Below the pieces are notes generated by a model, which made no database searches, was not told the origin of the DNA, and saw only the letters and a list, made by a program, of their open reading frames with translations. Of a stretch of 64,000 nt of DNA, positions 1 to 64,000 are shown in pieces (within the stretch, counting starts at the first letter, position 1; every line of letters starts with the position of its first letter). Source of the stretch: Rhodanobacter glycinis (lineage in GTDB: Bacteria > Pseudomonadota > Gammaproteobacteria > Xanthomonadales > Rhodanobacteraceae). The DNA lies in assembly GCF_900114325.1 (NCBI RefSeq), contig NZ_FOSR01000004.1, forward strand, positions 35,550-99,549. Direction: 5' to 3'. The translations under genes were made by a program, and so were the position numbers.

Positions 1-322
1 CTCCCTCGCCCCTCCGGGGAGAGGGCTGGGGTGAGGGGTCACGCTGGCGACGAGGGAACTACGAAGCGTGCTTTCGTTGCGCGTCATCGCGAGCACCCGC
101 CCCTCACCTCAATCCTCTCCGCGACGGGGAGAGGAGGCGAAGGCCTGCAAGTTCGAGAGGACGGTGCCGAAGAGGCACTCCCTCGCCCCTCCGGGGAGAG
201 GGCTGGGGTGAGGGGACACGCTGGCGACGAGAGAGCTACGAAGCGTGCTTTCGTTGCAGGCTACCGCGAGCACCCACCCCTCACCTCAATCCTCTCCCCA
301 AAGGGGAGAGGAGGCGAAGGCG
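1..322. repeat. Tandem pair of intergenic inverted-repeat elements
   Basis: Two direct copies begin at 1 and 178, a period of 177 bp. Each copy has a left arm rich in GGGGAGAGGGCTGGGGTGAG (from about 17 and 194) and a nearly complementary right arm ending in CCTCTCC (about 99-121 and 276-300), so each copy can fold into a long imperfect hairpin. The copies differ at scattered positions, for example around the right-arm loop. The arms resemble the abundant dispersed intergenic repeats of Xanthomonadaceae and Pseudomonas; that link is from memory, not a search. The remaining bases 323-400 contain nothing I can call. The element lies just downstream of the reverse-strand maeB. Confidence 0.75.
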
Positions 323-400
323 GTGGGCGGGTTCGCCTGCCGAGCGTTACTGGGTGAAGTAGCGCCCGGCTTCGAAACCAACTTCATTTTTTTGCGCGCG

Positions 401-2680
401 CTATGCGCGCGCGGCGCGGATCTGCGCATCCACGGCGGCGATGGCGGTCATGTTGACCACGCGTCGCACGCTGGATGCCGAGGTGATGATGTGCGCGGGT
501 TTGTCCACGCCCATCAGGATCGGCCCGATCGCCACGCCGTCGGTCATCACGCGCACCATGTTGTAGGTGATGTTGGCGGCGTCCAGGTTGGGCATCACGA
601 ACAGGTTCGCGCGACCGGTCAAGGTGGTGTTGGGGAAGATGCGCCGACGCAACACTTCGTCCCACGCGGTATCGGCCTGCATCTCGCCGCCCATGTCCAG
701 CTTGGGTGCGCGCTGGCGCAGGATTTCCCACACCTTGCGCATCTTCGCCGCGCTGGGGTTGTCGTGGCTGCCGAAGTTGGAGTGCGACAGCAAGGCCACC
801 TTCGGTTCGATGCCGAACAGCTTGAGGCGGTACGACGCCTGCATGGTGGCCTCGGCGATCTGCTCGGCGCTGGGATCGGCTTGCACATGGGTGTCGAGGA
901 AGAACCAGGCGCCCTTGTCATTGATCACGCCAGTCATCGCCGAGGTGCACGACACGCCCGGGTCCAGCCCGAACACGCTGCGCACGTAGCCCAGTTTCTT
1001 GTGGTAGCGACCGACCATGCCGCAGATCATCGCGTCGGCTTCACCGCGCTTGACCATCATCGCGGCGATCAGCGTGTGCCGCGATCGCATCAGGTTCTTG
1101 GCCGCGTCCGGGGTAACGCCGCGACGTTCGGTCATGGCGTGGTACTGCTGCCAGTAGTCGTTAAAGCGGGGATCGTCGTTGATGTTGGTCAACTCGAAAT
1201 CCACGCCCTGGCGCATGCGCAGGCCCAGGCGCTCGATACGCATGTCGATGATGTCGGGACGGCCGATCAGGATCGGATAGGCCAGCTTGTAGTCGATCAC
1301 CGACTGCACCGCACGCAGCACGGTTTCCTCTTCGCCCTCGGCGTAGACCACGCGCTTGCGGTCACTGCGGGCGCGGTCGTACACCGGCTTCATGATCAGG
1401 CCGGTGCGGTAGATGAACTGGCCGAGTTTCTCCTTGTACGCGTCCATGTCGGTGATCGGCCGCATGGCCACACCGGAATCCATCGCCGCCTGCGCCACCG
1501 CCGGCGCCAGCATCACCAGCAGGCGCGGGTCGAATGGCCGCGGGATCAGGTATTCGGGGCCGAACGAAGGCACCTCGCCACCATAGGCGCTGCCCAGGTC
1601 GGAGGCTTCCATCCGCGCCAGCTCGGCGATGGCCCGCACGCAGGCAGTCTTCATCGCCTCGTTGATGCCGGTGGCGCCCACGTCCAGCGCGCCACGGAAG
1701 ATGTACGGGAAGCACACCGCGTTGTTGACCTGGTTCGGATAGTCCGAACGGCCGGTGGCGATGATGCAGTCCGGGCGCACTTTCTTCGCGTCTTCGGGCA
1801 GGATCTCCGGGTTCGGGTTGGCCAGCGCCATGATCACCGGCTTGTCGGCCATGGTGGCGACCATTTCCGGCTTCAGGATGCCGCCGGCCGACAGGCCCAG
1901 GAACACGTCCGCGCCGTCGACGATCTCGGCCAGCGTGCGCATCTTGGTATCGCGCGCGTAACGCGCCTTGTCCGGGTCCAGGCCCGCGCGGTCCTTGTAA
2001 ATCACGCCGTCGCGGTCGAACGCAATGATGTGCTCGGGCTTCACGCCCAGCGCCACCAGCATGTCCAGGCAGGCGATGCCCGCCGCGCCGGCACCGGTGG
2101 TGGCGATCTTCACGTCCTCGATCTTCTTGCCCACCACTTCCAGCGCGTTGAGCACGGCGGCACCGACGATGATCGCGGTACCGTGCTGGTCGTCGTGGAA
2201 CACCGGGATCTTCATCCGCTCACGCAACTTGCGCTCGACGATGAAGCATTCCGGCGCCTTGATGTCTTCGAGGTTGATGCCGCCGAAGGTCGGCTCCATC
2301 GCGGCGATGATGTCGACCAGCTTGTCCGGGTCGCGCTCGTTGAGTTCGATGTCGAACACGTCGATGCCGGCGAACTTCTGGAACAGCACGCCCTTGCCTT
2401 CCATGACCGGTTTGCCGGCGAGCGGACCGATGTCGCCCAGGCCCAGCACCGCGGTGCCGTTGGTGATGACCGCCACCAGGTTCGAGCGCGCGGTCATTTC
2501 GCTGGCCGCGTTCGGGTCGTCCACGATGGCTTCACAGGCGTAGGCCACGCCCGGCGAATAGGCCAGCGACAGATCACGCTGGGTCAGCAGCGCGGTGGTC
2601 GGCGTGACCTTGATCTTGCCCGGGTGCGGGTGACGGTGATACTCGAGCGCGGCTTGGCGCAGGTCTTCGGAGTGAGCCAT
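401..2680 (-). CDS. maeB: NADP-dependent malic enzyme with C-terminal phosphotransacetylase-like domain
   Basis: This 759-residue protein matches the MaeB architecture: a malic enzyme of about 430 residues fused to a phosphotransacetylase-like domain of about 320. Visible malic-enzyme features are YSPGV (Tyr41), the [14 protein letters not shown] stretch (95-109), the metal-binding FHDDQHG (161-167) and the dinucleotide loop GAGAAG (196-201). MaeB decarboxylates malate to pyruvate with NADP as acceptor in the cytoplasm. The C-terminal domain is known in the family as an acetyl-CoA-responsive regulatory unit and usually lacks transacetylase activity. The ATG at 2680 opens the conserved N-terminus directly. 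The gene stands alone, and the tandem repeats lie beyond its 3' end. Confidence 0.96.
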
Positions 2681-2887
2681 CAGAAGTGTCGGAATCTATG
2701 CGGTAATGAAGGGAGCCACCGGCACGGTGGTGCGGCTCATGGTAGCACCGGGCCACGTCGGACCGAACGCATCGCCTGGCATGGACATGTCGCCGAAACA
2801 GCCCACCGTCTGCCGTTTCAAGCCTGGAACGTTTCGCGCCTGAAACGTGCGCCGCGGCCATCCTCGCAGGCGCTGCGCGAGGCGCGA

Positions 2888-4162
2888 TCAGACACTCGCC
2901 GACAGCGCATCCGGTTCGACCCGCCCCATGCGGATGCCGTTGATGAACACCGAGAACGCCAGCTTGCCGGCCAGCCCGTGCGCGTGGCGCATCCACGGCG
3001 GCAGCCAGCGTGGCGACGCCAGGGTTCCATCGGCGAAATGCGGCTCCAGGCTGAGCACGTCCGCCAGCGCCAGCTTGCCGGCGAACAGGTAGCGCAGCAG
3101 GTCCATGCGCTGCTCGCGGAAGGCCCAGCGGAAGAAGGTGTGCACGGCAAGCAGGCCGGACAGGTACACGTTGTCCTTGGCGAAGGCCGCGCCGCCGGTG
3201 ACCGGCACGCCGCGGAACACGCGCTGGGCGGAGTGGAAACTGTCTTCCACGCCCTGCCCGCGTTCGTGGAAGAAGCGGTACACCTCGACGAAATCCGCGC
3301 CATTCAATGCCATGTCGATGGCCAGGATGCGCAGGCTGATGCGCTTGAGCCGGGCGATATCGATGGCGCCGGACATCAGCTCGGCAAACACCGCCAAGCC
3401 CTCCTGCGTGGCGGTGACGCGCGGCGAGGTGCGCGCCAGCGAGGCCAGCAACGGCTGCTCGCGGCCGTTCAGCGCGGTCAGCGAGTGCACGTAGGCCTCG
3501 TGTGCCAGCAACTGGTGGCGGTCGTATTCGCTGAAGCAGGTGCCATCACGCAGACGGATGCGGGTGGCGCCCGCGGCGGCCTTGGCGGTGAGTTCGGCAT
3601 CCAGTTCCACGGCAATGACGCCGGCGCCGAAGAAACCGTCCAGCGTGCTGGCCAGTTCGTCGCGCAAGGTGGCGGACGGGATGTCCACGCGAATGTCGTC
3701 CGCCAACAGGTCGGCGCCCAATTCGTCGGACAGCTCCACGAAATAGCGTGCCGCGTCGAGGTTGCTGCGATGGCTGCCGGGGATCACGTCACCCGGCTTG
3801 CCGTAGAGTGCGATCGACGGCGCGGTGACACCGGTGCTGCCCACCGCCTCCAACATCTCCGCTGCGATGCGCCAGGACTCGGCGGTACGGCGCAGGTAAT
3901 CGCCTAGCGCATCGGTTTGCGCGGCACCGCCGGCTTCGCGCTCGATCGCCGCCAGTTCGGCGCGCGCTTCGGCCAGCTCAGGCCGACGATAGCTCACGTC
4001 CGGCAAGGCGAACCGCGCATGTGCAAAGTCGTCGATCATCCGGCGCTCCAGCGACGCCGGCCACGCCACCGCACCGAGGATATGGATGCCGCGCACCGCG
4101 GCGAGCAGGCGACGATCGAGGTCGGCGTAGCGTTGCAGGGCGCAGGCCATCGAGCCGGTCAT
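2888..4162 (-). CDS. DUF1704 / MATCAP-like zinc carboxypeptidase family protein (QEGLA motif)
   Basis: The 424-residue protein belongs to the DUF1704 family, often annotated as flavohemoglobin expression-modulating QEGLA-motif protein. It carries HEAYVH (His221, Glu222, His226), an HExxxH zinc site, and TQEGLAVFAE with the family QEGLA at 253-257, whose Glu254 would be the third metal ligand. Eukaryotic relatives with this motif (MATCAP1/2) are tubulin tyrosine carboxypeptidases. A metallo-carboxypeptidase activity is therefore a reasonable inference, but the bacterial substrate is unknown. No signal peptide is seen, so it is probably cytoplasmic. Its ATG overlaps the stop of the upstream small membrane protein (ATGA), suggesting translational coupling. 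Confidence 0.85.
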   Translation of the reverse strand: MTGSMACALQRYADLDRRLLAAVRGIHILGAVAWPASLERRMIDDFAHARFALPDVSYRRPELAEARAELAAIEREAGGAAQTDALGDYLRRTAESWRIAAEMLEAVGSTGVTAPSIALYGKPGDVIPGSHRSNLDAARYFVELSDELGADLLADDIRVDIPSATLRDELASTLDGFFGAGVIAVELDAELTAKAAAGATRIRLRDGTCFSEYDRHQLLAHEAYVHSLTALNGREQPLLASLARTSPRVTATQEGLAVFAELMSGAIDIARLKRISLRILAIDMALNGADFVEVYRFFHERGQGVEDSFHSAQRVFRGVPVTGGAAFAKDNVYLSGLLAVHTFFRWAFREQRMDLLRYLFAGKLALADVLSLEPHFADGTLASPRWLPPWMRHAHGLAGKLAFSVFINGIRMGRVEPDALSASV

Positions 4163-4386
4163 GGCCCGTTCTTGCGCGCTGATCTTCTCGCCAGAAGCGA
4201 AGCCAGAAGCGGCATCACCGCGGCCGGTGCGATCACCAGCAGGAGACCGTCATGATGCGTGATCTCTCGCCACGCGCCAAACAGAACCAGCAGCCCTAGT
4301 GCAACGGAGGCCAATCCAATCCAAAGGTCGTGGCGACCTTTGATGGTCGATTTCGCGCAAGCGTCTTTCGCATTCATCGGGGTCAC
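4159..4386 (-). CDS. Small two-helix membrane protein
   Basis: A 75-residue hypothetical protein with two predicted transmembrane stretches, about residues 24-40 and 48-66, and a basic C-terminus. The frame opens at a GTG (4386); an ATG three codons later (4377) is an equally good start. It sits between rsgA and the DUF1704 gene on the same strand. It begins 12 bp after the rsgA stop and overlaps the DUF1704 start by four bases, so a three-gene transcription unit is likely. I do not recognise a family. Confidence 0.6.
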   Translation of the reverse strand: MTPMNAKDACAKSTIKGRHDLWIGLASVALGLLVLFGAWREITHHDGLLLVIAPAAVMPLLASLLARRSARKNGP

Positions 4387-4398
4387 TCTTGTCTTTCT

Positions 4399-5454
4399 TC
4401 ATTCCCGCTCGCGCTTGCCGCGCGGCGAGTGTGGACGGTCGATCGGGCGGCCGCCGCGTTGTCGGCGCAGGCGTGCTTCCAGGGTGGCGGCCTGGTCCTC
4501 GCGTTCGTCGCGCAGTTTGAGGTAGTTGCGCCAGCGCTCGGGCGTCAGTTCGCCGCTGTCCAGCGCCGCCTGCACCGCGCAGCCGGGCTCGCTGCCATGG
4601 CCGCAGTCGGCGAAGCGGCACTGTTCGGCCAACGCCTCGATATCGGCGAACAGGTCGAGGTTTTCCTCGCCGGTGAGCTTCAGTTCGCGCATGCCGGGGG
4701 TGTCGATCAGGCAACCGCCGCTGGGCAACTGCAGCAGCGCGCGATGCGTGGTGGTGTGGCGGCCGCGGCTGTCGTGCAAGCGCACCGTGTTGGTGGCCAT
4801 CTTGTCCACCCCGAGCAAGGTGTTGGTCAGGGTGGATTTGCCTGCGCCGGACGAGCCGACCAGCACCGCGCTGTCGCCGAGCTGCAGGTACTTCGTCAGC
4901 AATTCGGCGCTGGCCGCTTCCTTGCCGTTGATGGCATGGATCGGCGTGCCGTCGGGCAGGCGCGCGCGCAAGGCGGCCAGCAATTCCTCGGCATCATCTC
5001 GGGTGTCCAGCTTGCTCAGCAATACCACCGGCTGCGCGCCGGAATCCTCGGTCAGCGAGAGATAGCGTTCGATCCGCGCCGGATTGAAGTCGCCATCCAG
5101 GCCGGTCAGCACCAGCACGTAGTCGATGTTGGCGGCGATCAGCTGGCGCTCATAGCGCTCGCCGGCGGCGGCGCGCGACAACACCGTGCGTCGTGGCAGC
5201 ACGCGCACGATGTGCGGTGGCTTGCCCGCCTCGACCTCCACGAAATCGCCCACGGCGGGGCGTTCGGAAGGGTCCAGGCCACGCTTCAGGAAATGGCCGG
5301 CCGGCTGCGCGCTGAAGGCCTGCTCGCCGTCGTGCAGCTCGTAACCGGTGCGGTGCTGGGCCACCACGCGAGCCAGTCGCAGGTCGCCGCTGGGCAGGTG
5401 TTCGCCACGCCAGCCGATACGGCGAAGGCGCTCGATGTTCTGGACGTCCGTCAT
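4399..5454 (-). CDS. rsgA: Ribosome small-subunit-dependent GTPase RsgA
   Basis: A circularly permuted GTPase that promotes late 30S maturation. From the chosen ATG (351 residues) it shows an OB-fold N-terminus, a G4-like SKLD (147-150), the P-loop GSSGAGKST (200-208), G3 DTPG (251-254) and the C-terminal zinc knuckle ligands Cys279, Cys284, His286 and Cys292. The order G4-G1-G3 is the hallmark of the family. An upstream in-frame ATG at 5520 would add 22 residues not typical of RsgA; the ATG at 5454 gives the usual start, MTDVQN. The G4 Asn of the common NKxD is replaced by Ser, which occurs in some homologues. Confidence 0.95.
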   Translation of the reverse strand: MTDVQNIERLRRIGWRGEHLPSGDLRLARVVAQHRTGYELHDGEQAFSAQPAGHFLKRGLDPSERPAVGDFVEVEAGKPPHIVRVLPRRTVLSRAAAGERYERQLIAANIDYVLVLTGLDGDFNPARIERYLSLTEDSGAQPVVLLSKLDTRDDAEELLAALRARLPDGTPIHAINGKEAASAELLTKYLQLGDSAVLVGSSGAGKSTLTNTLLGVDKMATNTVRLHDSRGRHTTTHRALLQLPSGGCLIDTPGMRELKLTGEENLDLFADIEALAEQCRFADCGHGSEPGCAVQAALDSGELTPERWRNYLKLRDEREDQAATLEARLRRQRGGRPIDRPHSPRGKRERE

Positions 5455-5597
5455 GGGGGGCGATGATGCCAGTCCGGGGGTTGTCCGAGAATAGCCCGGA
5501 ATCGGCCCCGTGCGCGCCACCCCGGACGCTCGCGCTGCAGTGCATCACGCTGCTAGCATCGGCCCACCGGCGGTGGCGCCGGGCCTGATATCGAGGA

Positions 5598-6851
5598 ATG
5601 CCGGTGGTGGCTTCGATCAAACCCAGTGCGCATCTGGCGGACGTGCGCTACGAAATCCGCGGTGCACTGACCCGTCGCGCACGCGAACTGGAGGCGGCCG
5701 GACGGCCGATCATCAAGCTCAACATCGGCAATCCGGGCCGCTACGGCTTCGAGGCACCGGCCCATTTGCGCGAAGCCATCGCCGCACATCTGCGCGACAG
5801 CGAAGCCTATGGCCACGAACAAGGCCTGGACGAGGCACGCGAGGCGATTGCCGCACAGCAACGCGCTCGCGGCGCACGCCATGTGGAGGTGGAGCGCATC
5901 TTCGTCGGCAACGGCGTCAGCGAGCTGATCGATCTTTCCCTGCGCGCCTTGCTGCAACCCGGCGACGAAGTACTGCTGCCTAGTCCGGACTATCCGCTGT
6001 GGAGCGCTGCCACCATTCTCAACGGCGGCACCCCGCGCCATTACCGCTGCCTGGCGGAGAACGGCCACCTGCCCGATCCGGCCGAAGTCGAGGCACTGGT
6101 CACCCCGCGCACCCGCGCGCTGGTGCTGATCAATCCGAACAACCCCACCGGCGCGGTCTACCCGCGGGCGCTGCTGGAACAACTGGTCGCCATCGCCGCG
6201 CGCCATCACCTGCTGTTGCTGTGCGACGAGATCTACGACGACATCCTGTATGACGACACGCCGTTCCAGCCACTGGCCGAAGTGGCCGGCGAGCTGCCCT
6301 GCATCAGCTTCGGCGGTCTCAGCAAGGTGCATCGCGGCTGCGGCTACCGCATCGGCTGGCTGAGCCTGTCCGGCAACCCGGCCCGCACGGCCGAGTACCG
6401 TGACGCGCTGCAGCTGCTGGCCGCGTTGCGCTTGTGCGCCAATGTCACCGCGCAATGGGCAATTCCCGCAGCACTGCAGGGCGCGCCCACCATTCACGCG
6501 CTGACCGCGCCGGGCGGCCGGCTGCACGAGGCGCGCCGGGTGATTCTCGAAGGCGTCGCCTCCAGCAACTATCTGGACCTGGTTGCCCCGGCCGGTGCGC
6601 TGTACGCCTTCCCGCAAGTGCGTACCGACCGTATCGCCACGTTTGACGACAACGCGTTCGCGCTGCGCCTGCTGGATGAGGAATCCGTGCTCGTGGTGCC
6701 CGGCACCAGCTTCAACGCACCGGCCAGTCGCCACCTGCGCCTGACCTTGTTGCCGCAGCCGGCGGACCTGGCCGAAGTGTTCGTGCGCATGGAACGCGTG
6801 CTGGCGCGAATGGCCACCGAGCAGCCGGAGCGCACCGTCGCTGCGGCGTAA
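5598..6851 (+). CDS. Class I/II PLP-dependent aminotransferase (alanine/aspartate type)
   Basis: The 417-residue protein is a fold-type I aminotransferase close to alanine transaminases (AlaA-like). It has the substrate loop NIGNPGRYGF (42-51), NPNNPTG (179-185), the PLP-binding Asp210 in CDEIYDD, and the Schiff-base lysine Lys243 in GGLSKVHRGCGYRIGW. It would interconvert an amino acid and a 2-oxo acid in the cytoplasm; the exact substrate cannot be read from sequence. GAGGA immediately precedes the ATG at 5598, which is tight, and GTG codons at 5604 and 5607 are better spaced alternatives. The gene is divergent from rsgA. Confidence 0.9.
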   Translation: MPVVASIKPSAHLADVRYEIRGALTRRARELEAAGRPIIKLNIGNPGRYGFEAPAHLREAIAAHLRDSEAYGHEQGLDEAREAIAAQQRARGARHVEVERIFVGNGVSELIDLSLRALLQPGDEVLLPSPDYPLWSAATILNGGTPRHYRCLAENGHLPDPAEVEALVTPRTRALVLINPNNPTGAVYPRALLEQLVAIAARHHLLLLCDEIYDDILYDDTPFQPLAEVAGELPCISFGGLSKVHRGCGYRIGWLSLSGNPARTAEYRDALQLLAALRLCANVTAQWAIPAALQGAPTIHALTAPGGRLHEARRVILEGVASSNYLDLVAPAGALYAFPQVRTDRIATFDDNAFALRLLDEESVLVVPGTSFNAPASRHLRLTLLPQPADLAEVFVRMERVLARMATEQPERTVAAA

Positions 6852-6911
6852 TCACCCCCTCCCTGCCTCCTCCTGCACGCAGCGGGAGGAGCCAAGAGCC
6901 CGGAACCCGGC

Positions 6912-7511
6912 ATGCCCCTGAGTTATCTCGCCCTGGGCGACTCCTACACCATCGGCGAAGGCGTCGAGGCCACCGGACGCTGGCCCGTGCAACTGGCGGC
7001 CCGACTGCGCAACGAAGGCGTGCCGCTGGCCGAACCGCAGATCCTCGCCACCACCGGCTGGACCACCGACAAATTGGCCGCGGCGATGGATGGCGAACGC
7101 TTCGACCCGCCCTACGCCCTGGTCAGCCTGCTGATCGGCGTCAACAACCAGTACCGCGAACGCAGCGCCGAGGCGTACCGCGGCGAATTCGTGGCACTGC
7201 TGGGACGCGCCATTTCGCTGGCCGGCGAACGTTCGTCACGCGTGCTGGTGCTGTCGATTCCCGATTGGGGTGTGACTTCCTTCGCCCGCGACAGTGGTCG
7301 CGACTGCGCGAAGATCGGCGCCGAGCTGGACAGCTACAACGCCATCGCCCGCGACGAAACCCTGCACCGCGGCGCCCACTGGGTCGACATCACCGGGCTC
7401 TCACGCCAGCATTCCGCGCTGCTCGCCGATGACGGCCTGCATCCGTCCGCGGCGCAGTACACGCTGTGGGCCGAAGCGACGGTGCCGGTGGCACGCCAGG
7501 CGCTGCGATAG
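6912..7511 (+). CDS. SGNH/GDSL-family hydrolase
   Basis: The 199-residue protein has the SGNH blocks in order: GDSYTIG with nucleophile Ser11, an oxyanion Gly49, GVNN with Asn78, and DDGLHPS with Asp174 and His177. The family hydrolyses esters or acyl groups (lipases, acyl-CoA thioesterases, carbohydrate esterases). No signal peptide is evident, so it is probably cytoplasmic. It follows the aminotransferase by 60 bp on the same strand and may be cotranscribed. The length is close to that of compact TesA-like enzymes. Substrate unknown. Confidence 0.9.
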   Translation: MPLSYLALGDSYTIGEGVEATGRWPVQLAARLRNEGVPLAEPQILATTGWTTDKLAAAMDGERFDPPYALVSLLIGVNNQYRERSAEAYRGEFVALLGRAISLAGERSSRVLVLSIPDWGVTSFARDSGRDCAKIGAELDSYNAIARDETLHRGAHWVDITGLSRQHSALLADDGLHPSAAQYTLWAEATVPVARQALR

Positions 7512-7616
7512 TCCTGCGGCAACGCCTGCGCCATCGCGGCTACCCTTCGACTTCGGCCCGCAGTGCCTGCGCTCGGGGCGAACGGGGGGACGGTTCACAA
7601 CCGGGCTTTCTCGCTA

Positions 7617-7721
7617 ATCAGCGCCCGCTACACACGCCTGCCCCATGCCGTCGCCGACAGCCCGATGGTCGATGCCGACCATGCGGTCAGCTACTTCGCT
7701 TCGCTGTCCTACGTCTTCTAA
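7617..7721 (+). pseudogene. Remnant of the C-terminus of a MipA/OmpV-family outer-membrane protein
   Basis: Translating this stretch gives a 34-residue tail with ARYTRLPHAVADSPMV near its start and SYFASLSYVF followed by TAA. That matches the usual end of MipA/OmpV proteins: a YxRLxGDAADSPIV-like segment, then a last beta strand ending in aromatic Phe. No matching MipA sequence precedes it; upstream the frame is unrelated and directly follows the SGNH hydrolase. I read it as the tail of a deleted gene. The family assignment is from memory and rests on a short match. Confidence 0.5.
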
Positions 7722-7725
7722 AGCC

Positions 7726-7938
7726 ATGGACAGCGGAATCATCCGATGCATCGTGACCCTGGCCGAACGCCTGGAACCGGACCGCCAGGCCGTATGGAAC
7801 TGGCTGTTCAACACGAAAATCGAGTCACTGGACCACCATGCCGCGATCGAACTGGCCTTCACCGGCCAGGGCGAAAAGGTGGTAACGATGCTCGAAACGG
7901 CACTGCACGACGAGACCGCAGGCCGCGCCACCGCCTGA
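7726..7938 (+). CDS. Short MbcA/ParS-type antitoxin C-terminal domain protein
   Basis: The 70-residue product looks like the toxin-binding C-terminal domain of MbcA/ParS/Xre antitoxins (DUF2384): a helix, then VWNWLFNTKIESLDHHAAIE, then a terminal GEKVVTMLETAL helix. Full antitoxins of this class carry an N-terminal Xre-like domain of about 60-80 residues, absent here, and no RES/MbcT toxin gene is adjacent. It may be a fragment or a stand-alone domain. It begins five bases after the MipA-like remnant, so this small patch seems to collect decayed genes. Confidence 0.5.
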   Translation: MDSGIIRCIVTLAERLEPDRQAVWNWLFNTKIESLDHHAAIELAFTGQGEKVVTMLETALHDETAGRATA

Positions 7939-8040
7939 GATCCGGGCAAGCCGCAGGGGGCGGGCTACCTTGAACCTGTCCCCTCCAGCAACATATCAGG
8001 GGTACCATTCCCTTTTAGCCAGCTTGCCGGAAGCCTTTCC

Positions 8041-8955
8041 ATGTCCCTCGACGCCTCTACCCGCGAACGTATCGAAACCCTGCTCAAGGACCACCGTGTG
8101 GTGCTGTTCATGAAGGGCAACCGCCAGCAGCCGATGTGCGGCTTCTCCGCCGCCGCGACCAACACGCTCAACGAACTGCTGCCGGACTATCACACCGTCA
8201 ACGTGCTGGACGACCCGGAAATCCGCGAGGGCATCAAGGAATTCGGCAGTTGGCCGACCATTCCGCAGCTCTACGTGGAAGGCGAGCTGGTCGGCGGCGC
8301 CGACATCATCCGCCAGATGTACGGCAGCGGCGAACTGCACCAGCTGTTCGGCATGCCCCAGCCGGACCGCACCCCGCCCGAGATCACCATCACCGACAAG
8401 GCCGCCGAGGCGATCCGCCAGGGCACGGCCAATGCCGAGGGCCTGGCGCTGCATCTGGAGATCGGCCCCGACCACAGCGCCGGCTTCCAGTTGGCCCCGG
8501 CCGGCGACGGCGACATCGTGGCGCACGCCAACGGCCTGGAAGTGCACTTCGACCCCGCCAGCGCGCAGCGCGCCAAGGGCATCGTGATCGACTGGGTCTC
8601 CACCGTACAGGGCGAAGGCCTCAGCCTGAAGTTCCCCGGCGCACAGGAGATCAAATCGCTCAGCGTGCAGGAACTGCAGCAGCGCCTGGCCGACGGCAGC
8701 ATCACCCTGGTCGACGTGCGCCCCGCCGCGGTTCGCGCCCAGCTCGCCCCGCTGCCGCAGGCGCGCATCCTGGAAGAGGAAGGCTACGACGCCCTCGCCG
8801 CCCTGCCCAAGGACACCGCACTCGCCTTTATCTGCATGCATGGCATCTCCAGCCTCGACGTCGCCAGGCGCTTCGCGGCCCACGGCTTCGCCGACGTGCA
8901 CAGCGTGGAAGGCGGAATGGAAGCCTGGAACGCCGCCGGCACTGCACGGCACTGA
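8041..8955 (+). CDS. grxD: Grx4-family monothiol glutaredoxin fused to degenerate A-type carrier and rhodanese domains
   Basis: Three domains are visible in 304 residues. Residues 1-107 are a monothiol glutaredoxin with CGFS (Cys33), the family that coordinates a [2Fe-2S] cluster with glutathione. Residues about 114-206 resemble an IscA/HesB A-type carrier (ITITDKAAEAI through KGIVIDW and LKFPGA). The conserved ligand cysteines are missing; the first is replaced in HSAG. Residues about 208-304 are a rhodanese-like domain with VDVRP and a catalytic-loop cysteine, Cys265, in CMHGISS. Role inferred: Fe-S cluster or sulfur trafficking in the cytoplasm. Standard GrxD is about 110 residues. A GGAAG-like site precedes the ATG. 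Confidence 0.9.
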   Translation: MSLDASTRERIETLLKDHRVVLFMKGNRQQPMCGFSAAATNTLNELLPDYHTVNVLDDPEIREGIKEFGSWPTIPQLYVEGELVGGADIIRQMYGSGELHQLFGMPQPDRTPPEITITDKAAEAIRQGTANAEGLALHLEIGPDHSAGFQLAPAGDGDIVAHANGLEVHFDPASAQRAKGIVIDWVSTVQGEGLSLKFPGAQEIKSLSVQELQQRLADGSITLVDVRPAAVRAQLAPLPQARILEEEGYDALAALPKDTALAFICMHGISSLDVARRFAAHGFADVHSVEGGMEAWNAAGTARH

Positions 8956-9009
8956 GCGTCGGCGCCGCCGCTGCCCCGTGCACGTGAAACGCCCGCAACC
9001 GGTATCGAC

Positions 9010-10572
9010 ATGACGGTGCCCCAACTCCTCCGCGAGGCTGGCGGAGCCTTGGGTTCCGGCCAGATCGACCTTGCCGAGCAACGGTTGGAGAAAGTACTGG
9101 CGCTGGCCCCCGGCAACACGGAGGCCCGCCGCCTGCTGGGCATTGCCGCCCTGATGAAGGGCGACCACCCTCGCGCCATCTCGCACCTGCGCAGCGTTCT
9201 CGCCACCAGGCCCGATGACGCCGTCGTCACCATGACGCTGGGCAACGCACTGTTCGAGGCCGGCGAAAGCGAAGCCGGACTGACGGCACTGCGACGTGCC
9301 AGCGAGCTAGCCCCGGGGATGGCTGCGGCCTGGTACAACCTGGGCCGCGCACTGCAGGTATCCACTCGCCCGGCAGAAGCGTGCGAGGCACTGCGGCACG
9401 CTGTGGCGATCGACCCGGACCATGCCAGGGCGCGCAACGCCCTGGCCACCGTGCTGACCAACCTGGGCGAGATCCCCGCTGCCGTGACGATGCTGCGCGA
9501 AACCTTGCGCAGGCAACCCGGGGACGTCGATGCGTGGCTTGCGCTTGGCAACATCAAGACCGAGGTCCTGGGCAACGACGACGTGGCGCAATTGCGCCAA
9601 TTGTTCCGTCACCCCGGCGGCTCCGACGATGCCCGTATCGCGCTGGGCTTCACCCTCGCCAAGGCACTGGAAGACCAGGCCGACTATGCCGCCGCATTTG
9701 ATGTAGTGAGCCAGGCCAACACACTCAAGCGCCAGACGTTGTACTGGAGCCGGGACGAGGAGCGCGCGCGCGTCGATGCCATTGCCGCGGCGTTTTCCCA
9801 TCCGCTTCCCGCGCCACAAGACCCCTCACTGGGCCACGAAGTCATTTTCGTGACGTGCCTGCCACGTTCCGGTTCCACCCTGGTCGAGCAGGTCCTCGCT
9901 TCGCACCCGGAGGTCGCCGGTGGCGACGAGATCCCGGTGCTACCAGAGCTGCTCGACGAGGAATCTGCGCGCCGCGGCCAACCCTTCCCCCAATGGGTGC
10001 CGGCCGCAAGTGCCAGCGACTGGCATCGTCTGGGCGAAGCCTACCTGGCGCGCAGCCGTGACTGGCATGCACCGGATCTGCGCTTCACCGACAAGAACGT
10101 CAGCAACTGGGCCTTCGTCGGCGCAGCCCTGGCCATGCTGCCCGGGGCCCGGGTCGTGAATGCACGCCGCGACCCGCTGGAAACCTGCTTCGCCGCCTAC
10201 CGGCAGTTGTTCACTACCGGCGTCCACTTCAGCTACGACCTGGACGACATGGTGGACTACTGCGCCGGTTACGAGCGCCTGAGCCGGCTCTGGCAGCAGC
10301 GATTCCCGCGGCAATGCTTCGACCACCGCTACGAGGCGCTGCAGCGCGACCCGGAAGGGCAGATCCGTCGCCTGCTGGATTTCTGCGGGCTGCCGTTCGA
10401 CCCTGCCTGCCTCGCTTTCCACCGGACACCGCGCACCGTGCTCACCTTCAGCTCGGCCCAGGTGCGCCAGCCGCTGCGCCGGGATACCGCACGCGACTCG
10501 CTCTACGGCGACAAGCTGGCACCGCTGCGCAGTCGTCTTCAGCAAGCCGGCCTGCTGTCGACGGACAGGTAG
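9010..10572 (+). CDS. TPR-containing sulfotransferase (module copy 1)
   Basis: The 520-residue protein has an N-terminal TPR array (about residues 1-200) with repeats such as AAWYNLGRALQVS. The C-terminal half is a sulfotransferase whose PAPS 5'-phosphosulfate loop CLPRSGSTLVEQ lies near residues 283-294. The 3'-phosphate-binding segment NARRDPLETCFAAY lies near 382. This domain type resembles tyrosylprotein sulfotransferases and would transfer sulfuryl groups from PAPS to a protein or metabolite. No signal peptide is seen. It converges on the TonB receptor at 10690-13803. The same pairing recurs 5 kb downstream, and the two sulfotransferases are diverged paralogues. No strong Shine-Dalgarno sequence precedes the ATG. 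Confidence 0.9.
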   Translation: MTVPQLLREAGGALGSGQIDLAEQRLEKVLALAPGNTEARRLLGIAALMKGDHPRAISHLRSVLATRPDDAVVTMTLGNALFEAGESEAGLTALRRASELAPGMAAAWYNLGRALQVSTRPAEACEALRHAVAIDPDHARARNALATVLTNLGEIPAAVTMLRETLRRQPGDVDAWLALGNIKTEVLGNDDVAQLRQLFRHPGGSDDARIALGFTLAKALEDQADYAAAFDVVSQANTLKRQTLYWSRDEERARVDAIAAAFSHPLPAPQDPSLGHEVIFVTCLPRSGSTLVEQVLASHPEVAGGDEIPVLPELLDEESARRGQPFPQWVPAASASDWHRLGEAYLARSRDWHAPDLRFTDKNVSNWAFVGAALAMLPGARVVNARRDPLETCFAAYRQLFTTGVHFSYDLDDMVDYCAGYERLSRLWQQRFPRQCFDHRYEALQRDPEGQIRRLLDFCGLPFDPACLAFHRTPRTVLTFSSAQVRQPLRRDTARDSLYGDKLAPLRSRLQQAGLLSTDR

Positions 10573-10630
10573 TTCGCCACTCGAACCTGCACTGGCCGCC
10601 GGTTTCCTGTCCTCCGCCTTCCGGCAAGAC

Positions 10631-10663
10631 AAAAAAAACCACCGGCCATGCAGGCCGGTGGTT
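10631..10663 (-). terminator. Rho-independent terminator of TonB receptor 1
   Basis: An 11-bp perfect stem (10637-10647 with 10653-10663, loop ATGCA) is followed on the reverse strand by eight T residues (A-run 10631-10638). It lies 26 bp past the stop of the reverse-strand receptor gene and could also act as a roadblock between the convergent genes. Confidence 0.9.
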
Positions 10664-10689
10664 CAAGGTTGACGCGAAATATCCGCTTA

Positions 10690-13600
10690 TCAGTAGTCGT
10701 ACGTGACCGAGAACCGCATGGTGCGCGGCGGCGTGGTGAACAACGGCTGGCCGTAGTAGCTGTTCACGTAGATCGTGTCGGACTTGCTGCTGTACGAGGC
10801 CGGGAACGACGGGTCGACCTGCGTGGCGCGCTGCTGGTTCAATGCGTTGAACACGTCCAGGTTGAAGCCCAACTTGCCGTCGGCAAACGACGGCCGGTAG
10901 TGCACGCCCACGTTGAGCAGCTCGGTCCACGGCGTGTGGCCGTTCGAGCCCGGCGACACGCGCTTGCCGTTGCACCAGTGGTAATTGCCGGTGCCGCCGC
11001 CGTTGTAGCCGGTCGGGTCGCCATTACCGTCGGGTCCGAAGTAGCCCAGGCACTCCTTCGGGGCACCGGACTGTGCCAGCAGGGTGGCCGAGAGCAGCCA
11101 CTCCGGGGTGATCTGGTAGTCGCCGCGGAAGCGCAACTGATGCGTGCGCACGTTGATGAGATCGCCGTACTGGCCGTCCATCAGCTGCCAGCTATCCCAG
11201 TCCTCGGTCTTGGAAACGTCGCCCTGGCCGAAGTCGGAACGCACCTGGCCCTCGGTGTTGCCGAAGCCGCGGCTGAAGGTGTAGTCGATGCGACCGTACC
11301 ACTTGCCGTCGAACGGATGCTCCAGGTACAGGTTCAGCGAGCCGTACTTGCGCACCGCGCCGCGTTTGAAGCCCCAGTCCTTCGTGGTCATCGATACCGT
11401 CACGTCCGGATGGCTGCCGTCGCTGGAGGCGACCAGCATCTGGTTGGTCATGCCGGGGTTGAACAGGCGGCAGTACGAAGCGCCGTACAGCGAGTCGTAG
11501 TAGGCCCCACCCGGTGCCGTCAGTGAGGGATCCACACCCATGGCCTGCATCTTGGCGTCGATCTGGCCCGGCGAGCATTCATCGTCGATGGCTGCCTTCA
11601 GGTCGCGCCACATGGCCTTGGCACCATACACCCAGTTGTCGCCCAGCTTCTTGTCGAAACCGACGATGAACTCGTCCTCGTACTCTGGCTTCAGATTGCG
11701 CGCGGCGACCTGTCGCGGATCCTTGGGAGCACCGCTTTCGCCATCAGGCGACGCGTATGGCGTGCAGTTGTATGCGTCCGTCGGTACGCCGGTGGCGGGA
11801 TCGATCGTTTTGTACTGGCAGTGCGAGACCAAGTAGGTCGAGATGTTGGCCGCGCGCTCCGCCGCATTGTTGGGCAACGCGAGGTAGTAGCGGCCGGCGT
11901 TGCCGTAGACCTTGAACGAGGAATCGCCGAACACGTCCCAGCTGGCGCCGATACGCGGTTCCCACTGGTTCTTCTCGTCGACGAAGGCCTTCCCCAGGTT
12001 GTTGTTGTTGGTGAAGTGGTCGTTGCGCACGCCGATGCTCACGAGAAGGTTGGAAGCCACCTTCCAGTTATCCTGCAGGTACCAGGCCTTCTGCGACGTC
12101 GTCATGCTGGTGGCCCAGCCGATATTGCGCTTGTCCACCCGGTGGCTGCCATCGGCGTACTTGTCCGGGTAATAGCGCCAGTAATAGTCCAACGACGGAT
12201 TGAACGGGTTGAACTGGCTCGGACCCTGGTCCGTGGCCTTCAGGTACATGTTGTCCATGCCCACCATCAGGTCGTGGTCACCCAGCCGGTAGTCAAAGTC
12301 CACGCGCAAACCGCGGCTGGCATTCTTGGCGCCGGCCAGGGTCCAGGTGGTGTTGGTCTGGGCGTTGTGCGGATGGCTGCCATCAGGCAGCGTCGCATTG
12401 GAGGCCCGCGAGATGAAGGGCAGCGGGCTGTTGTTGCCGTAGATCACCGGATCCTGGAAATGGGCCTTGCCGGCCAGGATGCTCAGCGTGGCCGCGTCGG
12501 TGATGTAGCTGGTGAAATGGGCAATGTAGAACTGCGCGTTGTCCTTGGTGACGTCGCCCTTGCTGGAGTACGCGCCCTTCTTCAGCGTGTCGTAGTCGAA
12601 GTCGTAGTACGTGCCGCCGCCATTGGAGACGTTGTTGCGCAACGTGGTCAGTTCCAGCACGTTGTTGTCGGTGATGTTCCAGTCCAGTTTGGCGTAGACC
12701 TTGGTCTGCTTGTCCTCGTATTCCCATACGTTGCCGCTGTCGACGCTGCCGACGCTGGTGCCCTTGGTCTTGGTGGATTCGGCAGCCAGGAAGAGGAACA
12801 GCTTGTCCTTGATCAGCGGACCGCCCAAGTAGGCCGAATACACGGTTTCCCAGGTCTTGTTGTCGTTGCGGTACCGGTACAGCGAGCCCGGCTTGGAGGA
12901 ATCGTCCGGCTGATAGGTGAGCGTGCCCAGCGGCCCCGGGATCGTCGGATGGCCGTAGTGGTAGTTGACCGGATTGCCTTCCAGCGAACGCGGCTGCCAC
13001 AGCACCTGTCCACCGAAGTGCCATTCGTTGGTGCCGCGCTTGCCCACCTGGTTGATCACGCCGCCGTCGGAACGGCCGTACTTGGCGTCGTAGCCGCCGG
13101 TCAGGGTTTCCTGCTGCTCGATGGCGCCGTAAGGCAACTGGAAGCCGCCGAGGTTCTTGTACGGCTCGCCGACGTTGTAGCCGTTCACGTAGTAGGCGTT
13201 CTCGGACACGCTGGAGCCGCCGAAGGACACCAGCGAACCACCGGACGGGCCGGTGAAGTAGCTGCTGCCCCCCGTGGTGTTGGGCGCCAGCAACGCGATG
13301 GCCTCGGCGCTGTGCGCCACCGGCAGGCGTTTCAGGTCGGCCGAGGTGATGACGGTGCTGGAATTGACGCTGCTGACGTCGATGGACGGCAACGCGTTGG
13401 CTGTCACCGTCACTGCCGACAGCTGGGTGGCGTTGCTGCTGCCGCCAGCCGCGGCACCGCTGGTGAAGTCGACGCCGGCGGCACCGCCAGTGGAGACATA
13501 GGTGCCTTTATGCGTGCTGACGACCGTGCCGTTCTGCTTGAGGGTCACCGTATAGGTGCCCACCGGCAGATGATCGACGCGGAAACGGCCGGCGCTGTCC

Positions 13601-13803
13601 ACCGGCACTTCACGCGAGATGCCCGAACTGTTGCTTACCACCACGGTCTCGCCCGATCCGGCGGGCGCCTGTCCGAAGATGCTGCCGACCGTGCTCTGCG
13701 CCAGCGCGGCGCCAGCAAAACTGAGACCCAGCGCCACCGCCAGGGCAGTGCGGCGCCAACGGAAATTACCGGCGACGGTTCCGGCCCCATTAAAAGTAGT
13801 CAT
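10690..13803 (-). CDS. Oar-like TonB-dependent receptor with carboxypeptidase-regulatory-like N-domain (module copy 1)
   Basis: From the ATG at 13803 this is 1037 residues; GGGGAG stands just upstream, so an in-frame ATG at 13863 is less likely. A signal peptide ends near ALAQ (about residues 33-36). Next come a carboxypeptidase-regulatory-like beta domain (about 37-115), a TonB-box-like LSAVTVTA, the plug, and a long beta barrel ending in the aromatic MRFSVTYDY. This is the OmpA-related Oar family of outer-membrane receptors, which take up large ligands with energy from TonB. The ligand is unknown. It is a clear paralogue of the receptor at 15913-19017, for example in ANALPSIDV versus ANALPAIDV. 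Confidence 0.93.
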   Translation of the reverse strand: MTTFNGAGTVAGNFRWRRTALAVALGLSFAGAALAQSTVGSIFGQAPAGSGETVVVSNSSGISREVPVDSAGRFRVDHLPVGTYTVTLKQNGTVVSTHKGTYVSTGGAAGVDFTSGAAAGGSSNATQLSAVTVTANALPSIDVSSVNSSTVITSADLKRLPVAHSAEAIALLAPNTTGGSSYFTGPSGGSLVSFGGSSVSENAYYVNGYNVGEPYKNLGGFQLPYGAIEQQETLTGGYDAKYGRSDGGVINQVGKRGTNEWHFGGQVLWQPRSLEGNPVNYHYGHPTIPGPLGTLTYQPDDSSKPGSLYRYRNDNKTWETVYSAYLGGPLIKDKLFLFLAAESTKTKGTSVGSVDSGNVWEYEDKQTKVYAKLDWNITDNNVLELTTLRNNVSNGGGTYYDFDYDTLKKGAYSSKGDVTKDNAQFYIAHFTSYITDAATLSILAGKAHFQDPVIYGNNSPLPFISRASNATLPDGSHPHNAQTNTTWTLAGAKNASRGLRVDFDYRLGDHDLMVGMDNMYLKATDQGPSQFNPFNPSLDYYWRYYPDKYADGSHRVDKRNIGWATSMTTSQKAWYLQDNWKVASNLLVSIGVRNDHFTNNNNLGKAFVDEKNQWEPRIGASWDVFGDSSFKVYGNAGRYYLALPNNAAERAANISTYLVSHCQYKTIDPATGVPTDAYNCTPYASPDGESGAPKDPRQVAARNLKPEYEDEFIVGFDKKLGDNWVYGAKAMWRDLKAAIDDECSPGQIDAKMQAMGVDPSLTAPGGAYYDSLYGASYCRLFNPGMTNQMLVASSDGSHPDVTVSMTTKDWGFKRGAVRKYGSLNLYLEHPFDGKWYGRIDYTFSRGFGNTEGQVRSDFGQGDVSKTEDWDSWQLMDGQYGDLINVRTHQLRFRGDYQITPEWLLSATLLAQSGAPKECLGYFGPDGNGDPTGYNGGGTGNYHWCNGKRVSPGSNGHTPWTELLNVGVHYRPSFADGKLGFNLDVFNALNQQRATQVDPSFPASYSSKSDTIYVNSYYGQPLFTTPPRTMRFSVTYDY

Positions 13804-13869
13804 GTATTTCTCCCCAATAGAGATTGTCGCGAAGGGCGACGAAAAAACGAGGCAGACACTCAAAAACCC

Positions 13870-13906
13870 GAGTTCGCAATTACTTACCGTAAATACTTGC
13901 GAACTC
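13870..13906. promoter_or_regulatory. Perfect dyad in the 5' leader of TonB receptor 1
   Basis: GAGTTCGCAA (13870-13879) is exactly repeated in inverse orientation as TTGCGAACTC (13897-13906), with a 17-bp spacer. It lies between the predicted -10 element and the start codon, 66-103 bp upstream of the ATG. It could be a protein operator or a leader RNA stem-loop. The rest of the divergent intergenic region (13804-14160) holds the receptor promoter and an AT-richer stretch; I see no convincing promoter for the forward sulfotransferase. Confidence 0.6.
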
Positions 13907-13932
13907 CCCCATGGCTTGATCTACCGCTTCGC

Positions 13933-13962
13933 AAAATACCTCCGCAAAAACGCATGAGTCAA
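13933..13962 (-). promoter_or_regulatory. Predicted sigma-70 promoter of TonB receptor 1
   Basis: On the reverse strand TTGACT (13957-13962) is followed after 18 bp by TATTTT (13933-13938). This predicts a leader of about 120 nt. Directly upstream is AACAAAATTT (13961-13970 on the + strand), a 10-mer also found upstream of the second receptor at 19247-19256. Confidence 0.5.
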
Positions 13963-14160
13963 CAAAATTTTTATGTTTGGCCCGGCATGTCGCGATAACA
14001 CAATGCTATTCATTGCGTAATATCGGCCAGTCTCCGCCATTTGTTGCATATTGCTGCCGGATCTTCGCTATTCGTTACGCATTCCCCCGATCGCTCATCA
14101 TTCACTCGTTCATGTCCGCAGGTATTTGAGCGCACGCACCAACCGCTCTACCATCCGGCA

Positions 14161-15744
14161 ATGACTGCTTCCACAGACTCATCCGAATATGCGCCCGCCT
14201 CCGACACCACCCGGCTCGCCGAGATCCAGGCCATGCTGGAGGCCCGGCTGGTGCGGATTCCCGATGATGTCGCAAGCCTGGTCGAGCTATCGCGCACCCG
14301 CTTTCATCGAGGTCATTTCCGCGCAGCAAGTGCCCCTCTGCTGCGCGCCGCCGGCCATTTGCCACACGACGCACCGCAGATTGTTGCGCTGGTTCAGCGA
14401 TTGATCGCTCAAGGCGAGATCGCCGTTGCCCGGCGCTGCCTGCAACTGCTGGCACAGGCCCCCCAGCCACCCGCTGACATGCTGGCCACCCAAGCCCACC
14501 TGCAATTCATGCTGGGCGATCACGACTGGGCCCTGCGCACGATGGCGGCGGCCGTCGACGCCGGCGTTGACGGCCCCGGCGACCTGTTCATGCACGCCAT
14601 ACTGCTGCAGTTCAGCGGCCAGGCGGACGCTACCCATGCCGTGCTGGAACGCTGTCTGGCCCGCTGGCCCGGCTTCGGCGACGCGCTGACGGTCCTCGTC
14701 AACCTGCGCAAACAGCGTCCCGAGACCCAGCGTCTGGATTGGATCGCCGCCCGGCTGTGCGAACTGCCCTTGGCCGGCACGCCGGAACAGCGCTTCGTGC
14801 GCGCCGAGTTCGAATACGCCCGCTTCAAGACCCTCGACGACCTCGACCGGCGCGACGAGGCCTGGGCGGCGCTGGAGAGCTGCAACGCACTGATGCGGGC
14901 GCTCAACCCCTACGACGCAGCGGCCGAGGAACGCGTCACCACGGCGCTGATCGGCATGCCCGTGTCACCATCCGGGCCCGTGCATGCGTGCTCGCCGGGT
15001 CCGCTGCCGATCTTCATCGTGGGCATGCCGCGCACGGGCACCACGCTGCTTGATCGCATCCTCTCCAGTCACTCGCAGGTGACCTCAGCCGGCGAGATCA
15101 TCGACTTCTGGCGCCAGTTGCACTGGGTGGCGGACGTGCCTCCCGCGCGCAACGCGGGCCTGCTGGAAATCGTCCGCCGCAGCGCACGGATCGACTACCG
15201 GGAGCTGGGCGAGCGCTATCTTGCCCAGACCCGCTGGCGCGCGCAGGGCAAGGCCTGGTACGTGGACAAGCTACCGGCGAACATCCAACTGGTGGGGTTC
15301 ATCCGGCGCGCGCTGCCGCAGGCGCCGATCCTGCACCTGGTGCGCGACCCCATGGATGTGTGCTTCTCCAACTACAAGGCGCTGTTCGGCAACATCTCCG
15401 CCTACAGCTACGGATTGGACTCCGTCGCGCACTACCACAGCCAGTATGCGCGGCTCGCGCGGCATTGGCGCAAGGCGCTGCCGGGCACCATGCTCGACGT
15501 GCCCTATGCCGACCTGGTGCAGCGCACCGAAGACACGGTAAGCAAAGTGCTGCAGCATTGCGGACTCACGCTCGAGAACGCCTGCCTGCACCCGGAACAC
15601 AATGCCGCGCCGGTCGCCACGCCCAGCAGTGCCCAGGTCCGCGAAGCCATCCACCGCCGCGGCCTGGGGCAATGGCAGCGCTACGCCCGCGAACTGGAAC
15701 CTCTGCGCCAGGCGCTGGCCGAACAGGAAAACGGAGCAGACTGA
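14161..15744 (+). CDS. TPR-containing sulfotransferase (module copy 2)
   Basis: From the ATG at 14161 the protein has 527 residues: an N-terminal TPR-like helical region (about 15-230) and a C-terminal sulfotransferase. The phosphosulfate loop VGMPRTGTTLLDR lies near 287-299 and the 3'-phosphate segment LVRDPMDVCFSNY near 392-404. It has the same architecture as copy 1 but is clearly diverged. The frame is open upstream to 14041, but those 40 codons are untypical and lie in the promoter region of the divergent receptor. It converges on the receptor at 15913-19017. The family resembles tyrosylprotein sulfotransferases; acceptor unknown. Confidence 0.9.
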   Translation: MTASTDSSEYAPASDTTRLAEIQAMLEARLVRIPDDVASLVELSRTRFHRGHFRAASAPLLRAAGHLPHDAPQIVALVQRLIAQGEIAVARRCLQLLAQAPQPPADMLATQAHLQFMLGDHDWALRTMAAAVDAGVDGPGDLFMHAILLQFSGQADATHAVLERCLARWPGFGDALTVLVNLRKQRPETQRLDWIAARLCELPLAGTPEQRFVRAEFEYARFKTLDDLDRRDEAWAALESCNALMRALNPYDAAAEERVTTALIGMPVSPSGPVHACSPGPLPIFIVGMPRTGTTLLDRILSSHSQVTSAGEIIDFWRQLHWVADVPPARNAGLLEIVRRSARIDYRELGERYLAQTRWRAQGKAWYVDKLPANIQLVGFIRRALPQAPILHLVRDPMDVCFSNYKALFGNISAYSYGLDSVAHYHSQYARLARHWRKALPGTMLDVPYADLVQRTEDTVSKVLQHCGLTLENACLHPEHNAAPVATPSSAQVREAIHRRGLGQWQRYARELEPLRQALAEQENGAD

Positions 15745-15836
15745 CCACTGCGCGACTCGCCACAGCCCGCGCCGACATGACTACGTATCCGGCAAGGTTC
15801 CGCATCGGTGATGCCAGCCGGGCCGCTGCGCACAAA

Positions 15837-15868
15837 GGAAAGCCGCCGGACGAATCCGGCGGCTTTCC
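15837..15868 (-). terminator. Hairpin terminator between sulfotransferase 2 and TonB receptor 2
   Basis: A 14-bp perfect stem (15837-15850 with 15855-15868, loop CGAA) lies 44 bp past the reverse-strand receptor stop. On the reverse strand it is followed by TTTGTG, a weak T-tract. It may serve both convergent genes. Confidence 0.75.
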
Positions 15869-15912
15869 AATACGCCACGATGCCCGGTCGGGACCGGGCA
15901 TGCTGCCTGTGC

Positions 15913-18900
15913 TTACCAGTCGTAAGTCACGCCAAACTGCACGTAGCGAGGCAGCTCGCTGCCCGCCGTGAGCATGTACGTGGACTCCGGTGCGGACGTC
16001 AGGCCATAGCCGTAGTCGTACTGGGTCGCGTTCTGCTCGTTGAACACGTTGAAGACCTGCACCTGGAAGCCCAGTTTCTTGCCGGCCCAGAGTGGGCGGT
16101 ACGCCACTTGCAGGTCGAGCTGGTGCGTCCACGGGGTCCGACCGTTCGCGGCCGGCGGCATCGGCTTGCCACCGCAATAGTGGTAGTCGGTATTGCCGTA
16201 GTTGTTGAACTTCGATATCTCGTCCACACCGTAAGCCCCCAGGCAGAACTTCGGATAACCCGAGGCGATCCGCAGCTGTGCCCCCACGCTCCACTCCGGC
16301 GCCAACTGGTAATAGCCGTAGGCGCGCAGCTGATGCTTCTGGTCGTTGGCCTGCACGCCGCCCGCGTATTCCATGAGCTGGCTGAAGTCCCACTGCTCGG
16401 TCGAGGACTGCGAGCTGCCGCCCTGGCCGATGCTCGACTGCACCGGTCCCTCGGTATTGCCGTAGCTGCGCGAGAAGGTGTAATCCACCTTGCCGTACCA
16501 CTTGCCGTCGAACGGGTGCTCCAGATACATGTCCAGCGCGTAGTACTTGCGCTTGAGCTTCTGGAAACCCATCTGCTCCCGCGTAATGGTCGCCTCGTCG
16601 TAGCCGCCCGCTTCGTTCGCCACGCGAATGACGTTGGTCGCGCCCGGATTGATCAGGTAGCCCCCGTTGAGATCGGAGACCTTCAAGGTCGCCGGGTTGG
16701 CGCCCTGGGCGATCAACTGGTTGTAGATGACCTGCTGGTCGCCCCAGTCGTCGATCGCACGACCCATGCGGTTGACGATGCCGGTAACGCCATAGACCCA
16801 GGACGAATTGATCTGCTGCTGCATGCCGAGGACGAACTGGTCCTGGTACTCGGGCTTGAGATTGGTGGCAGCCACGGTCTTGGGATCGATCGGGGTGCCG
16901 TCCGAGTTGTTGCTCGGCACCGCGCCGCCCGGGGCGTTGGTGGCGAGCGGATGGATATTCAGCGGCGCACCGGTTTCCGGGTCGATACCCTGGTAGGTGT
17001 AGTACTGATTCGTGTAGAGCGGCGCACCGGCGGCGCGCAAGGCAACGCTGGAGGGCATGGCGATGTAGTAGCGGCCCACGTTGCCGAACACCTTCAGGCT
17101 CGAATCGCCCAGCACATCCCAGCTGAAACCGAGCCGCGGCGCCCACTGCGGGCTGGTTTCTCTCAGGTAGGCCACGCCGGCCGGGTTGTAGTTGGTGAAC
17201 TGGTCGTTGCGCAGGCCCAGGTTCAGCAGCAGATTGGGTGTGACCTGCCAGTTGTCCTGGATGTATTGCGCGCGCTGCGCCACCTTGACGGTGGCGCTGG
17301 TGACGAAGACGTACTTGGAGACGATATATCCCTGCTCGCCACCCGGCTGGGTATTGGGCGGCGCCACGTTGTAGACGCCAGAGGTTACAGGTTTGCCAGG
17401 ATCGACCTTGCCGTAATCCCAGGCGAATCCCGGACCTGTCATCGCCTTGCCATCGTTGATGTCGACGTCATTGTCGTTGTCGATGCCGAACTGCAAATCG
17501 TGGTCGCCCAGCCTCCAGTCCAGGTCCAGGCGGTAATTGGTGACGCTGGATTTGTGCCTGGGGTTGCTGATGTTGGTACTGGTATTCAGGCTGGTGATGC
17601 CGGGACCGCCGTAAAGCGGGTTTTCGTTGCCCGAGCCGAGCACATTCGCAACGTCGGGAGTCAGCCCGGCGATAGGCGGCTGCTCGACGTAGTAGCTGTT
17701 GTGCATCTTGCCGACCATCGCGCTCATGGTCAGGTTGTCGGTGATGTACGAGGTGTACTTCGCGATCCAGATCTTGGCCGTGTCCTTGCTGTACTGGCCG
17801 TAGCTCTGCAGCGCGCCCAGCTTCTTGGTGCCGTAGTCGAAACCGTAGATTTCCGGCGCACTGGTCTGGTACGAATTCTGGATACCGGTCAGCGAGAGGA
17901 TGTTGTTCGCGTTGATGTTCCAGTCGAGCTTGGCGTAATACTTCGGCGCCTTGGTCGTGGAGAAATCCTCTTGGCCACCGCCGGAAGTGATCGGCTGCAC
18001 GTTGCTGTTGCTGGTCTTGTTCGCCTCGGCGGACAGGAACACGTACAGCTTGTCCTTGATCAGCGGGCCACCCACGTAGGCGTCGTAGACCGTGTTCCAG
18101 GTGCTGCTGGCCTGGCGATAGCGGTAGAGATCCCCGGGCTCCTGGCCCGGCGTGGTCGAGCGCGGATTCGCATAGTGGTAATTCACATAGTTTGCTTGCG
18201 CAAACGCCGGTTGCCACAGCACCTGGCCGCCGAAATGCCACTGGTTGGTACCGCTCTTGCCGACCTGGCTGATCACGCCGCCAGCGGAACGGCCGTATTT
18301 CGCGCCATAGCCGCTGGTCAATGTCTGCTGCTGATCGATGGAGCCGTAGGGCAAGGTGATGCCGCCCGTATCCGAAAGCGGATCGGTCGTATTGAACCCG
18401 TTGATGTAGTAGGCGTTTTCGACCACCGTCGAACCGCTGAAGGAGACCAGCGGATCGCCCATCGGACCGCTGCCCAGCCGCGCCGCGCCCGGGGTTGTTC
18501 CCGGGGCCAGCAGCGCAATGGAGCCTGCCGAACGCGCCACCGGCAGCCGCGCGAGTTGCTCGGAGGTGATGGTGGTGTTCTGGGTGGTCGAGGTGACGTC
18601 GATCGCCGGCAAGGCATTGGCCTGAACCGTCACCGCCGCAAAATTCTTGGCGTTGACGCCCTCGGCGCTGGCGCCGGCGCCGGTGAAGTCGGCTTCCAGC
18701 GCGCTGCCCGCCTGCGGGCTGACGTGTTCATGCGTCTGCACGACCTGGCCGCCCTGCAGCAGGTTCACCGTATACGTGCCCACCGGGACGGTAAGGGAGT
18801 AATGGCCCGACGCCCCGACCGGCACGGTGCGGCTGAAGCCCGCGCCACCCGTGACCTGGACTTCGGCGCCGGCGGTGGCCGTGCCGAAAATGGTGCCGGT

Positions 18901-19017
18901 CGTGGCTTGCGCGAGTACCTGCCCCGACAAGCCGAAACCCGTGGCAATGGCCAAGGCCAGTGCCGTGCGCTGCACATGTTTCCCCCCGGACATGCGCGTG
19001 ACTTTTTTGATATTCAT
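15913..19017 (-). CDS. Oar-like TonB-dependent receptor with carboxypeptidase-regulatory-like N-domain (module copy 2)
   Basis: A 1034-residue paralogue of the first receptor. The signal peptide ends near GQVLAQA (about residue 38). It is followed by a beta domain (TVPVGTYTVNLLQGGQ, about 40-115), a TonB-box-like segment AAVTVQAN, the plug (RLPVARSAGSIALLAPG) and a barrel ending in YVQFGVTYDW. It acts in the outer membrane with TonB-ExbBD; no ligand can be assigned. The barrel carries family-typical stretches shared with copy 1, such as HPFDGKWYG and YTFSR followed by YGNTEGPV. It forms the second convergent sulfotransferase/receptor pair. A modest GGTGGGA precedes the ATG. Confidence 0.93.
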   Translation of the reverse strand: MNIKKVTRMSGGKHVQRTALALAIATGFGLSGQVLAQATTGTIFGTATAGAEVQVTGGAGFSRTVPVGASGHYSLTVPVGTYTVNLLQGGQVVQTHEHVSPQAGSALEADFTGAGASAEGVNAKNFAAVTVQANALPAIDVTSTTQNTTITSEQLARLPVARSAGSIALLAPGTTPGAARLGSGPMGDPLVSFSGSTVVENAYYINGFNTTDPLSDTGGITLPYGSIDQQQTLTSGYGAKYGRSAGGVISQVGKSGTNQWHFGGQVLWQPAFAQANYVNYHYANPRSTTPGQEPGDLYRYRQASSTWNTVYDAYVGGPLIKDKLYVFLSAEANKTSNSNVQPITSGGGQEDFSTTKAPKYYAKLDWNINANNILSLTGIQNSYQTSAPEIYGFDYGTKKLGALQSYGQYSKDTAKIWIAKYTSYITDNLTMSAMVGKMHNSYYVEQPPIAGLTPDVANVLGSGNENPLYGGPGITSLNTSTNISNPRHKSSVTNYRLDLDWRLGDHDLQFGIDNDNDVDINDGKAMTGPGFAWDYGKVDPGKPVTSGVYNVAPPNTQPGGEQGYIVSKYVFVTSATVKVAQRAQYIQDNWQVTPNLLLNLGLRNDQFTNYNPAGVAYLRETSPQWAPRLGFSWDVLGDSSLKVFGNVGRYYIAMPSSVALRAAGAPLYTNQYYTYQGIDPETGAPLNIHPLATNAPGGAVPSNNSDGTPIDPKTVAATNLKPEYQDQFVLGMQQQINSSWVYGVTGIVNRMGRAIDDWGDQQVIYNQLIAQGANPATLKVSDLNGGYLINPGATNVIRVANEAGGYDEATITREQMGFQKLKRKYYALDMYLEHPFDGKWYGKVDYTFSRSYGNTEGPVQSSIGQGGSSQSSTEQWDFSQLMEYAGGVQANDQKHQLRAYGYYQLAPEWSVGAQLRIASGYPKFCLGAYGVDEISKFNNYGNTDYHYCGGKPMPPAANGRTPWTHQLDLQVAYRPLWAGKKLGFQVQVFNVFNEQNATQYDYGYGLTSAPESTYMLTAGSELPRYVQFGVTYDW

Positions 19018-19227
19018 GAAATTGATCCCACCGGTTGAAGGAACACCATCCGGAACCCGGAGGCGCGATTGCGGTGTACGTCATGACAGGCCGGACAGAC
19101 CGGCCATGCGTCATGGCCGCGGTACGACCTCGTACTTCCCCCGGTCGCGTGAGCGATGGAAGGCGTACGGACAGATCGATGGATCGGGCCCGTCAGGCGC
19201 CCGATGCAAATTTCAATCGATCTAATT

Positions 19228-19273
19228 CGAGACTAGGCCATCCCGTAACAAAATTTCAACGATACAAGTCTCG
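19228..19273. promoter_or_regulatory. Dyad upstream of TonB receptor 2
   Basis: CGAGACT (19228-19234) recurs inverted as AGTCTCG (19267-19273), flanking AACAAAATTT (19247-19256), the 10-mer also found upstream of receptor 1. The 365-bp gap 19018-19382 between the receptor and the AMP nucleosidase gene holds this dyad and, presumably, the receptor promoter. I could not choose a convincing -10 and saw no small gene in it. Confidence 0.4.
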
Positions 19274-19382
19274 TTTTGTCACACTTCCGCGAAAACCTGC
19301 GTCTTCGACGCATCAGACGCCATTGCGGCGTCCGGAACACGGCCGGGCTTCACCCGTCACGAAAGGCCGGCGGATACCCGGC

Positions 19383-20174
19383 TCATTCGCCCTCGATATC
19401 TTCCTCGAAGCGCAGATGCTTCACGCTGCGCCCGTTGCGGCGCACCAGCTTCAGCGCCTCGATGCCGATGCGGATATGCGATTCGACGAACTGCGTGGTC
19501 ACGCTGCGGTCGCTGGCCTCGGTCTTCACGCCTTCGGGGATCATCGGCTGGTCGGAGACCAGCAGCAGCGCGCCGCAGGGAATGCCGTTGGCAAAGCCGG
19601 CGGCGAAGATGGTGGCGGTTTCCATGTCCACCGCCATGCAGCGGGTGCGGCGCAGGTAATCCTTGAACTGGTCGTCGTGCTCCCACACGCGGCGGTTGGT
19701 GGTGTAGACGGTGCCGGTCCAGTAGTCGTGGCCGAGGTCGCGGATCATGGTGGAAACGCCGCGCTGCAGCTGGAACGCGGGCAGCGCCGGCACTTCCGGC
19801 GGCAGGTAATCGTTACTGGTGCCTTCGCCGCGGATCGCCGCGATCGGCAGCACCAGGTCGCCGATCTGGTTCTTCTTCTTCAGGCCGCCGCACTTGCCCA
19901 GGAACAAGGCCGCCTTCGGCCGGATCGCGCCGAGCAGGTCCATCACGGTGGCCGCGTTCGGGCTGCCCATGCCGAAATTGATCAGGGTGATGCCGTCGGC
20001 GGTGGCGTTGGGCATGGGGCGATCGCGCCCCTGCACTTCCACCCCGTGCCACTCGGCGAACAGGTCCACGTAATGGCCGAAGTTGGTGAGCAGGATGTGC
20101 TCGCCGAACTGTTCCAGCGGCGTGCCGGTATAACGCGGCAGCCAGTTGGAAACGATCTCTTGCTTGTCTTTCAT
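19383..20174 (-). CDS. amn: AMP nucleosidase
   Basis: From the ATG at 20174 the protein has 263 residues, the length of the short AMP nucleosidases. It is a phosphorylase-superfamily enzyme: FGMGSPNAATVMDLL near 68, the GKCGG segment near 93-97, and AVDMETATIFAAGFANG near 189 with the purine/ribose-contacting Met-Glu. VSDQP follows near 214. The enzyme hydrolyses AMP to adenine and ribose-5-phosphate in the cytoplasm. An upstream in-frame ATG at 20351 would add 59 atypical residues and is rejected. It is divergent from the DegV gene. Confidence 0.85.
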   Translation of the reverse strand: MKDKQEIVSNWLPRYTGTPLEQFGEHILLTNFGHYVDLFAEWHGVEVQGRDRPMPNATADGITLINFGMGSPNAATVMDLLGAIRPKAALFLGKCGGLKKKNQIGDLVLPIAAIRGEGTSNDYLPPEVPALPAFQLQRGVSTMIRDLGHDYWTGTVYTTNRRVWEHDDQFKDYLRRTRCMAVDMETATIFAAGFANGIPCGALLLVSDQPMIPEGVKTEASDRSVTTQFVESHIRIGIEALKLVRRNGRSVKHLRFEEDIEGE

Positions 20175-20392
20175 GCGCAGGCTCTGGAGGCGACGCAACG
20201 GTCTTCCGTTGCGCGTTACCGGCGACGCCACGCCGGCGAGATGCCAAAAGATGGTACTCATCATAGGCGGTGACCCTGCGGCCTCGCCAGCCCCGGCGAC
20301 AACCGTCCGGCGCGGGCACCCTTCCATTTTTCCGAGTTCCCCGCGCGACACCCCATGCTATGTTCGGCCTGCCGATCAACGGAGACCGAATC

Positions 20393-21337
20393 ATGCGCAT
20401 GGGGTTGGCGATCGACGCATCCTGCGATTTGCCGCAGGCGTTCCTGCAGAAGCACGACATCGCGATCATGCCCATCGCGGTACGCGTGGACAACGACACG
20501 TTCAAGGACGACCGCGCGCCGGCCGAGGTCCAGCGTTTTCTCGACCTCAAGCTGGGCAGCCGCAGCCACTCCGCCGAAACCGAGCCCTGTTCGGTCGAGG
20601 ACGTGCAGAAGCTGTTCCTGGAGAAGCTGGTGCTGGAGCGGGACTGCGTGTTCTGCCTCACCATCACCGCCACGCGCAGCCCGATCAACGAGCACGTGAA
20701 CAAGGCCAGCTTCGGGGTGTTGAAGAACTATCGCAGCGTGCGCGAACCGGCCGGCATCAGTGGCCCCTTCCTGATGCGGATCATCGACACGCGCACCATC
20801 TTCGCCGGCTCCGCCCCGGCCGTGTACGAAGCCACCCGCCTGATCGCTGCCAATGAACAACCCGCGGCGATCCGCGAGCGACTGGCCCACGTCGCCAACA
20901 ATTCCTACGGCTACATGCTGCCGCGCGACCTGTACTACCTGCGCGCCCGCGCCAAGAAGAAGGGCGACAGCAGCGTGGGCCTGTTCAGCGCCGTGCTCGG
21001 CTCCACCCTGGACATCAAGCCGATCCTGCGCGGCTATCGCGGCGAAACCGGGCCGGTCGGCAAGGTCCGCGGCTTCGAGCACGGCACCGAAGTGCTGTTC
21101 GGCTACGCCGCCAAGCGCGTGCATGCCGGCCTGATGGTGCCGATGGTCTGCGTGAGCTATGGCGGCGATCTCGCCGAACTGCCGAAACTGCCCGGTTACG
21201 AACGCCTGCGCGCGGCCTGCGCGGAATGCAACGTCGAGCTGATGGAGGCTCCGATGAGCATCACCGGCATGGTCAACGTCGGCGAAGGCGCGGTGACGCT
21301 GGGTTTCGCCGCCGAGGAACACGTGGCCGAATTCTGA
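20393..21337 (+). CDS. DegV family fatty-acid-binding protein
   Basis: From ATG 20393 (GGAGA about eight bases upstream) the product has 314 residues. It begins with MRMGLAIDASCDLP, a DegV N-terminus (DSxxDLP variant), and contains TITATRSPINEHV in the region where DegV proteins have their lipid-contacting Thr/Ser. A second lobe contains the GYRGETGPVGKVRGF segment. DegV/FakB proteins bind fatty acids, and in Firmicutes FakB hands them to the FakA kinase. No fakA is visible here, so the role in this organism is open. Confidence 0.85.
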   Translation: MRMGLAIDASCDLPQAFLQKHDIAIMPIAVRVDNDTFKDDRAPAEVQRFLDLKLGSRSHSAETEPCSVEDVQKLFLEKLVLERDCVFCLTITATRSPINEHVNKASFGVLKNYRSVREPAGISGPFLMRIIDTRTIFAGSAPAVYEATRLIAANEQPAAIRERLAHVANNSYGYMLPRDLYYLRARAKKKGDSSVGLFSAVLGSTLDIKPILRGYRGETGPVGKVRGFEHGTEVLFGYAAKRVHAGLMVPMVCVSYGGDLAELPKLPGYERLRAACAECNVELMEAPMSITGMVNVGEGAVTLGFAAEEHVAEF

Positions 21338-21388
21338 GTCCGGCGCCCGATTGCCCTGCAGGTTCGCCGCCGGCTTAGAATCAGCGGC

Positions 21389-22006
21389 ATGACACGTCGT
21401 GGCCTGCTGTTCCTGCTGCTCCTGTCCGTCGCCCCGGCTGCGGCGGGCACCACGGTCTACAAGTGCACCGGCCATGACGGCAAGGTGAGTTACCAGGGCA
21501 TGCCCTGCTCCGCCATGCAGCGGCAGAAGACCCTGACGCTCCGCGACCGGCAGCCCACTCCAGCGCCTGCTCCGGCGGCACCCGTGGCCGACACGCCGGC
21601 ACCGGCCATCGCCGCACCGCCACCACCACCCTCTCGCCCGGCCGCGCCACTGCCGTTGATGTACCGCTGCGTGCGCGCCACCGACGGCACCACCTACCTC
21701 AGCTCCGGCCAGCCCGCGCCCTACCTCGCCCCGCTGGGCATGCTCGGCATCGTGCCCACGTCGCTGGCGCAAACCTACAGCGGCGCCAACCACATGGGCC
21801 ACGGCAAGGTCACGGCAGGCCTGGTCGCCAACAACTACACCTGGGTGCAGGACCGTTGTCGCGAGCTCAGCCCAAGCGAAACCTGCCAGGCCCTGCACGA
21901 CGACTGGGATGCCAACGAAGACAAGCTGCGCCGCGCCTTCAAGAGCGATCAGCCGCCCTTGCTCAAACGCGAGGCCGAACTGCGCGCGCAACTCACCAAC
22001 TGCTGA
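21389..22006 (+). CDS. Secreted DUF4124-like protein with Pro/Ala linker
   Basis: A 205-residue protein with a signal peptide (about residues 1-19, ending in AAAG) and a DUF4124-like start (TTVYKCTGHDGKVSYQGMPC). A proline/alanine-rich linker (about 55-88) follows, then a second Cys-containing segment (LMYRCVRATDGTTYLSSGQP) and a third Cys-rich region up to the terminal NC. DUF4124 domains are periplasmic and of unknown function, common in Xanthomonadales. The partly repeated YxC...DGxxY pattern suggests two divergent copies of the motif. Confidence 0.8.
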   Translation: MTRRGLLFLLLLSVAPAAAGTTVYKCTGHDGKVSYQGMPCSAMQRQKTLTLRDRQPTPAPAPAAPVADTPAPAIAAPPPPPSRPAAPLPLMYRCVRATDGTTYLSSGQPAPYLAPLGMLGIVPTSLAQTYSGANHMGHGKVTAGLVANNYTWVQDRCRELSPSETCQALHDDWDANEDKLRRAFKSDQPPLLKREAELRAQLTNC

Positions 22007-22099
22007 AACCGGCCGCCACTTCGGCCGCCCGGCACACGCCTGGTCAATGTTTGCGCAATGCGTGGCAAGTAACCGTTCGGCAACGCCATTGGCGAGTTG

Positions 22100-22139
22100 T
22101 CCACAGGCTTGCCACCAGGCTTTCCCCAGCGCCTGTGGA
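22100..22139. other. Inverted repeat between convergent genes
   Basis: TCCACAGGC (22100-22108) pairs with GCCTGTGGA (22131-22139) around a 22-base loop, in the 152-bp gap between the convergent DUF4124 gene and SDR gene. It has no clear T-tract, so a terminator role is only possible. Confidence 0.3.
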
Positions 22140-22158
22140 AAACACCGCGTCCTCGTTT

Positions 22159-22941
22159 CTAGAAACCGAAATTGAGAAAGCCGCCATCCACCGCCAGCAC
22201 CTGGCCGGTGATGTAGCTGGCCGCGGGCAGGCACAGGAAGGCAATCGCCGACGCCACTTCCTCCGGCTCGCCGATGCGCTTGAGCGGCGTGCGCTCCAGC
22301 ACTTCTTCCAGGTAATCCTCGTCGGCCAGCGCGGGGTCGGTGCGCTGGGTACGGATGTACCATGGTGCCACCGCATTGACGCGAATGCCGTCCACCGCCC
22401 ATTCGGCGGCGAGATTGCGGGTGAGCTGATGCAGCGCGGCCTTGGTCATGCCATACGGTGAACCGGTACGCACATGGGTGAAGCCCGATACCGAGCCCAC
22501 GTTGACGATGGCTGCATTGGCATGCTGCACCAGTTGCGGATGCGCCAACCGGCACATCTCGTAGGCGGAGAACAGGTTCTGCTCGAAGATCTCGCGATAG
22601 TCGTTCGCGGCGTAATCAAGCGTCGCCATCGACCGATTGCCACCGGCATTGTTGACCAGCAGCGACAGCGGCGCGCCCAGGTCGGCCACCCAGTCGAACA
22701 CCGCCAGCCGGTCTTCCGCCTCGGCCAGGTCGGCGCCGAAAGCGAAGACGTCGATGCCGGGGAAATCATCGGCCAGGTCCAGCCGCACCTGTTCGAGATA
22801 GTCCTCGTCGCGCGCCACCAGCAACAGGTTCGCGCCCAGTGCCGCCAGTTCGCGCGCGGCGGCGTAACCGATACCCTTGCTGGCACCGGTGATCAATGCG
22901 GTGTGGCCGTGCAACTGCCACGCGTTGATGCGGCTGTTCAT
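22159..22941 (-). CDS. SDR-family oxidoreductase (tropinone-reductase-like)
   Basis: From ATG 22941 the protein has 260 residues and is a classical short-chain dehydrogenase. It shows the cofactor loop TGASKGIG (about 19-26), NNAGGN (about 98-103), a catalytic Ser region SVSGF, and YGMTK with Tyr and Lys four apart. The C-terminus [12 protein letters not shown] is typical of the family. It resembles the tropinone-reductase-like group of 3-oxoacyl/alcohol dehydrogenases; substrate not assignable. The frame stays open upstream to 23100, but that part overlaps the divergent lipoprotein start and lacks family similarity. Confidence 0.9.
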
Positions 22942-23020
22942 GCGCCGAAGCTTACACGATGACTTGCCCGGTGCATCGCATGGCGCAACACTGCCGCCAT
23001 CATCCAGCGGGGAGTTCATC

Positions 23021-23242
23021 ATGAAGGTCGTGTTGCCATTGCTGTGCCTGTGCCTGCTGGCCGCCTGCTCGGACAAACCGCCCGTGCCGCAGGCTGCCAC
23101 GGCCAGTCAGGCCCATGCCGCCTCCGTCGCCACACCATGGGATGCGATGAAGCAGGACGAACAGCGCGCGAAGGATGTGCAGAAGATCGTCAACAAGCAG
23201 GCCGAACAGCAGCGCAAGCAGATCGAGGCACAATCGCAGTAA
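23021..23242 (+). CDS. Small lipoprotein with charged helix
   Basis: A 73-residue protein with a lipoprotein signal ([15 protein letters not shown]; Cys16 the likely lipidated residue), then a short Ala/Pro segment and a charged helical tail rich in Lys, Gln and Glu. GGGGAG precedes the ATG at good spacing. It is divergent from the SDR gene and lies 67 bp before the ABC ATPase gene. Function unknown. Confidence 0.75.
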
Positions 23243-23309
23243 CGCACCATTTGGACGTCTTGACGTCCATCGTCTTGCCAGTCGGCACGTTTGCGGGCAT
23301 CGTGCCGGA

Positions 23310-24140
23310 ATGAACGCCCACCCTTCCGCACACGCCATCACCCCCGACACGCCACTGCTGGACATCGACGCAGCCAGCGTGTTGCGCGGTGAACGCCTGA
23401 TCCTCGACCACCTGAGCCTGCGCATTGCCCCTGGCCAGCACACCGCGATCCTTGGTCCCAACGGCTCGGGCAAGTCCACCCTGGTCAAGCTGATCGCACG
23501 CCAGATCTATCCGCTGGCGCGCCAGGATGGCCGCGGACAGGTCCGCGTGTTCGGCCGCGAGCGCTGGAACGTGGCCGAGCTGCGCGGTTTGCTCGGCATC
23601 GTCTCGCCGGCGGTGCAGCTCGATTACACCAGCGACACGCCAGTGGAAGTGTTCGACGCGGTGGTCTCCGGCTTCTTCGCCGCGCGCGGACTGGGTCTGG
23701 ACCATCGCGTCACCGAAGCCATGCGCGAGCGCGCGCATGAAGCATTGGAGCAACTCGATGCCAGCCACCTGACCGGCCGCGAGATGGCTAGCCTGTCCAC
23801 CGGCGAGGCGCGCCGCGTGCTGATCGCCCGCGCACTGGTGCATCGCCCGCGCGCACTGCTGCTGGACGAACCCTGCGCCGGCCTCGACCTGGCCAGCCGC
23901 CGCCGTTTCCTGGAAAGCCTGCGCACGCTGGCCCGCGGCGGCACCACGCTGCTGCTGGTCACCCACCACATCGAGGAAATCCTGCCGGAAATCGACCATG
24001 TGGTGCTGCTGAACGACGGCCGCGCGCTGCAGCAAGGCAACAAGGCCGCCACCCTCACCGACACCGCCCTCACCGCCACCTTCGGCATGCCGGTCCACGT
24101 GCACCGTCGTGGCGACTGGCATGCCGCCACGCTCGATTGA
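23310..24140 (+). CDS. ABC transporter ATP-binding protein (orphan)
   Basis: From ATG 23310 the product has 276 residues and is a single ATP-binding cassette. It has Walker A GPNGSGKST (about 51-59), signature LSTGEARRV (about 163-171), Walker B ALLLDEPCAG (about 184-193) and an H-loop in LLVTHHIEEI (about 216-225). It resembles the YlmA/ModF-like iron or molybdate type of cassette. No permease or binding-protein gene is adjacent, so it may work with distant partners. The start fits the usual N-terminal beta strand (LLDIDAASV). Confidence 0.88.
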   Translation: MNAHPSAHAITPDTPLLDIDAASVLRGERLILDHLSLRIAPGQHTAILGPNGSGKSTLVKLIARQIYPLARQDGRGQVRVFGRERWNVAELRGLLGIVSPAVQLDYTSDTPVEVFDAVVSGFFAARGLGLDHRVTEAMRERAHEALEQLDASHLTGREMASLSTGEARRVLIARALVHRPRALLLDEPCAGLDLASRRRFLESLRTLARGGTTLLLVTHHIEEILPEIDHVVLLNDGRALQQGNKAATLTDTALTATFGMPVHVHRRGDWHAATLD

Positions 24141-24289
24141 CTGTTCAGCCACTCAACGGTCAACCCACCGCTTTTGCTCGTTACTCTTGCGCGGACCGAG
24201 ACATTCTTCGAAAGAAATGTCGTCTTGATTGAAGTGCCTCGGATGCATGCCGCCACCTATGGTGACGGGGTTCCGTCCGCCTGCCGGCA

Positions 24290-24500
24290 GCCGGGTTCAT
24301 TTTCTCGCTTGTCCGAGAAAACGGAACCAAAAGAGGGACACCCTGCGTTCGCGCCCACCGGCTCTGCGAGCCGGCGGGTCCGCGCCCGGCTACGGGGGTT
24401 CGCCGACAGGGCATCCTGCCCTGGCGTCGAACTGGCTGGCATCCATGCCAGCCACCCTGCGGGCCTTGTCCTTCGCCGCGCGCCGCTTCTCGAAGGGATG
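24290..24500. repeat. Intergenic repeat element with hairpin
   Basis: The 509-bp gap 24141-24649 holds no convincing gene. It contains a strong hairpin at 24294-24328: TTTTCTCG and CGAGAAAA around CTTGTC, extended by GGTTC/GAACC. A GC-rich block with smaller inverted repeats (CCGGCTC and GAGCCGG near 24359) and a stretch reaching about 24500 follow. The layout recalls the dispersed intergenic repeats of Xanthomonadales and Pseudomonas, in which a protein-coding-like GC-rich tail follows such a hairpin. Assignment is from memory. Confidence 0.5.
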
Positions 24501-24649
24501 GAAAACGGTGAAGCCTTGCGACAATGACATGGCAACGTTGAATCGTACGAAGCGCATGGGATCAGCCCGGCTGACGAGCCGCTTTGCAGCCACCCCCTGC
24601 CGCCACAAGCAAGTGAGCCATCCCGCAATCCCCAACCGGCACACGCCGC

Positions 24650-26536
24650 TTAATGCGGCGTGCAAAAACAATACGCATACACATTCGGCTTGCCCGGCTC
24701 GGCCCGCCGCAGCAGCGCCAGGTCCGGCGCCATGGCATTCACCTGCGCCACCCATCGCGGCAGATGGATGCCATAACCCTGCAGTGTGGTCACCATCGCG
24801 TTCTGCTTCATGCTGATCAGGAAACGCTCGAACGTGCTCAGCGGCGCCTCTTCGTAACGCACCGGGTAACCCGACGCGAGCTTGGCCAGCTTGGCCGCTT
24901 CGCCAATTGCATCATCGAGACCACCGAGCTGATCGACCAGACCGCGTTGCAACGCCTGCCGACCCGTCCACACGCGGCCTTGGGCGATCGCGTCGATGGC
25001 ATCGAAACTCTTGCCGCGCGCCTTGGCCACGCCGCCGACGAAATCGCGGTAGCCCTTGTTGATGATCGCCTGGATCACCGCGCCGACCTTGGGATCGAGC
25101 GGCCGGGTGATGTCGAACGCGCCGGCCATCGGACCGGTGGCGACGCCGTCGCTGGCGATGCCGAGCTTGGCCAGCGTACCGGGCACCGAGTAGTACATGC
25201 CGAAGATGCCGATCGAGCCGGTGATGGTGTTCGGCTCGGCCATGATGCGGTTGGCGTTCATCGAGATCCAGTAGCCGCCGCTGGCGGCCACGTCACCCAT
25301 CGACACCACCACCGGAATGCCGGCGGCGCGGGTCAGTGCCACTTCACGGCGGATCTGCTCGGCGGCATACACCTCGCCACCGGGCGAGTCCACGCGCAGC
25401 ACCAGCGCACGGGTGTGCTTGTCCTCGCGCGCGGCGCGGATCAAGGCCGCGGTGGATTCGCCGCCGATCGATCCCGGCGGACGCCGACCGGCACCGATAT
25501 CGCCTTCGGCCACCACCACCGTCACGCCCGGCGCGAAGGCATTGCCCTGGTGCGGCAGGTCGGCGACGTAACGTGCCAGGCCCACCTCGCGAATGCCGAA
25601 ACCCTTCTTGCCGGCGGGCACGCCCTGCTTGCGCAACATCTCGATCAGCTGAGCACGGGTGGCGGTGCCGTCGATCAGGTGTTCGTCCAGCGCAAGTTGG
25701 GCAAGGTCGCCGTTAGTGCTGGCGATCTTGGCCGGCAAGTCGTCGATGTCGGCGCGCAGCGCGGCCGGATCGATCTTGCGCAGCTTCGCCACCTCGTCGA
25801 TGTACTCGTCCCACAGGCCGCCCATCCAGAAACTGTCGGCTTCCTTCGCGGCCGGTGACGCGTGGTCGAGGATGTAAGGCTCGGCCGCACTCTTGAACTG
25901 GCCGACGCGGAACAGGTGCACCTGCACGCCCAGCTTGTCGAGCAGGTCCTTGTAGAACAGCCGGTAATTCGCCAGCCCGGTGATCATCAGCTCGCCCTTC
26001 GGATCGAGCAGCACGCGGTCGGCATGCGCGGCCAGGTAATACTGGTATTGGTCGAGGCTGGGCGACCAGGCGATCACCGGCTTGCCGCTGGCACGGAAGC
26101 GATCCAGCGCCGCGCCCACTTCGCGCAAGGCGGCAAAACCGCCGCTGTGCAACTGGCTGGCGTCCAGCACGATGCGGGTGATGCGCGAGTCTTTCGCCGC
26201 CGCGTCGATCGCACCGACCAGGTCACGCAACTGCACCTGTTTCGGAGCCTCGCCGGACAGGCCGGCCAACGCCCGCTGCAACGGCTCGACGCTGTATTGC
26301 TCCACCAGTTGCCCGCGCGGTTGCAGCACCAGCACGCTGTGATCGACCACCTCCTGCCCCGCATGCCGCCCCGCATACAGGCCGAGCATCAGCAACAGCA
26401 GCAAGCCGAGCAGGCCGAAGAACACCACGTTGATGATGACCAGCCGCACCCCATTGATGCCGCGCCCGAACACGCGCAGGAAAGCCCAGAATCCATTCGG
26501 CTGGCGCGGTTGGCGCAGCGGCGGTGGTGATGTCAT
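24650..26536 (-). CDS. sppA: Signal peptide peptidase SppA, 67-kDa type
   Basis: A 628-residue inner-membrane serine protease with an N-terminal transmembrane helix (about 30-52) and two tandem SppA/ClpP-like halves. The catalytic Ser/Lys dyad is represented by SMGDVAASGGYWISMNANR in the second half (nucleophile Ser in ASGG) and a Lys in the first half (RVGQFKSAAEPY). LRVDSPGGEVYAAEQIR is the conserved active-site approach. Length matches E. coli SppA (618). It degrades signal peptides and membrane peptide remnants after secretion. ATG at 26536; the gene lies between the repeat element and the MATE exporter gene on the same strand. Confidence 0.95.
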   Translation of the reverse strand: MTSPPPLRQPRQPNGFWAFLRVFGRGINGVRLVIINVVFFGLLGLLLLLMLGLYAGRHAGQEVVDHSVLVLQPRGQLVEQYSVEPLQRALAGLSGEAPKQVQLRDLVGAIDAAAKDSRITRIVLDASQLHSGGFAALREVGAALDRFRASGKPVIAWSPSLDQYQYYLAAHADRVLLDPKGELMITGLANYRLFYKDLLDKLGVQVHLFRVGQFKSAAEPYILDHASPAAKEADSFWMGGLWDEYIDEVAKLRKIDPAALRADIDDLPAKIASTNGDLAQLALDEHLIDGTATRAQLIEMLRKQGVPAGKKGFGIREVGLARYVADLPHQGNAFAPGVTVVVAEGDIGAGRRPPGSIGGESTAALIRAAREDKHTRALVLRVDSPGGEVYAAEQIRREVALTRAAGIPVVVSMGDVAASGGYWISMNANRIMAEPNTITGSIGIFGMYYSVPGTLAKLGIASDGVATGPMAGAFDITRPLDPKVGAVIQAIINKGYRDFVGGVAKARGKSFDAIDAIAQGRVWTGRQALQRGLVDQLGGLDDAIGEAAKLAKLASGYPVRYEEAPLSTFERFLISMKQNAMVTTLQGYGIHLPRWVAQVNAMAPDLALLRRAEPGKPNVYAYCFCTPH

Positions 26537-26658
26537 GCCGGTAGTCCCTGTGGTTTGCCGGCCAGCGTAGCGGTTCGTGCGGCGGCCGTCATGGGGCTGC
26601 CGGGAAACCGGCGTACCGGCGACATGCCGAGCTTCGGCTCATGCGTGGATGCGCCAGC

Positions 26659-28062
26659 TCAAAGGCTCGGCGCGATATACGGCAAGTCATCCAGCCGGCT
26701 CTCGCCGACGAAGTGCGGATGCCGCGAACTGCGCCAGAAGCGCACGAACAGCAACACCGCCGCCACGCTCAAGCCTGCGATCAGGCCCATCCACATGCCG
26801 CGCGCGCCCAGCCCATGGTGGAACGCCAGCCACCAGCCCGTGGGCATGCCCACCACCCAGTAGGCGAACAGGGTGATCGCCATCGGCACGCGGGTGTCTT
26901 TCAACCCGCGCAAGGCCCCGTTGGAGACCACCTGGATGCCATCGGAAAGCTGGAACAGTCCGGCCAGCACCAGCAGTTGCGCGGCCAGGCCGATCACCCT
27001 GGGGTCATGCGTGTACAGCGAGGCGATGAAATGCGGCACGCTGAGCATCACCCCGGCCGACACCAGTTGCGTAACCAGGGTCAGGCCGATGCCGCAGAAA
27101 CCCGCATAGCGCACGCCGGCCGGATCGCCACGGCCCACCGCATTGCCCACCCGCACGGTGATCGCCATCGCCAGCCCCAGCGGGATCATGAAAAACAGCG
27201 AGGCCACGTTCAGCGCCACCTGATGGCTGGCCGCCACGTCTTCGCCCAGTGTGCCCATCAGCAGCGCCGCACCCACGAACAAACCGGCCTCGGCCAGCAG
27301 CGTCACCGCCATCGGCAAGCCGATGTGCAACAGGTGCCCGATGCGTTCCCACTTCGGCCATTCGAAGCCGTCCAGCAGGCCCAGCCCGTGATAGTCGGAA
27401 TGTCGCAGCACATACGTGGCAAAGCCCAGCATTTCCAGCCACAGCACCGTGGCGGTGGCGATGCCGCAACCGCGCGCGCCCTGCGGCGGCAGGCCCAGCT
27501 TGCCGAACATGAACACGTAACCCAGCGGCACCAGCAGCACCAGCCCGCCGAGGCTGAAATACATCGACGGTCGCGTCAGCGACAGGCCTTCGGACAATCC
27601 CCGAAACGCGAAGTAGCAGGTCAGCGCCGGCGCGCCCCAGCTGATCGCGTGCAGGAATTCGCCCACCGAGCGATACAGGGTCGGGGTCACGCCGATCAGC
27701 TGGATCAGCGGTTCCGCATGGCGTACCGCAAACCACAGCAGCACGCCCAGGATCAACGCCAGCCACAACGACTGGCGAAACACCGCGCCGACCTCGCTGC
27801 GCCGCCCCGCACCATCAAGCTGCGACACCGACGGCGGCACCGACATCATCACGCCGATGCCGCTGACGATCGCCAGCGACCAGATGCTGGCGCCCACCGC
27901 CACCGCGGCCATCACGTGCGCGCTGTAATGCCCGGACAGCATGGTGTCGATCACGTTGCTGCCGATGGCGGCGAGCTGGGCCAGGATCAGCGGCAAGGCC
28001 AGGCGCACGGTGGCGCCGATCTCGCGCGCGATGCGGGCACGATCGGGACGGAAGGGCTTCAT
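26659..28062 (-). CDS. MATE-family multidrug/Na+ antiporter (NorM type)
   Basis: From ATG 28062 the protein has 467 residues and about twelve transmembrane helices, the MATE length and topology. It starts with IGATVRLALPLILAQLAAIG. The SGHYSAHVMAAVAVG stretch fits the conserved second helix, and two pseudo-symmetric halves are visible. MATE proteins export cationic drugs using Na+ or H+ gradients. The frame is open 50 codons further upstream, but this part is not hydrophobic and overlaps the divergent DUF3667 promoter. Drug specificity cannot be read. Confidence 0.92.
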   Translation of the reverse strand: MKPFRPDRARIAREIGATVRLALPLILAQLAAIGSNVIDTMLSGHYSAHVMAAVAVGASIWSLAIVSGIGVMMSVPPSVSQLDGAGRRSEVGAVFRQSLWLALILGVLLWFAVRHAEPLIQLIGVTPTLYRSVGEFLHAISWGAPALTCYFAFRGLSEGLSLTRPSMYFSLGGLVLLVPLGYVFMFGKLGLPPQGARGCGIATATVLWLEMLGFATYVLRHSDYHGLGLLDGFEWPKWERIGHLLHIGLPMAVTLLAEAGLFVGAALLMGTLGEDVAASHQVALNVASLFFMIPLGLAMAITVRVGNAVGRGDPAGVRYAGFCGIGLTLVTQLVSAGVMLSVPHFIASLYTHDPRVIGLAAQLLVLAGLFQLSDGIQVVSNGALRGLKDTRVPMAITLFAYWVVGMPTGWWLAFHHGLGARGMWMGLIAGLSVAAVLLFVRFWRSSRHPHFVGESRLDDLPYIAPSL

Positions 28063-28171
28063 GGACAAGGTATACCTCGGTGGGCGGGCATTGTACCCGA
28101 GCCATCGGTCATGGCTGTCCCGCACGTCGGCTTGTGCCAAGATCCCGCGCTGAGCCGCATGGGGATGGGGA

Positions 28172-29326
28172 ATGAAGGAACTGACGTCGTTCGAAGGCCT
28201 GCACTGCGCCAATTGCGGCGAGCCGCTGCAGGGCGAGTTCTGCCATCACTGCGGCCAGTCGGTGCACAGCGTGCTGAAGCCGATGCACCACATGGTCGAG
28301 GAAACCGTCGAGACGGTGCTGCACATCGACAGCCGCATCCTGCACACGTTGCCCGCGCTGTTCCTGAAGCCGGGCTTCCTGACACTGGAATATTTCGCCG
28401 GCCGCCGCGTGCGCTACATCGCGCCGTTCCGGCTGATGTTCGTGTTGTGCCTGCTGGTGTTCTTCGTGCTGCACCTGGCTACCACGGAATTCGTCTCGCA
28501 CACGCTCGGTCAATACCAGTCCGAGGTATTGCACGACGGCAGCAAGGACTTTGCGCACGCCAACAGTGCCACCGCCGTGCGCGACAGGCTCGATGACCAG
28601 TTGAATGCCCTCAACGCCGTGCAAATCTACGGCGACAGCGACATGGCCGCCCAGGCCGTCCAAGCCAAGCAACGCCTGCGTGAGGCCGCCAACCGGCGGC
28701 TGGCCGAATTGCACGCCCCACCGTTGGCCGTGCCGTCCAGCGCGCCGAAAGCCGCGGATGAATCCGCGCGTCTCAAACCGATACAACCGATCCGGCTCGG
28801 CTGGCTGCCCGACTTCGCCAACCGGCGCCTGACGGCCATGGCGCAGCACGTCGTCGACAACTTGCATCTCTACAAGCACGTCGATGCGGTCAGCCGGGAA
28901 GCGGCCAGGCAGCGCATGCTCAATGGCATCTTCGGCAAGCTGCCGGGAGCGATGCTGGTTCTGGTGCCGATCTTCGCGTTGCTGCTGAAGCTGTTCTACG
29001 TGTTCAAGCGACGGCTCTACATGGAGCACCTGATCGTGGCCCTGCACAGCCAGGCCTTCCTGTTCCTGTGGCTGCTGCTGTGCATCTTGCTCACCGTGTT
29101 CGCCCACTGGCTGGAGCCGCACGCGCTGTGGACCACCTGGCCGCTGAACTGGCTGGGACGGATTCTGCTGCTGTGGGCGCCCGTTTACCTGTTTCTGATG
29201 CAGAAGCGCCTGTACCGGCAAGGCTGGCTGATGACATGGCTGAAATATTGGTGCATCGGGTGGTGCTACCTCTTGCTGCTGGGTCTGGTGCTGACCATGG
29301 CGGCGATACTCGGCGCGGCCCAGTGA
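28172..29326 (+). CDS. DUF3667 membrane protein with N-terminal zinc ribbon
   Basis: A 384-residue protein. A C4 zinc ribbon (Cys12, Cys15, Cys24, Cys27) is followed by LKPGFLTLEYFAGRRVRYIAPFRLMF, split over the first membrane entry, which is the DUF3667 signature. A long soluble loop (about 115-250) and three to four further hydrophobic helices follow. DUF3667 proteins are widespread and of unknown function. The start ATG follows GGGGATGGGG. The gene is divergent from the MATE exporter and upstream of the DnaA-box palindrome. Confidence 0.85.
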   Translation: MKELTSFEGLHCANCGEPLQGEFCHHCGQSVHSVLKPMHHMVEETVETVLHIDSRILHTLPALFLKPGFLTLEYFAGRRVRYIAPFRLMFVLCLLVFFVLHLATTEFVSHTLGQYQSEVLHDGSKDFAHANSATAVRDRLDDQLNALNAVQIYGDSDMAAQAVQAKQRLREAANRRLAELHAPPLAVPSSAPKAADESARLKPIQPIRLGWLPDFANRRLTAMAQHVVDNLHLYKHVDAVSREAARQRMLNGIFGKLPGAMLVLVPIFALLLKLFYVFKRRLYMEHLIVALHSQAFLFLWLLLCILLTVFAHWLEPHALWTTWPLNWLGRILLLWAPVYLFLMQKRLYRQGWLMTWLKYWCIGWCYLLLLGLVLTMAAILGAAQ

Positions 29327-29478
29327 GTGAGGCTCTTCCCAATGGCTGTCGCGCGGGGTTTTGCACAGCAGCAATGTCTTGACATCCACGCTTGTCAAGT
29401 CTTGCTGCAGCCTGAATCCATGCTCGGGCGCATTTTTCAAAGCATTGAAAATAAACACTATTTATTCGTGACTAAAAC

Positions 29479-29571
29479 TTGTCCACGCCGTCCAAAGGTC
29501 CGTAGCCACGCGCTTCGAGGCATGCTCTCCACGTTGCATCCACAGACTTATCCACAGCAGCTGTGGATAAG
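29479..29571. other. DnaA-box cluster with perfect palindrome
   Basis: Consensus DnaA boxes TTATCCACA (29548-29556) and its inverse TGTGGATAA (29562-29570) lie in a perfect 12-bp palindrome (29547-29558 with 29560-29571, one central A). A degenerate box TTGTCCACG lies at 29479-29487, and a weaker one ends at 29544. An AT-rich tract with a small dyad (TTTTCAA/TTGAAAA, about 29434-29475) precedes them. The gap 29327-29728 has no other gene. No dnaA or dnaN is near, so I do not call this oriC; it may be a DnaA-titration or regulatory site. Confidence 0.6.
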
Positions 29572-29728
29572 CGGAAAACCTGTAAGAGGTTAGTCACTTA
29601 CCCGCCTTTCCTGGAGTTTTCGGCAACAGGCCCCGGCAAGCGCCCGCCGGATCGATCTTCAGCTGCAGGATCGGGCTGCAGCCGTCAGTGGCTGTCCACG
29701 CGATACACTGGACCGCCACGAGGTTCGC

Positions 29729-31897
<2,169 letters not shown>

Positions 31898-31968
31898 GCG
31901 ACGCCATCGACCCGCTTTGCACGCCAGCCCGGGCAAACTGTAACGACTGCCCTTTTTGCGAGAGGCCG

Positions 31969-33261
31969 ATGACGATGCCTACTGACTCCACGGACCCGGC
32001 GACGTGGCCCCACGTACTCATCCTCGGCGGTGGTTTCGGTGGCATGAGTACGGCGCAAAGTCTCGCCGGCGCTCCGGTGCGGGTCACGCTGGTGGATCGG
32101 CACAACCATCATCTGTTCCAGCCGCTGCTTTACCAGGTCGCGACCGCCAGCCTCGCCGCGCCCTCGATCTCCGCCCCGTTGCGGCAGATCCTGCGACGCC
32201 AGCGCCACCTCACCGTCTTGCTGGACGAGGTGACCGGCATCGACCTGGCCGCGCGTCGGGTGACATGCGACCACGGCACGCTGGACTATGACCTGCTGGT
32301 CGTCGCCACCGGAGCCACCCATGCCTATTTCGGCCACGACGATTGGGCGCCGTTCGCGCCGGGGCTGAAGACCCTGGACGACGCCTTCCTGATTCGTCGG
32401 CGCGTGCTGATGGCATTCGAACAGGCCGAGCGCGAAGACGACCCGGCGCTGCGCCAGGCGTGGCTCAATTTCGTCGTGGTCGGTGGCGGCTCGACCGGCG
32501 TGGAACTGGCCGGCACCCTGATCGAACTGGCCCGCCACACCTTGCCGCGCGAGTTCCGCCGCAGCGACCCGCGCCAGGCCACGGTGCGCCTGATCGAATC
32601 CGGCCCACGGCTGTTGCCGGCCTTCGATCCGGTGTTGTCGGACAAGGCCCGCAAGCAACTCGAGCAACTCGGCGTGGAGGTGCGCACCGGCGATGCCGTT
32701 ACCGCGATCGATGCCGAGGGGGTGAACATCGGCGAGCAACGGCTGGCCGCACGCACCGTATTGTGGGCCGCCGGCGTGGCAGCCTCGCCCATCGGCCGCC
32801 TGCTGGGCGCGCCGCTGGATCGCGCCGGACGCGTGCAGGTACAGCCCGATCTGACCCTGCCCGACCACCCGGAGGTTTTCGTCATCGGCGACCTGGCCGG
32901 TCTCAGGCAGACCCATGGCAAGCCGGTACCCGGCGTGGCCCCGGCGGCCAAGCAGATGGGCCAATACGTGGCGGCGGCGATCCGTTCCCACCTGAAAGGC
33001 AAACACGACGCCAAACCGTTTCGCTATCGTGACGACGGCTCGCTGGCGACCATCGGGCGCATGGCGGCCGTGGCGCAGTTCGGCCGGCTGAAGCTGTCCG
33101 GCCTGGCCGCCTGGACCGTGTGGCTGCTCGCCCACATGGCATTCCTGATCGGCTTCCGCAACCGGCTGGTGGTGATGCTGGACTGGGCCTGGGCTTACTG
33201 GACGCACCAGCGGCATGCGCGAATCATCGTGGGCGAGGACCAGCGCACAGACGCGGACTGA
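31969..33261 (+). CDS. ndh: Type II NADH:quinone oxidoreductase (NDH-2-like)
   Basis: From ATG 31969 (GAGAGG upstream; a second in-frame ATG is at 31975) the protein has 430 residues. It has the FAD loop ILGGGFGGM (about 18-26) and the second dinucleotide site VVVGGGSTGVELAGTL (about 167-182). FVIGDLAG (about 304-311) contacts FAD, and a C-terminal amphipathic or transmembrane region (about 375-420) anchors it to the membrane. NDH-2 passes electrons from NADH to quinone without pumping protons. The gene follows priA by 71 bp on the same strand. Confidence 0.92.
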   Translation: MTMPTDSTDPATWPHVLILGGGFGGMSTAQSLAGAPVRVTLVDRHNHHLFQPLLYQVATASLAAPSISAPLRQILRRQRHLTVLLDEVTGIDLAARRVTCDHGTLDYDLLVVATGATHAYFGHDDWAPFAPGLKTLDDAFLIRRRVLMAFEQAEREDDPALRQAWLNFVVVGGGSTGVELAGTLIELARHTLPREFRRSDPRQATVRLIESGPRLLPAFDPVLSDKARKQLEQLGVEVRTGDAVTAIDAEGVNIGEQRLAARTVLWAAGVAASPIGRLLGAPLDRAGRVQVQPDLTLPDHPEVFVIGDLAGLRQTHGKPVPGVAPAAKQMGQYVAAAIRSHLKGKHDAKPFRYRDDGSLATIGRMAAVAQFGRLKLSGLAAWTVWLLAHMAFLIGFRNRLVVMLDWAWAYWTHQRHARIIVGEDQRTDAD

Positions 33262-33318
33262 TTGATTCCGGGGGCCCTCAGCGCAAGCAGCGCCACGGAA
33301 TCCACACCATGAAAAGCA

Positions 33319-33342
33319 AACGGCCCGCACAGGCGGGCCGTT
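33319..33342 (-). terminator. Hairpin terminator downstream of rpoH
   Basis: A 10-bp perfect stem AACGGCCCGC/GCGGGCCGTT (33319-33328 and 33333-33342, loop ACAG) lies between convergent ndh and rpoH. On the reverse strand it is followed by TTTGCTTTTC, favouring termination of rpoH transcripts. Confidence 0.75.
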
Positions 33343-33368
33343 GCAGTCACTTGTGGTGATGTCGACAC

Positions 33369-34229
<861 letters not shown>

Positions 34230-34257
34230 GTTGGAACCTCCTGAATGAGGGATCAGC

Positions 34258-34284
34258 TTAGCACTCTGGTACTTGGAGTGCTAA
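34258..34284. promoter_or_regulatory. Perfect CIRCE operator upstream of rpoH
   Basis: The site reads TTAGCACTC, nine bases, GAGTGCTAA, matching the CIRCE consensus exactly. HrcA binds CIRCE and represses groESL or dnaK operons in many bacteria. Here the operator ends 28 bp before the rpoH start codon and covers the predicted transcription start. No hrcA, groEL or dnaK gene is in the window, and the nearest forward gene starts at 34578, so rpoH is the likely target. Confidence 0.93.
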
Positions 34285-34288
34285 AGAT

Positions 34289-34316
34289 GCCATAGGTTCC
34301 GTGGGGAACCCGTCAA
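34289..34316 (-). promoter_or_regulatory. Predicted rpoH promoter with palindromic spacer
   Basis: On the reverse strand TTGACG (34311-34316) and TATGGC (34289-34294) are separated by 16 bp. That spacer is itself an exact inverted repeat, GGTTCC-GTGG-GGAACC on the + strand (34295-34310). The predicted start site falls at about 34282, within CIRCE. The remainder of the gap up to 34577 contains nothing else I can call. Confidence 0.55.
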
Positions 34317-34577
34317 ATTTAATAAACCGTATAGTACAGAAATAATCCCGGCTTGTCCATACTGGCGGGACTCCCGGCGGCCGGCATGGCCCGTTTGGCA
34401 GGGTGGCGCACCACAGGCTCGTCCTCAATCATGCAGTTCGCTGCCCCGGGCGCCGCGGTTACAGCTGACCACGGCGGAACATGCCAAGCAACGTGCCCAC
34501 GTTTCCCCGTACAAGTCCGGCTGACTACAATGCCTCGACACATTTCATTCATAGCCTGAACTGCCGGGGGAATTCTC

Positions 34578-35255
34578 TTGATCATCTGTGTCCCCAACGT
34601 GTTGGCCGCCGACGAGCTCGGCACGATACGCAAGGAACTGGAGCACGCACCGTTCGTCGACGGCGCCACTACCGCCGGCTGGTCGGCCCGCGAGGTGAAA
34701 AGAAACCAGCAGGTCGATCCCCGCAGCGATAGCCATGGCCGGATGGCCGACATCATGCGCAACGCCTTCCTGCGCAACGGACTGCTGCAGGCAGCCCTGT
34801 TGCCGGCGGCAACCACCATGGCGATGTTCAACCGCTACGGCACGGGCATGCAGTACGGGCCGCATGTCGACACCGCCGTGATGGGTGGCATGGGCAGCGC
34901 CGTACGCAGCGACATCGCGATCACGCTGTTCCTGTCCGACCCGGAAAGCTACGACGGTGGCGAACTGGTGGTGCACACCAGCGGCATGGAATACGAGTTC
35001 AAGCTGAAAGCCGGCGAGGCCATCGCCTACCCCGCCAATACGCTGCATCACGTCAAGCCGGTGACCCGGGGCGTGCGCCAGGCCGGCATCATGTGGGTAC
35101 AGAGCCTGGTGCGCGATCCGGCCCGGCGCGAACTGCTGTGGGATCTGGAAAGCGCCAAGCGCCAGATCTTCGGCAAGGAAGGCAAGACCGAGACCTTCGA
35201 TGCCATCAGCCGCTCGCACGCGAACCTGCTGCGCATGTGGGCCGACGTCATCTAG
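34578..35255 (+). CDS. Fe(II)/2-oxoglutarate dioxygenase, PiuC/YbiX (PKHD-type hydroxylase) family
   Basis: The 225-residue product matches PKHD-type hydroxylases: the iron facial triad His96, Asp98 (GPHVDTA) and His157 or His158 (TLHHVKPV), with Arg167 placed to bind 2-oxoglutarate. These enzymes are often near TonB siderophore receptors and are linked to iron uptake; no receptor is adjacent here. The conserved N-terminus begins at a TTG codon (34578) with GGGGGAA upstream, and no nearby ATG fits, so TTG initiation is inferred. The gene is divergent from rpoH. Confidence 0.88.
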   Translation: MIICVPNVLAADELGTIRKELEHAPFVDGATTAGWSAREVKRNQQVDPRSDSHGRMADIMRNAFLRNGLLQAALLPAATTMAMFNRYGTGMQYGPHVDTAVMGGMGSAVRSDIAITLFLSDPESYDGGELVVHTSGMEYEFKLKAGEAIAYPANTLHHVKPVTRGVRQAGIMWVQSLVRDPARRELLWDLESAKRQIFGKEGKTETFDAISRSHANLLRMWADVI

Positions 35256-35273
35256 TTCGCCTCGAAACGAGCT

Positions 35274-35975
35274 TTACCCCAACGCCGCGCGCGGCGGCAG
35301 CGACCAGTCAATGGGCGCCAGCCCGCGGCTTTCGAGGTACTGGTTGGCGGCGGAGAAATGGCCGCAGCCGATGAAGCCGCGATGGGCAGACAGCGGCGAG
35401 GGATGAACGGACGTCAGCACGCAATGGCGCTGGCGATCGATCAGCTGGCCCTTGCGCTGTGCGTAGCTGCCCCAGAGCAGGAACACGATGCCTTCGCGCT
35501 CGCGATTGAGCGCATCGATGGCGGCGTCGGTGAAACCCTCCCAGCCCTTGCCCTGGTGTGCGGCAGCGCGGCCCTGCTCCACCGTCAGCACGCTGTTGAG
35601 CAGCAGCACGCCGCGCTCGGCCCACGGCGTCAGGCAGCCATGGTCGGGCGGGGGCAGGCCGGGATCGCGGGCGATTTCCTTGAAGATGTTCTGCAGCGAC
35701 GGTGGCTGCCGCACGCCCGGACGCACCGAAAAGCACAGGCCGTGGGCCTGGCCCGGGCCGTGGTACGGGTCCTGGCCCAGGATCACCACGCGCACCGCGT
35801 CGAACGGGGTGTGCGCGAAGGCCGCGAAGATTTCCGGGCCGGGTGGATAGATCACCTTGCCGGCGCGTTTCTCCGCGCGCAGGAAATCGGCCAGCGCGCG
35901 CATCTCGGGACGTTCCAGGTAAGCACCGATGCGCGCCTTCCACGACGATTCCAACTGGATGTGCTCGCCGCTCAT
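35274..35975 (-). CDS. ung: Uracil-DNA glycosylase
   Basis: A 233-residue family 1 UDG. The water-activating loop [18 protein letters not shown] (about 70-87) contains the catalytic Asp, LLNSVLTVE follows, and the C-terminal loop [11 protein letters not shown] carries the catalytic His of family 1. It removes uracil from DNA to start base excision repair. Its ATG overlaps the stop of the upstream tandem-receiver regulator (ATGA), so the two genes are translationally coupled. Confidence 0.97.
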
Positions 35976-36814
35976 GCCGCCGCGTCGTGACCGCGCAGGT
36001 GTTGCGCCACGCGCAACTGGAACAACAGCTTGGTGATCAGCAGTTTTTCTTCCACCGGCTTCTCCACCAGATCGTTGGCGCCCGCTCTGAGCAGAGCGGC
36101 CTGGTTGGCCGGGTTCTCGTCGCCGGTCATCACCAGCACCGGCAGCTTGCCCTTGCCATAGTGGAACTGGTTGCGTATCTGATCGAGCAGGTCGCCGCCG
36201 GTCAGCTCACCCTTCAGGCTGACATCGGTGAGCACCACGTCGGCGCCCACCTGGCCTTGCGCGCGCTCGGTTTCCAGCAGCGCCAACGCGTCTTCCACGC
36301 TGACCACGTGGCGCACGGTGAGGCCGATCTTCTCCAGCATGCGACGGGTCGCCAGCGCCACCACGCGGCTGTCCTCGACGTACAGCACGGTGCCCTCGGC
36401 GGCGCTTTCCGGACGCACGTAGCCGCGGATGAACTCGGCCAGCGCCTTGAAGCCCAGCGACTTGTCGAAATAGTCGGTGACGTCCTCACCCAGCGAACGC
36501 TGGTGCAGGCGCGCATCGACATCGCCGGATACCACCACGATCGGCACGTAGATCTGCGGCGCCGATTCGCGCACGTAATGGGCCAGCTCCAGCCCGTCCA
36601 TGTCGGGCAGGCGCAGTGCAATGGTGATGAAATCGAACACCCCGCCTTCGAGCAGGCGCTGTGCCTCGGCCCCGGTGCCGCAGTCGACGACTTCGGCCTC
36701 CGGCAGCTCGGCGCGCAACACGCGTGCAATCAACTGGCGCACCACCTTGGAGCCATCGACCACCAGCACGCGCGGCGCGGCGCTGGCGAGGCGATTGCTG
36801 ATACTTCCACTCAT
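35972..36814 (-). CDS. Tandem-receiver response regulator, first receiver degenerate
   Basis: From ATG 36814 (GGTGGACAGGGG upstream) the 280-residue protein consists of two CheY-like receivers and no output domain. Receiver 1 (about 14-135) keeps VVDGSK near Asp20 and Lys118, but the phosphoacceptor position is Ala66 ([13 protein letters not shown]). Receiver 2 (about 142-270) is complete: VEDS (Asp148), Asp197 in VVLTDVSL, Thr230 in VLVMTG and Lys252. It probably acts by protein-protein interaction, with only the second receiver phosphorylated. No partner histidine kinase is adjacent; ung is coupled downstream. An open frame extends to 37078 but overlaps ftsX. Confidence 0.88.
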
Positions 36815-36950
36815 CCCCTGTCCACCTGCTTGTACGGACGTCCGTGACGGTACGTCGTGTGGCGCCCTCCCGGCGCCACGGGCCCATGGGCTGCAAACCC
36901 GGGGGCCGTGAAGATGCCGCGCGTCGATCCCACGGCGCGGCGGCTTGTGT

Positions 36951-37934
36951 TCATGCCGCCCGGCGCAATTGCCATGCGCTGACCAGGCGCGCACCGAGCC
37001 AACCCAGTACGGCAGCGGCCAGCGGCACGGCCAGCAGCAGCGATGGCGGCAACCCGCCAATGCGCAGTTTGCCAGCATAGGCCTGGCTCAACTGTGCCAC
37101 CGGTCCGAGCAGCGACCATTCGACCAGCAACGCCAGCAGTACTGCCAGCACGCCGCTGAACAAACCGTACCAGATGCCGGCATACAGATAGGGCCGGCGC
37201 ACGAAGGCGCGGCTGGCGCCGACCAGCATCAGCACGCCGATTTCCTCGGCGCGGCTGGCGATGTCCACCCGCACCGTATTGCCCACCACCAGCAGCGCGG
37301 CCAGTGCAAGCAAACCGGCCAGCAGCAGCACGATGCGATCGCCCACGCCAAGCAGGGCATCGAGCCGCTGTCGCCAGCTGCCGCTGTCCTGCACCGTGTC
37401 CACGCCATGCAGACCGCGCAGGTCGGTCGCCAGGCGGTCGATCGTGGCCGCGTCGAGGCCATCTTTCGGTTGCACCTGCAGCACGTAGGGCAGCGGATTG
37501 TCATCCAGCACATGCAGCGCGTCGGAGAAGCCCTGCATCTTGGCCAGTTCGTCCATGCCCTGCTGCGGTGTCTTCAGCGTCACCGTGGCGACGTCGTTGC
37601 GCTCGCCGACCTGTTTGGCCAGCAGCTGCGCCACGCTGCCGGGTTGCCCCGGCTGCAGGAACACACTGATCGCGGGATTGCGCCCCAACGCGTCACCAAG
37701 ATGCTGCACGTTGCCCAGCAGCAGGTAGAAAGTCAGCGGCAAGGCCAGCGCCAGACCCATCACCGCCACGGTCAGCAAGGTGCCGAACGGACGCGAGCCC
37801 AATCGGCGCAGGCTGGCCACGGCGCTCCAGACATGGTGTTCGCGCCAGCTGGCGAAAGGTCGCGCACGAGTATGGTGGCTGCGCTCGACCGCCTCGGACG
37901 ATTCGGCCTCGGGTTTTTCGATGGGCGCGTTCAC
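36951..37934 (-). CDS. ftsX: Cell-division ABC permease-like protein FtsX
   Basis: A 327-residue inner-membrane protein of the FtsX class. It has a cytoplasmic N-terminus, a first transmembrane helix (about 51-72), a large periplasmic loop (about 75-195) containing the GVDTVQDSGSW segment, and three C-terminal helices. With FtsE it controls septal peptidoglycan hydrolases. It starts with GTG at 37934, overlapping the ftsE stop by four bases (GTGA), the classic translational coupling. Confidence 0.95.
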   Translation of the reverse strand: MNAPIEKPEAESSEAVERSHHTRARPFASWREHHVWSAVASLRRLGSRPFGTLLTVAVMGLALALPLTFYLLLGNVQHLGDALGRNPAISVFLQPGQPGSVAQLLAKQVGERNDVATVTLKTPQQGMDELAKMQGFSDALHVLDDNPLPYVLQVQPKDGLDAATIDRLATDLRGLHGVDTVQDSGSWRQRLDALLGVGDRIVLLLAGLLALAALLVVGNTVRVDIASRAEEIGVLMLVGASRAFVRRPYLYAGIWYGLFSGVLAVLLALLVEWSLLGPVAQLSQAYAGKLRIGGLPPSLLLAVPLAAAVLGWLGARLVSAWQLRRAA

Positions 37935-38608
37935 AGCACCTCCTCGGCGGCAACGTCCGCCACCAGCCGGCCGTGATCGAGCACCACCACGCGCTTCCGG
38001 ATGCGCTTGATCAGCGGCAAGTCGTGGCTGGCGACCAGCACGGTGGTGCCGACCTGCTGGAACTCGGCGAACAATTCCATGATTTCCACCGCCAGTTGCG
38101 GATCAAGGTTGCCGGTCGGCTCGTCGGCGATCAGCAATGTCGGCCGACCGACGATGGCGCGGGCAATGCCGACGCGTTGCTGTTCACCAGTGGACAGCGA
38201 ATCGGGCAACTGGCGCTCGTAATCGAGCAGGCCCACCTTCTCCAGCGCGGCGCGCACGCGGCGGCGGCGCTCGACCGGCGCCACGCCGCCGATCACCAGC
38301 GGCAACTCGACATTGGCGAATACGGTGCGATCCATCAGCAGGCGATGATCCTGGAAGACCATGCCGATGCGCCGACGCAATTTCGGGATCCCGCCGCGAT
38401 GGATCTTCGCCAGCGGCTGGCCATCCAGCACGATATGCCCATGCGAAGGGCGCTCGATCAACGCCAGCAGCTTGAGCAGGGTGCTCTTGCCGGCGCCGGA
38501 ATGGCCGGTGACGAAGGCCATCTCGCCTTCCTTCACCTCGAAGGAAAGTTGCGACAGCGCCTCGTGGCCGTTCTCGTACCGCTTGCTTACCTGATCGAAG
38601 CGAATCAC
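37931..38608 (-). CDS. ftsE: Cell-division ABC ATPase FtsE
   Basis: The GTG at 38608 gives a 225-residue protein beginning IRFDQVSKRY, matching the FtsE start; GGGGG lies about six bases upstream. A longer frame to 38662 adds residues not seen in FtsE. It has Walker A GHSGAGKST (35-43), Q-loop in MVFQDHRLL, signature LSTGEQQRVGIARA and Walker B LLIADEPTGNLD. FtsE powers FtsX at the divisome. In E. coli ftsEX is followed directly by rpoH; here a regulator, ung and the dioxygenase gene intervene. Confidence 0.95.
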   Translation of the reverse strand: MIRFDQVSKRYENGHEALSQLSFEVKEGEMAFVTGHSGAGKSTLLKLLALIERPSHGHIVLDGQPLAKIHRGGIPKLRRRIGMVFQDHRLLMDRTVFANVELPLVIGGVAPVERRRRVRAALEKVGLLDYERQLPDSLSTGEQQRVGIARAIVGRPTLLIADEPTGNLDPQLAVEIMELFAEFQQVGTTVLVASHDLPLIKRIRKRVVVLDHGRLVADVAAEEVL

Positions 38609-38749
38609 CGCGTGCCCCCGAAGCTCAGTCCACACCGGCGCCAAGGATACGGGAGCGCGCATGAAACAAGAACCGATATGCGTCGCTTCGGTCGTGTGGA
38701 GTCAGCCGGCGTGCACCTTCTTCCGGATCGGGAAGAAGGTGCCAACCGC

Positions 38750-40504
38750 TCAGCGGCCGGTAAACAGGCGGCTGAGGCGACGGAACAGGCTTGGCTTCTT
38801 CGGTGCTGCCGCGACGGCGGCCTGCGTGGCTACCTGCCGCGACGGACGATGGCCGGCTTCGCCATTCGTCCGCTCGCGCGGCGGCCGCTCGGTCCGGGCA
38901 GGGCGATTGCCACTGCGCTCGGTTTTGGAGGCCGACTCGCTGGTGACGGCATTCTCGGCACCATTCGCCGGTGCACCTTCGCCGTTGCGACGGCGACCGC
39001 GACCACCACGACGGCGGCGCCGCTTCGGCGCCCCTTCCGCGGCAGGCGTTTCGCCACCGGCCGGCGTCGCGGCAGCAGCGGGCGCGGCCACCGCCACTTC
39101 GGCCGCCTCGACCGATGCGACCGGGCGCGGCTTGCGTTCGGAGGACGGACGCGGACCGCGTTCGCCATTGCGGCCACCGCTGCTGCGACTGTCGCCACGA
39201 CCGCCGCTGCGACGCTCGCCATGGCGCGACGGCTTCTTCTCGTCGCCACGTGCTTCCACCTTGTCGCCGAACGCGGCGCTGTCGGCCGCGGCGGCGGCGA
39301 CGAACTCCGGGTCGATCGCGTGCGGCTTCGGCATCACCAGCATGTCCGGCTCGATCGTGGCGACCGGGATCTTCTGGCCGATGTATTCCTCGATCTCGGG
39401 CAGGCTCATCGCGTACAGGTCGCAGGCGAAGCTGATCGCATCACCCTCGGCGCCCAGCCGCGCGGTACGGCCGATGCGGTGCACGTAGTCTTCGGCGTCC
39501 TGCGGCAGGTCGTAGTTGAAGACATGGCTGACCGCGGGAATGTGCAGGCCGCGCGCGGCCACGTCGGTGCAGACCAGCATCTCGAGCTGGCTGTCCTGGA
39601 AGCGCTGCAGCAACTTCTGGCGCTTGAGCTGCGGCACGTCGCCGGACAGCGCGCCGGCGCGGTAGCCCTGCCGCTTGACGCGATCGGTAATGCGCTCGGC
39701 GGCGGCCTTGGTGTTGACGAAAACGATGCTGCGGCTGGGCTTTTCGCGCTCCAGCAGGTTCATCAGCAGCGGCATCTTCTCTTCCTTGGCCGGGAAGTAG
39801 ACCACCTGGCGCACCTTGTCGGCGGTGACGTTGTCGGTCTCCACCACCAGCTTCTCGGCCTCGTGCATGTGCTCGTAGGCCAGTTCCAGCACGCGATGGC
39901 TCAGCGTGGCGGAGAACAGCAGCACCTGGCGCTGCTCGCGCGCCGGCAGGCGACGGAAGATGAAGCGCACGTCCTTGATGAAGCCGAGGTCGAACATGCG
40001 GTCGGCCTCGTCGACCACCATCACCTCGACGCCGTTGAAGCCGAACACGTCCTGCTTGTGGTAATCGAGCAGGCGGCCCGGGGTGGCGATGATGATGTCG
40101 CAGCCGTCCTTGAGCTGCTGGCGCTGCTTGTCGTAATCGACGCCGCCGTAGATCAGCGCGGTGCGCAGGCCGGTATGGGCGCCGATGGCACGGGCATCCT
40201 TGTCGATCTGGATGGCCAGCTCGCGGGTCGGCGCGATCACCAGCGCACGCGGATCGGAATCCCGGCGCTCGGCCACGGCCGGCGTGGTCAGCAGGCGGTT
40301 CATCAGCGCGACCAGGAAGGCGCAGGTCTTGCCGGTGCCGGTCTGGGCCTGGCCAGCGACGTCACGACCGGCCAGCGCCACCGGCAGGGTCAGTTCCTGG
40401 ATGGGCGTGCAGCGGGTGAAGCCGGCTTCGTCCAGGCCTTGCTGCAGCAGCGGATGAAGGTTGAAGTTGGCGAAAAAGGTATCGGTGAGTACGGTTTGTG
40501 ACAT
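38750..40504 (-). CDS. rhlB: DEAD-box RNA helicase RhlB with long basic C-terminal tail
   Basis: A 584-residue DEAD-box protein. It has the Q motif TRCTPIQ (about 30-36), motif I AQTGTGKT (about 53-60), Ia PTRELA, DEAD motif [10 protein letters not shown] (about 169-178), SAT in LLFSATLS, and motif [12 protein letters not shown] (about 339-348). RhlB unwinds RNA for the degradosome. After about residue 420 the tail is low complexity, alternating Arg/Gly/Ser-rich and Ala/Pro-rich blocks with repeated RRRGG-like motifs, likely RNA- or partner-binding. It is divergent from trxA-rho, matching the E. coli rhlB/trxA/rho neighbourhood. Confidence 0.94.
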
Positions 40505-40702
40505 TTAAGTAGGCATGCGTAAGGCGGGGGGCCGCCAAGGCGGCCGGCCCGGTTCGCGGGTCGGATGATCCGGAACGGGTGGATGGATGCAACACGGCGC
40601 GGCGCGGGCCCCCCCGGCCCTCGAAAGGCTCTGGTGGAGGTGTCCGCTACGACCGCAGGCGGTGTCGCACGACGAAGGCAGATCCCGCGTCGGTCCCGCT
40701 GG

Positions 40703-40741
40703 CATTGGCGAAGGGGCTCAAGCCCAGCCGCCTCGCCAATG
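40703..40741. promoter_or_regulatory. Intergenic hairpin between rhlB and trxA
   Basis: CATTGGCGA (40703-40711) pairs with TCGCCAATG (40733-40741), and GGGCT-CA-AGCCC (40714-40725) forms an inner stem. This could be a leader structure of rhlB, whose start is about 200 bp away on the reverse strand, or an operator. The full 462-bp gap 40505-40966 contains no other gene I can support. A GGAG Shine-Dalgarno for trxA is at its end. Confidence 0.35.
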
Positions 40742-40966
40742 TCAACGGAACCTTCCGCTGCTGCCCAGGGAACTTGCCGGGTTTTGACTGGCAGGCTCCT
40801 TGAATCTCTTGAATCGCGCCCCGAGTTACGCTGGAATGGAAACCTGCCGCAAGGGCAATCCCATGTACGAGAATACGGCTCGTCCGGCGCAACTTGGGCG
40901 CCTGAGTGTAGCCGATGCCGGCCGCGCGGTCGTCATTTACCCCCTACGCCATCCACGGAGACCCCG

Positions 40967-41293
40967 ATGAGCGACCTGATTACCCATGTGAGCGACGACG
41001 CCTTCGAGGCCGAAGTGCTGCAGTCCGACACCCCCGTGCTGCTCGATTTCTGGGCCGAATGGTGCGGCCCGTGCAAGGCCATCGCGCCGATCCTCGACGA
41101 GCTGGCCACCCAGTACCAGGGCAAGCTGCGCATCGCCAAGATCAACATCGACGACAACCAGAAGACGCCCCGCACCTACGGCGTGCGCGGCATTCCCACC
41201 CTGATGGTGTTCAAGAACGGCAAGGTCGAGGCCACCCAGATCGGTGCCGTCAGCAAGGGCCAACTGGCCCAGATGATCGACAAAACGCTCTGA
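40967..41293 (+). CDS. trxA: Thioredoxin 1
   Basis: The 108-residue protein has the thioredoxin fold and active site [10 protein letters not shown] (Cys33, Cys36), with the cis-proline segment [12 protein letters not shown]. TrxA reduces cytoplasmic protein disulfides and feeds ribonucleotide reductase and other reductases. GGAG precedes the ATG by six bases; upstream in-frame ATGs at 40565 and beyond are not plausible. It lies 164 bp before rho on the same strand, as in E. coli. Confidence 0.98.
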
Positions 41294-41457
41294 TCCATCC
41301 GCTGAAATAGCCGCACCTCCCCGCCGCCGCGCTTTACGGCGCCGCGCGGCGGGTGTTAGATTCGTCCAGACCGTCGGGACTGTCCTGTCCCCCGCGCGAC
41401 CCGCGCGACGCTCAACACCCTCCTTCCTGTACCAACGGCGCCCCACGAGGTTTGCCC

Positions 41458-43227
41458 GTGTCCGATATCGAAAGCAAAGACCCGACCGACGCCAAGCGCG
41501 CCGATACCAAGCCGGCCGCCGAGCCGCGAGCCCGCGCACCACGCAAGAAAGTCGACAAGTCGGCCGACAAGCCTGTGCAGGCCAGCCTGCCGGTGGACGC
41601 ACCCGCTCCCGCACCCGCCGCGCCCGCACCGACGCCGGCCCCAGCGCCGACGCCTGCACCCGCGCCAGCTCCGGCTGCCGACAGCCCGTCGCCCGCCAGT
41701 GGCGAGGCGAATGCACCGCGCCAGAGCGAAGGCAGCCCGTCCGCGCCCGCCCAGGGCAACGGCAATAACGGCAATAACGGCGGCAACGGTGGCGGCAACA
41801 ACAATCGCAACGAACGTGACGGCCGCGGTCGCCGCCGCCGCCATGAGCGCGGCCAGCGCCCCGGTGGCCAAGGTGGCGGTCAGGGCAACAACCATCCGCG
41901 CAACAATCCCAACGGCTTGCCGATGGACGACGACGAGAATGCCGATGCCGGCAGCAACGATCGTCTGATCAACCTCACCGAGCTCAAGCGCATGAAGGCG
42001 CCGCAGCTGCTGGAGTTCGCCGAGTCGCTGGGTATCCGCGAAGGCGTCGCCCGCCAGCGCAAGCAGGATGTGGTGTTCAACATCCTCAAGGCGCACGCCC
42101 GCTCCGGCGGCGGCATCTGGGCCGAGGGCGTGCTGGAAATCCTGCAGGATGGCTTCGGCTTCCTGCGCTCCGCCGACGAGTCCTACCTGGCCGGCCCGGA
42201 CGACATCTACGTCTCGCCCAGCCAGATTCGCCGTTTCAACCTGCGCACCGGCGACTACATCACCGGCCGCGTGCGCCATCCGAAGGAAGGCGAGCGCTAC
42301 TTCGCCATGCTCCGCGTCGACGACATCAACGGCGATCCGCCGGAGGCGTCGAAGAACAAGATGCTGTTCGAGAACCTCACCCCGCTGTTCCCGCGCACGG
42401 CTTTCAAGCTGGAGCGCGGCAACGGTTCGAGCGAGGACATCACCGGCCGCATCCTCGACCTGGTCGCGCCGATCGGCCGCGGCCAGCGCGGCCTGATCGT
42501 CTCCCAGCCGAAGTCCGGCAAGACGATGATGCTGCAGAACATCGCCCAGGCGATCAGCTACAACCACCCCGACGCGCACCTGATCATGCTGTTGATCGAC
42601 GAGCGCCCGGAGGAAGTGACCGAAATCGCCCGCAGCGTGCGCGCCGAGGTCATCAGTTCCACCTTCGACGAGCCGGCCGTGCGCCACGTGCAGGTCGCCG
42701 AAATGGTGATCGAGCGCGCCAAGCGCCTGGTCGAGCACAAGAAGGACGTGGTGATCCTGCTCGACTCGATCACCCGCCTGGCGCGCGCCTACAACACCGT
42801 GGTGCCCAGCTCCGGCAAGGTGCTCACCGGTGGTGTCGACGCCAACGCACTGCAGCGTCCGAAGCGCTTCTTCGGCGCCGCCCGCAACGTCGAGGAAGGC
42901 GGCAGCCTGACCATCGTCGCCACCGCGCTGACCGACACCGGCAGCAAGATGGACGAGGTGATCTACGAAGAGTTCAAGGGCACCGGCAACATGGAAGTGC
43001 ACCTGAGCCGCCGCATCTCCGAGAAGCGCGTCTACCCGGCGATCGACATCAACCGCTCCGGCACCCGCCGCGAGGACCTGCTGATCGAGCCGGACATGCT
43101 GGCCAAGATCTGGATCCTGCGCAAACTGCTGCACCCGATGGACGAGCTGGCGGCGATGGAGTTCATGCTCGACAAGATGAAGAACACCAAGTCCAACGAC
43201 GAGTTCTTCAATTCGATGAAGCGCTGA
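41458..43227 (+). CDS. rho: Transcription termination factor Rho with extended disordered N-terminus
   Basis: The GTG at 41458 has ACGAGG seven bases upstream and starts a 589-residue protein, against about 420 in E. coli Rho. Residues 1-170 are a low-complexity extension: Lys/Ala-rich, then Pro/Ala-rich, then an Asn/Gly-rich and Arg-rich patch ([28 protein letters not shown]). The canonical Rho follows: the N-terminal helix domain ([20 protein letters not shown]), the RNA-binding cold-shock domain (DGFGFLRS), the P-loop [11 protein letters not shown] near 350, and [15 protein letters not shown]. Rho is the hexameric RNA translocase that ends untranslated transcripts. High-GC Rhos often have such extensions. 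Confidence 0.97.
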
Positions 43228-43249
43228 GCGCAAGCTCCCGTTTCGCCAC

Positions 43250-43283
43250 ACAAGGCCGGCATCCCGCCGGCCTTGTCGTTTCC
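43250..43283 (+). terminator. Hairpin terminator after rho
   Basis: An 11-bp perfect stem ACAAGGCCGGC/GCCGGCCTTGT (43250-43260 and 43266-43276, loop ATCCC) lies 22 bp past the rho stop. It is followed by CGTTTCC, a short T-tract. Confidence 0.75.
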
Positions 43284-43381
43284 GGGGCATGGAATCGTCG
43301 GCCGCAAGCCGCTGGCAGGTTGTCGGACTTTGGCTGGTTGGGCTGCTAGCATTTCCATCCCCGGCCCACGACGGTTCCCCC

Positions 43382-44047
43382 ATGCGCATCCTGCTTGTCG
43401 AAGACGACTCACTGGTGTCCGATGCCATCACCCGCGGCCTCTCGGTCGAGGGTTACGTGGTCGACGCGGTCGCCACGGCCGAGGCGGCGCCAGCCCGACT
43501 GGCGGCGGCGCACTACGACCTGGCCATCGTCGATCTCGGTCTGCCCGGCATGGACGGTTTCGACCTGGTGCGACGCCTGCGCAGCGAGGGCAATCCGTTG
43601 CCATTGCTGATCGTCACCGCCCGCGACGGCCTGGACGATCGCGTCAGCGCGCTCGACCTCGGCGCCGACGACTACCTGACCAAACCGTTCGCCCTGCCCG
43701 AATTGGCTGCGCGTTGCCGCGCGCTGATCCGCCGCGCCGGCGTGGCCGGTTCGAACGAATTGAACGTGGGCGCGCTGCGCATCGACCTGGCCGGCAAGCG
43801 CGTGCTTGGCGCCGGCGGCAAGACCCTGGACCTGACCCGGCGCGAATGGTCGATCCTCGAATGCCTGAGCCTGCATAGCGGCCGCGTGGTGAGCAAGGAT
43901 CGCCTGATGCAGGCCATCGTCGGCTGGGAAGAGGAAATCTCCGGCAACGCGATCGAGGTGCATGTCTCGCGACTGCGTTCCAAGCTCGGCGCGGATGCCA
44001 CGGTGCGCAGCATCCGCGGCCTCGGCTATCGCCTTGAAGACGCCTGA
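43382..44047 (+). CDS. OmpR-family response regulator (QseB/PmrA-like)
   Basis: A 221-residue regulator. The receiver has acidic VEDD (8-11), phosphoacceptor Asp51 in IVDLGLPGMDG, Thr in LLIVTARD and Lys in YLTKPF. The C-terminal winged-helix DNA-binding domain (about 125-220) ends with the wing RSIRGLGYRLE. It belongs to the QseB/PmrA subgroup. The kinase gene overlaps its 3' end, forming a classical two-component operon. Target genes and signal are unknown, though the kinase sensor domain is His-rich. Confidence 0.95.
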   Translation: MRILLVEDDSLVSDAITRGLSVEGYVVDAVATAEAAPARLAAAHYDLAIVDLGLPGMDGFDLVRRLRSEGNPLPLLIVTARDGLDDRVSALDLGADDYLTKPFALPELAARCRALIRRAGVAGSNELNVGALRIDLAGKRVLGAGGKTLDLTRREWSILECLSLHSGRVVSKDRLMQAIVGWEEEISGNAIEVHVSRLRSKLGADATVRSIRGLGYRLEDA

Positions 44048-45515
44048 GCCACGCCGCGCGCACAGCATTCGCGGCCGCCTGCTCGGCTATCTGCTGCTGC
44101 CCTTGCTGCTGCTGGTGGCGGCCGGCTTCTGGATCGACCACCACACCCTGGTGATGCCGGTCTATGCCGCGTTCGATCGTTCGCTGTCGCGCACCGCCAC
44201 CGAGATCGCCGCCCACATCGAGCAACAACCGGATGGCCAGCTGAAAGTCCGTTGGCCGGAGCCGCCGGGAGCTTCACGCGGCTTCGGAAGGCACCCGCCG
44301 CCGCGACTCACTTGGCACGGTCCATCGCACCGACCACCATCTCCGGGCTTTGCCGCCCCCTCGTTCGCGCACCACGCCCCACCGCCGCACTTCCGCCCAC
44401 ACGAAACCTTCCTGTTCCGGGTCAGTCGTGCCGATGGCAGCACCATCGCCGGCAATGCCGACCTGGTGGCCGCCCCGATCGAACACAACAACCTCGGCTA
44501 TCGCAACGCCGACTATCACGGTACGCCGGTGCGCGCAGTCAGCTTGCGCACCACGGTGGCCGGCGAGGCGCTTCTGGTCACGGCCGCCGAAACCATGCAC
44601 TGGCGCGACCGCGTGGTGCATCGACTGGACACCATCATCGGCCTCGGCGACAGCCTGCAACTGCTGCTGGTGCTGGCCATTTCCATGCTCGGCATCACCG
44701 TGGCACTGCGACCGCTGCGCCGGCTGCGCGAGCAGATCGCCAGCCAGTCGCCGGAAAAACTCAAACCGCTGCCAACCGCCCCGATACCCGGCGAAGTGCG
44801 CCCGCTGGTCGACTCGCTCAACACCTTGCTGATGACGGTGCGCGACTCGGCGCAATCGCAGCAGCACTTCCTGACCAATGCCGCACACCAGCTGCGCACG
44901 CCGCTGACCGGGCTCAAGGCCCAGCTCGAAGTGCTGGCCCGCGAGAATGCCGGCGGCCCGCAACAAGCCCGCATTGCCGCACTGCAGGGCGGCATCGATC
45001 GCCTTGCGCATACCGCCAACCAGTTGCTGGCACTGGCCCGCGCCGAACCCTCCGCACACCGCGCCAGCGACTTCACACCGCTGGCGCTGCCCGAACTGGT
45101 CGGCGCCGTGGTGTCGACGTTGCTCGACCGGTCACTGGTGGCCGATGTCGATCTGGGCGCCGACTGCCAGCCGGCCGAGGTCGAGGGCATTCACTGGCTG
45201 CTGCACGAATTACTGGTGAACCTGGTCGACAATGCGATCCGGCACACGCCGCCCGGCGGCCAGGTCACGGTGCGCTGCGGCACCACCGAGGGGCTGGCCT
45301 ATCTGGAAGTGGAGGACGACGGCCCCGGGATCCCGCCGGACCTGCGCCAGCGGGTGCGCGAGCGCTTCTACCACGCCGGCGGCAATGGCCAGGGCAGCGG
45401 CCTGGGACTGTCCATCGTCGAGGAGATTGCCCGCACCCATCGAGGTCGGCTGCTGATCCTGGACGGCTCGACCGGCGGCGCACGCATGCGCGTCGAATTC
45501 CCGGCCGCCGGCTGA
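44034..45515 (+). CDS. Sensor histidine kinase with His/Pro-rich periplasmic loop
   Basis: A 493-residue kinase if translation starts at TTG 44034, overlapping the regulator by 14 bases; no ATG fits this position, so the start is uncertain. It has two transmembrane helices (about 17-36 and 203-226) around a 2CSK_N-like periplasmic sensor, the dimerisation histidine His284 (NAAHQLRTPL), the N box VDNAIRHTPPG, and G boxes DDGPGIPP and GSGLGLSIVEE. Inside the sensor, residues about 86-123 contain at least seven His with many Pro (HHAPPPHFRPHE), a possible metal site. It would phosphorylate the upstream OmpR-type regulator. Confidence 0.9.
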   Translation: MKTPEPRRAHSIRGRLLGYLLLPLLLLVAAGFWIDHHTLVMPVYAAFDRSLSRTATEIAAHIEQQPDGQLKVRWPEPPGASRGFGRHPPPRLTWHGPSHRPPSPGFAAPSFAHHAPPPHFRPHETFLFRVSRADGSTIAGNADLVAAPIEHNNLGYRNADYHGTPVRAVSLRTTVAGEALLVTAAETMHWRDRVVHRLDTIIGLGDSLQLLLVLAISMLGITVALRPLRRLREQIASQSPEKLKPLPTAPIPGEVRPLVDSLNTLLMTVRDSAQSQQHFLTNAAHQLRTPLTGLKAQLEVLARENAGGPQQARIAALQGGIDRLAHTANQLLALARAEPSAHRASDFTPLALPELVGAVVSTLLDRSLVADVDLGADCQPAEVEGIHWLLHELLVNLVDNAIRHTPPGGQVTVRCGTTEGLAYLEVEDDGPGIPPDLRQRVRERFYHAGGNGQGSGLGLSIVEEIARTHRGRLLILDGSTGGARMRVEFPAAG

Positions 45516-45606
45516 TCCCGGTCAGGGGAGACGACGGCCCGCCAGTGGTACTTTGAATCGATCCTGACCGCCCCCACAGTGTCAGCCTCCCCGACGAGGA
45601 TTCCCC

Positions 45607-46974
45607 GTGTCCATACCCAGTGCCGTCAAGCGCACCCCGATCAGCAGCCGCCAGCAACTCGTCGACTACATCGCCGCGGGCGAGAAGCCGCGCGAGGCGT
45701 GGCGTATCGGCACCGAGCACGAAAAGTTCGGCTTCCGCACCGACGACTTGCGGCCGCCCACCTTCGAGGGCGAGCGCGGCATCAAGGTGCTGCTGGAAAC
45801 ACTGGCCAGCCGCTACGGCTGGGACGTGGCGCGCGAAGGCGAGAATCCGGTCGCGCTGTCGCGCAATGGCGCCTCGATCACGCTGGAACCGGCCGGCCAG
45901 TTGGAGCTGTCCGGCGCGATGCTGGAAACGATCCACCAGACCTGTTGCGAAGTGAACTCGCACCTCAGGGACGTGCGCTCGGTCGCCGATGAACTCGGCC
46001 TCGGCTTCCTCGGCATGGGCTTCCAGCCGAAATGGCGCCGCGACGAAATGCCGTGGATGCCCAAGGGCCGCTACAAGATCATGCGCGAATACATGCCCAA
46101 GGTCGGCTCGCTCGGCCTGGACATGATGACGCGCACCTGCACCGTGCAGGTGAACCTGGACTTCGAAAGCGAAGCGGACATGGTGAAGAAATTCCGCACC
46201 AGCCTCGCCTTGCAGCCGATCGCCACCGCGCTGTTCGCCGACTCGCCGTTCACCGAAGGCAAGCCCAACGGTTACCAGTCGTACCGCTCGCACATCTGGG
46301 AAGACACCGACGCCGACCGCACCGGCATGCTCGATTTCGTGTTCGACGACGGCTTCGGCTACGAGCGCTATATCGACTACATCCTCGACGTGCCGATGTA
46401 CTTCAGCCTGCAGAACGGCCAGTACCTCGACCTGGCCGGACAGGATTTCAAGAAGTTCATGGCCGGCGAGTTGCCTGCCCTGCCCGGCACCCACGCCACC
46501 ATGACGGATTTCGCCGATCACCTCACCACCGCGTTTCCCGAGGTGCGCCTGAAGCAGTACCTGGAAATGCGCGGTGCCGACGGCGGCCCGTGGAACCGTT
46601 TGTGCGCGTTGCCCGCGCTGTGGGTCGGCCTGCTCTACGACGACGAGGCACTGGATGCCGCCTGGAACCTGGTCAAGGACTTCACCCGCACCGAACGCCA
46701 CGCCCTGCGCGACGGTGTGCCGAAACAGGCGCTGAAACTGCCGTTCCGCCACGGCAGCGTGCGCGACCTGGCCCGCGAAACATTGAAGATTGCCGCGCAC
46801 GGGCTGAAGCGCCGCGCCCGCCTCAACCAGCACGGCGCCGACGAGAGCATCTTCCTCGAACCGCTGATCGAAATCGTCGAAGCCAACCAGACCCCGGCCG
46901 AACGCAAGCTGGAACTGTTCCACGGCGCCTGGGGCGGCAGCGTGGATCCGGTGTTCAAAAAGTTCGCGTACTAG
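45607..46974 (+). CDS. gshA: Glutamate-cysteine ligase, plant type
   Basis: A 455-residue enzyme of the plant/alphaproteobacterial gamma-glutamylcysteine synthetase class. It contains [11 protein letters not shown] (about 33-43), [11 protein letters not shown] (about 94-104), the [14 protein letters not shown] region and the late DESIFLEPL. It catalyses the first step of glutathione synthesis. The GTG at 45607 has GAGGA upstream. Plant-type GshA is usual in Xanthomonadales and unlike the E. coli enzyme. Glutathione is the co-ligand of the Grx4 protein encoded elsewhere in the window. Confidence 0.96.
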
Positions 46975-46983
46975 CGAGCGCGC

Positions 46984-47051
46984 AGGAGCGCACCCTGTGC
47001 GCGATGCTCTTGGCGGCGTAACGAAGAGCATCGCGCACAGGGTGCGCTCCT
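46984..47051. repeat. REPIN-like palindromic doublet
   Basis: Two 28-bp arms (46984-47011 and 47024-47051) are perfect inverted copies around a 12-bp loop. They start AGGAGCGCACCCTG, the classic GTAGGAGCG-type REP of Pseudomonas and Xanthomonadales. REPINs of this kind are mobilised by RAYT transposases, none of which lies in this window. It sits in the convergent gap between gshA and the M3 peptidase gene. Confidence 0.85.
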
Positions 47052-47078
47052 ACAGAAATTCCTGGCAGACCCAAGAAA

Positions 47079-47099
47079 AAGGCCGGCAATGCCGGCCTT
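47079..47099. terminator. Bidirectional terminator between gshA and the M3 peptidase gene
   Basis: A 9-bp stem AAGGCCGGC/GCCGGCCTT (47079-47087 and 47091-47099) is flanked by a run of A to the left (giving T on the reverse strand) and TTCTTCTT to the right. It fits termination of the reverse-strand peptidase gene, 25 bp away, and of gshA. Confidence 0.8.
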
Positions 47100-47123
47100 C
47101 TTCTTGTCATCGGGCGGAACGCC

Positions 47124-49343
47124 TTATTTCTTCGGCGCAGCCTTCAAGCCACGATCGATCAGCATCGGCTGGATGCTCGGTTCCTGGCCGCGCCAGTCCT
47201 TGTACATCTTGGCCAGGTCTTCGGTGTTGCCGCGCGAGAGGACCATGTTGCGGAAGCGGTCGCCGTTGGCGCGGGTCAGGCCGCCGTTGTCCTTGAAGTC
47301 CTCGAAGGCATCGTCGGCGAGCATCTCGGTCCACAGGTAGGCGTAGTAACCGGCGGCGTAGCCGTTGCCCCAGATGTGCTGGAAATAGCTGGAGCGATAG
47401 CGCGGCGGCACGTAGCTGAGGTCCACGCCATCCTTCTTCAGCGACTCGGCCTCGAACTTGTCGGCATCCTGCTTCGGCGCGCTGGCCGGCAGCATGTGCC
47501 AGTTCATGTCCAGCAGGGCGGCCGAGACCAGCTCGGTCATGTCGTAGCCCTTGTTGAACATGCCGGCCTTCTTCATCTTCTCGACCAGTTCCTTGGGCAT
47601 CGGCTTGCCGGTCTTGTAGTTCTTGGCGTAGTTGGCGAACACCTTCGGGTTGGTCGCCCAGTGCTCGTTGAACTGCGAGGGGAACTCGACGAAGTCGCGC
47701 GCCGTGTTGGTACCGGACAGGGTCGGGTATTCCTCGTCGGCGAACATGCCGTTCAGGGCGTGGCCGAACTCGTGGAACATGGTGATCACGTCATCCATCG
47801 ACAGCAGCGCGGGCTGGCCCGGTGCCGGCTTGGTGAAGTTGGCGACGTTGTAGATGACCGGCTTGGTGCCGAGCAGCTTGGACTGGCCGACGAAGTTGTC
47901 CATCCAGGCGCCGCCGCCCTTGTTGTCGCGCTTGAAGTAGTCGCAATAGAACAGCGCCAGCGGCTTGCCGTCCTTGTCGTCCACCTCGAACACGCGCACG
48001 TCCGGCTGGTACACCGGGATGTCCTTGCGCTCCTTGAAGGTCAACCCGTAGAGCTGGTTGGCGGCGTAGAACACGCCGTTCTGGAGCACGTTGTTCAGCT
48101 CGAAATACGGCTTGATCTGGTTCTCGTCCAGGTCGTACTTCGCCTTGCGCACCTGCTCGGCGTAGAACTCCCAATCCCACGGCTGCAGCTTGAAGGTCGG
48201 CTGGTGCAGCTTGGCCTGGTCCTGGTCGATCTGCTTCTGGATGTCGGCCGCCTCGGTCTTGGCACGCGCCACTGCGGCGGGCGTGAGCTGGGCCATGAAC
48301 TTCATCACCGTGGCGGGGTTCTTCGCCATCTGGTCGTCGAGCTTCCACGCGGCATAGTTCGGATAGCCGAGCAGTTGGGCTTCCTGCGCGCGGATCTGGG
48401 CGAGGCGCTCGATGGTGTCGCGGGTGTCGTCGGCACCGCCCTTCTCGGCACGGTTCCACGAGGCTTCGTACAACGCCTTGCGGGTGTCGCGATCGCTGAG
48501 GTCACGCAACTCCGGCTGCTGCGTGGTGTTCTGCAGCGGGATCACCCATTTGCCGTCCAGCCCGCGCGCCTTGGCGGCCTGCGCCGCGGCGTCGATCTCG
48601 GCATCGGACAGGCCGGCCAGCTTGGACTTGTCGTCCACCACCAGCGCGCCGTCCTTGGTGGCGGCCAGCAGCTTGTTGGTGAACTGGGTGCTGAGCGTGG
48701 AGGCTTCCTGGTTCATCGCCTTGAGCTTGGCCTTGTCCGCGTCGGACAGCTTGGCGCCGGCATGCACGAAGTTCTTGTAGACCACTTCGACCAGCCGCTG
48801 CGATTCCGGATCGAGCTTGAGCGAATCGCGCTCGTCGTAGACCTTCTGGATGCGCTGGAACAGCTTGTCGTTGAGGTAGATCGCGTCTTCGTGCGCGGCC
48901 AGCTTCGGCGCTTCGGTTTCCTGCACCTTCTGCAGCGCGTCGTCGGTGTTGGCGCCGGTGACGCCGTTGAACACCGCCATCACGCGAGTGAGCATCACGC
49001 CGGTCTTCTCCAGCGCCACATAGGTGTTCTCGAAGGTGGCCGGCTCGGGATTGTTGGCGATCTTGTCCACTTCGGCGAGCTGGCGCTTCATGCCTTCCTC
49101 GATCGCCGGCTGGTAGTCGCCATCCTTGATCTTGTCGAACGGCGGCGCCTGGAACGGCAGCGTGCTGGCGGTGAAGAACGGGTTGGTGGCACTCACATCG
49201 GCCACCGGCGCAGCCGCCGTGGCGGCTTTGGCCGGCGCTGTGGCGGCCGGAGCCGGCGCGGTCTTCCCGGCGTCGTTGGTCGGCTGCGAACAGGCAGCAA
49301 GGGCGATCGAAGTGGCAATTACAAGCAGGCGCATGCGCGGCAT
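47124..49343 (-). CDS. Periplasmic M3-family metallopeptidase (Dcp-like), lipoprotein
   Basis: From ATG 49343 (GGGGA upstream; ATG 49349 is a close alternative) the protein has 739 residues. A lipoprotein signal with ALAAC near residue 18 is followed by an Ala-rich linker and a long helical M3 peptidase fold. The zinc site is HEFGH in TMFHEFGHALNGMF (about 520), with a further Glu downstream. This is the peptidyl-dipeptidase Dcp/oligopeptidase A class, which releases dipeptides or cuts short peptides. The lipidation signal predicts a periplasmic anchor; E. coli Dcp is soluble. Confidence 0.93.
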   Translation of the reverse strand: MPRMRLLVIATSIALAACSQPTNDAGKTAPAPAATAPAKAATAAAPVADVSATNPFFTASTLPFQAPPFDKIKDGDYQPAIEEGMKRQLAEVDKIANNPEPATFENTYVALEKTGVMLTRVMAVFNGVTGANTDDALQKVQETEAPKLAAHEDAIYLNDKLFQRIQKVYDERDSLKLDPESQRLVEVVYKNFVHAGAKLSDADKAKLKAMNQEASTLSTQFTNKLLAATKDGALVVDDKSKLAGLSDAEIDAAAQAAKARGLDGKWVIPLQNTTQQPELRDLSDRDTRKALYEASWNRAEKGGADDTRDTIERLAQIRAQEAQLLGYPNYAAWKLDDQMAKNPATVMKFMAQLTPAAVARAKTEAADIQKQIDQDQAKLHQPTFKLQPWDWEFYAEQVRKAKYDLDENQIKPYFELNNVLQNGVFYAANQLYGLTFKERKDIPVYQPDVRVFEVDDKDGKPLALFYCDYFKRDNKGGGAWMDNFVGQSKLLGTKPVIYNVANFTKPAPGQPALLSMDDVITMFHEFGHALNGMFADEEYPTLSGTNTARDFVEFPSQFNEHWATNPKVFANYAKNYKTGKPMPKELVEKMKKAGMFNKGYDMTELVSAALLDMNWHMLPASAPKQDADKFEAESLKKDGVDLSYVPPRYRSSYFQHIWGNGYAAGYYAYLWTEMLADDAFEDFKDNGGLTRANGDRFRNMVLSRGNTEDLAKMYKDWRGQEPSIQPMLIDRGLKAAPKK

Positions 49344-49463
49344 GGACATTCCCCGGAATGGATGCGGCCGCGACATGCGGCCACGTAAGTCATGGCCGCC
49401 GACTGTACCCACAGCTGCCACATCTTCCAAGGGCGATTGCGCAAAAGCACGCCGCGGCAAAGG

Positions 49464-49814
49464 TCAGGCGTTGCGCACGTCCCGCAGCTGCCAATTCGCT
49501 CCGATCAGCCAGTTCAGGCGTTGGCGCAACAGGCTCATCGGCAGGCTGGTGAGCACTTCCACATCCACGTGCAGATCGGCCACATTCGCGCTGACCTGGG
49601 CTTGCGCGTCGGTCGCACCCAGCGTCGGATCGACGTCGTCCGGGTCGGCCTGCAGCGCGCGCCAGTGCTCGAACAGCACCGGACTGCGCAACGCCTCCTG
49701 CAGTGCCGCGGCGAAATCGCCGGGACCGGCACCGTCATAGCTCAGCGCCGGCTCGCTGCCGCGCGCGTGCGCCAGGTCATCGATGGAAAGGTAGTAACGG
49801 TTGCGACTGGCCAT
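49464..49814 (-). CDS. Conserved-looking hypothetical protein
   Basis: A 116-residue acidic protein starting MASRNRYYLSIDDLAHARG, with GGAGG at good spacing before the ATG. It has alternating short helices and a LHVDVEVLTSLPMSLLRQRLNWL core, and no signal peptide or membrane helix. I do not recognise a family. It lies downstream of bioD on the same strand and may be the last gene of the TMEM175-bioD unit. Confidence 0.7.
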   Translation of the reverse strand: MASRNRYYLSIDDLAHARGSEPALSYDGAGPGDFAAALQEALRSPVLFEHWRALQADPDDVDPTLGATDAQAQVSANVADLHVDVEVLTSLPMSLLRQRLNWLIGANWQLRDVRNA

Positions 49815-49871
49815 GGATCCTCCTTGTGATCGCCCCAGAATGCGTATATCCCGGCATGCTCCGCGTGAAAT

Positions 49872-50546
49872 TCACCCCGCCAACGCCGTCAGGTCCAGGC
49901 TCGATGCCGCCTGCGCCGGCGCCACGCCATGCGGCAGGATGCCCAGGCACGGCGCAGGCAGCAGTTCGCGCAAGGTGGCGATGTTTTCATCCGGCGCATC
50001 CATCGACGGATCGATACGGTTGCCGACCCAGCCCAGCAGCGGACGCCCATCGGCCACGATCGCCTCGGCCGTCAGCAACGCATGGCTGAGGCAACCCAGC
50101 CGCAAACCCACCACCAGGATCACCGGCAATTGCCATGCCCTGGCGATATCCGAGGCGAACAGCCCCGGCGCCAGCGGCACGCGCCAGCCACCGACACCTT
50201 CCACCACTACTGCATCATGCTCGGCGCACAAGGCGTCGAAGGCCGCACGCAGCGGTGGCAGCGCGATGGTCACGCCTTCGTGCGCCGCTGCCAGGTGCGG
50301 CGACAACGGATCGCGTAGCGCCATCGGATTGACCCGCGCATATGGCAGCGGCGCGCTGCCGGCCGCCAGCAACGCCAGTGCATCTTCGTTGCGCAAGCCA
50401 TCGGCCGTTTCCATGCAACCACTGGCCACCGGCTTCATGCCACAGGCCACCTGGCCGGCGGCGCGCAGTGCATGCAGCAGCGTGCAGGACGCATGGGTCT
50501 TGCCGATGCCGGTGTCGGTACCGGCGATGAAAAACGCGTGGGTCAT
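49872..50546 (-). CDS. bioD: Dethiobiotin synthetase
   Basis: A 224-residue ATP-dependent carboxylase-type enzyme. It has the P-loop-like GTDTGIGKT (about 9-17), KPVASG (about 37-42) and a VVEGVGGWRVPL stretch (about 115-126) that binds the diaminopelargonate/Mg site. It makes the ureido ring in the penultimate step of biotin synthesis. The other bio genes are not in the window. It starts one base after the stop of the upstream TMEM175-like gene, which suggests cotranscription. Confidence 0.96.
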   Translation of the reverse strand: MTHAFFIAGTDTGIGKTHASCTLLHALRAAGQVACGMKPVASGCMETADGLRNEDALALLAAGSAPLPYARVNPMALRDPLSPHLAAAHEGVTIALPPLRAAFDALCAEHDAVVVEGVGGWRVPLAPGLFASDIARAWQLPVILVVGLRLGCLSHALLTAEAIVADGRPLLGWVGNRIDPSMDAPDENIATLRELLPAPCLGILPHGVAPAQAASSLDLTALAG

Positions 50547-50547
50547 C

Positions 50548-51231
50548 TCAACTCATTCCATGCTTGCGCTGGAAGCGCCTGGTCAACGGACCGATCAGAA
50601 ACATCAGCACATACAGCCAGCCCGGCAACGACCACCACAGCGACGGAACCGTCAATGGCAGAGCCAGCGCCAGCAGCGCCGACAGCAGGCCCAGCACCGT
50701 CGGCACCATCCAGGTCAATTGCTCGCGCTGCGCGACCAGCGGGCTCAGGCCGTCGCGTCGTTCGCAACGCGCGGCATGCCGGAACAGCAACGCCAGCGTG
50801 CCGGCCATGCAGGTGAACACCAGGCCATAGCAGACATACAGGACGCGCATCTTGGCCGACGTGTCGAGGACGAATTCGCTCGGCAGCGCACCCATGCTGA
50901 AGGCGTTGAACAAGCCCGCAAACATCATGTGCAGCGGATAGACGAAGATCAGCGCGAAGAACACCAGCAGCAGTGACAGGAACAATCCGCGTCCATCGGC
51001 TCGCAGGCAATGCTGGCGCCAGCGCACGTGACCATGCCAGAAGAACGCGATCATCGAAAAGCTCGCCGCGAACGCGGGAATGCCGCCGAGCATGTGCAGC
51101 AACTCCGCGGCACTGGCCGGAATCGAATCACGGCCGATCACCAGCAAGGTCAGGGTGAACGCGAACGCGCCATCCACGAACATGTCCAGTCGTCCCGCCT
51201 CGATGCCTTCGCGATGTTCGACCAGGCTCAT
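50548..51231 (-). CDS. TMEM175-like (DUF1211) potassium-channel family protein
   Basis: From ATG 51231 (GAGGG upstream) the protein has 227 residues and six hydrophobic helices. The first carries the family signature in variant form: RLDMFVDGAFAFTLTLLVI instead of the usual RxxxFSDG. Bacterial TMEM175 proteins form tetrameric K+ leak channels. Assignment rests on this signature and the topology. It is divergent from the free-Met sulfoxide reductase gene and precedes bioD by one base. Confidence 0.8.
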   Translation of the reverse strand: MSLVEHREGIEAGRLDMFVDGAFAFTLTLLVIGRDSIPASAAELLHMLGGIPAFAASFSMIAFFWHGHVRWRQHCLRADGRGLFLSLLLVFFALIFVYPLHMMFAGLFNAFSMGALPSEFVLDTSAKMRVLYVCYGLVFTCMAGTLALLFRHAARCERRDGLSPLVAQREQLTWMVPTVLGLLSALLALALPLTVPSLWWSLPGWLYVLMFLIGPLTRRFQRKHGMS

Positions 51232-51292
51232 GCCGCCCTCCCTCCCGTGGTGACGAGCGCATAATAAGGCCTTTGCCGCCGGACCCGAATCC

Positions 51293-51784
51293 ATGTTCGA
51301 ACTGAAACCGCACGTTCACGCCAGCAAGCGCGAGCATTACGAGGAACTCGTGCAGCAGGCGCGCGGCCTGCTGGCCGGCGAACGCAACCTGATCGCCAAC
51401 GCCGCCAACTTCAGCGCGCTGGTGTTCAACAGCCTGCCCCAGCTCAACTGGTCCGGCTTCTATCTGTACGACGGCACCGAGCTGGTGGTCGGTCCGTTCC
51501 AGGGCAAACCGGCGTGCATCCGCATCGCGCTGGGCAAGGGCGTGTGCGGCACCGCCGCGCAGACGCGCCAGACGCAGATGGTGCGCGACGTCAACGCACA
51601 CGCCAACCACATCGCCTGCGACGCCGCCTCGCAATCGGAGATCGTGGTGCCGCTGGTGAAAGTCGACGGTTCGCTGCTCGGCGTGTGGGATGTCGACAGC
51701 CCGGTCACCGACCGGTTCGACGACGAGGACCGCGCCGGCATGGAAGCACTGTGCGCCGTGTTCATGGATGCCGTGCGCGCCTGA
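51293..51784 (+). CDS. msrC: Free methionine-(R)-sulfoxide reductase (GAF-domain, MsrC/fRMsr)
   Basis: A 163-residue GAF-domain enzyme with the catalytic cysteine set Cys75 (PACIRI), Cys85 (GKGVCGTAA) and Cys109 (HIACD), and the late VWDVDSP stretch. It reduces free Met-R-sulfoxide with electrons from thioredoxin, a protective reaction in oxidative stress. The length matches the family. The ATG at 51293 directly opens the conserved N-terminal helix. Confidence 0.95.
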   Translation: MFELKPHVHASKREHYEELVQQARGLLAGERNLIANAANFSALVFNSLPQLNWSGFYLYDGTELVVGPFQGKPACIRIALGKGVCGTAAQTRQTQMVRDVNAHANHIACDAASQSEIVVPLVKVDGSLLGVWDVDSPVTDRFDDEDRAGMEALCAVFMDAVRA

Positions 51785-51796
51785 CCGCTTTTGCGC

Positions 51797-51876
51797 GTAG
51801 CAGCCCGCTCGCGGGCAATGCTCCTGCTCTGAATCTTGCCGAAGAAAAAAGCATCACCCGCAAGCGGGCTCCTGCT
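51797..51876. repeat. Second REPIN-like element
   Basis: The left arm GTAGCAGCCCGCTCGCGGGC (51797-51816, continuing to 51822) is nearly inverse to the right arm (51850-51876, containing CCCGCAAGCGGGCTCCTGCT). The core is a REP of the GTAGGAGC type but of a different subfamily from that at 46984. It lies in the convergent gap between msrC and engB, where such elements typically accumulate. Confidence 0.75.
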
Positions 51877-51901
51877 CACCTGCAGCCAGGCATGACTCGA
51901 C

Positions 51902-52516
51902 TCAGCGGTCGCGTGGCGTATGCAGCAACGCCATCACCGCCGCACGCGCTTCGTCCACGCCGGTACCGGCGCTGGACGAGAACATCTGCGCCGCCTGCCC
52001 TTCGCCGAGCGTCTTGCGCACCGCCGCCCAGGCCTGTGTCGCCTGGCTGCGCGACAGTTTGTCGGCCTTGGTCAGCAGCAGGTGGCAAGGCAGGTGGGTG
52101 GCCGCGCAAAAATCCAGCATCATCCGGTCGAACTCCTTCAGCGGGTGGCGGATGTCGGCGATCAGCACCACGCCACGCAAGCTCTGGCGTCGATGCAGGT
52201 AGAGATCGATCTCTCGCTTCCAGTGCTCGCGCAGTTCCTCCGGCACCTTGGCGTAGCCGTAGCCGGGAAGGTCGATCAGGCGGGCTTCGGTGCCATCGCC
52301 CAGCGGCGGCAGCGCGAACGACACCATCTGCTGGGTCCGCCCCGGCGTCTTGGAGGTGCGTGCCAGTCCCTTATGGTTGGTCAGCGTGTTGAGCGCGCTG
52401 GACTTGCCGGCATTGGAACGGCCGGCAAATGCCACTTCGGCGCCCTGGTCGGCGGGAAGCTGGTTGATGCGATGGGCGGCCAGCGTGAACTGTGCGCCTT
52501 GGAGTGGATTGGACAT
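51902..52516 (-). CDS. engB: Ribosome-biogenesis GTPase EngB (YihA/YsxC)
   Basis: From ATG 52516 the product has 204 residues: G1 AGRSNAGKSS (about 31-40), G2 region KTPGRTQQ, G3 DLPGYG (about 77-82), and G4 LTKADKL (about 144-150). EngB assembles the 50S subunit. The frame is open a further 124 codons upstream, but that region is the divergent cytochrome gene and its promoter. It is divergent from the cytochrome c gene, as in Pseudomonas, where engB borders cytochrome c4 and dsbA. Confidence 0.96.
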   Translation of the reverse strand: MSNPLQGAQFTLAAHRINQLPADQGAEVAFAGRSNAGKSSALNTLTNHKGLARTSKTPGRTQQMVSFALPPLGDGTEARLIDLPGYGYAKVPEELREHWKREIDLYLHRRQSLRGVVLIADIRHPLKEFDRMMLDFCAATHLPCHLLLTKADKLSRSQATQAWAAVRKTLGEGQAAQMFSSSAGTGVDEARAAVMALLHTPRDR

Positions 52517-52631
52517 GGTTTGACCGGTTGCGGTGGCACGGAGATAATCCGGGGGTTTCTGCCAGTCATGGGTGCGCGCGACATTTCGAGCGCGCCGTGC
52601 AGCCACAAGCAGTTTTCCTGGAGACAAGTGT

Positions 52632-53453
52632 ATGAGTTTTCGGCCTGTCGGTTCTCGACCTGCTGTAGTCAGCGCAGTCGCTCTCGCCCTTGCACTGTCC
52701 GCAGGCATGGTTTCGGCACATGCTGCCACCACCCAGGCCAAGGCTCCCGCTACCGCCAGCAGCACCGCCAAACCAGCCGCTGCCAGCACCTCCACGGCGC
52801 CCGCTGCCGCCGCCAGCGCCGCCCCTGCGGCCACGCCCGTCGCCATGGCCGCGGTGAAACCCGGCGATCCCAAGGCTGGCCAGACCAAGGCGGCCGCCTG
52901 CGGCGCCTGTCACGGCATGGATGGCAATTCCACCGATCCGCAATACCCGAAGCTGGCCGGCCAGAGCGAGCAGTACATCGTCCACCAGTTGCAGAATTTC
53001 AAGAGCGGCAAGCGCCAGAACCCGATCATGCTGGGCATGGCCACCCCGCTGTCCGAGCAGGACATGCATGACATCGCCGCCTGGTTCGCCAGTCAGAAGG
53101 TCCTGCCCGGCGTGGCCGACCAGGCGCTGGTCGAAGCCGGCGAAAAGCTCTATCGCGAAGGCGATGCCAAGCGCGGCATTCCCGCCTGCATGGCGTGCCA
53201 CAGCATCGACGGCAGCGGCAACCCCGGCGCGATGTATCCGCACCTCGGCGGCCAGCACGCGCAGTACATCGAGGCCCAGCTGAAGGGCTGGCACGATGGC
53301 GACAGCTGGGGTACCGATGCCCATTCGCAGATCATGCCGGCGATCGCCAAGAAGCTCGACGCGCAGGACATCAGCGCCGTGGCCAGCTACATCGAAGGCC
53401 TGCATGCGGCCGATGCCGCCGGTGCAGCCGCGCCGGCAGCCACCGCGCAATAA
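52632..53453 (+). CDS. Di-heme cytochrome c4-like protein
   Basis: A 273-residue periplasmic protein with a signal peptide (about 1-31, ending in AHAA) and a long Ala/Thr/Pro linker (about 32-75). Two class I cytochrome c domains follow with heme sites CGACH (90-94) and CMACH (about 186-190), each with a downstream Met ligand in a conserved PIMxGMA or QIMPAIA context. Cytochrome c4 carries electrons to terminal oxidases. The linker is longer than in most c4 proteins. The two DsbA-like genes follow on the same strand. Confidence 0.93.
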   Translation: MSFRPVGSRPAVVSAVALALALSAGMVSAHAATTQAKAPATASSTAKPAAASTSTAPAAAASAAPAATPVAMAAVKPGDPKAGQTKAAACGACHGMDGNSTDPQYPKLAGQSEQYIVHQLQNFKSGKRQNPIMLGMATPLSEQDMHDIAAWFASQKVLPGVADQALVEAGEKLYREGDAKRGIPACMACHSIDGSGNPGAMYPHLGGQHAQYIEAQLKGWHDGDSWGTDAHSQIMPAIAKKLDAQDISAVASYIEGLHAADAAGAAAPAATAQ

Positions 53454-53555
53454 GGCTCCTGTTCCCGACCCCGGTGCGGGCAGCCGGGGCCGCGAGCACG
53501 CATTCCGCCCGCGACCGCCATGGCGGTCGACACTGTTGCCCCCAGAGGTCAAGTC

Positions 53556-54440
53556 ATGCTGAAGCGTTTGCCGTTCCTTTGCGCCGCCCTGTTCGCGCTC
53601 GCTGCCTGCAGCAGTTCCAACAGTGACAACGCCGCCACGCCGGCGCCCGCCGCGCCTGCCACCACCACGACAGCCCCGGCCGCCAGCGCACCGGCGACAC
53701 CGGCGCCCGCCAGTACCGCGACCGCTCCCGCAGCCAGCAGCACCGCCGCTGCCGCGTCGACGGACACCAGCACACCGCCGCCCGCTCCTGCCGCGGCACC
53801 CGCCGAACCGTTCGTGGACAACGGCAAGTGGGTCGAGGGCAAGAACTACTTCCTGATCCAGCCAGCGCAGCCGACCGACCAGCCCGGCAAGGTGGTCGTC
53901 ACCGAAGTGTTCTCCTACGCCTGCCCGGCCTGCGACCACTTCCACCCGATCTGGGACCGCCTGGTGCGCAGCATGCCCGCCAACGTGGTGGTGGAATACC
54001 TGCCCGCCGCGTTCCGCCCGGACGAAAACTGGCCGCTGTTCCAGCGCGCCTACTTCGCCGCCAAGGCGCTGGGCGTGGCCGACAAGACCTACGACGCGAT
54101 GTTCGATGCCGCCTGGAAGACCGGCGAACTGGCCACCTACGACCTCGCCGCCGGCCGGCCCAAGCCGAAGTCGGCCTGGCCCACCCTGGACGACGTGGCC
54201 AAGTTCTACGCCAAGTACGGCGTCGATCCGAAGCAGTTCATCGGCGTGGCCAACTCCTTCAGCGTGAACACGCAGATGAAGCGCGCCGACGATCAGCTCA
54301 AGGCCTTCGGCGTCGCCGAAACGCCGACCATCGTGGTCAACGGCAAGTACCGTCTGACCCCGATCAGCGCCGGCAAGAACTACGACGACACCATCGCGCT
54401 GACCAAGTGGCTGGTCGCCAAGGAAACCGCCGGCAAGTAA
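53556..54440 (+). CDS. DsbA-like thiol:disulfide oxidoreductase, lipoprotein with Pro/Ala linker
   Basis: A 294-residue protein. A lipoprotein signal ends at LAAC (Cys19), then an Ala/Pro/Thr-rich linker runs to about 85. A DsbA fold follows with redox site CPAC (Cys124, Cys127) in SYACPACDHFH and the cis-proline segment ETPTIVVNGKYR near 259. It would insert or shuffle disulfides in periplasmic proteins. AGAGGT precedes the ATG. It is the first of two DsbA-like genes in a row. Confidence 0.93.
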   Translation: MLKRLPFLCAALFALAACSSSNSDNAATPAPAAPATTTTAPAASAPATPAPASTATAPAASSTAAAASTDTSTPPPAPAAAPAEPFVDNGKWVEGKNYFLIQPAQPTDQPGKVVVTEVFSYACPACDHFHPIWDRLVRSMPANVVVEYLPAAFRPDENWPLFQRAYFAAKALGVADKTYDAMFDAAWKTGELATYDLAAGRPKPKSAWPTLDDVAKFYAKYGVDPKQFIGVANSFSVNTQMKRADDQLKAFGVAETPTIVVNGKYRLTPISAGKNYDDTIALTKWLVAKETAGK

Positions 54441-54449
54441 GCCGCATCC

Positions 54450-54476
54450 GCCACGCCCGGCCATGCCGGGCGTGGC
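54450..54476. other. Intercistronic hairpin between the DsbA-like genes
   Basis: A 12-bp perfect stem GCCACGCCCGGC/GCCGGGCGTGGC (54450-54461 and 54465-54476) follows the first dsbA-like stop by nine bases. There is no T-tract, so it is more likely an mRNA-stabilising or attenuating structure than a terminator. Confidence 0.5.
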
Positions 54477-54532
54477 CGTCGCTCCATTCGCAACCCAGCG
54501 GCGCGCGACTGCCGCGCCCGCGGAGAAACTCC

Positions 54533-55195
54533 ATGTCCAAGCGATTCGTCTCGATGCGCATGCTCGCCCTGCTCGGCGGACTGGTGCTCGCCAGCGCCTG
54601 CAGCGCGGCCAGCAACAGTGCCACGGCGCCTTACACGAATGGCGACGAGTACGTGACCTTGCCCGGCCCGCACCAGCGCTACAGCAATGACGGCAAGGTG
54701 GAAGTGGTGGAGGTGTTTTCCTACGCGTGCATCCACTGCGCGGAATTCGCACCGGATGCGGAAAAGCTGCGCAAGGCGCTTCCGCCGGGTGTGAAGTTCA
54801 AGCTGTTGCCGGCACCGTTCAACCAGGCCTGGCTGCCGTACGCACGCGCCTTTTATGCCGCCAAGCAGTTGGGCGTGGTGCAGCAGACCCACCTGAAGCT
54901 GTTCGTGGAAAAGTTCGCCCAGCACTATCCGCTCAACTCGCTGGATGACCTGGCCGATTTCTACGCGCGCCAGGGCGTCAACCGCGCCAAGTTCATGCAA
55001 ATCGCTACCTCGCCAGAGGCCACCACGGCACTCAAGGCCGATTTGGCGCTGATCCAGAAATGGGGCGTGGACGCCACGCCGACCATCGTGGTCGACGGCA
55101 AGTACCGCAGCAACAACATCACCAGCTACAGCCAGCTGGTCGCGCTGACCCAGTGGCTGGTCAAGCGTGAACTGGCCGAAAAGGGTGGCAAGTAA
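54533..55195 (+). CDS. Second DsbA-like thiol:disulfide oxidoreductase
   Basis: A 220-residue DsbA-fold protein with a signal peptide and possible lipidation Cys23 in LASAC, which is a weak lipobox. The redox site is CIHC (Cys66, Cys69) in FSYACIHCAEF, and the cis-proline segment is ATPTIVVDGKYR near 182. GGAG precedes the ATG. CIHC differs from the CPHC of classical DsbA and the CPAC of its neighbour, so the redox potentials probably differ. Tandem DsbA genes beside cytochrome c4 are seen in other Xanthomonadales. Confidence 0.92.
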   Translation: MSKRFVSMRMLALLGGLVLASACSAASNSATAPYTNGDEYVTLPGPHQRYSNDGKVEVVEVFSYACIHCAEFAPDAEKLRKALPPGVKFKLLPAPFNQAWLPYARAFYAAKQLGVVQQTHLKLFVEKFAQHYPLNSLDDLADFYARQGVNRAKFMQIATSPEATTALKADLALIQKWGVDATPTIVVDGKYRSNNITSYSQLVALTQWLVKRELAEKGGK

Positions 55196-55208
55196 ACACC
55201 CTCCGGCA

Positions 55209-55230
55209 TGCCGGGCGTTCACGCCCGGCA
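55209..55230 (+). terminator. Hairpin after the second DsbA-like gene
   Basis: TGCCGGGCG pairs with CGCCCGGCA (55209-55217 and 55222-55230) around TTCA, 14 bp past the stop and followed by CCGTTTTC. It is a plausible but weak terminator. Confidence 0.5.
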
Positions 55231-55256
55231 CCGTTTTCGCGGTGTAACGTGATCCG

Positions 55257-56045
55257 ATGACCCGCAACGCTCCCGACACCGCCGGACGCCGCCTGCGCCT
55301 GCTGAGCTGCAACATCCTCGCCGGCGGCAGCGTGCAGCGTTACAGCGAATACGTCACCCGCAGCCTCAGCGCCGTACTGCCGGGACGCAGCAAGCTGGAC
55401 AACCTCGACCGCCTCGCCGACCTGCTGCCGCAGTTCGACGTGATCGGCCTGCAGGAAGCCGACGCCGGCAGCCTGCGCTCGGGTTTCCTCAACCAGACCC
55501 GCTACCTCGCCGAAACCTCCGGCATGCCGTTCTGGAGCCACCAGCCAAACCGGCCGATGGCGCGACTGGCGCACTCGGCCAACGGGCTGATCAGCCGGCT
55601 CGAACCGCAGGCGGTGATCGACTACCCGCTGCCCAGCCGCATCCCGGGCCGTGGTGCGCTGCTGGCCCGCTTCGGCGACGGTGACGATGCATTGGCGGTG
55701 ATGATTGCCCATCTCTCGCTGAGCGCACAGGCCCGCGCGCGCCAGCTCGCCTACATCGCCGAAGTGCTGCAAGACTATCGCCACGTGGTGTTGATGGGCG
55801 ATCTCAACACCGATGCGCGCAGCACCGAGATGAATCACCTGTTCTCACGCAGCAACCTGCAACCACCGGTGCAACCCACGCCCACATTCCCCAGTTGGAA
55901 GCCACGCAAGGCGCTGGACCATATCCTCATTTCGCCATCGATCACGCTGGAGAAAGTCTGGACGCTGCCGCAGGCGTTCTCCGACCACCTGCCGATCGCT
56001 GCCGAAGTGCGCCTGCCCGCGCTTGCCGTCGGGAAAAAACGTTGA
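55257..56045 (+). CDS. Endonuclease/exonuclease/phosphatase-family protein
   Basis: The 262-residue protein has the EEP metal-dependent phosphoesterase motifs in order: LLSCNILAGG (about 15-24), VIGLQEADAG (about 62-71), HLSLSAQAR (about 147), LMGDLNTDARS (about 180-190), and LDHILIS with the catalytic His (about 222). Substrates in this superfamily range from DNA to phosphoinositides and sphingomyelin, so the target is open. It follows the DsbA gene and its stop overlaps the next gene by four bases (TTGA). Confidence 0.88.
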   Translation: MTRNAPDTAGRRLRLLSCNILAGGSVQRYSEYVTRSLSAVLPGRSKLDNLDRLADLLPQFDVIGLQEADAGSLRSGFLNQTRYLAETSGMPFWSHQPNRPMARLAHSANGLISRLEPQAVIDYPLPSRIPGRGALLARFGDGDDALAVMIAHLSLSAQARARQLAYIAEVLQDYRHVVLMGDLNTDARSTEMNHLFSRSNLQPPVQPTPTFPSWKPRKALDHILISPSITLEKVWTLPQAFSDHLPIAAEVRLPALAVGKKR

Positions 56046-56461
56046 GCTCACGTCGACTGCTGTCGCTGGCGCTCCCTTGGCTGCTGGTCATCGTGGCGGC
56101 CCTGCTGGCAGCGTGGCTGCGTTTTGACCTGGTGCAACCGCCCGCACTGGCGCACCAGTGCAGCGCCGGCAACGGCCCGGCGTGGTGCCCGTTGCGCACG
56201 CTCGCCGTGCAGGCCTTCCTCAGCTATGCCTATGGCTACGCCGCACTGGCCGCCGCCGTGCTGGCACTGCTGTGGAAACACATCTTCCCCGCATGGCTGG
56301 CCGCTGCCTTGGGCGCATTCGCGTTGATGATGTATTGCCCCGACGCCGGTGCGCTCGCGCTGCTGGTCGGCAGCCTGCGCCTGCTACGGCTGCAGGCGAC
56401 GAACACGGCGCCACTCGGCGAACACCGGCACGGCGATCGCCAGGCACAGCCCCAGCCATAG
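56042..56461 (+). CDS. Small inner-membrane protein coupled to the EEP gene
   Basis: A 139-residue protein with three likely transmembrane helices (about 6-22, 55-75, 85-110) and conserved-looking Cys residues in HQCSAGNGPAWCPLR. The frame starts at a TTG that overlaps the stop of the preceding gene, and no ATG fits. Its last 78 bases overlap the convergent GH17 gene antisense, so the 3' portion is less certain. No family recognised. Confidence 0.6.
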   Translation: MSSRRLLSLALPWLLVIVAALLAAWLRFDLVQPPALAHQCSAGNGPAWCPLRTLAVQAFLSYAYGYAALAAAVLALLWKHIFPAWLAAALGAFALMMYCPDAGALALLVGSLRLLRLQATNTAPLGEHRHGDRQAQPQP

Positions 56462-57964
56462 CCACGCCGCCACGTTCTGCCCGCATTCCTGCACCACGAT
56501 CACCACACCGAGCAGCGGTGCCGCCACGGCGAGAAAGCGCTGTTCCAGCGACGGCATCGGCATGGCACGTTGCAGCAACGCCAATACCGCGTAGCCGATG
56601 CACGGCAGCGCAAACAGGCCCAGCGGGAAGTCGCGGTAGCGCCCGTCGAATACCTGCAGCAATCCGTACAGCGCCAGCGCAAACAGCCAGGTGAAACGCC
56701 AGCCCTGCCACGGCACCGTCGCGAACTCATCGCGATCCAGCCCGGCGGCGATCGCCCGCGCCAGGCGCAAGGCCACCCCCAACGCCAGCACGCAGGCGGC
56801 GATCGAGATCGACCAGTCCCAACCGTTCGTGCAGGCATACATCATCTGCCGCGCCTGCCACGCCAGCGCGGCACCTGCCGCCACGCCCGCCAGCGCTGCG
56901 GCGAGCCAGCCACGTGCGCCGCGGCGCCAGCCAGCCAGCAGCGCGAACAGCAAGCCGCCTGCCGCAGCTGCCAGCCAGCCCAGCCACCAGCGCGGCACTT
57001 CGGTGACCGGGCCTCGCATCGGAAACTTCGGTTTCGCGTGCGCATCGAAGATGCCCCAGTAGCCACCCACGGTGCCTTCCTGGCTCCGTTTCCACGGCTG
57101 GTCGAACGCCTCGATCACGTTGTACGGCATCTTCACCGTGGCCGCGTAGGCAAGGAATTCGCGCAGGTAGCGCGCCTCGTTCACCACGCTGGGCACGGCG
57201 GCCCGGCGCGGGCGACCTTCGCTGGGCCAGCCGGTTTCGCCGATCATCACCCGCTTGCCGGGAAATGCCCGCTGCATCTGCGCATATACCCGGGCGACAT
57301 GGCGCACGGCGTGTTCAGGCGACACCGGCGCGTCTTCCCAGTACGGCAGGATATGGATGGTGAGGTAATCCACCGCCGCGGCCATGTGCGGATAACGCAG
57401 CCAGTTCTCCCAAACGTCGGCGTAACTCACCGGCACCGACGCGGGAATCGCCGCGCGCACTTGTCGTATATCGGCCGTCAGCGCCTTGGGCGAAAGCTCG
57501 CCACGCAGCAACACCTCGTTGCCCACGATCACCCCGCGCAATGCCTGCGGGTGCGCACGCGCGTTGGCGATGCCCTGCGCGATTTCGCGGGCATTCGCCC
57601 TGGCGTCGCGGTCCAGCCAGATGCCCATCAACACCTTCATGCCGTAGCGCTGCGCGATCGCCGGTACCGCCGACAGGCCCTGCCCCTGCGAATACGTGCG
57701 CACGCAATCGAAGCGCTGCGACAACGCGCGCAAGTCCTCATCGATACGGGCCGGGCTGATGAAGGCATGCGGATCGAACGGTGTCTCGCCCGACAACCGG
57801 TATGGCGCATAGGACACGCAGGCGATGCGCGTGGATGGTGCATCCGGCAGATTCACCGGTCGTCCCGCCGACCACCACCACCCCAGGCCGGCCACAGCCG
57901 CCAGCACCAACAGCAGCCAGGCCGGCCAGGTCGATCGTGATGGAAGCGCGGGCGATGATGACAT
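56384..57964 (-). CDS. Membrane-bound glycoside hydrolase family 17-like protein
   Basis: A 526-residue protein with an N-terminal transmembrane helix (about 15-32), a GH17-like TIM-barrel domain (about 45-330) and six or so C-terminal helices. The two catalytic glutamates are visible: Glu150 in VIVGNEVLLRGE (acid/base) and Glu243 in MIGETGWPSEG (nucleophile). GH17 enzymes act on beta-1,3-glucans; bacterial relatives are found in glucan synthesis and transglycosylation (NdvB-type proteins). No glycosyltransferase 2 domain follows the GH17 domain here. It may act on a cell-envelope glucan. Confidence 0.87.
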   Translation of the reverse strand: MSSSPALPSRSTWPAWLLLVLAAVAGLGWWWSAGRPVNLPDAPSTRIACVSYAPYRLSGETPFDPHAFISPARIDEDLRALSQRFDCVRTYSQGQGLSAVPAIAQRYGMKVLMGIWLDRDARANAREIAQGIANARAHPQALRGVIVGNEVLLRGELSPKALTADIRQVRAAIPASVPVSYADVWENWLRYPHMAAAVDYLTIHILPYWEDAPVSPEHAVRHVARVYAQMQRAFPGKRVMIGETGWPSEGRPRRAAVPSVVNEARYLREFLAYAATVKMPYNVIEAFDQPWKRSQEGTVGGYWGIFDAHAKPKFPMRGPVTEVPRWWLGWLAAAAGGLLFALLAGWRRGARGWLAAALAGVAAGAALAWQARQMMYACTNGWDWSISIAACVLALGVALRLARAIAAGLDRDEFATVPWQGWRFTWLFALALYGLLQVFDGRYRDFPLGLFALPCIGYAVLALLQRAMPMPSLEQRFLAVAAPLLGVVIVVQECGQNVAAWLWLGLCLAIAVPVFAEWRRVRRLQP

Positions 57965-58085
57965 GCCGTTCCTTGGTGCGATGCAGGCAGTGACGATGAA
58001 GGCGAGCCAGCTTAACAGTCCGCTTCACGCCGGCCCGATACGGCGCATGAATTACACTCGCCAAGGAATGCATGCAGGAGCTCCC

Positions 58086-60179
58086 ATGTCCCCCCACGTC
58101 CCCGCCCCTCGCCGCTTCCGCCATCGACTGCTCACACTGCTGGGCGGCGTGTTGCTGGCCGGCTCGGCCACCGCGCAGGCGCCCGCCACCGCCACCCTGA
58201 CCGCGCAACGCACCGCGTTCCGCCAGGCCTGGGCTTCCGCCACCCAGCAGGGCGGCAACGGCTGGCGCGCGCTGGCCACGAACCTGCGCGACTATCCGCT
58301 GTACCCGTACCTGCCTGCCGCCGCACTGGAACACGACATCCGGCAGGCTGACCTGCCTACCGTGCAGGCCTACCTGAAGCAGTATCCCGAGCTGATTCCG
58401 GCCCAGGACCTGCGCCGCAACTTCCTCGAAGAACTGGCGCGCCGCAAGGACTGGCAGGGTTTCCGCACGCTGTACCAGCCCGGCATCAACCTCACCCTGA
58501 CCTGCGATGCCCTGCAGGCGAAACTGGCCGACGGCACGGCACTGAATTTCCAGCAGGATCTGGCCGCCCTGTGGCAGCACGCCAGCCTGCCGAACGCCTG
58601 CGATCCGGTGCTGCAGGCCGCCCACGACCAGGGATTGCTTACCGACGCACGGCTGTGGGCGCGCATCGATCGCGCTTTCGATGCCGACAAGGGCGGCACC
58701 GTCGCCGCGCTGGCGGGCTGGCTTCCCGATGACCAGAGGCAGACCGCGCTGAAACTGGCGCAAGCACTGCGCGACCCCGCCGCCGCGGCCACCGCCGCGG
58801 CCCAATGGCCCGACACCGTGCGGCTGCGCCAGGCCGCCGCCACGGCGCTGCAACGGCTGGCCCGGCGCGCACCGGACACGGCCAACACCGACTGGCAAAC
58901 CCTGCAACACCATTTCCACTTCAGCAGCGCCCAGCGCAATGCCATACGCCACGCGGTGGTGCTGTTCCGCGCCACCGATTTCGAACCGGATTCGCTGAGC
59001 CAGCTGATCGCACTGCCGGCCGCGGCCCAAAGCGACGCCACCCGCGAATGGCGCGTGCGCGTGGCGCTGGCACAACAGGACTGGCGCGCAGTGCTGGCTG
59101 GCATCGAAGCGATGCCGGCCGAGCAGCAGAACGACGACGAATGGCGCTACTTCCGTGCTCGCGCCCTGACCGAACTGGGGCATGCGGATACTGCACAACC
59201 GCTGTTCCAGTCGCTGGCCGGACAAGCCACCTATTTCGGCTTCCTGGCAGCCGACCGCATCGGCGCCCCCTACGCCATCTGCCCGCTGCAGCCGACCATC
59301 GACCCGCAACGCGAGCCGGCCCTGCTGGCCATGCCCGGTCTGCAGCGTGCGTTCGAACTGTACGCGGTGGACCTGCCGCGACGGGCCCGCCGCGAATGGT
59401 CGCGCGCGCTGGCCGGTGCCGACGCGGCCACCCGTGCGCTGGCCGCCGACCTCGCCAACCGGCGCGGCTGGTACGACCGCGCGGTGTTCACCTTCAGCCA
59501 CGGCGACATGCTGCACTACTACGACCTGCGCTTCCCGCTGGCGCGCCAGGACGGCCTGGTGGCGCAGGCCGACGAAGCCGGCATCGACCCGGCCTGGGCC
59601 TACGGCATCCTGCGCGCGGAAAGCGCGTGGATGACCGACGCCCACTCCGGCGCCGACGCGCGTGGCCTGATGCAATTGCTGCCCGGCACGGCCGCCAGCG
59701 TCGCCCAACGCAACGGACTGGCCTGGGGCGGCGGCGACACGCTGTACGACCCGGCCGTGAACATTGCACTGGGCACGCGCCACCTGGCCGAACTGGCCAC
59801 GCGTTTCGGCGACGCGCCATGGCTGGCCAGCGCCGCCTACAACGCCGGCTCGGCCAAGGTGAAGCAGTGGCTGGACGCGCGCAGCAGCCTGCCGCCCGAC
59901 GTGTTCGTTGCCACCATCCCGTACAAGGAAACCCGCGAATACGTGGCGCGGGTGATGGCCTTCAGCGTGATCTACGACTGGCGCCTGCACGGCAAGGTGC
60001 TGCCGATGAGCGCGCGCATGCCGGCCTTCGTCGATCCAGCCGCCGGACAGGCGCAGCCCGCCGCACGTCCCACTGCCCACGCCGCACGCAAGGCCGTCGA
60101 CTGCCCGGCCAGCGAGACACCCGCGCCAGCTACTTCCGCGCCGGCCGGCGCGACAAGTGCGCGCCAGGAGCAGCCATGA
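58086..60179 (+). CDS. slt: Soluble lytic murein transglycosylase Slt
   Basis: From ATG 58086 (AGGAG upstream) the protein has 697 residues: a signal peptide (about 1-33, ending in SATAQA), a large superhelical U/L-domain region, and a C-terminal SLT domain. The catalytic Glu is in GILRAESAWMTDAHSGADAR (about 512), followed by GLMQLLPGTA and AAYNAG. Slt cleaves peptidoglycan glycan strands with anhydro-MurNAc formation. A Pro/Ala-rich tail of about 40 residues ends the protein. The next gene starts within its stop codon (ATGA). Confidence 0.94.
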   Translation: MSPHVPAPRRFRHRLLTLLGGVLLAGSATAQAPATATLTAQRTAFRQAWASATQQGGNGWRALATNLRDYPLYPYLPAAALEHDIRQADLPTVQAYLKQYPELIPAQDLRRNFLEELARRKDWQGFRTLYQPGINLTLTCDALQAKLADGTALNFQQDLAALWQHASLPNACDPVLQAAHDQGLLTDARLWARIDRAFDADKGGTVAALAGWLPDDQRQTALKLAQALRDPAAAATAAAQWPDTVRLRQAAATALQRLARRAPDTANTDWQTLQHHFHFSSAQRNAIRHAVVLFRATDFEPDSLSQLIALPAAAQSDATREWRVRVALAQQDWRAVLAGIEAMPAEQQNDDEWRYFRARALTELGHADTAQPLFQSLAGQATYFGFLAADRIGAPYAICPLQPTIDPQREPALLAMPGLQRAFELYAVDLPRRARREWSRALAGADAATRALAADLANRRGWYDRAVFTFSHGDMLHYYDLRFPLARQDGLVAQADEAGIDPAWAYGILRAESAWMTDAHSGADARGLMQLLPGTAASVAQRNGLAWGGGDTLYDPAVNIALGTRHLAELATRFGDAPWLASAAYNAGSAKVKQWLDARSSLPPDVFVATIPYKETREYVARVMAFSVIYDWRLHGKVLPMSARMPAFVDPAAGQAQPAARPTAHAARKAVDCPASETPAPATSAPAGATSARQEQP

Positions 60180-61114
60180 GCGCACAAAACCTTGTCGTCC
60201 TCGGCGGTACCGGCTTCGTCGGCAGCCGCCTGCTGTCGCGACTGTCGACCGACGGCCACCGCATCGCCGTGCTGTCACGCAACCGCGAGCAGCGCCGCGC
60301 GCTGGGCGTGCTGCCCGGCGTGCACGTGCGCAGCGTCGACATCTACGACGACGAGGCCCTGCGCCGCGCACTGGATGGCGCCGACGCGGCCATCAACCTC
60401 GTCGGCATCCTCAACCCGCATGGCGCGCACACGTTCCGTCGCGCGCACGTGGAATTGACCCGTCGCCTGATCGCCGCCTGCAGCGCCGCCGGCGTACCGC
60501 GACTGCACCAGATGAGCTCGCTGAAGGCCGGCCAGGGCCTGTCGCAATACCTCAAGACGCGCGGCGACGCGGAGGCGCTGGTGAAAGCCTCGGCGCTGCA
60601 CTGGACGATCTACCAGCCCAGCGTGATCTTCGGCGAAGGCGACGGCCTGGTCCGCCGCTTCGCCACCTTGCTGCGACGCCTGCCCGTGTTGCCGCTGGCC
60701 CGCGCCAACGCCCGCCTTGCGCCCACCTGGGTCGGCGACGTGGCCGAAGCCATCGCCCGCTGTGTCCACGACGACCACCCGGCCCGCGGCCGCAGCTTCG
60801 AACTGTACGGCCCCGAAGTGCTGACCCTCGGCGAGATCGTGCGCGCCATCCGCGCCACCGCCGGCCTGCGCACTCCGATCATCCCGCTACCCGACGGCCT
60901 CGGCCGCCTGCAGGCGCAACTCGCCGGCCTGCTGCCGGGCACGCCCTTCTCGCTCGACAACTTCCGCAGCCTGCGCACCGACTCCGTCGGCAAGAACGAT
61001 GGCTACGCCATGCTCGGCATCGCACCGCAGCCCTTTACCCCGTGGCTGCCGACGTTGCTTCACGGCCCCGCACGACAGCGCCGGCTGGATGGGGCGCGCA
61101 AGCTGCAACGCTGA
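60176..61114 (+). CDS. NAD(P)-binding complex I NDUFA9-like SDR protein
   Basis: A 312-residue atypical SDR with the dinucleotide loop LGGTGFVGSRL (about 9-19), NLVGIL (about 79-84), the HQMSSLKAG segment, and the late WVGDVAEAIARC (about 183-194). Family members are annotated as complex I NDUFA9 subunit or NmrA-like/ubiquinone-biosynthesis-associated proteins. Its ATG overlaps the slt stop, so the two genes are translationally coupled. Function in bacteria unknown. Confidence 0.85.
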   Translation: MSAQNLVVLGGTGFVGSRLLSRLSTDGHRIAVLSRNREQRRALGVLPGVHVRSVDIYDDEALRRALDGADAAINLVGILNPHGAHTFRRAHVELTRRLIAACSAAGVPRLHQMSSLKAGQGLSQYLKTRGDAEALVKASALHWTIYQPSVIFGEGDGLVRRFATLLRRLPVLPLARANARLAPTWVGDVAEAIARCVHDDHPARGRSFELYGPEVLTLGEIVRAIRATAGLRTPIIPLPDGLGRLQAQLAGLLPGTPFSLDNFRSLRTDSVGKNDGYAMLGIAPQPFTPWLPTLLHGPARQRRLDGARKLQR

Positions 61115-61203
61115 ACGGCCGGACACCCGGCGACAACGCCGGGATACCGCACAAGGTGCCGCCCGTGCACGCAACACCTCGCGCGATACTCAGGCGGAAA
61201 ACG

Positions 61204-61755
61204 TCACCGGCGTGGCGGCGGCACCGGCCGCGGCGCGGGCGGGTTGCTGGCGGGCCGCATGGTTTCATCCATCCTGGGACGCCAGTTCATGCGCGGCGGC
61301 GGCACCGGCCGAGGCCGCCACATGCGCTGACGCAATCCCGCATCGGAATCGCTGACCAGGGCCAACTGATCGCCATCCTTCCAGACCCAGTGCGCGGCCG
61401 AGCCATAGGGTGACGGCAACATCGACACATAGGCGAAATTCACGTCGTAATTGCCGTCCTTGCGCGGTTCGGCGCGCAAGGCCACGCTGACGATCACCTG
61501 GCTGCCCACGGCATGTCCCTTGGCCATCGCCGGCTTGGCAATCCACTCGTCGAGGTTTTCCGCCAGCAGCCGCTGCAACTTCGGCGAAAGCGGGGTCGAG
61601 GGCAACACCTTGGTGACATGCCCCTTGGCATTCACCGCCACCAGCACCGGCATCACCTTGGGCTTGAAGTGCGTAAGCGACATGGACGACGCCACCGCCG
61701 CGCCTCCAGACAGCGCCATGCCCACGCCAGCCAACACCATGCAAAGTCGTTTCAC
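61204..61755 (-). CDS. Secreted protein with TonB-C-like segment and Pro/Arg-rich tail
   Basis: The GTG at 61755 has AGGAGG at ideal spacing and starts a 183-residue protein with a signal peptide (about 1-23). The middle part (VTKVLPSTPLSPKLQRLLAE through VIVSVALRAEP, about 46-95) recalls the C-terminal domain of TonB/energy-transduction proteins. The last 35 residues are rich in Pro and Arg (RPRPVPPPRMNWRPR). Probably periplasmic; function unknown. An upstream ATG at 61857 lacks a site. Confidence 0.7.
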   Translation of the reverse strand: MKRLCMVLAGVGMALSGGAAVASSMSLTHFKPKVMPVLVAVNAKGHVTKVLPSTPLSPKLQRLLAENLDEWIAKPAMAKGHAVGSQVIVSVALRAEPRKDGNYDVNFAYVSMLPSPYGSAAHWVWKDGDQLALVSDSDAGLRQRMWRPRPVPPPRMNWRPRMDETMRPASNPPAPRPVPPPRR

Positions 61756-61920
61756 GGGAACCTCCTGGCTCGGGTCCGGGGAAGCCGCCTCTTCCGATGG
61801 AAACGCGCCGCCATGCGAGTGGCACGCGCCCCGGAACAGCGGGCGCCCTAAGGTCATCCTACTCCTTCTGCGATCGGCTCATGGCCAAGCCGGGCCGGGC
61901 CCGCGTGATGCCAGGCTTTC

Positions 61921-62374
61921 TCAGTCCAGCAACGGCACCAGGTCCGGATCGCTCCTGGCCATGGCACGGCCATAGGCAGGCCGACTGCCGATGCGTTGCA
62001 GATACGCCAGCATGCTCGGGTAGGGCGACAGGTCGACCGGCAGGAATCGACGCATCGTGGTGAGCGAAAAAACGCTCATGACGTCAGCCGCAGCGAATTC
62101 GCTGCCGGCAAGGTAGTCGCTCTGCGCCAGCCGTGCCTCGACCAGCGCCAGCAAGCTGTCCAGGCGATGCTGCACCGATTTTCGCACCGGATGATCTGCG
62201 GCCAGTTCGCAGCGCGCGATCATCATCGAGATGCCGTGCCTTCAGCGACGGTGGCGACAGACGGGTGACCGGATCACGCGTGTATTTTTCCAGCGCATAG
62301 GGAACACCAGGTTCCTCGCACAACCACACGATTCGCTCCGATTGCGAGTGGCCGAGGTGATGGATTTTCAACAT
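61921..62374 (-). pseudogene. Glutathione S-transferase with internal deletion and frame change
   Basis: The N-terminal half (MLKIHHLGHSQSERIVWLCE, starting ATG 62374 with AGGA upstream) is an intact thioredoxin-like GST start up to about residue 43, near 62245. It then runs out of frame. The C-terminal half reads in another frame from about 62226 to the stop at 61921 and contains the GST helical domain (SDYLAGSEFAAADVMSVFSL, then FLPVDLSPYP). Roughly 55 residues of a normal GST, including the end of the N-domain, are missing at the junction. No single frame spans it. Confidence 0.8.
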
Positions 62375-62430
62375 GGCGATGTCCTGAAAGAGAGCGATCG
62401 ACCGAACGGCACCCATCCGGCCAAAGGGCA

Positions 62431-63294
62431 CTATCGGTGCCGGTGCCCGCGGTTCTGTCCGCGGATATCGGTAGGCAGGTAGCCGAAGCGCGCACGAAAG
62501 CGCGCGGAAAAACGCGACGCGGAGGCGTAGCCCGTGGCCAACGCGACGTGCAGCACCGGCGCATCGGTGTTCTCCAGCAGCGCCAGCGCATGCGACATGC
62601 GTACGTCGTGGACCAGCTCGCGAAAGGCCACGCCCTCCGCCGCCAGCTTCCGCCGCAAGGTCGGGACGCTGGTCGCGGTTTCGTGCGCGACCTGCGCCAT
62701 CGACCACTCGGCCGACGGATCCGCCGAAAGCAGGCGGCGCACCCGCTGACCGAGCGAGCATGGCCCCGGCGGCGGAAACCGGAAACCCCGCTCGCCAAGC
62801 CACAGCAGCACTTCCTGCAGGCGGTGAATGGCGACACTCGCCGGCAGGCCCCCAGTCTCGTCCATGCCATCGAAGGCGCGATGGAACGACGCACGAAACG
62901 CCTCATCCAGCGCCGCGTGCCGCGCCACCCGCGGCTGCGACGGTTGGCGCACCACACTCATCGCCGCCAGCAGTTCGGGCTGCCAGCAAATCCACAAGGC
63001 CCGATACGCGCCACTGCGGCCCGGCGTATTGGCAAAATCCACCACCTCGCCTGCCTGCACCGACAAGGCCTCGCCGCCGCGTGCAACACACTCGCCGCCG
63101 GACCAGCGAACGCGCTTGCGCCCGTCCTCGACCAGGATCAGCGACGCCTGTTCGATCACAACGCGATGCGTGGCCAGGTCGGAACGCTGCACGACGTGCC
63201 CGGCTGCGCCCACACCGGGGCGAACCAGCATCGCGCGCGGACCGGCGTCGAGCCGGGTCGTGCGGGTATCGCTGCCTGTCATGCCGGATTCCAT
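62431..63294 (-). CDS. AraC-family transcriptional regulator
   Basis: A 287-residue regulator: a cupin-like N-terminal sensing domain and a C-terminal double helix-turn-helix (about 185-280). The second helix pair shows the AraC signature HVALATGYASASRFSARFRARFGYLP. Related regulators control stress and catabolic genes; the effector is unknown. ATG 63294 or 63282 are both possible starts. It lies six bases after the PEBP-family gene and probably shares its transcript; the broken GST follows downstream. Confidence 0.92.
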   Translation of the reverse strand: MESGMTGSDTRTTRLDAGPRAMLVRPGVGAAGHVVQRSDLATHRVVIEQASLILVEDGRKRVRWSGGECVARGGEALSVQAGEVVDFANTPGRSGAYRALWICWQPELLAAMSVVRQPSQPRVARHAALDEAFRASFHRAFDGMDETGGLPASVAIHRLQEVLLWLGERGFRFPPPGPCSLGQRVRRLLSADPSAEWSMAQVAHETATSVPTLRRKLAAEGVAFRELVHDVRMSHALALLENTDAPVLHVALATGYASASRFSARFRARFGYLPTDIRGQNRGHRHR

Positions 63295-63300
63295 GTCGCC

Positions 63301-63786
63301 TCAAATGCCGTACGTTACCGTGAAGCTGGCCGCGCCGATCGCGTCCATGCGGGTGAAGAACCCCACCAGCGCACCACTCGCATCATCCGGTACCGGCAAC
63401 GTGTCGGCCGCTACCGCGTGCAGGGTGAAGACATACCGGTGCGGTGCCCCGGGCGGCGGTGCGGCACCGGCGTAGCCATGGATGCCGAGGTCCGTGCGTG
63501 TCTGCCGTGCGCCGGCAGGAAGCGGTATCAAGCCGCTCCCTGCACCAGCCGGGAGCTCGGTGGCCTGCGGCGAGATGTCGACCACCACCCAGTGCCAGAA
63601 ACCGGAGCCGGTCGGCGCATCGGGATCGTACATCGTGAGTACCAGGCTCCCAGTACCTTCGGGTACATCTTCCCAGGCCAACCGGGGCGAGCGATTCCCG
63701 CCCTGGTAGCCCGTAGCATCGGATACCTGCGCCAACGGAAGAACACCGCCCTCGTGAAGCTCGTCGCTGAACAATCGGAAAGTCAT
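63301..63786 (-). CDS. YbhB/YbcL-type phosphatidylethanolamine-binding (Raf-kinase-inhibitor-like) protein
   Basis: From ATG 63786 (GAGG upstream) the protein has 161 residues and the PEBP ligand-binding pattern: GNRSPRLAWEDVPEGTGSL, then LTMYDPDAPTGSGFWHWVVV with the conserved DPDAP and HW, and a late PHRYVFTLHAV. Bacterial members are cytoplasmic or periplasmic proteins of unclear role. The frame is open upstream to 63882, but that part lacks family similarity. It lies six bases before the AraC gene on the same strand. Confidence 0.92.
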   Translation of the reverse strand: MTFRLFSDELHEGGVLPLAQVSDATGYQGGNRSPRLAWEDVPEGTGSLVLTMYDPDAPTGSGFWHWVVVDISPQATELPAGAGSGLIPLPAGARQTRTDLGIHGYAGAAPPPGAPHRYVFTLHAVAADTLPVPDDASGALVGFFTRMDAIGAASFTVTYGI

Positions 63787-63878
63787 GCCTGCCTCGCACC
63801 TGTTGGAATGAGGCTTCACTGTGCCACCCGCAACACGTGCACTCGCGCCGAGAGCGCTCGATCTCCGCGCCAATTCGC

Positions 63879-64000
63879 TCACGCTGTTTCGACCTTCAAG
63901 GCCGGCCTCGGGAATTTGTCCACATCCTCGAAAACCATCCTGACCACCGGTGCCCGCAGCGACATCGGCGAAGCCACCTCGGCGCGCTGCACTCGCTGCA
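63879..64000 (-). CDS. Possible C-terminal fragment of a gene cut by the window edge
   Basis: An open frame on the reverse strand ends with TGA at 63879-63881 and gives about 39 residues (including VVRMVFEDVDKFPRPALKV) without internal stop codons up to the window edge. It lies 92 bp upstream of the PEBP gene in the same orientation. The residue composition looks coding, but no family can be named from so short a piece. Confidence 0.35.
   Translation of the reverse strand, partial: QRVQRAEVASPMSLRAPVVRMVFEDVDKFPRPALKVETA

Follow-up and report, generated by a model that had tools for sequence, protein, structure and literature searches.

Gene Organization of the Locus

The stretch of DNA analyzed here (64,000 nucleotides of the soil bacterium Rhodanobacter glycinis, hereafter called the window) carries two TPR-sulfotransferase genes, ST1 and ST2, and two genes of Oar-like TonB-dependent receptors, R1 and R2, between two border genes, F and G. 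The features of this locus, with the evidence on which each assignment is based, are as follows:

8041..8955, + strand: F, monothiol-glutaredoxin/rhodanese protein, grxD-like; left border of the hotspot; named by sequence inspection rather than by family search
9010..10572, + strand: ST1, TPR-sulfotransferase; Sulfotransfer_3 (Pfam); lineage partner, R2-type receptors (sulfotransferase tree, identities)
10632..15744, no strand: putative inserted divergent block R1-ST2, between ST1 and R2; flank similarity to relatives and same order at other loci
10636..10664, - strand: intrinsic terminator of R1; 12-bp stem and T run
10690..13803, - strand: R1, Oar-like TonB-dependent receptor, clade A; Pfam, trees and AlphaFold model; lineage partner, ST2
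11470..11502, - strand: codons of YYDSLYGASYC (R1 768-778); candidate sulfation site, on a loop with a predicted extracellular position
14161..15744, + strand: ST2, TPR-sulfotransferase; Pfam, AlphaFold model and trees; lineage partner, R1-type receptors
15837..15868, - strand: hairpin 3' of R2; inverted repeat 15818-15887; the R2 orthologue in L085 is followed by the same hairpin
15913..19017, - strand: R2, Oar-like TonB-dependent receptor, clade B; Pfam; lineage partner, ST1
19386..20261, - strand: G, AMP-nucleosidase-like protein; right border of the hotspot; named by sequence inspection rather than by family search

The four sulfotransferase and receptor genes were found at the positions and on the strands given in an earlier note on this DNA, made from the sequence alone. 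Both receptors are indeed Oar-like, as it had proposed, with matches to CarboxypepD_reg and to the barrel family OMP_b-brl_4 (Pfam), the CarboxypepD_reg scores of R1 and R2 both lying below the Pfam cut-off. R1 has a Plug match in addition; R2 has no separate Plug match and aligns with R1 throughout, with 44% identity over the whole length. Signal sequences of the two receptors were judged by inspection only. The AlphaFold model of R1 is similar to YddB, FusA and other TonB-dependent transporters. The hairpins noticed between the facing 3' ends also held up, as a good intrinsic terminator for R1 and as an inverted repeat for R2. The description of the enzymes as TPR proteins with a sulfotransferase domain was correct for the latter in both cases (Sulfotransfer_3, E 4e-39 in ST1 and 6e-48 in ST2) and for the TPRs in ST1, where they are clear, but in ST2 the N-terminal half is a helical repeat visible in the structural model only. 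ST1 and ST2 share 31% identity over 381 aa. No gene for a small peptide, precursor, cargo or exporter is present between ST1, R1, ST2, and R2.

Relationship of the Enzymes to Tyrosylprotein Sulfotransferases

Among solved structures, ST1 and ST2 are closest to tyrosylprotein sulfotransferases (TPSTs), a likeness which the earlier note had stated and which was borne out here. A profile of the catalytic domain (16 domains), searched against the PDB in a ranking that covers solved structures only, retrieved TPST1 (8e-21), TPST2 (3e-16), CurM (1e-12), and SULT4A1 (3e-7); TPSTs rank above polyketide and cytosolic sulfotransferases in this search, ordinary SULTs starting at 3e-7. The AlphaFold model of ST2 (pLDDT 87.5) likewise has human TPST2 and TPST1 as its best fold matches in the PDB, with TPST2 at the top. 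The 5' PAPS-binding loop P-R-[ST]-G-[ST]-T-L was found, its Pro, Arg, Gly, Thr, and Leu being invariant in the 16 catalytic domains. Residues R291, E312, and K370 of ST2 are also invariant and align with TPST1 residues. We take their TPST counterparts to be the catalytic residues, on the basis of work on TPST2; our literature search for TPST catalytic residues found no paper.

Animal TPST1 and TPST2 thus have in common with the enzymes of the window the sulfotransferase fold, the 5' PAPS loop (PRSGTTL) and, at equivalent positions, the invariant Arg, Glu, and Lys. By contrast, they are Golgi membrane proteins without TPRs, whereas ST1 and ST2 are predicted to be cytosolic and have an N-terminal TPR superhelix. 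No signal sequence is apparent on ST1 or ST2, which is why both were taken as cytosolic. The TPR of ST1 is similar to that of the protein-modifying O-GlcNAc transferase. In this enzyme, as in SPINDLY, a TPR superhelix stands ahead of a protein-modifying catalytic domain, but sugar is transferred and the catalytic domains are unrelated to those of the sulfotransferases. An APS kinase gene, for PAPS supply, is present in the genome. Tyrosine is the presumed acceptor.

Association of TPR-Sulfotransferases With TonB Receptors

The genome (3.87 Mb) contains seven Sulfotransfer_3 genes, six of which are long TPR forms, and each of these six adjoins a TonB receptor or belongs to a pair that does. Three TPR-sulfotransferases are convergent with Oar-like receptors, two in the window and one on contig 12. 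Elsewhere, a tandem sulfotransferase pair faces a classical TonB receptor (L018), and a sulfotransferase directly follows a classical receptor, itself located after a TPR-Asp/Asn beta-hydroxylase (L020). About 45 TonB receptors are present in the genome. With ~3,400 genes, as derived from genome size, and ~3% of them adjoining a TonB receptor by chance, the association at 5/5 loci has an estimated probability of ~1e-8.

At the scale of the family, 58 of 59 genomes contain Sulfotransfer_3. About 77 of 154 sulfotransferase frames (100 regions) lay less than 500 bp from a TonB receptor, an approximate count in which some wrong-frame ORFs were taken as receptors, and many of the remaining frames were located in clusters where a receptor and an Asp/Asn hydroxylase accompany several sulfotransferases. 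The search for adjacency suggested in the earlier note had a positive outcome, the two families being neighbors far beyond chance. Most of the Oar-like receptors retrieved by receptor similarity (Xanthomonas, Luteibacter, Dyella) have no sulfotransferase nearby. The association was also considered as a general rule for all TPR-sulfotransferases, and rejected: a TonB receptor was present in 5/5 other sampled gammaproteobacterial loci and in 0/15 loci of other classes, with a profile that may miss distant receptors.

Evolutionary Partners

Each enzyme had been paired in the earlier note with the receptor that it faces, i.e., ST1 with R1 and ST2 with R2. This pairing by convergent orientation was ruled out by the trees, by the identities and by an AU test, and all relatives have the opposite pairing. 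In the receptor tree, R1 falls in clade A and R2 in clade B; in the sulfotransferase tree, ST1 clusters with the neighbors of clade-B receptors and ST2 with the neighbors of clade-A receptors. Among 30 Oar-sulfotransferase neighbors from relatives, R1-type receptors were accompanied by an ST2-type enzyme in 14/14 cases and R2-type receptors by an ST1-type enzyme in 16/16, counts on which the Fisher test ignores relatedness. ST1 is 52-58% identical to the nearest sulfotransferases adjoining R2-type receptors, vs. 26-28% to those adjoining R1-type receptors, and a tree constrained to group ST1 with the partners of R1-type receptors was rejected (AU p 4e-48). R2 is 88% identical to the receptor found at the same site in genome G041, which there faces an ST1-type enzyme.

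Distances between sulfotransferases and distances between receptors were correlated over the 30 neighbors (Mantel r 0.81, reached in 0/5000 permutations), and also inside the two receptor clades (r 0.75 and 0.84). When the pairs of the window were added as first read, r fell to 0.67, whereas it stayed at 0.81 when they were added swapped. The congruence of the two trees, proposed as a check together with adjacency, was absent from the pairs as read and present in the swapped pairs. The partners remain adjacent whether their order is convergent, tandem or divergent, and do so at distinct loci, with gaps of about 50-230 bp between sulfotransferase and receptor. It is thus well supported that the enzyme and receptor families are evolutionary partners, and that the pairs are R1-ST2 and R2-ST1.

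Two Nested Modules in an Exchange Hotspot

The arrangement had been explained by tandem duplication of one convergent two-gene module, a history that implies sister lineages for both gene types. The AU tests gave a different result. A single clade was rejected for all paired receptors (p 0.0017) as well as for the sulfotransferases of paired receptors (p 0.0001), which means two modules and not a simple duplication; the nearest outsiders of clade A and of clade B in the receptor tree are unpaired receptors. The second unit was not copied from the first, because the sulfotransferase-linked receptors form two separate Oar lineages and each sulfotransferase type is nearer to sulfotransferases with other partners. 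Order and orientation in the window, and the resemblance between R1 and R2, do speak for duplication. It is nevertheless almost certainly wrong in view of the swapped partners, the separate origins of both gene types and the occurrence of R1-ST2 as a divergent pair elsewhere in the genus.

That the modules are nested and not duplicated is, by contrast, well supported. Six other genomes of the genus carry the divergent pair R1-ST2 at another locus, and a seventh carries it with a broken ST2; in the compared genomes G054 and G069, its locus is far from the hotspot. The 3' flank of R1 matches the flank of its L044 orthologue (80%, from 10632 on), and the 3' flank of R2 matches L085 and L224 (80%, from 15839 on). 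The breakpoints of the putative block would lie within 10573-10631 and within 15745-15838, and the R1-ST2 intergenic region had no match to relatives in this flank comparison. Insertion of R1-ST2 between ST1 and R2 would be the simplest history, and would make the facing order seen in the window an accident. The nested order may also stem from misassembly. In genome G051 (L247), the hotspot holds both modules unswapped, as F-ST2-R1-ST1-R2-G. Where modules nest, partner genes are not readable from orientation alone.

The interval between F and G is a site of variable content. These two genes are 0.1-1 kb apart in distant genera and enclose 1.8-18 kb of cargo in Rhodanobacter and related genera. 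In the related genera, this cargo is a sulfotransferase-Oar pair, a lone Oar receptor, a lone sulfotransferase, an AspH-sulfotransferase-TonB-receptor cluster, or metabolic or efflux genes. In G007, G054, and G022, the cargo begins on the F side with an orthologue of ST1 (71-72%). Over 13 convergent pairs at the hotspot, the distance correlation between sulfotransferase and receptor was 0.79, whereas the flanking gene F was uncorrelated with its cargo (0.16 with the sulfotransferase, 0.01 with the receptor); with F controlled, the partial Mantel correlation between the two partners was 0.80 (0/5000). Since the correlation between partners is high and that with F is low, the cassettes move or diverge together, independently of host lineage, and the comparison with F rules out species phylogeny as the source of co-divergence at the hotspot.

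Such content, ranging from nothing to several cassettes and uncorrelated with the flanking gene, is also what would be expected of surface-variation islands in which a receptor and a sulfotransferase are exchanged, perhaps under phage or bacteriocin pressure, the enzymes then sulfating a surface glycan, lipid or LPS. We regard this as unlikely. In the cassettes inspected, no glycosyltransferase or LPS gene was recognized, and the nearest solved relatives of the enzymes are protein-tyrosine, not carbohydrate, sulfotransferases; furthermore, both the pair-specific co-divergence and the loop change described below would be left unexplained.

A Tyrosine Loop in R1-Type Receptors

The earlier note had suggested that each sulfotransferase may sulfate the receptor that it faces, at tyrosines in acidic contexts. 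The evolutionary evidence favors this idea for ST2 and R1, but neither for the facing pairs nor for the tyrosines then named. NVWEYED lacks conservation, and YDFDYD also occurs commonly in receptors that have no sulfotransferase at all; acidic tyrosines are rarer in paired receptors (means 3.0 and 2.9) than in unpaired ones (4.7). Another site emerged when clade-A receptors were scanned for residues that set the paired ones apart. The scan returned 46 residues, including Y768, Y773, and Y777 of YYDSLYGASYC, each at least 90% conserved in sulfotransferase-paired clade-A receptors and found in at most 1% of other Oar receptors; tyrosine is not enriched among the 46, from which this loop was picked post hoc. 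In the structural model (m4c204996d9e0), the motif is placed in a long loop between strands 724-737 and 818-830, which is probably extracellular, given the alternation of strands. A paired-specific site common to both receptor clades was also sought, and only weak Ser/Thr and Asp/Glu columns were obtained, with no Tyr. The scan revealed no clade-specific conserved tyrosine in R2-type receptors, so that an explanation by loop tyrosines does not extend to ST1.

A later test in the genus relied on the motif pattern Y..SLYGASYC, by which alone the new R1-type receptors were scored (new cases G069, G169, G168, G167, G082, and G041). All seven Rhodanobacter receptors that adjoin an intact ST2 contained the pattern, and two further copies were found in genomes having ST2. 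It was absent in Rhodanobacter sp. DHB23 (L147, G022), whose neighboring ST2 gene is a pseudogene, broken up among three frames and interrupted by an in-frame stop. The L147 receptor lacks the motif even though it shares 87% identity with L044, an intact relative; of the 16 changes that it shows over 445 conserved columns, 4 hit the 8 loop columns (P 7e-5). In Fulvimonas L162, with no sulfotransferase in the locus, 5 of 18 changes fall in loop columns (P 3e-6). Since the loops of L147 and L162 have changed in nearly the same way, one exchange event may lie behind both, not two losses.

Other cases vary. The R1-type receptor of G041 (C1:21739-24771), a genome devoid of ST2-type enzymes, gave no match to the pattern, which would equally miss a variant such as that of L156, a paired receptor without Y773. 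The motif is retained in L150, with no sulfotransferase in its 15-kb locus, and in L154, also without one in the locus, the genome of the latter having another paired copy (L151). In the incomplete genome G171, ST2 is partial and there is no full-length receptor of the R1 type. That the loop tyrosines and the intact enzyme are lost together suggests that these bacteria may sulfate their own surface receptors.

Could the pairs lack any functional link, co-divergence resulting from joint transfer and the loop change from chance or recombination? Correlated trees do arise from joint transfer alone, and the lack of an adjoining sulfotransferase for most Oar-like receptors of Xanthomonas and Luteibacter fits such a view. 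It appears very improbable to us, however: partners stay adjacent despite changes of orientation and locus, one enzyme type adjoins several unrelated receptor types, and the loop change coincides with enzyme decay.

Proposed Mechanism and Known Systems

From a mechanistic point of view, the lineage pairing is observed and sulfation is inferred. The locus comprises two unrelated enzyme-receptor modules, with ST1-R2 and ST2-R1 as partners, nested in one exchange hotspot. ST1 and ST2 would be cytosolic, PAPS-dependent, TPST-like enzymes, whose TPR domain would recruit a polypeptide. The substrate of ST2 would most likely be the R1 precursor, Y768, Y773, and Y777 of the outward loop being the presumed acceptors, sulfated ahead of Sec export. 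Mature R1 would then gain a sulfotyrosine patch at the ligand entrance, with a possible effect on ligand binding. To sulfation of the R1 tyrosine loop by ST2 before export we assign a probability of about 0.5. A same role for R2-ST1 would be only an analogy. More broadly, and tentatively, the TPR-sulfotransferases of Lysobacterales may form a family in which each enzyme sulfates surface loops of its own TonB receptor ahead of export, in some cases alongside a TPR-Asp/Asn hydroxylase that acts as second modifier, the cassettes being exchanged at hotspots.

The nearest published systems are RaxST with its substrate RaxX (PMC6637879) and PopC secretion, which depends on Oar (PMC6434023). RaxST of Xanthomonas sulfates the small peptide RaxX (PMC6637879), which is the only documented case of bacterial protein tyrosine sulfation found in our literature search. 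The two systems are alike in belonging to related bacteria and, if our reading is correct, in bacterial tyrosine sulfation. By contrast, RaxX is a secreted peptide encoded beside exporter genes, whereas the neighbors of ST1 and ST2 are TonB receptors, a glutaredoxin and an AMP nucleosidase; the hallmark of RaxST-RaxX, in which the sulfotransferase gene adjoins exporter genes and a gene for a RaxX-like peptide, is not seen at this locus. Oar of Myxococcus xanthus is required for secretion of the protease PopC (PMC6434023). It shares with the receptors of the window a CarboxypepD_reg extension, a plug region and a large barrel of the TonB-dependent type (PMC6434023), but differs in that no sulfotransferase partner was found for it in the part of that work consulted.

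These two systems lend weight to the main rival of our proposal, in which the sulfotransferase modifies the cargo of the receptor. A polypeptide or small molecule, secreted or imported, would be sulfated in the cytosol and would cross the outer membrane via the paired Oar-like receptor; the loop tyrosines of R1 would recognize the sulfated cargo and decay once the enzyme is lost. The role of Oar in PopC secretion means that Oar-like proteins can export, RaxST has a small peptide as substrate, and pairing, co-divergence and loop are accounted for equally well. On the other hand, no third gene is kept with the pairs, there being no cargo gene between the genes of the window and only short gaps between partners, and very different TonB receptors share one adjoining enzyme type. 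We therefore consider modification of the cargo possible, though rather doubtful.

Our literature search, thin on subscription journals, found no description of TPR-sulfotransferase/TonB-receptor pairs. If TPST-like enzymes are indeed dedicated to TonB receptors, a modification that nobody looks for would be present on receptors of the outer membrane, and receptor sulfation could alter the recognition of ligands, phages and bacteriocins. The R1 loop peptide and the ST2 gene would provide a concrete candidate enzyme-substrate pair.

Sulfotransferase clusters and cargo of the grxD-amn hotspot

The cargo hotspot spans the interval from the glutaredoxin-like gene to the AMP nucleosidase gene (window 8955-19383; also fetched loci L224-L263). 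In several genera, it is occupied by AspH/sulfotransferase/sulfotransferase/TonB-receptor clusters (L225, L230, L243, L251, L256, L257, L262), akin to one found elsewhere in the window's own genome (G000):

L020:6988-13639 (G000 contig 26): genes for a TPR-Asp/Asn beta-hydroxylase, a TonB receptor and a TPR-sulfotransferase, clustered on the same strand

Taken together, these clusters hint that one receptor may be served by two modifying enzymes. In some genomes the hotspot holds other cargo, named by sequence inspection: metabolic genes of SDR, FAD-linked oxidase and pyruvate-oxidase-like type at L236 and L238, and an apparent two-component/RND efflux operon with a PKHD-like oxygenase at L250 and L253.

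Further sulfotransferase and receptor arrangements

Two other arrangements were observed, the second in Rhodanobacter sp. DHB23:

L018:5938-14999 (G000 contig 28): a tandem pair of TPR-sulfotransferase genes in convergent orientation to a classical TonB receptor gene, behind which lies a second receptor gene
L147:4143-5570, minus strand: pseudogene of ST2, the TPR-sulfotransferase partnering R1-type receptors, with shifted frames and a stop

The R1-type receptor divergent to this pseudogene has lost its tyrosine loop, the candidate sulfation site.

One TPR-sulfotransferase group (L062, L033, L048, L064) was found without a TonB receptor; a protein of 880-890 aa, encoded divergently upstream of the sulfotransferase, is common to these four loci. 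Finally, the window's own genome contains what is apparently a decayed receptor: a short stretch of Oar-like sequence at G000:C21:31212-31577, interrupted by two stops.
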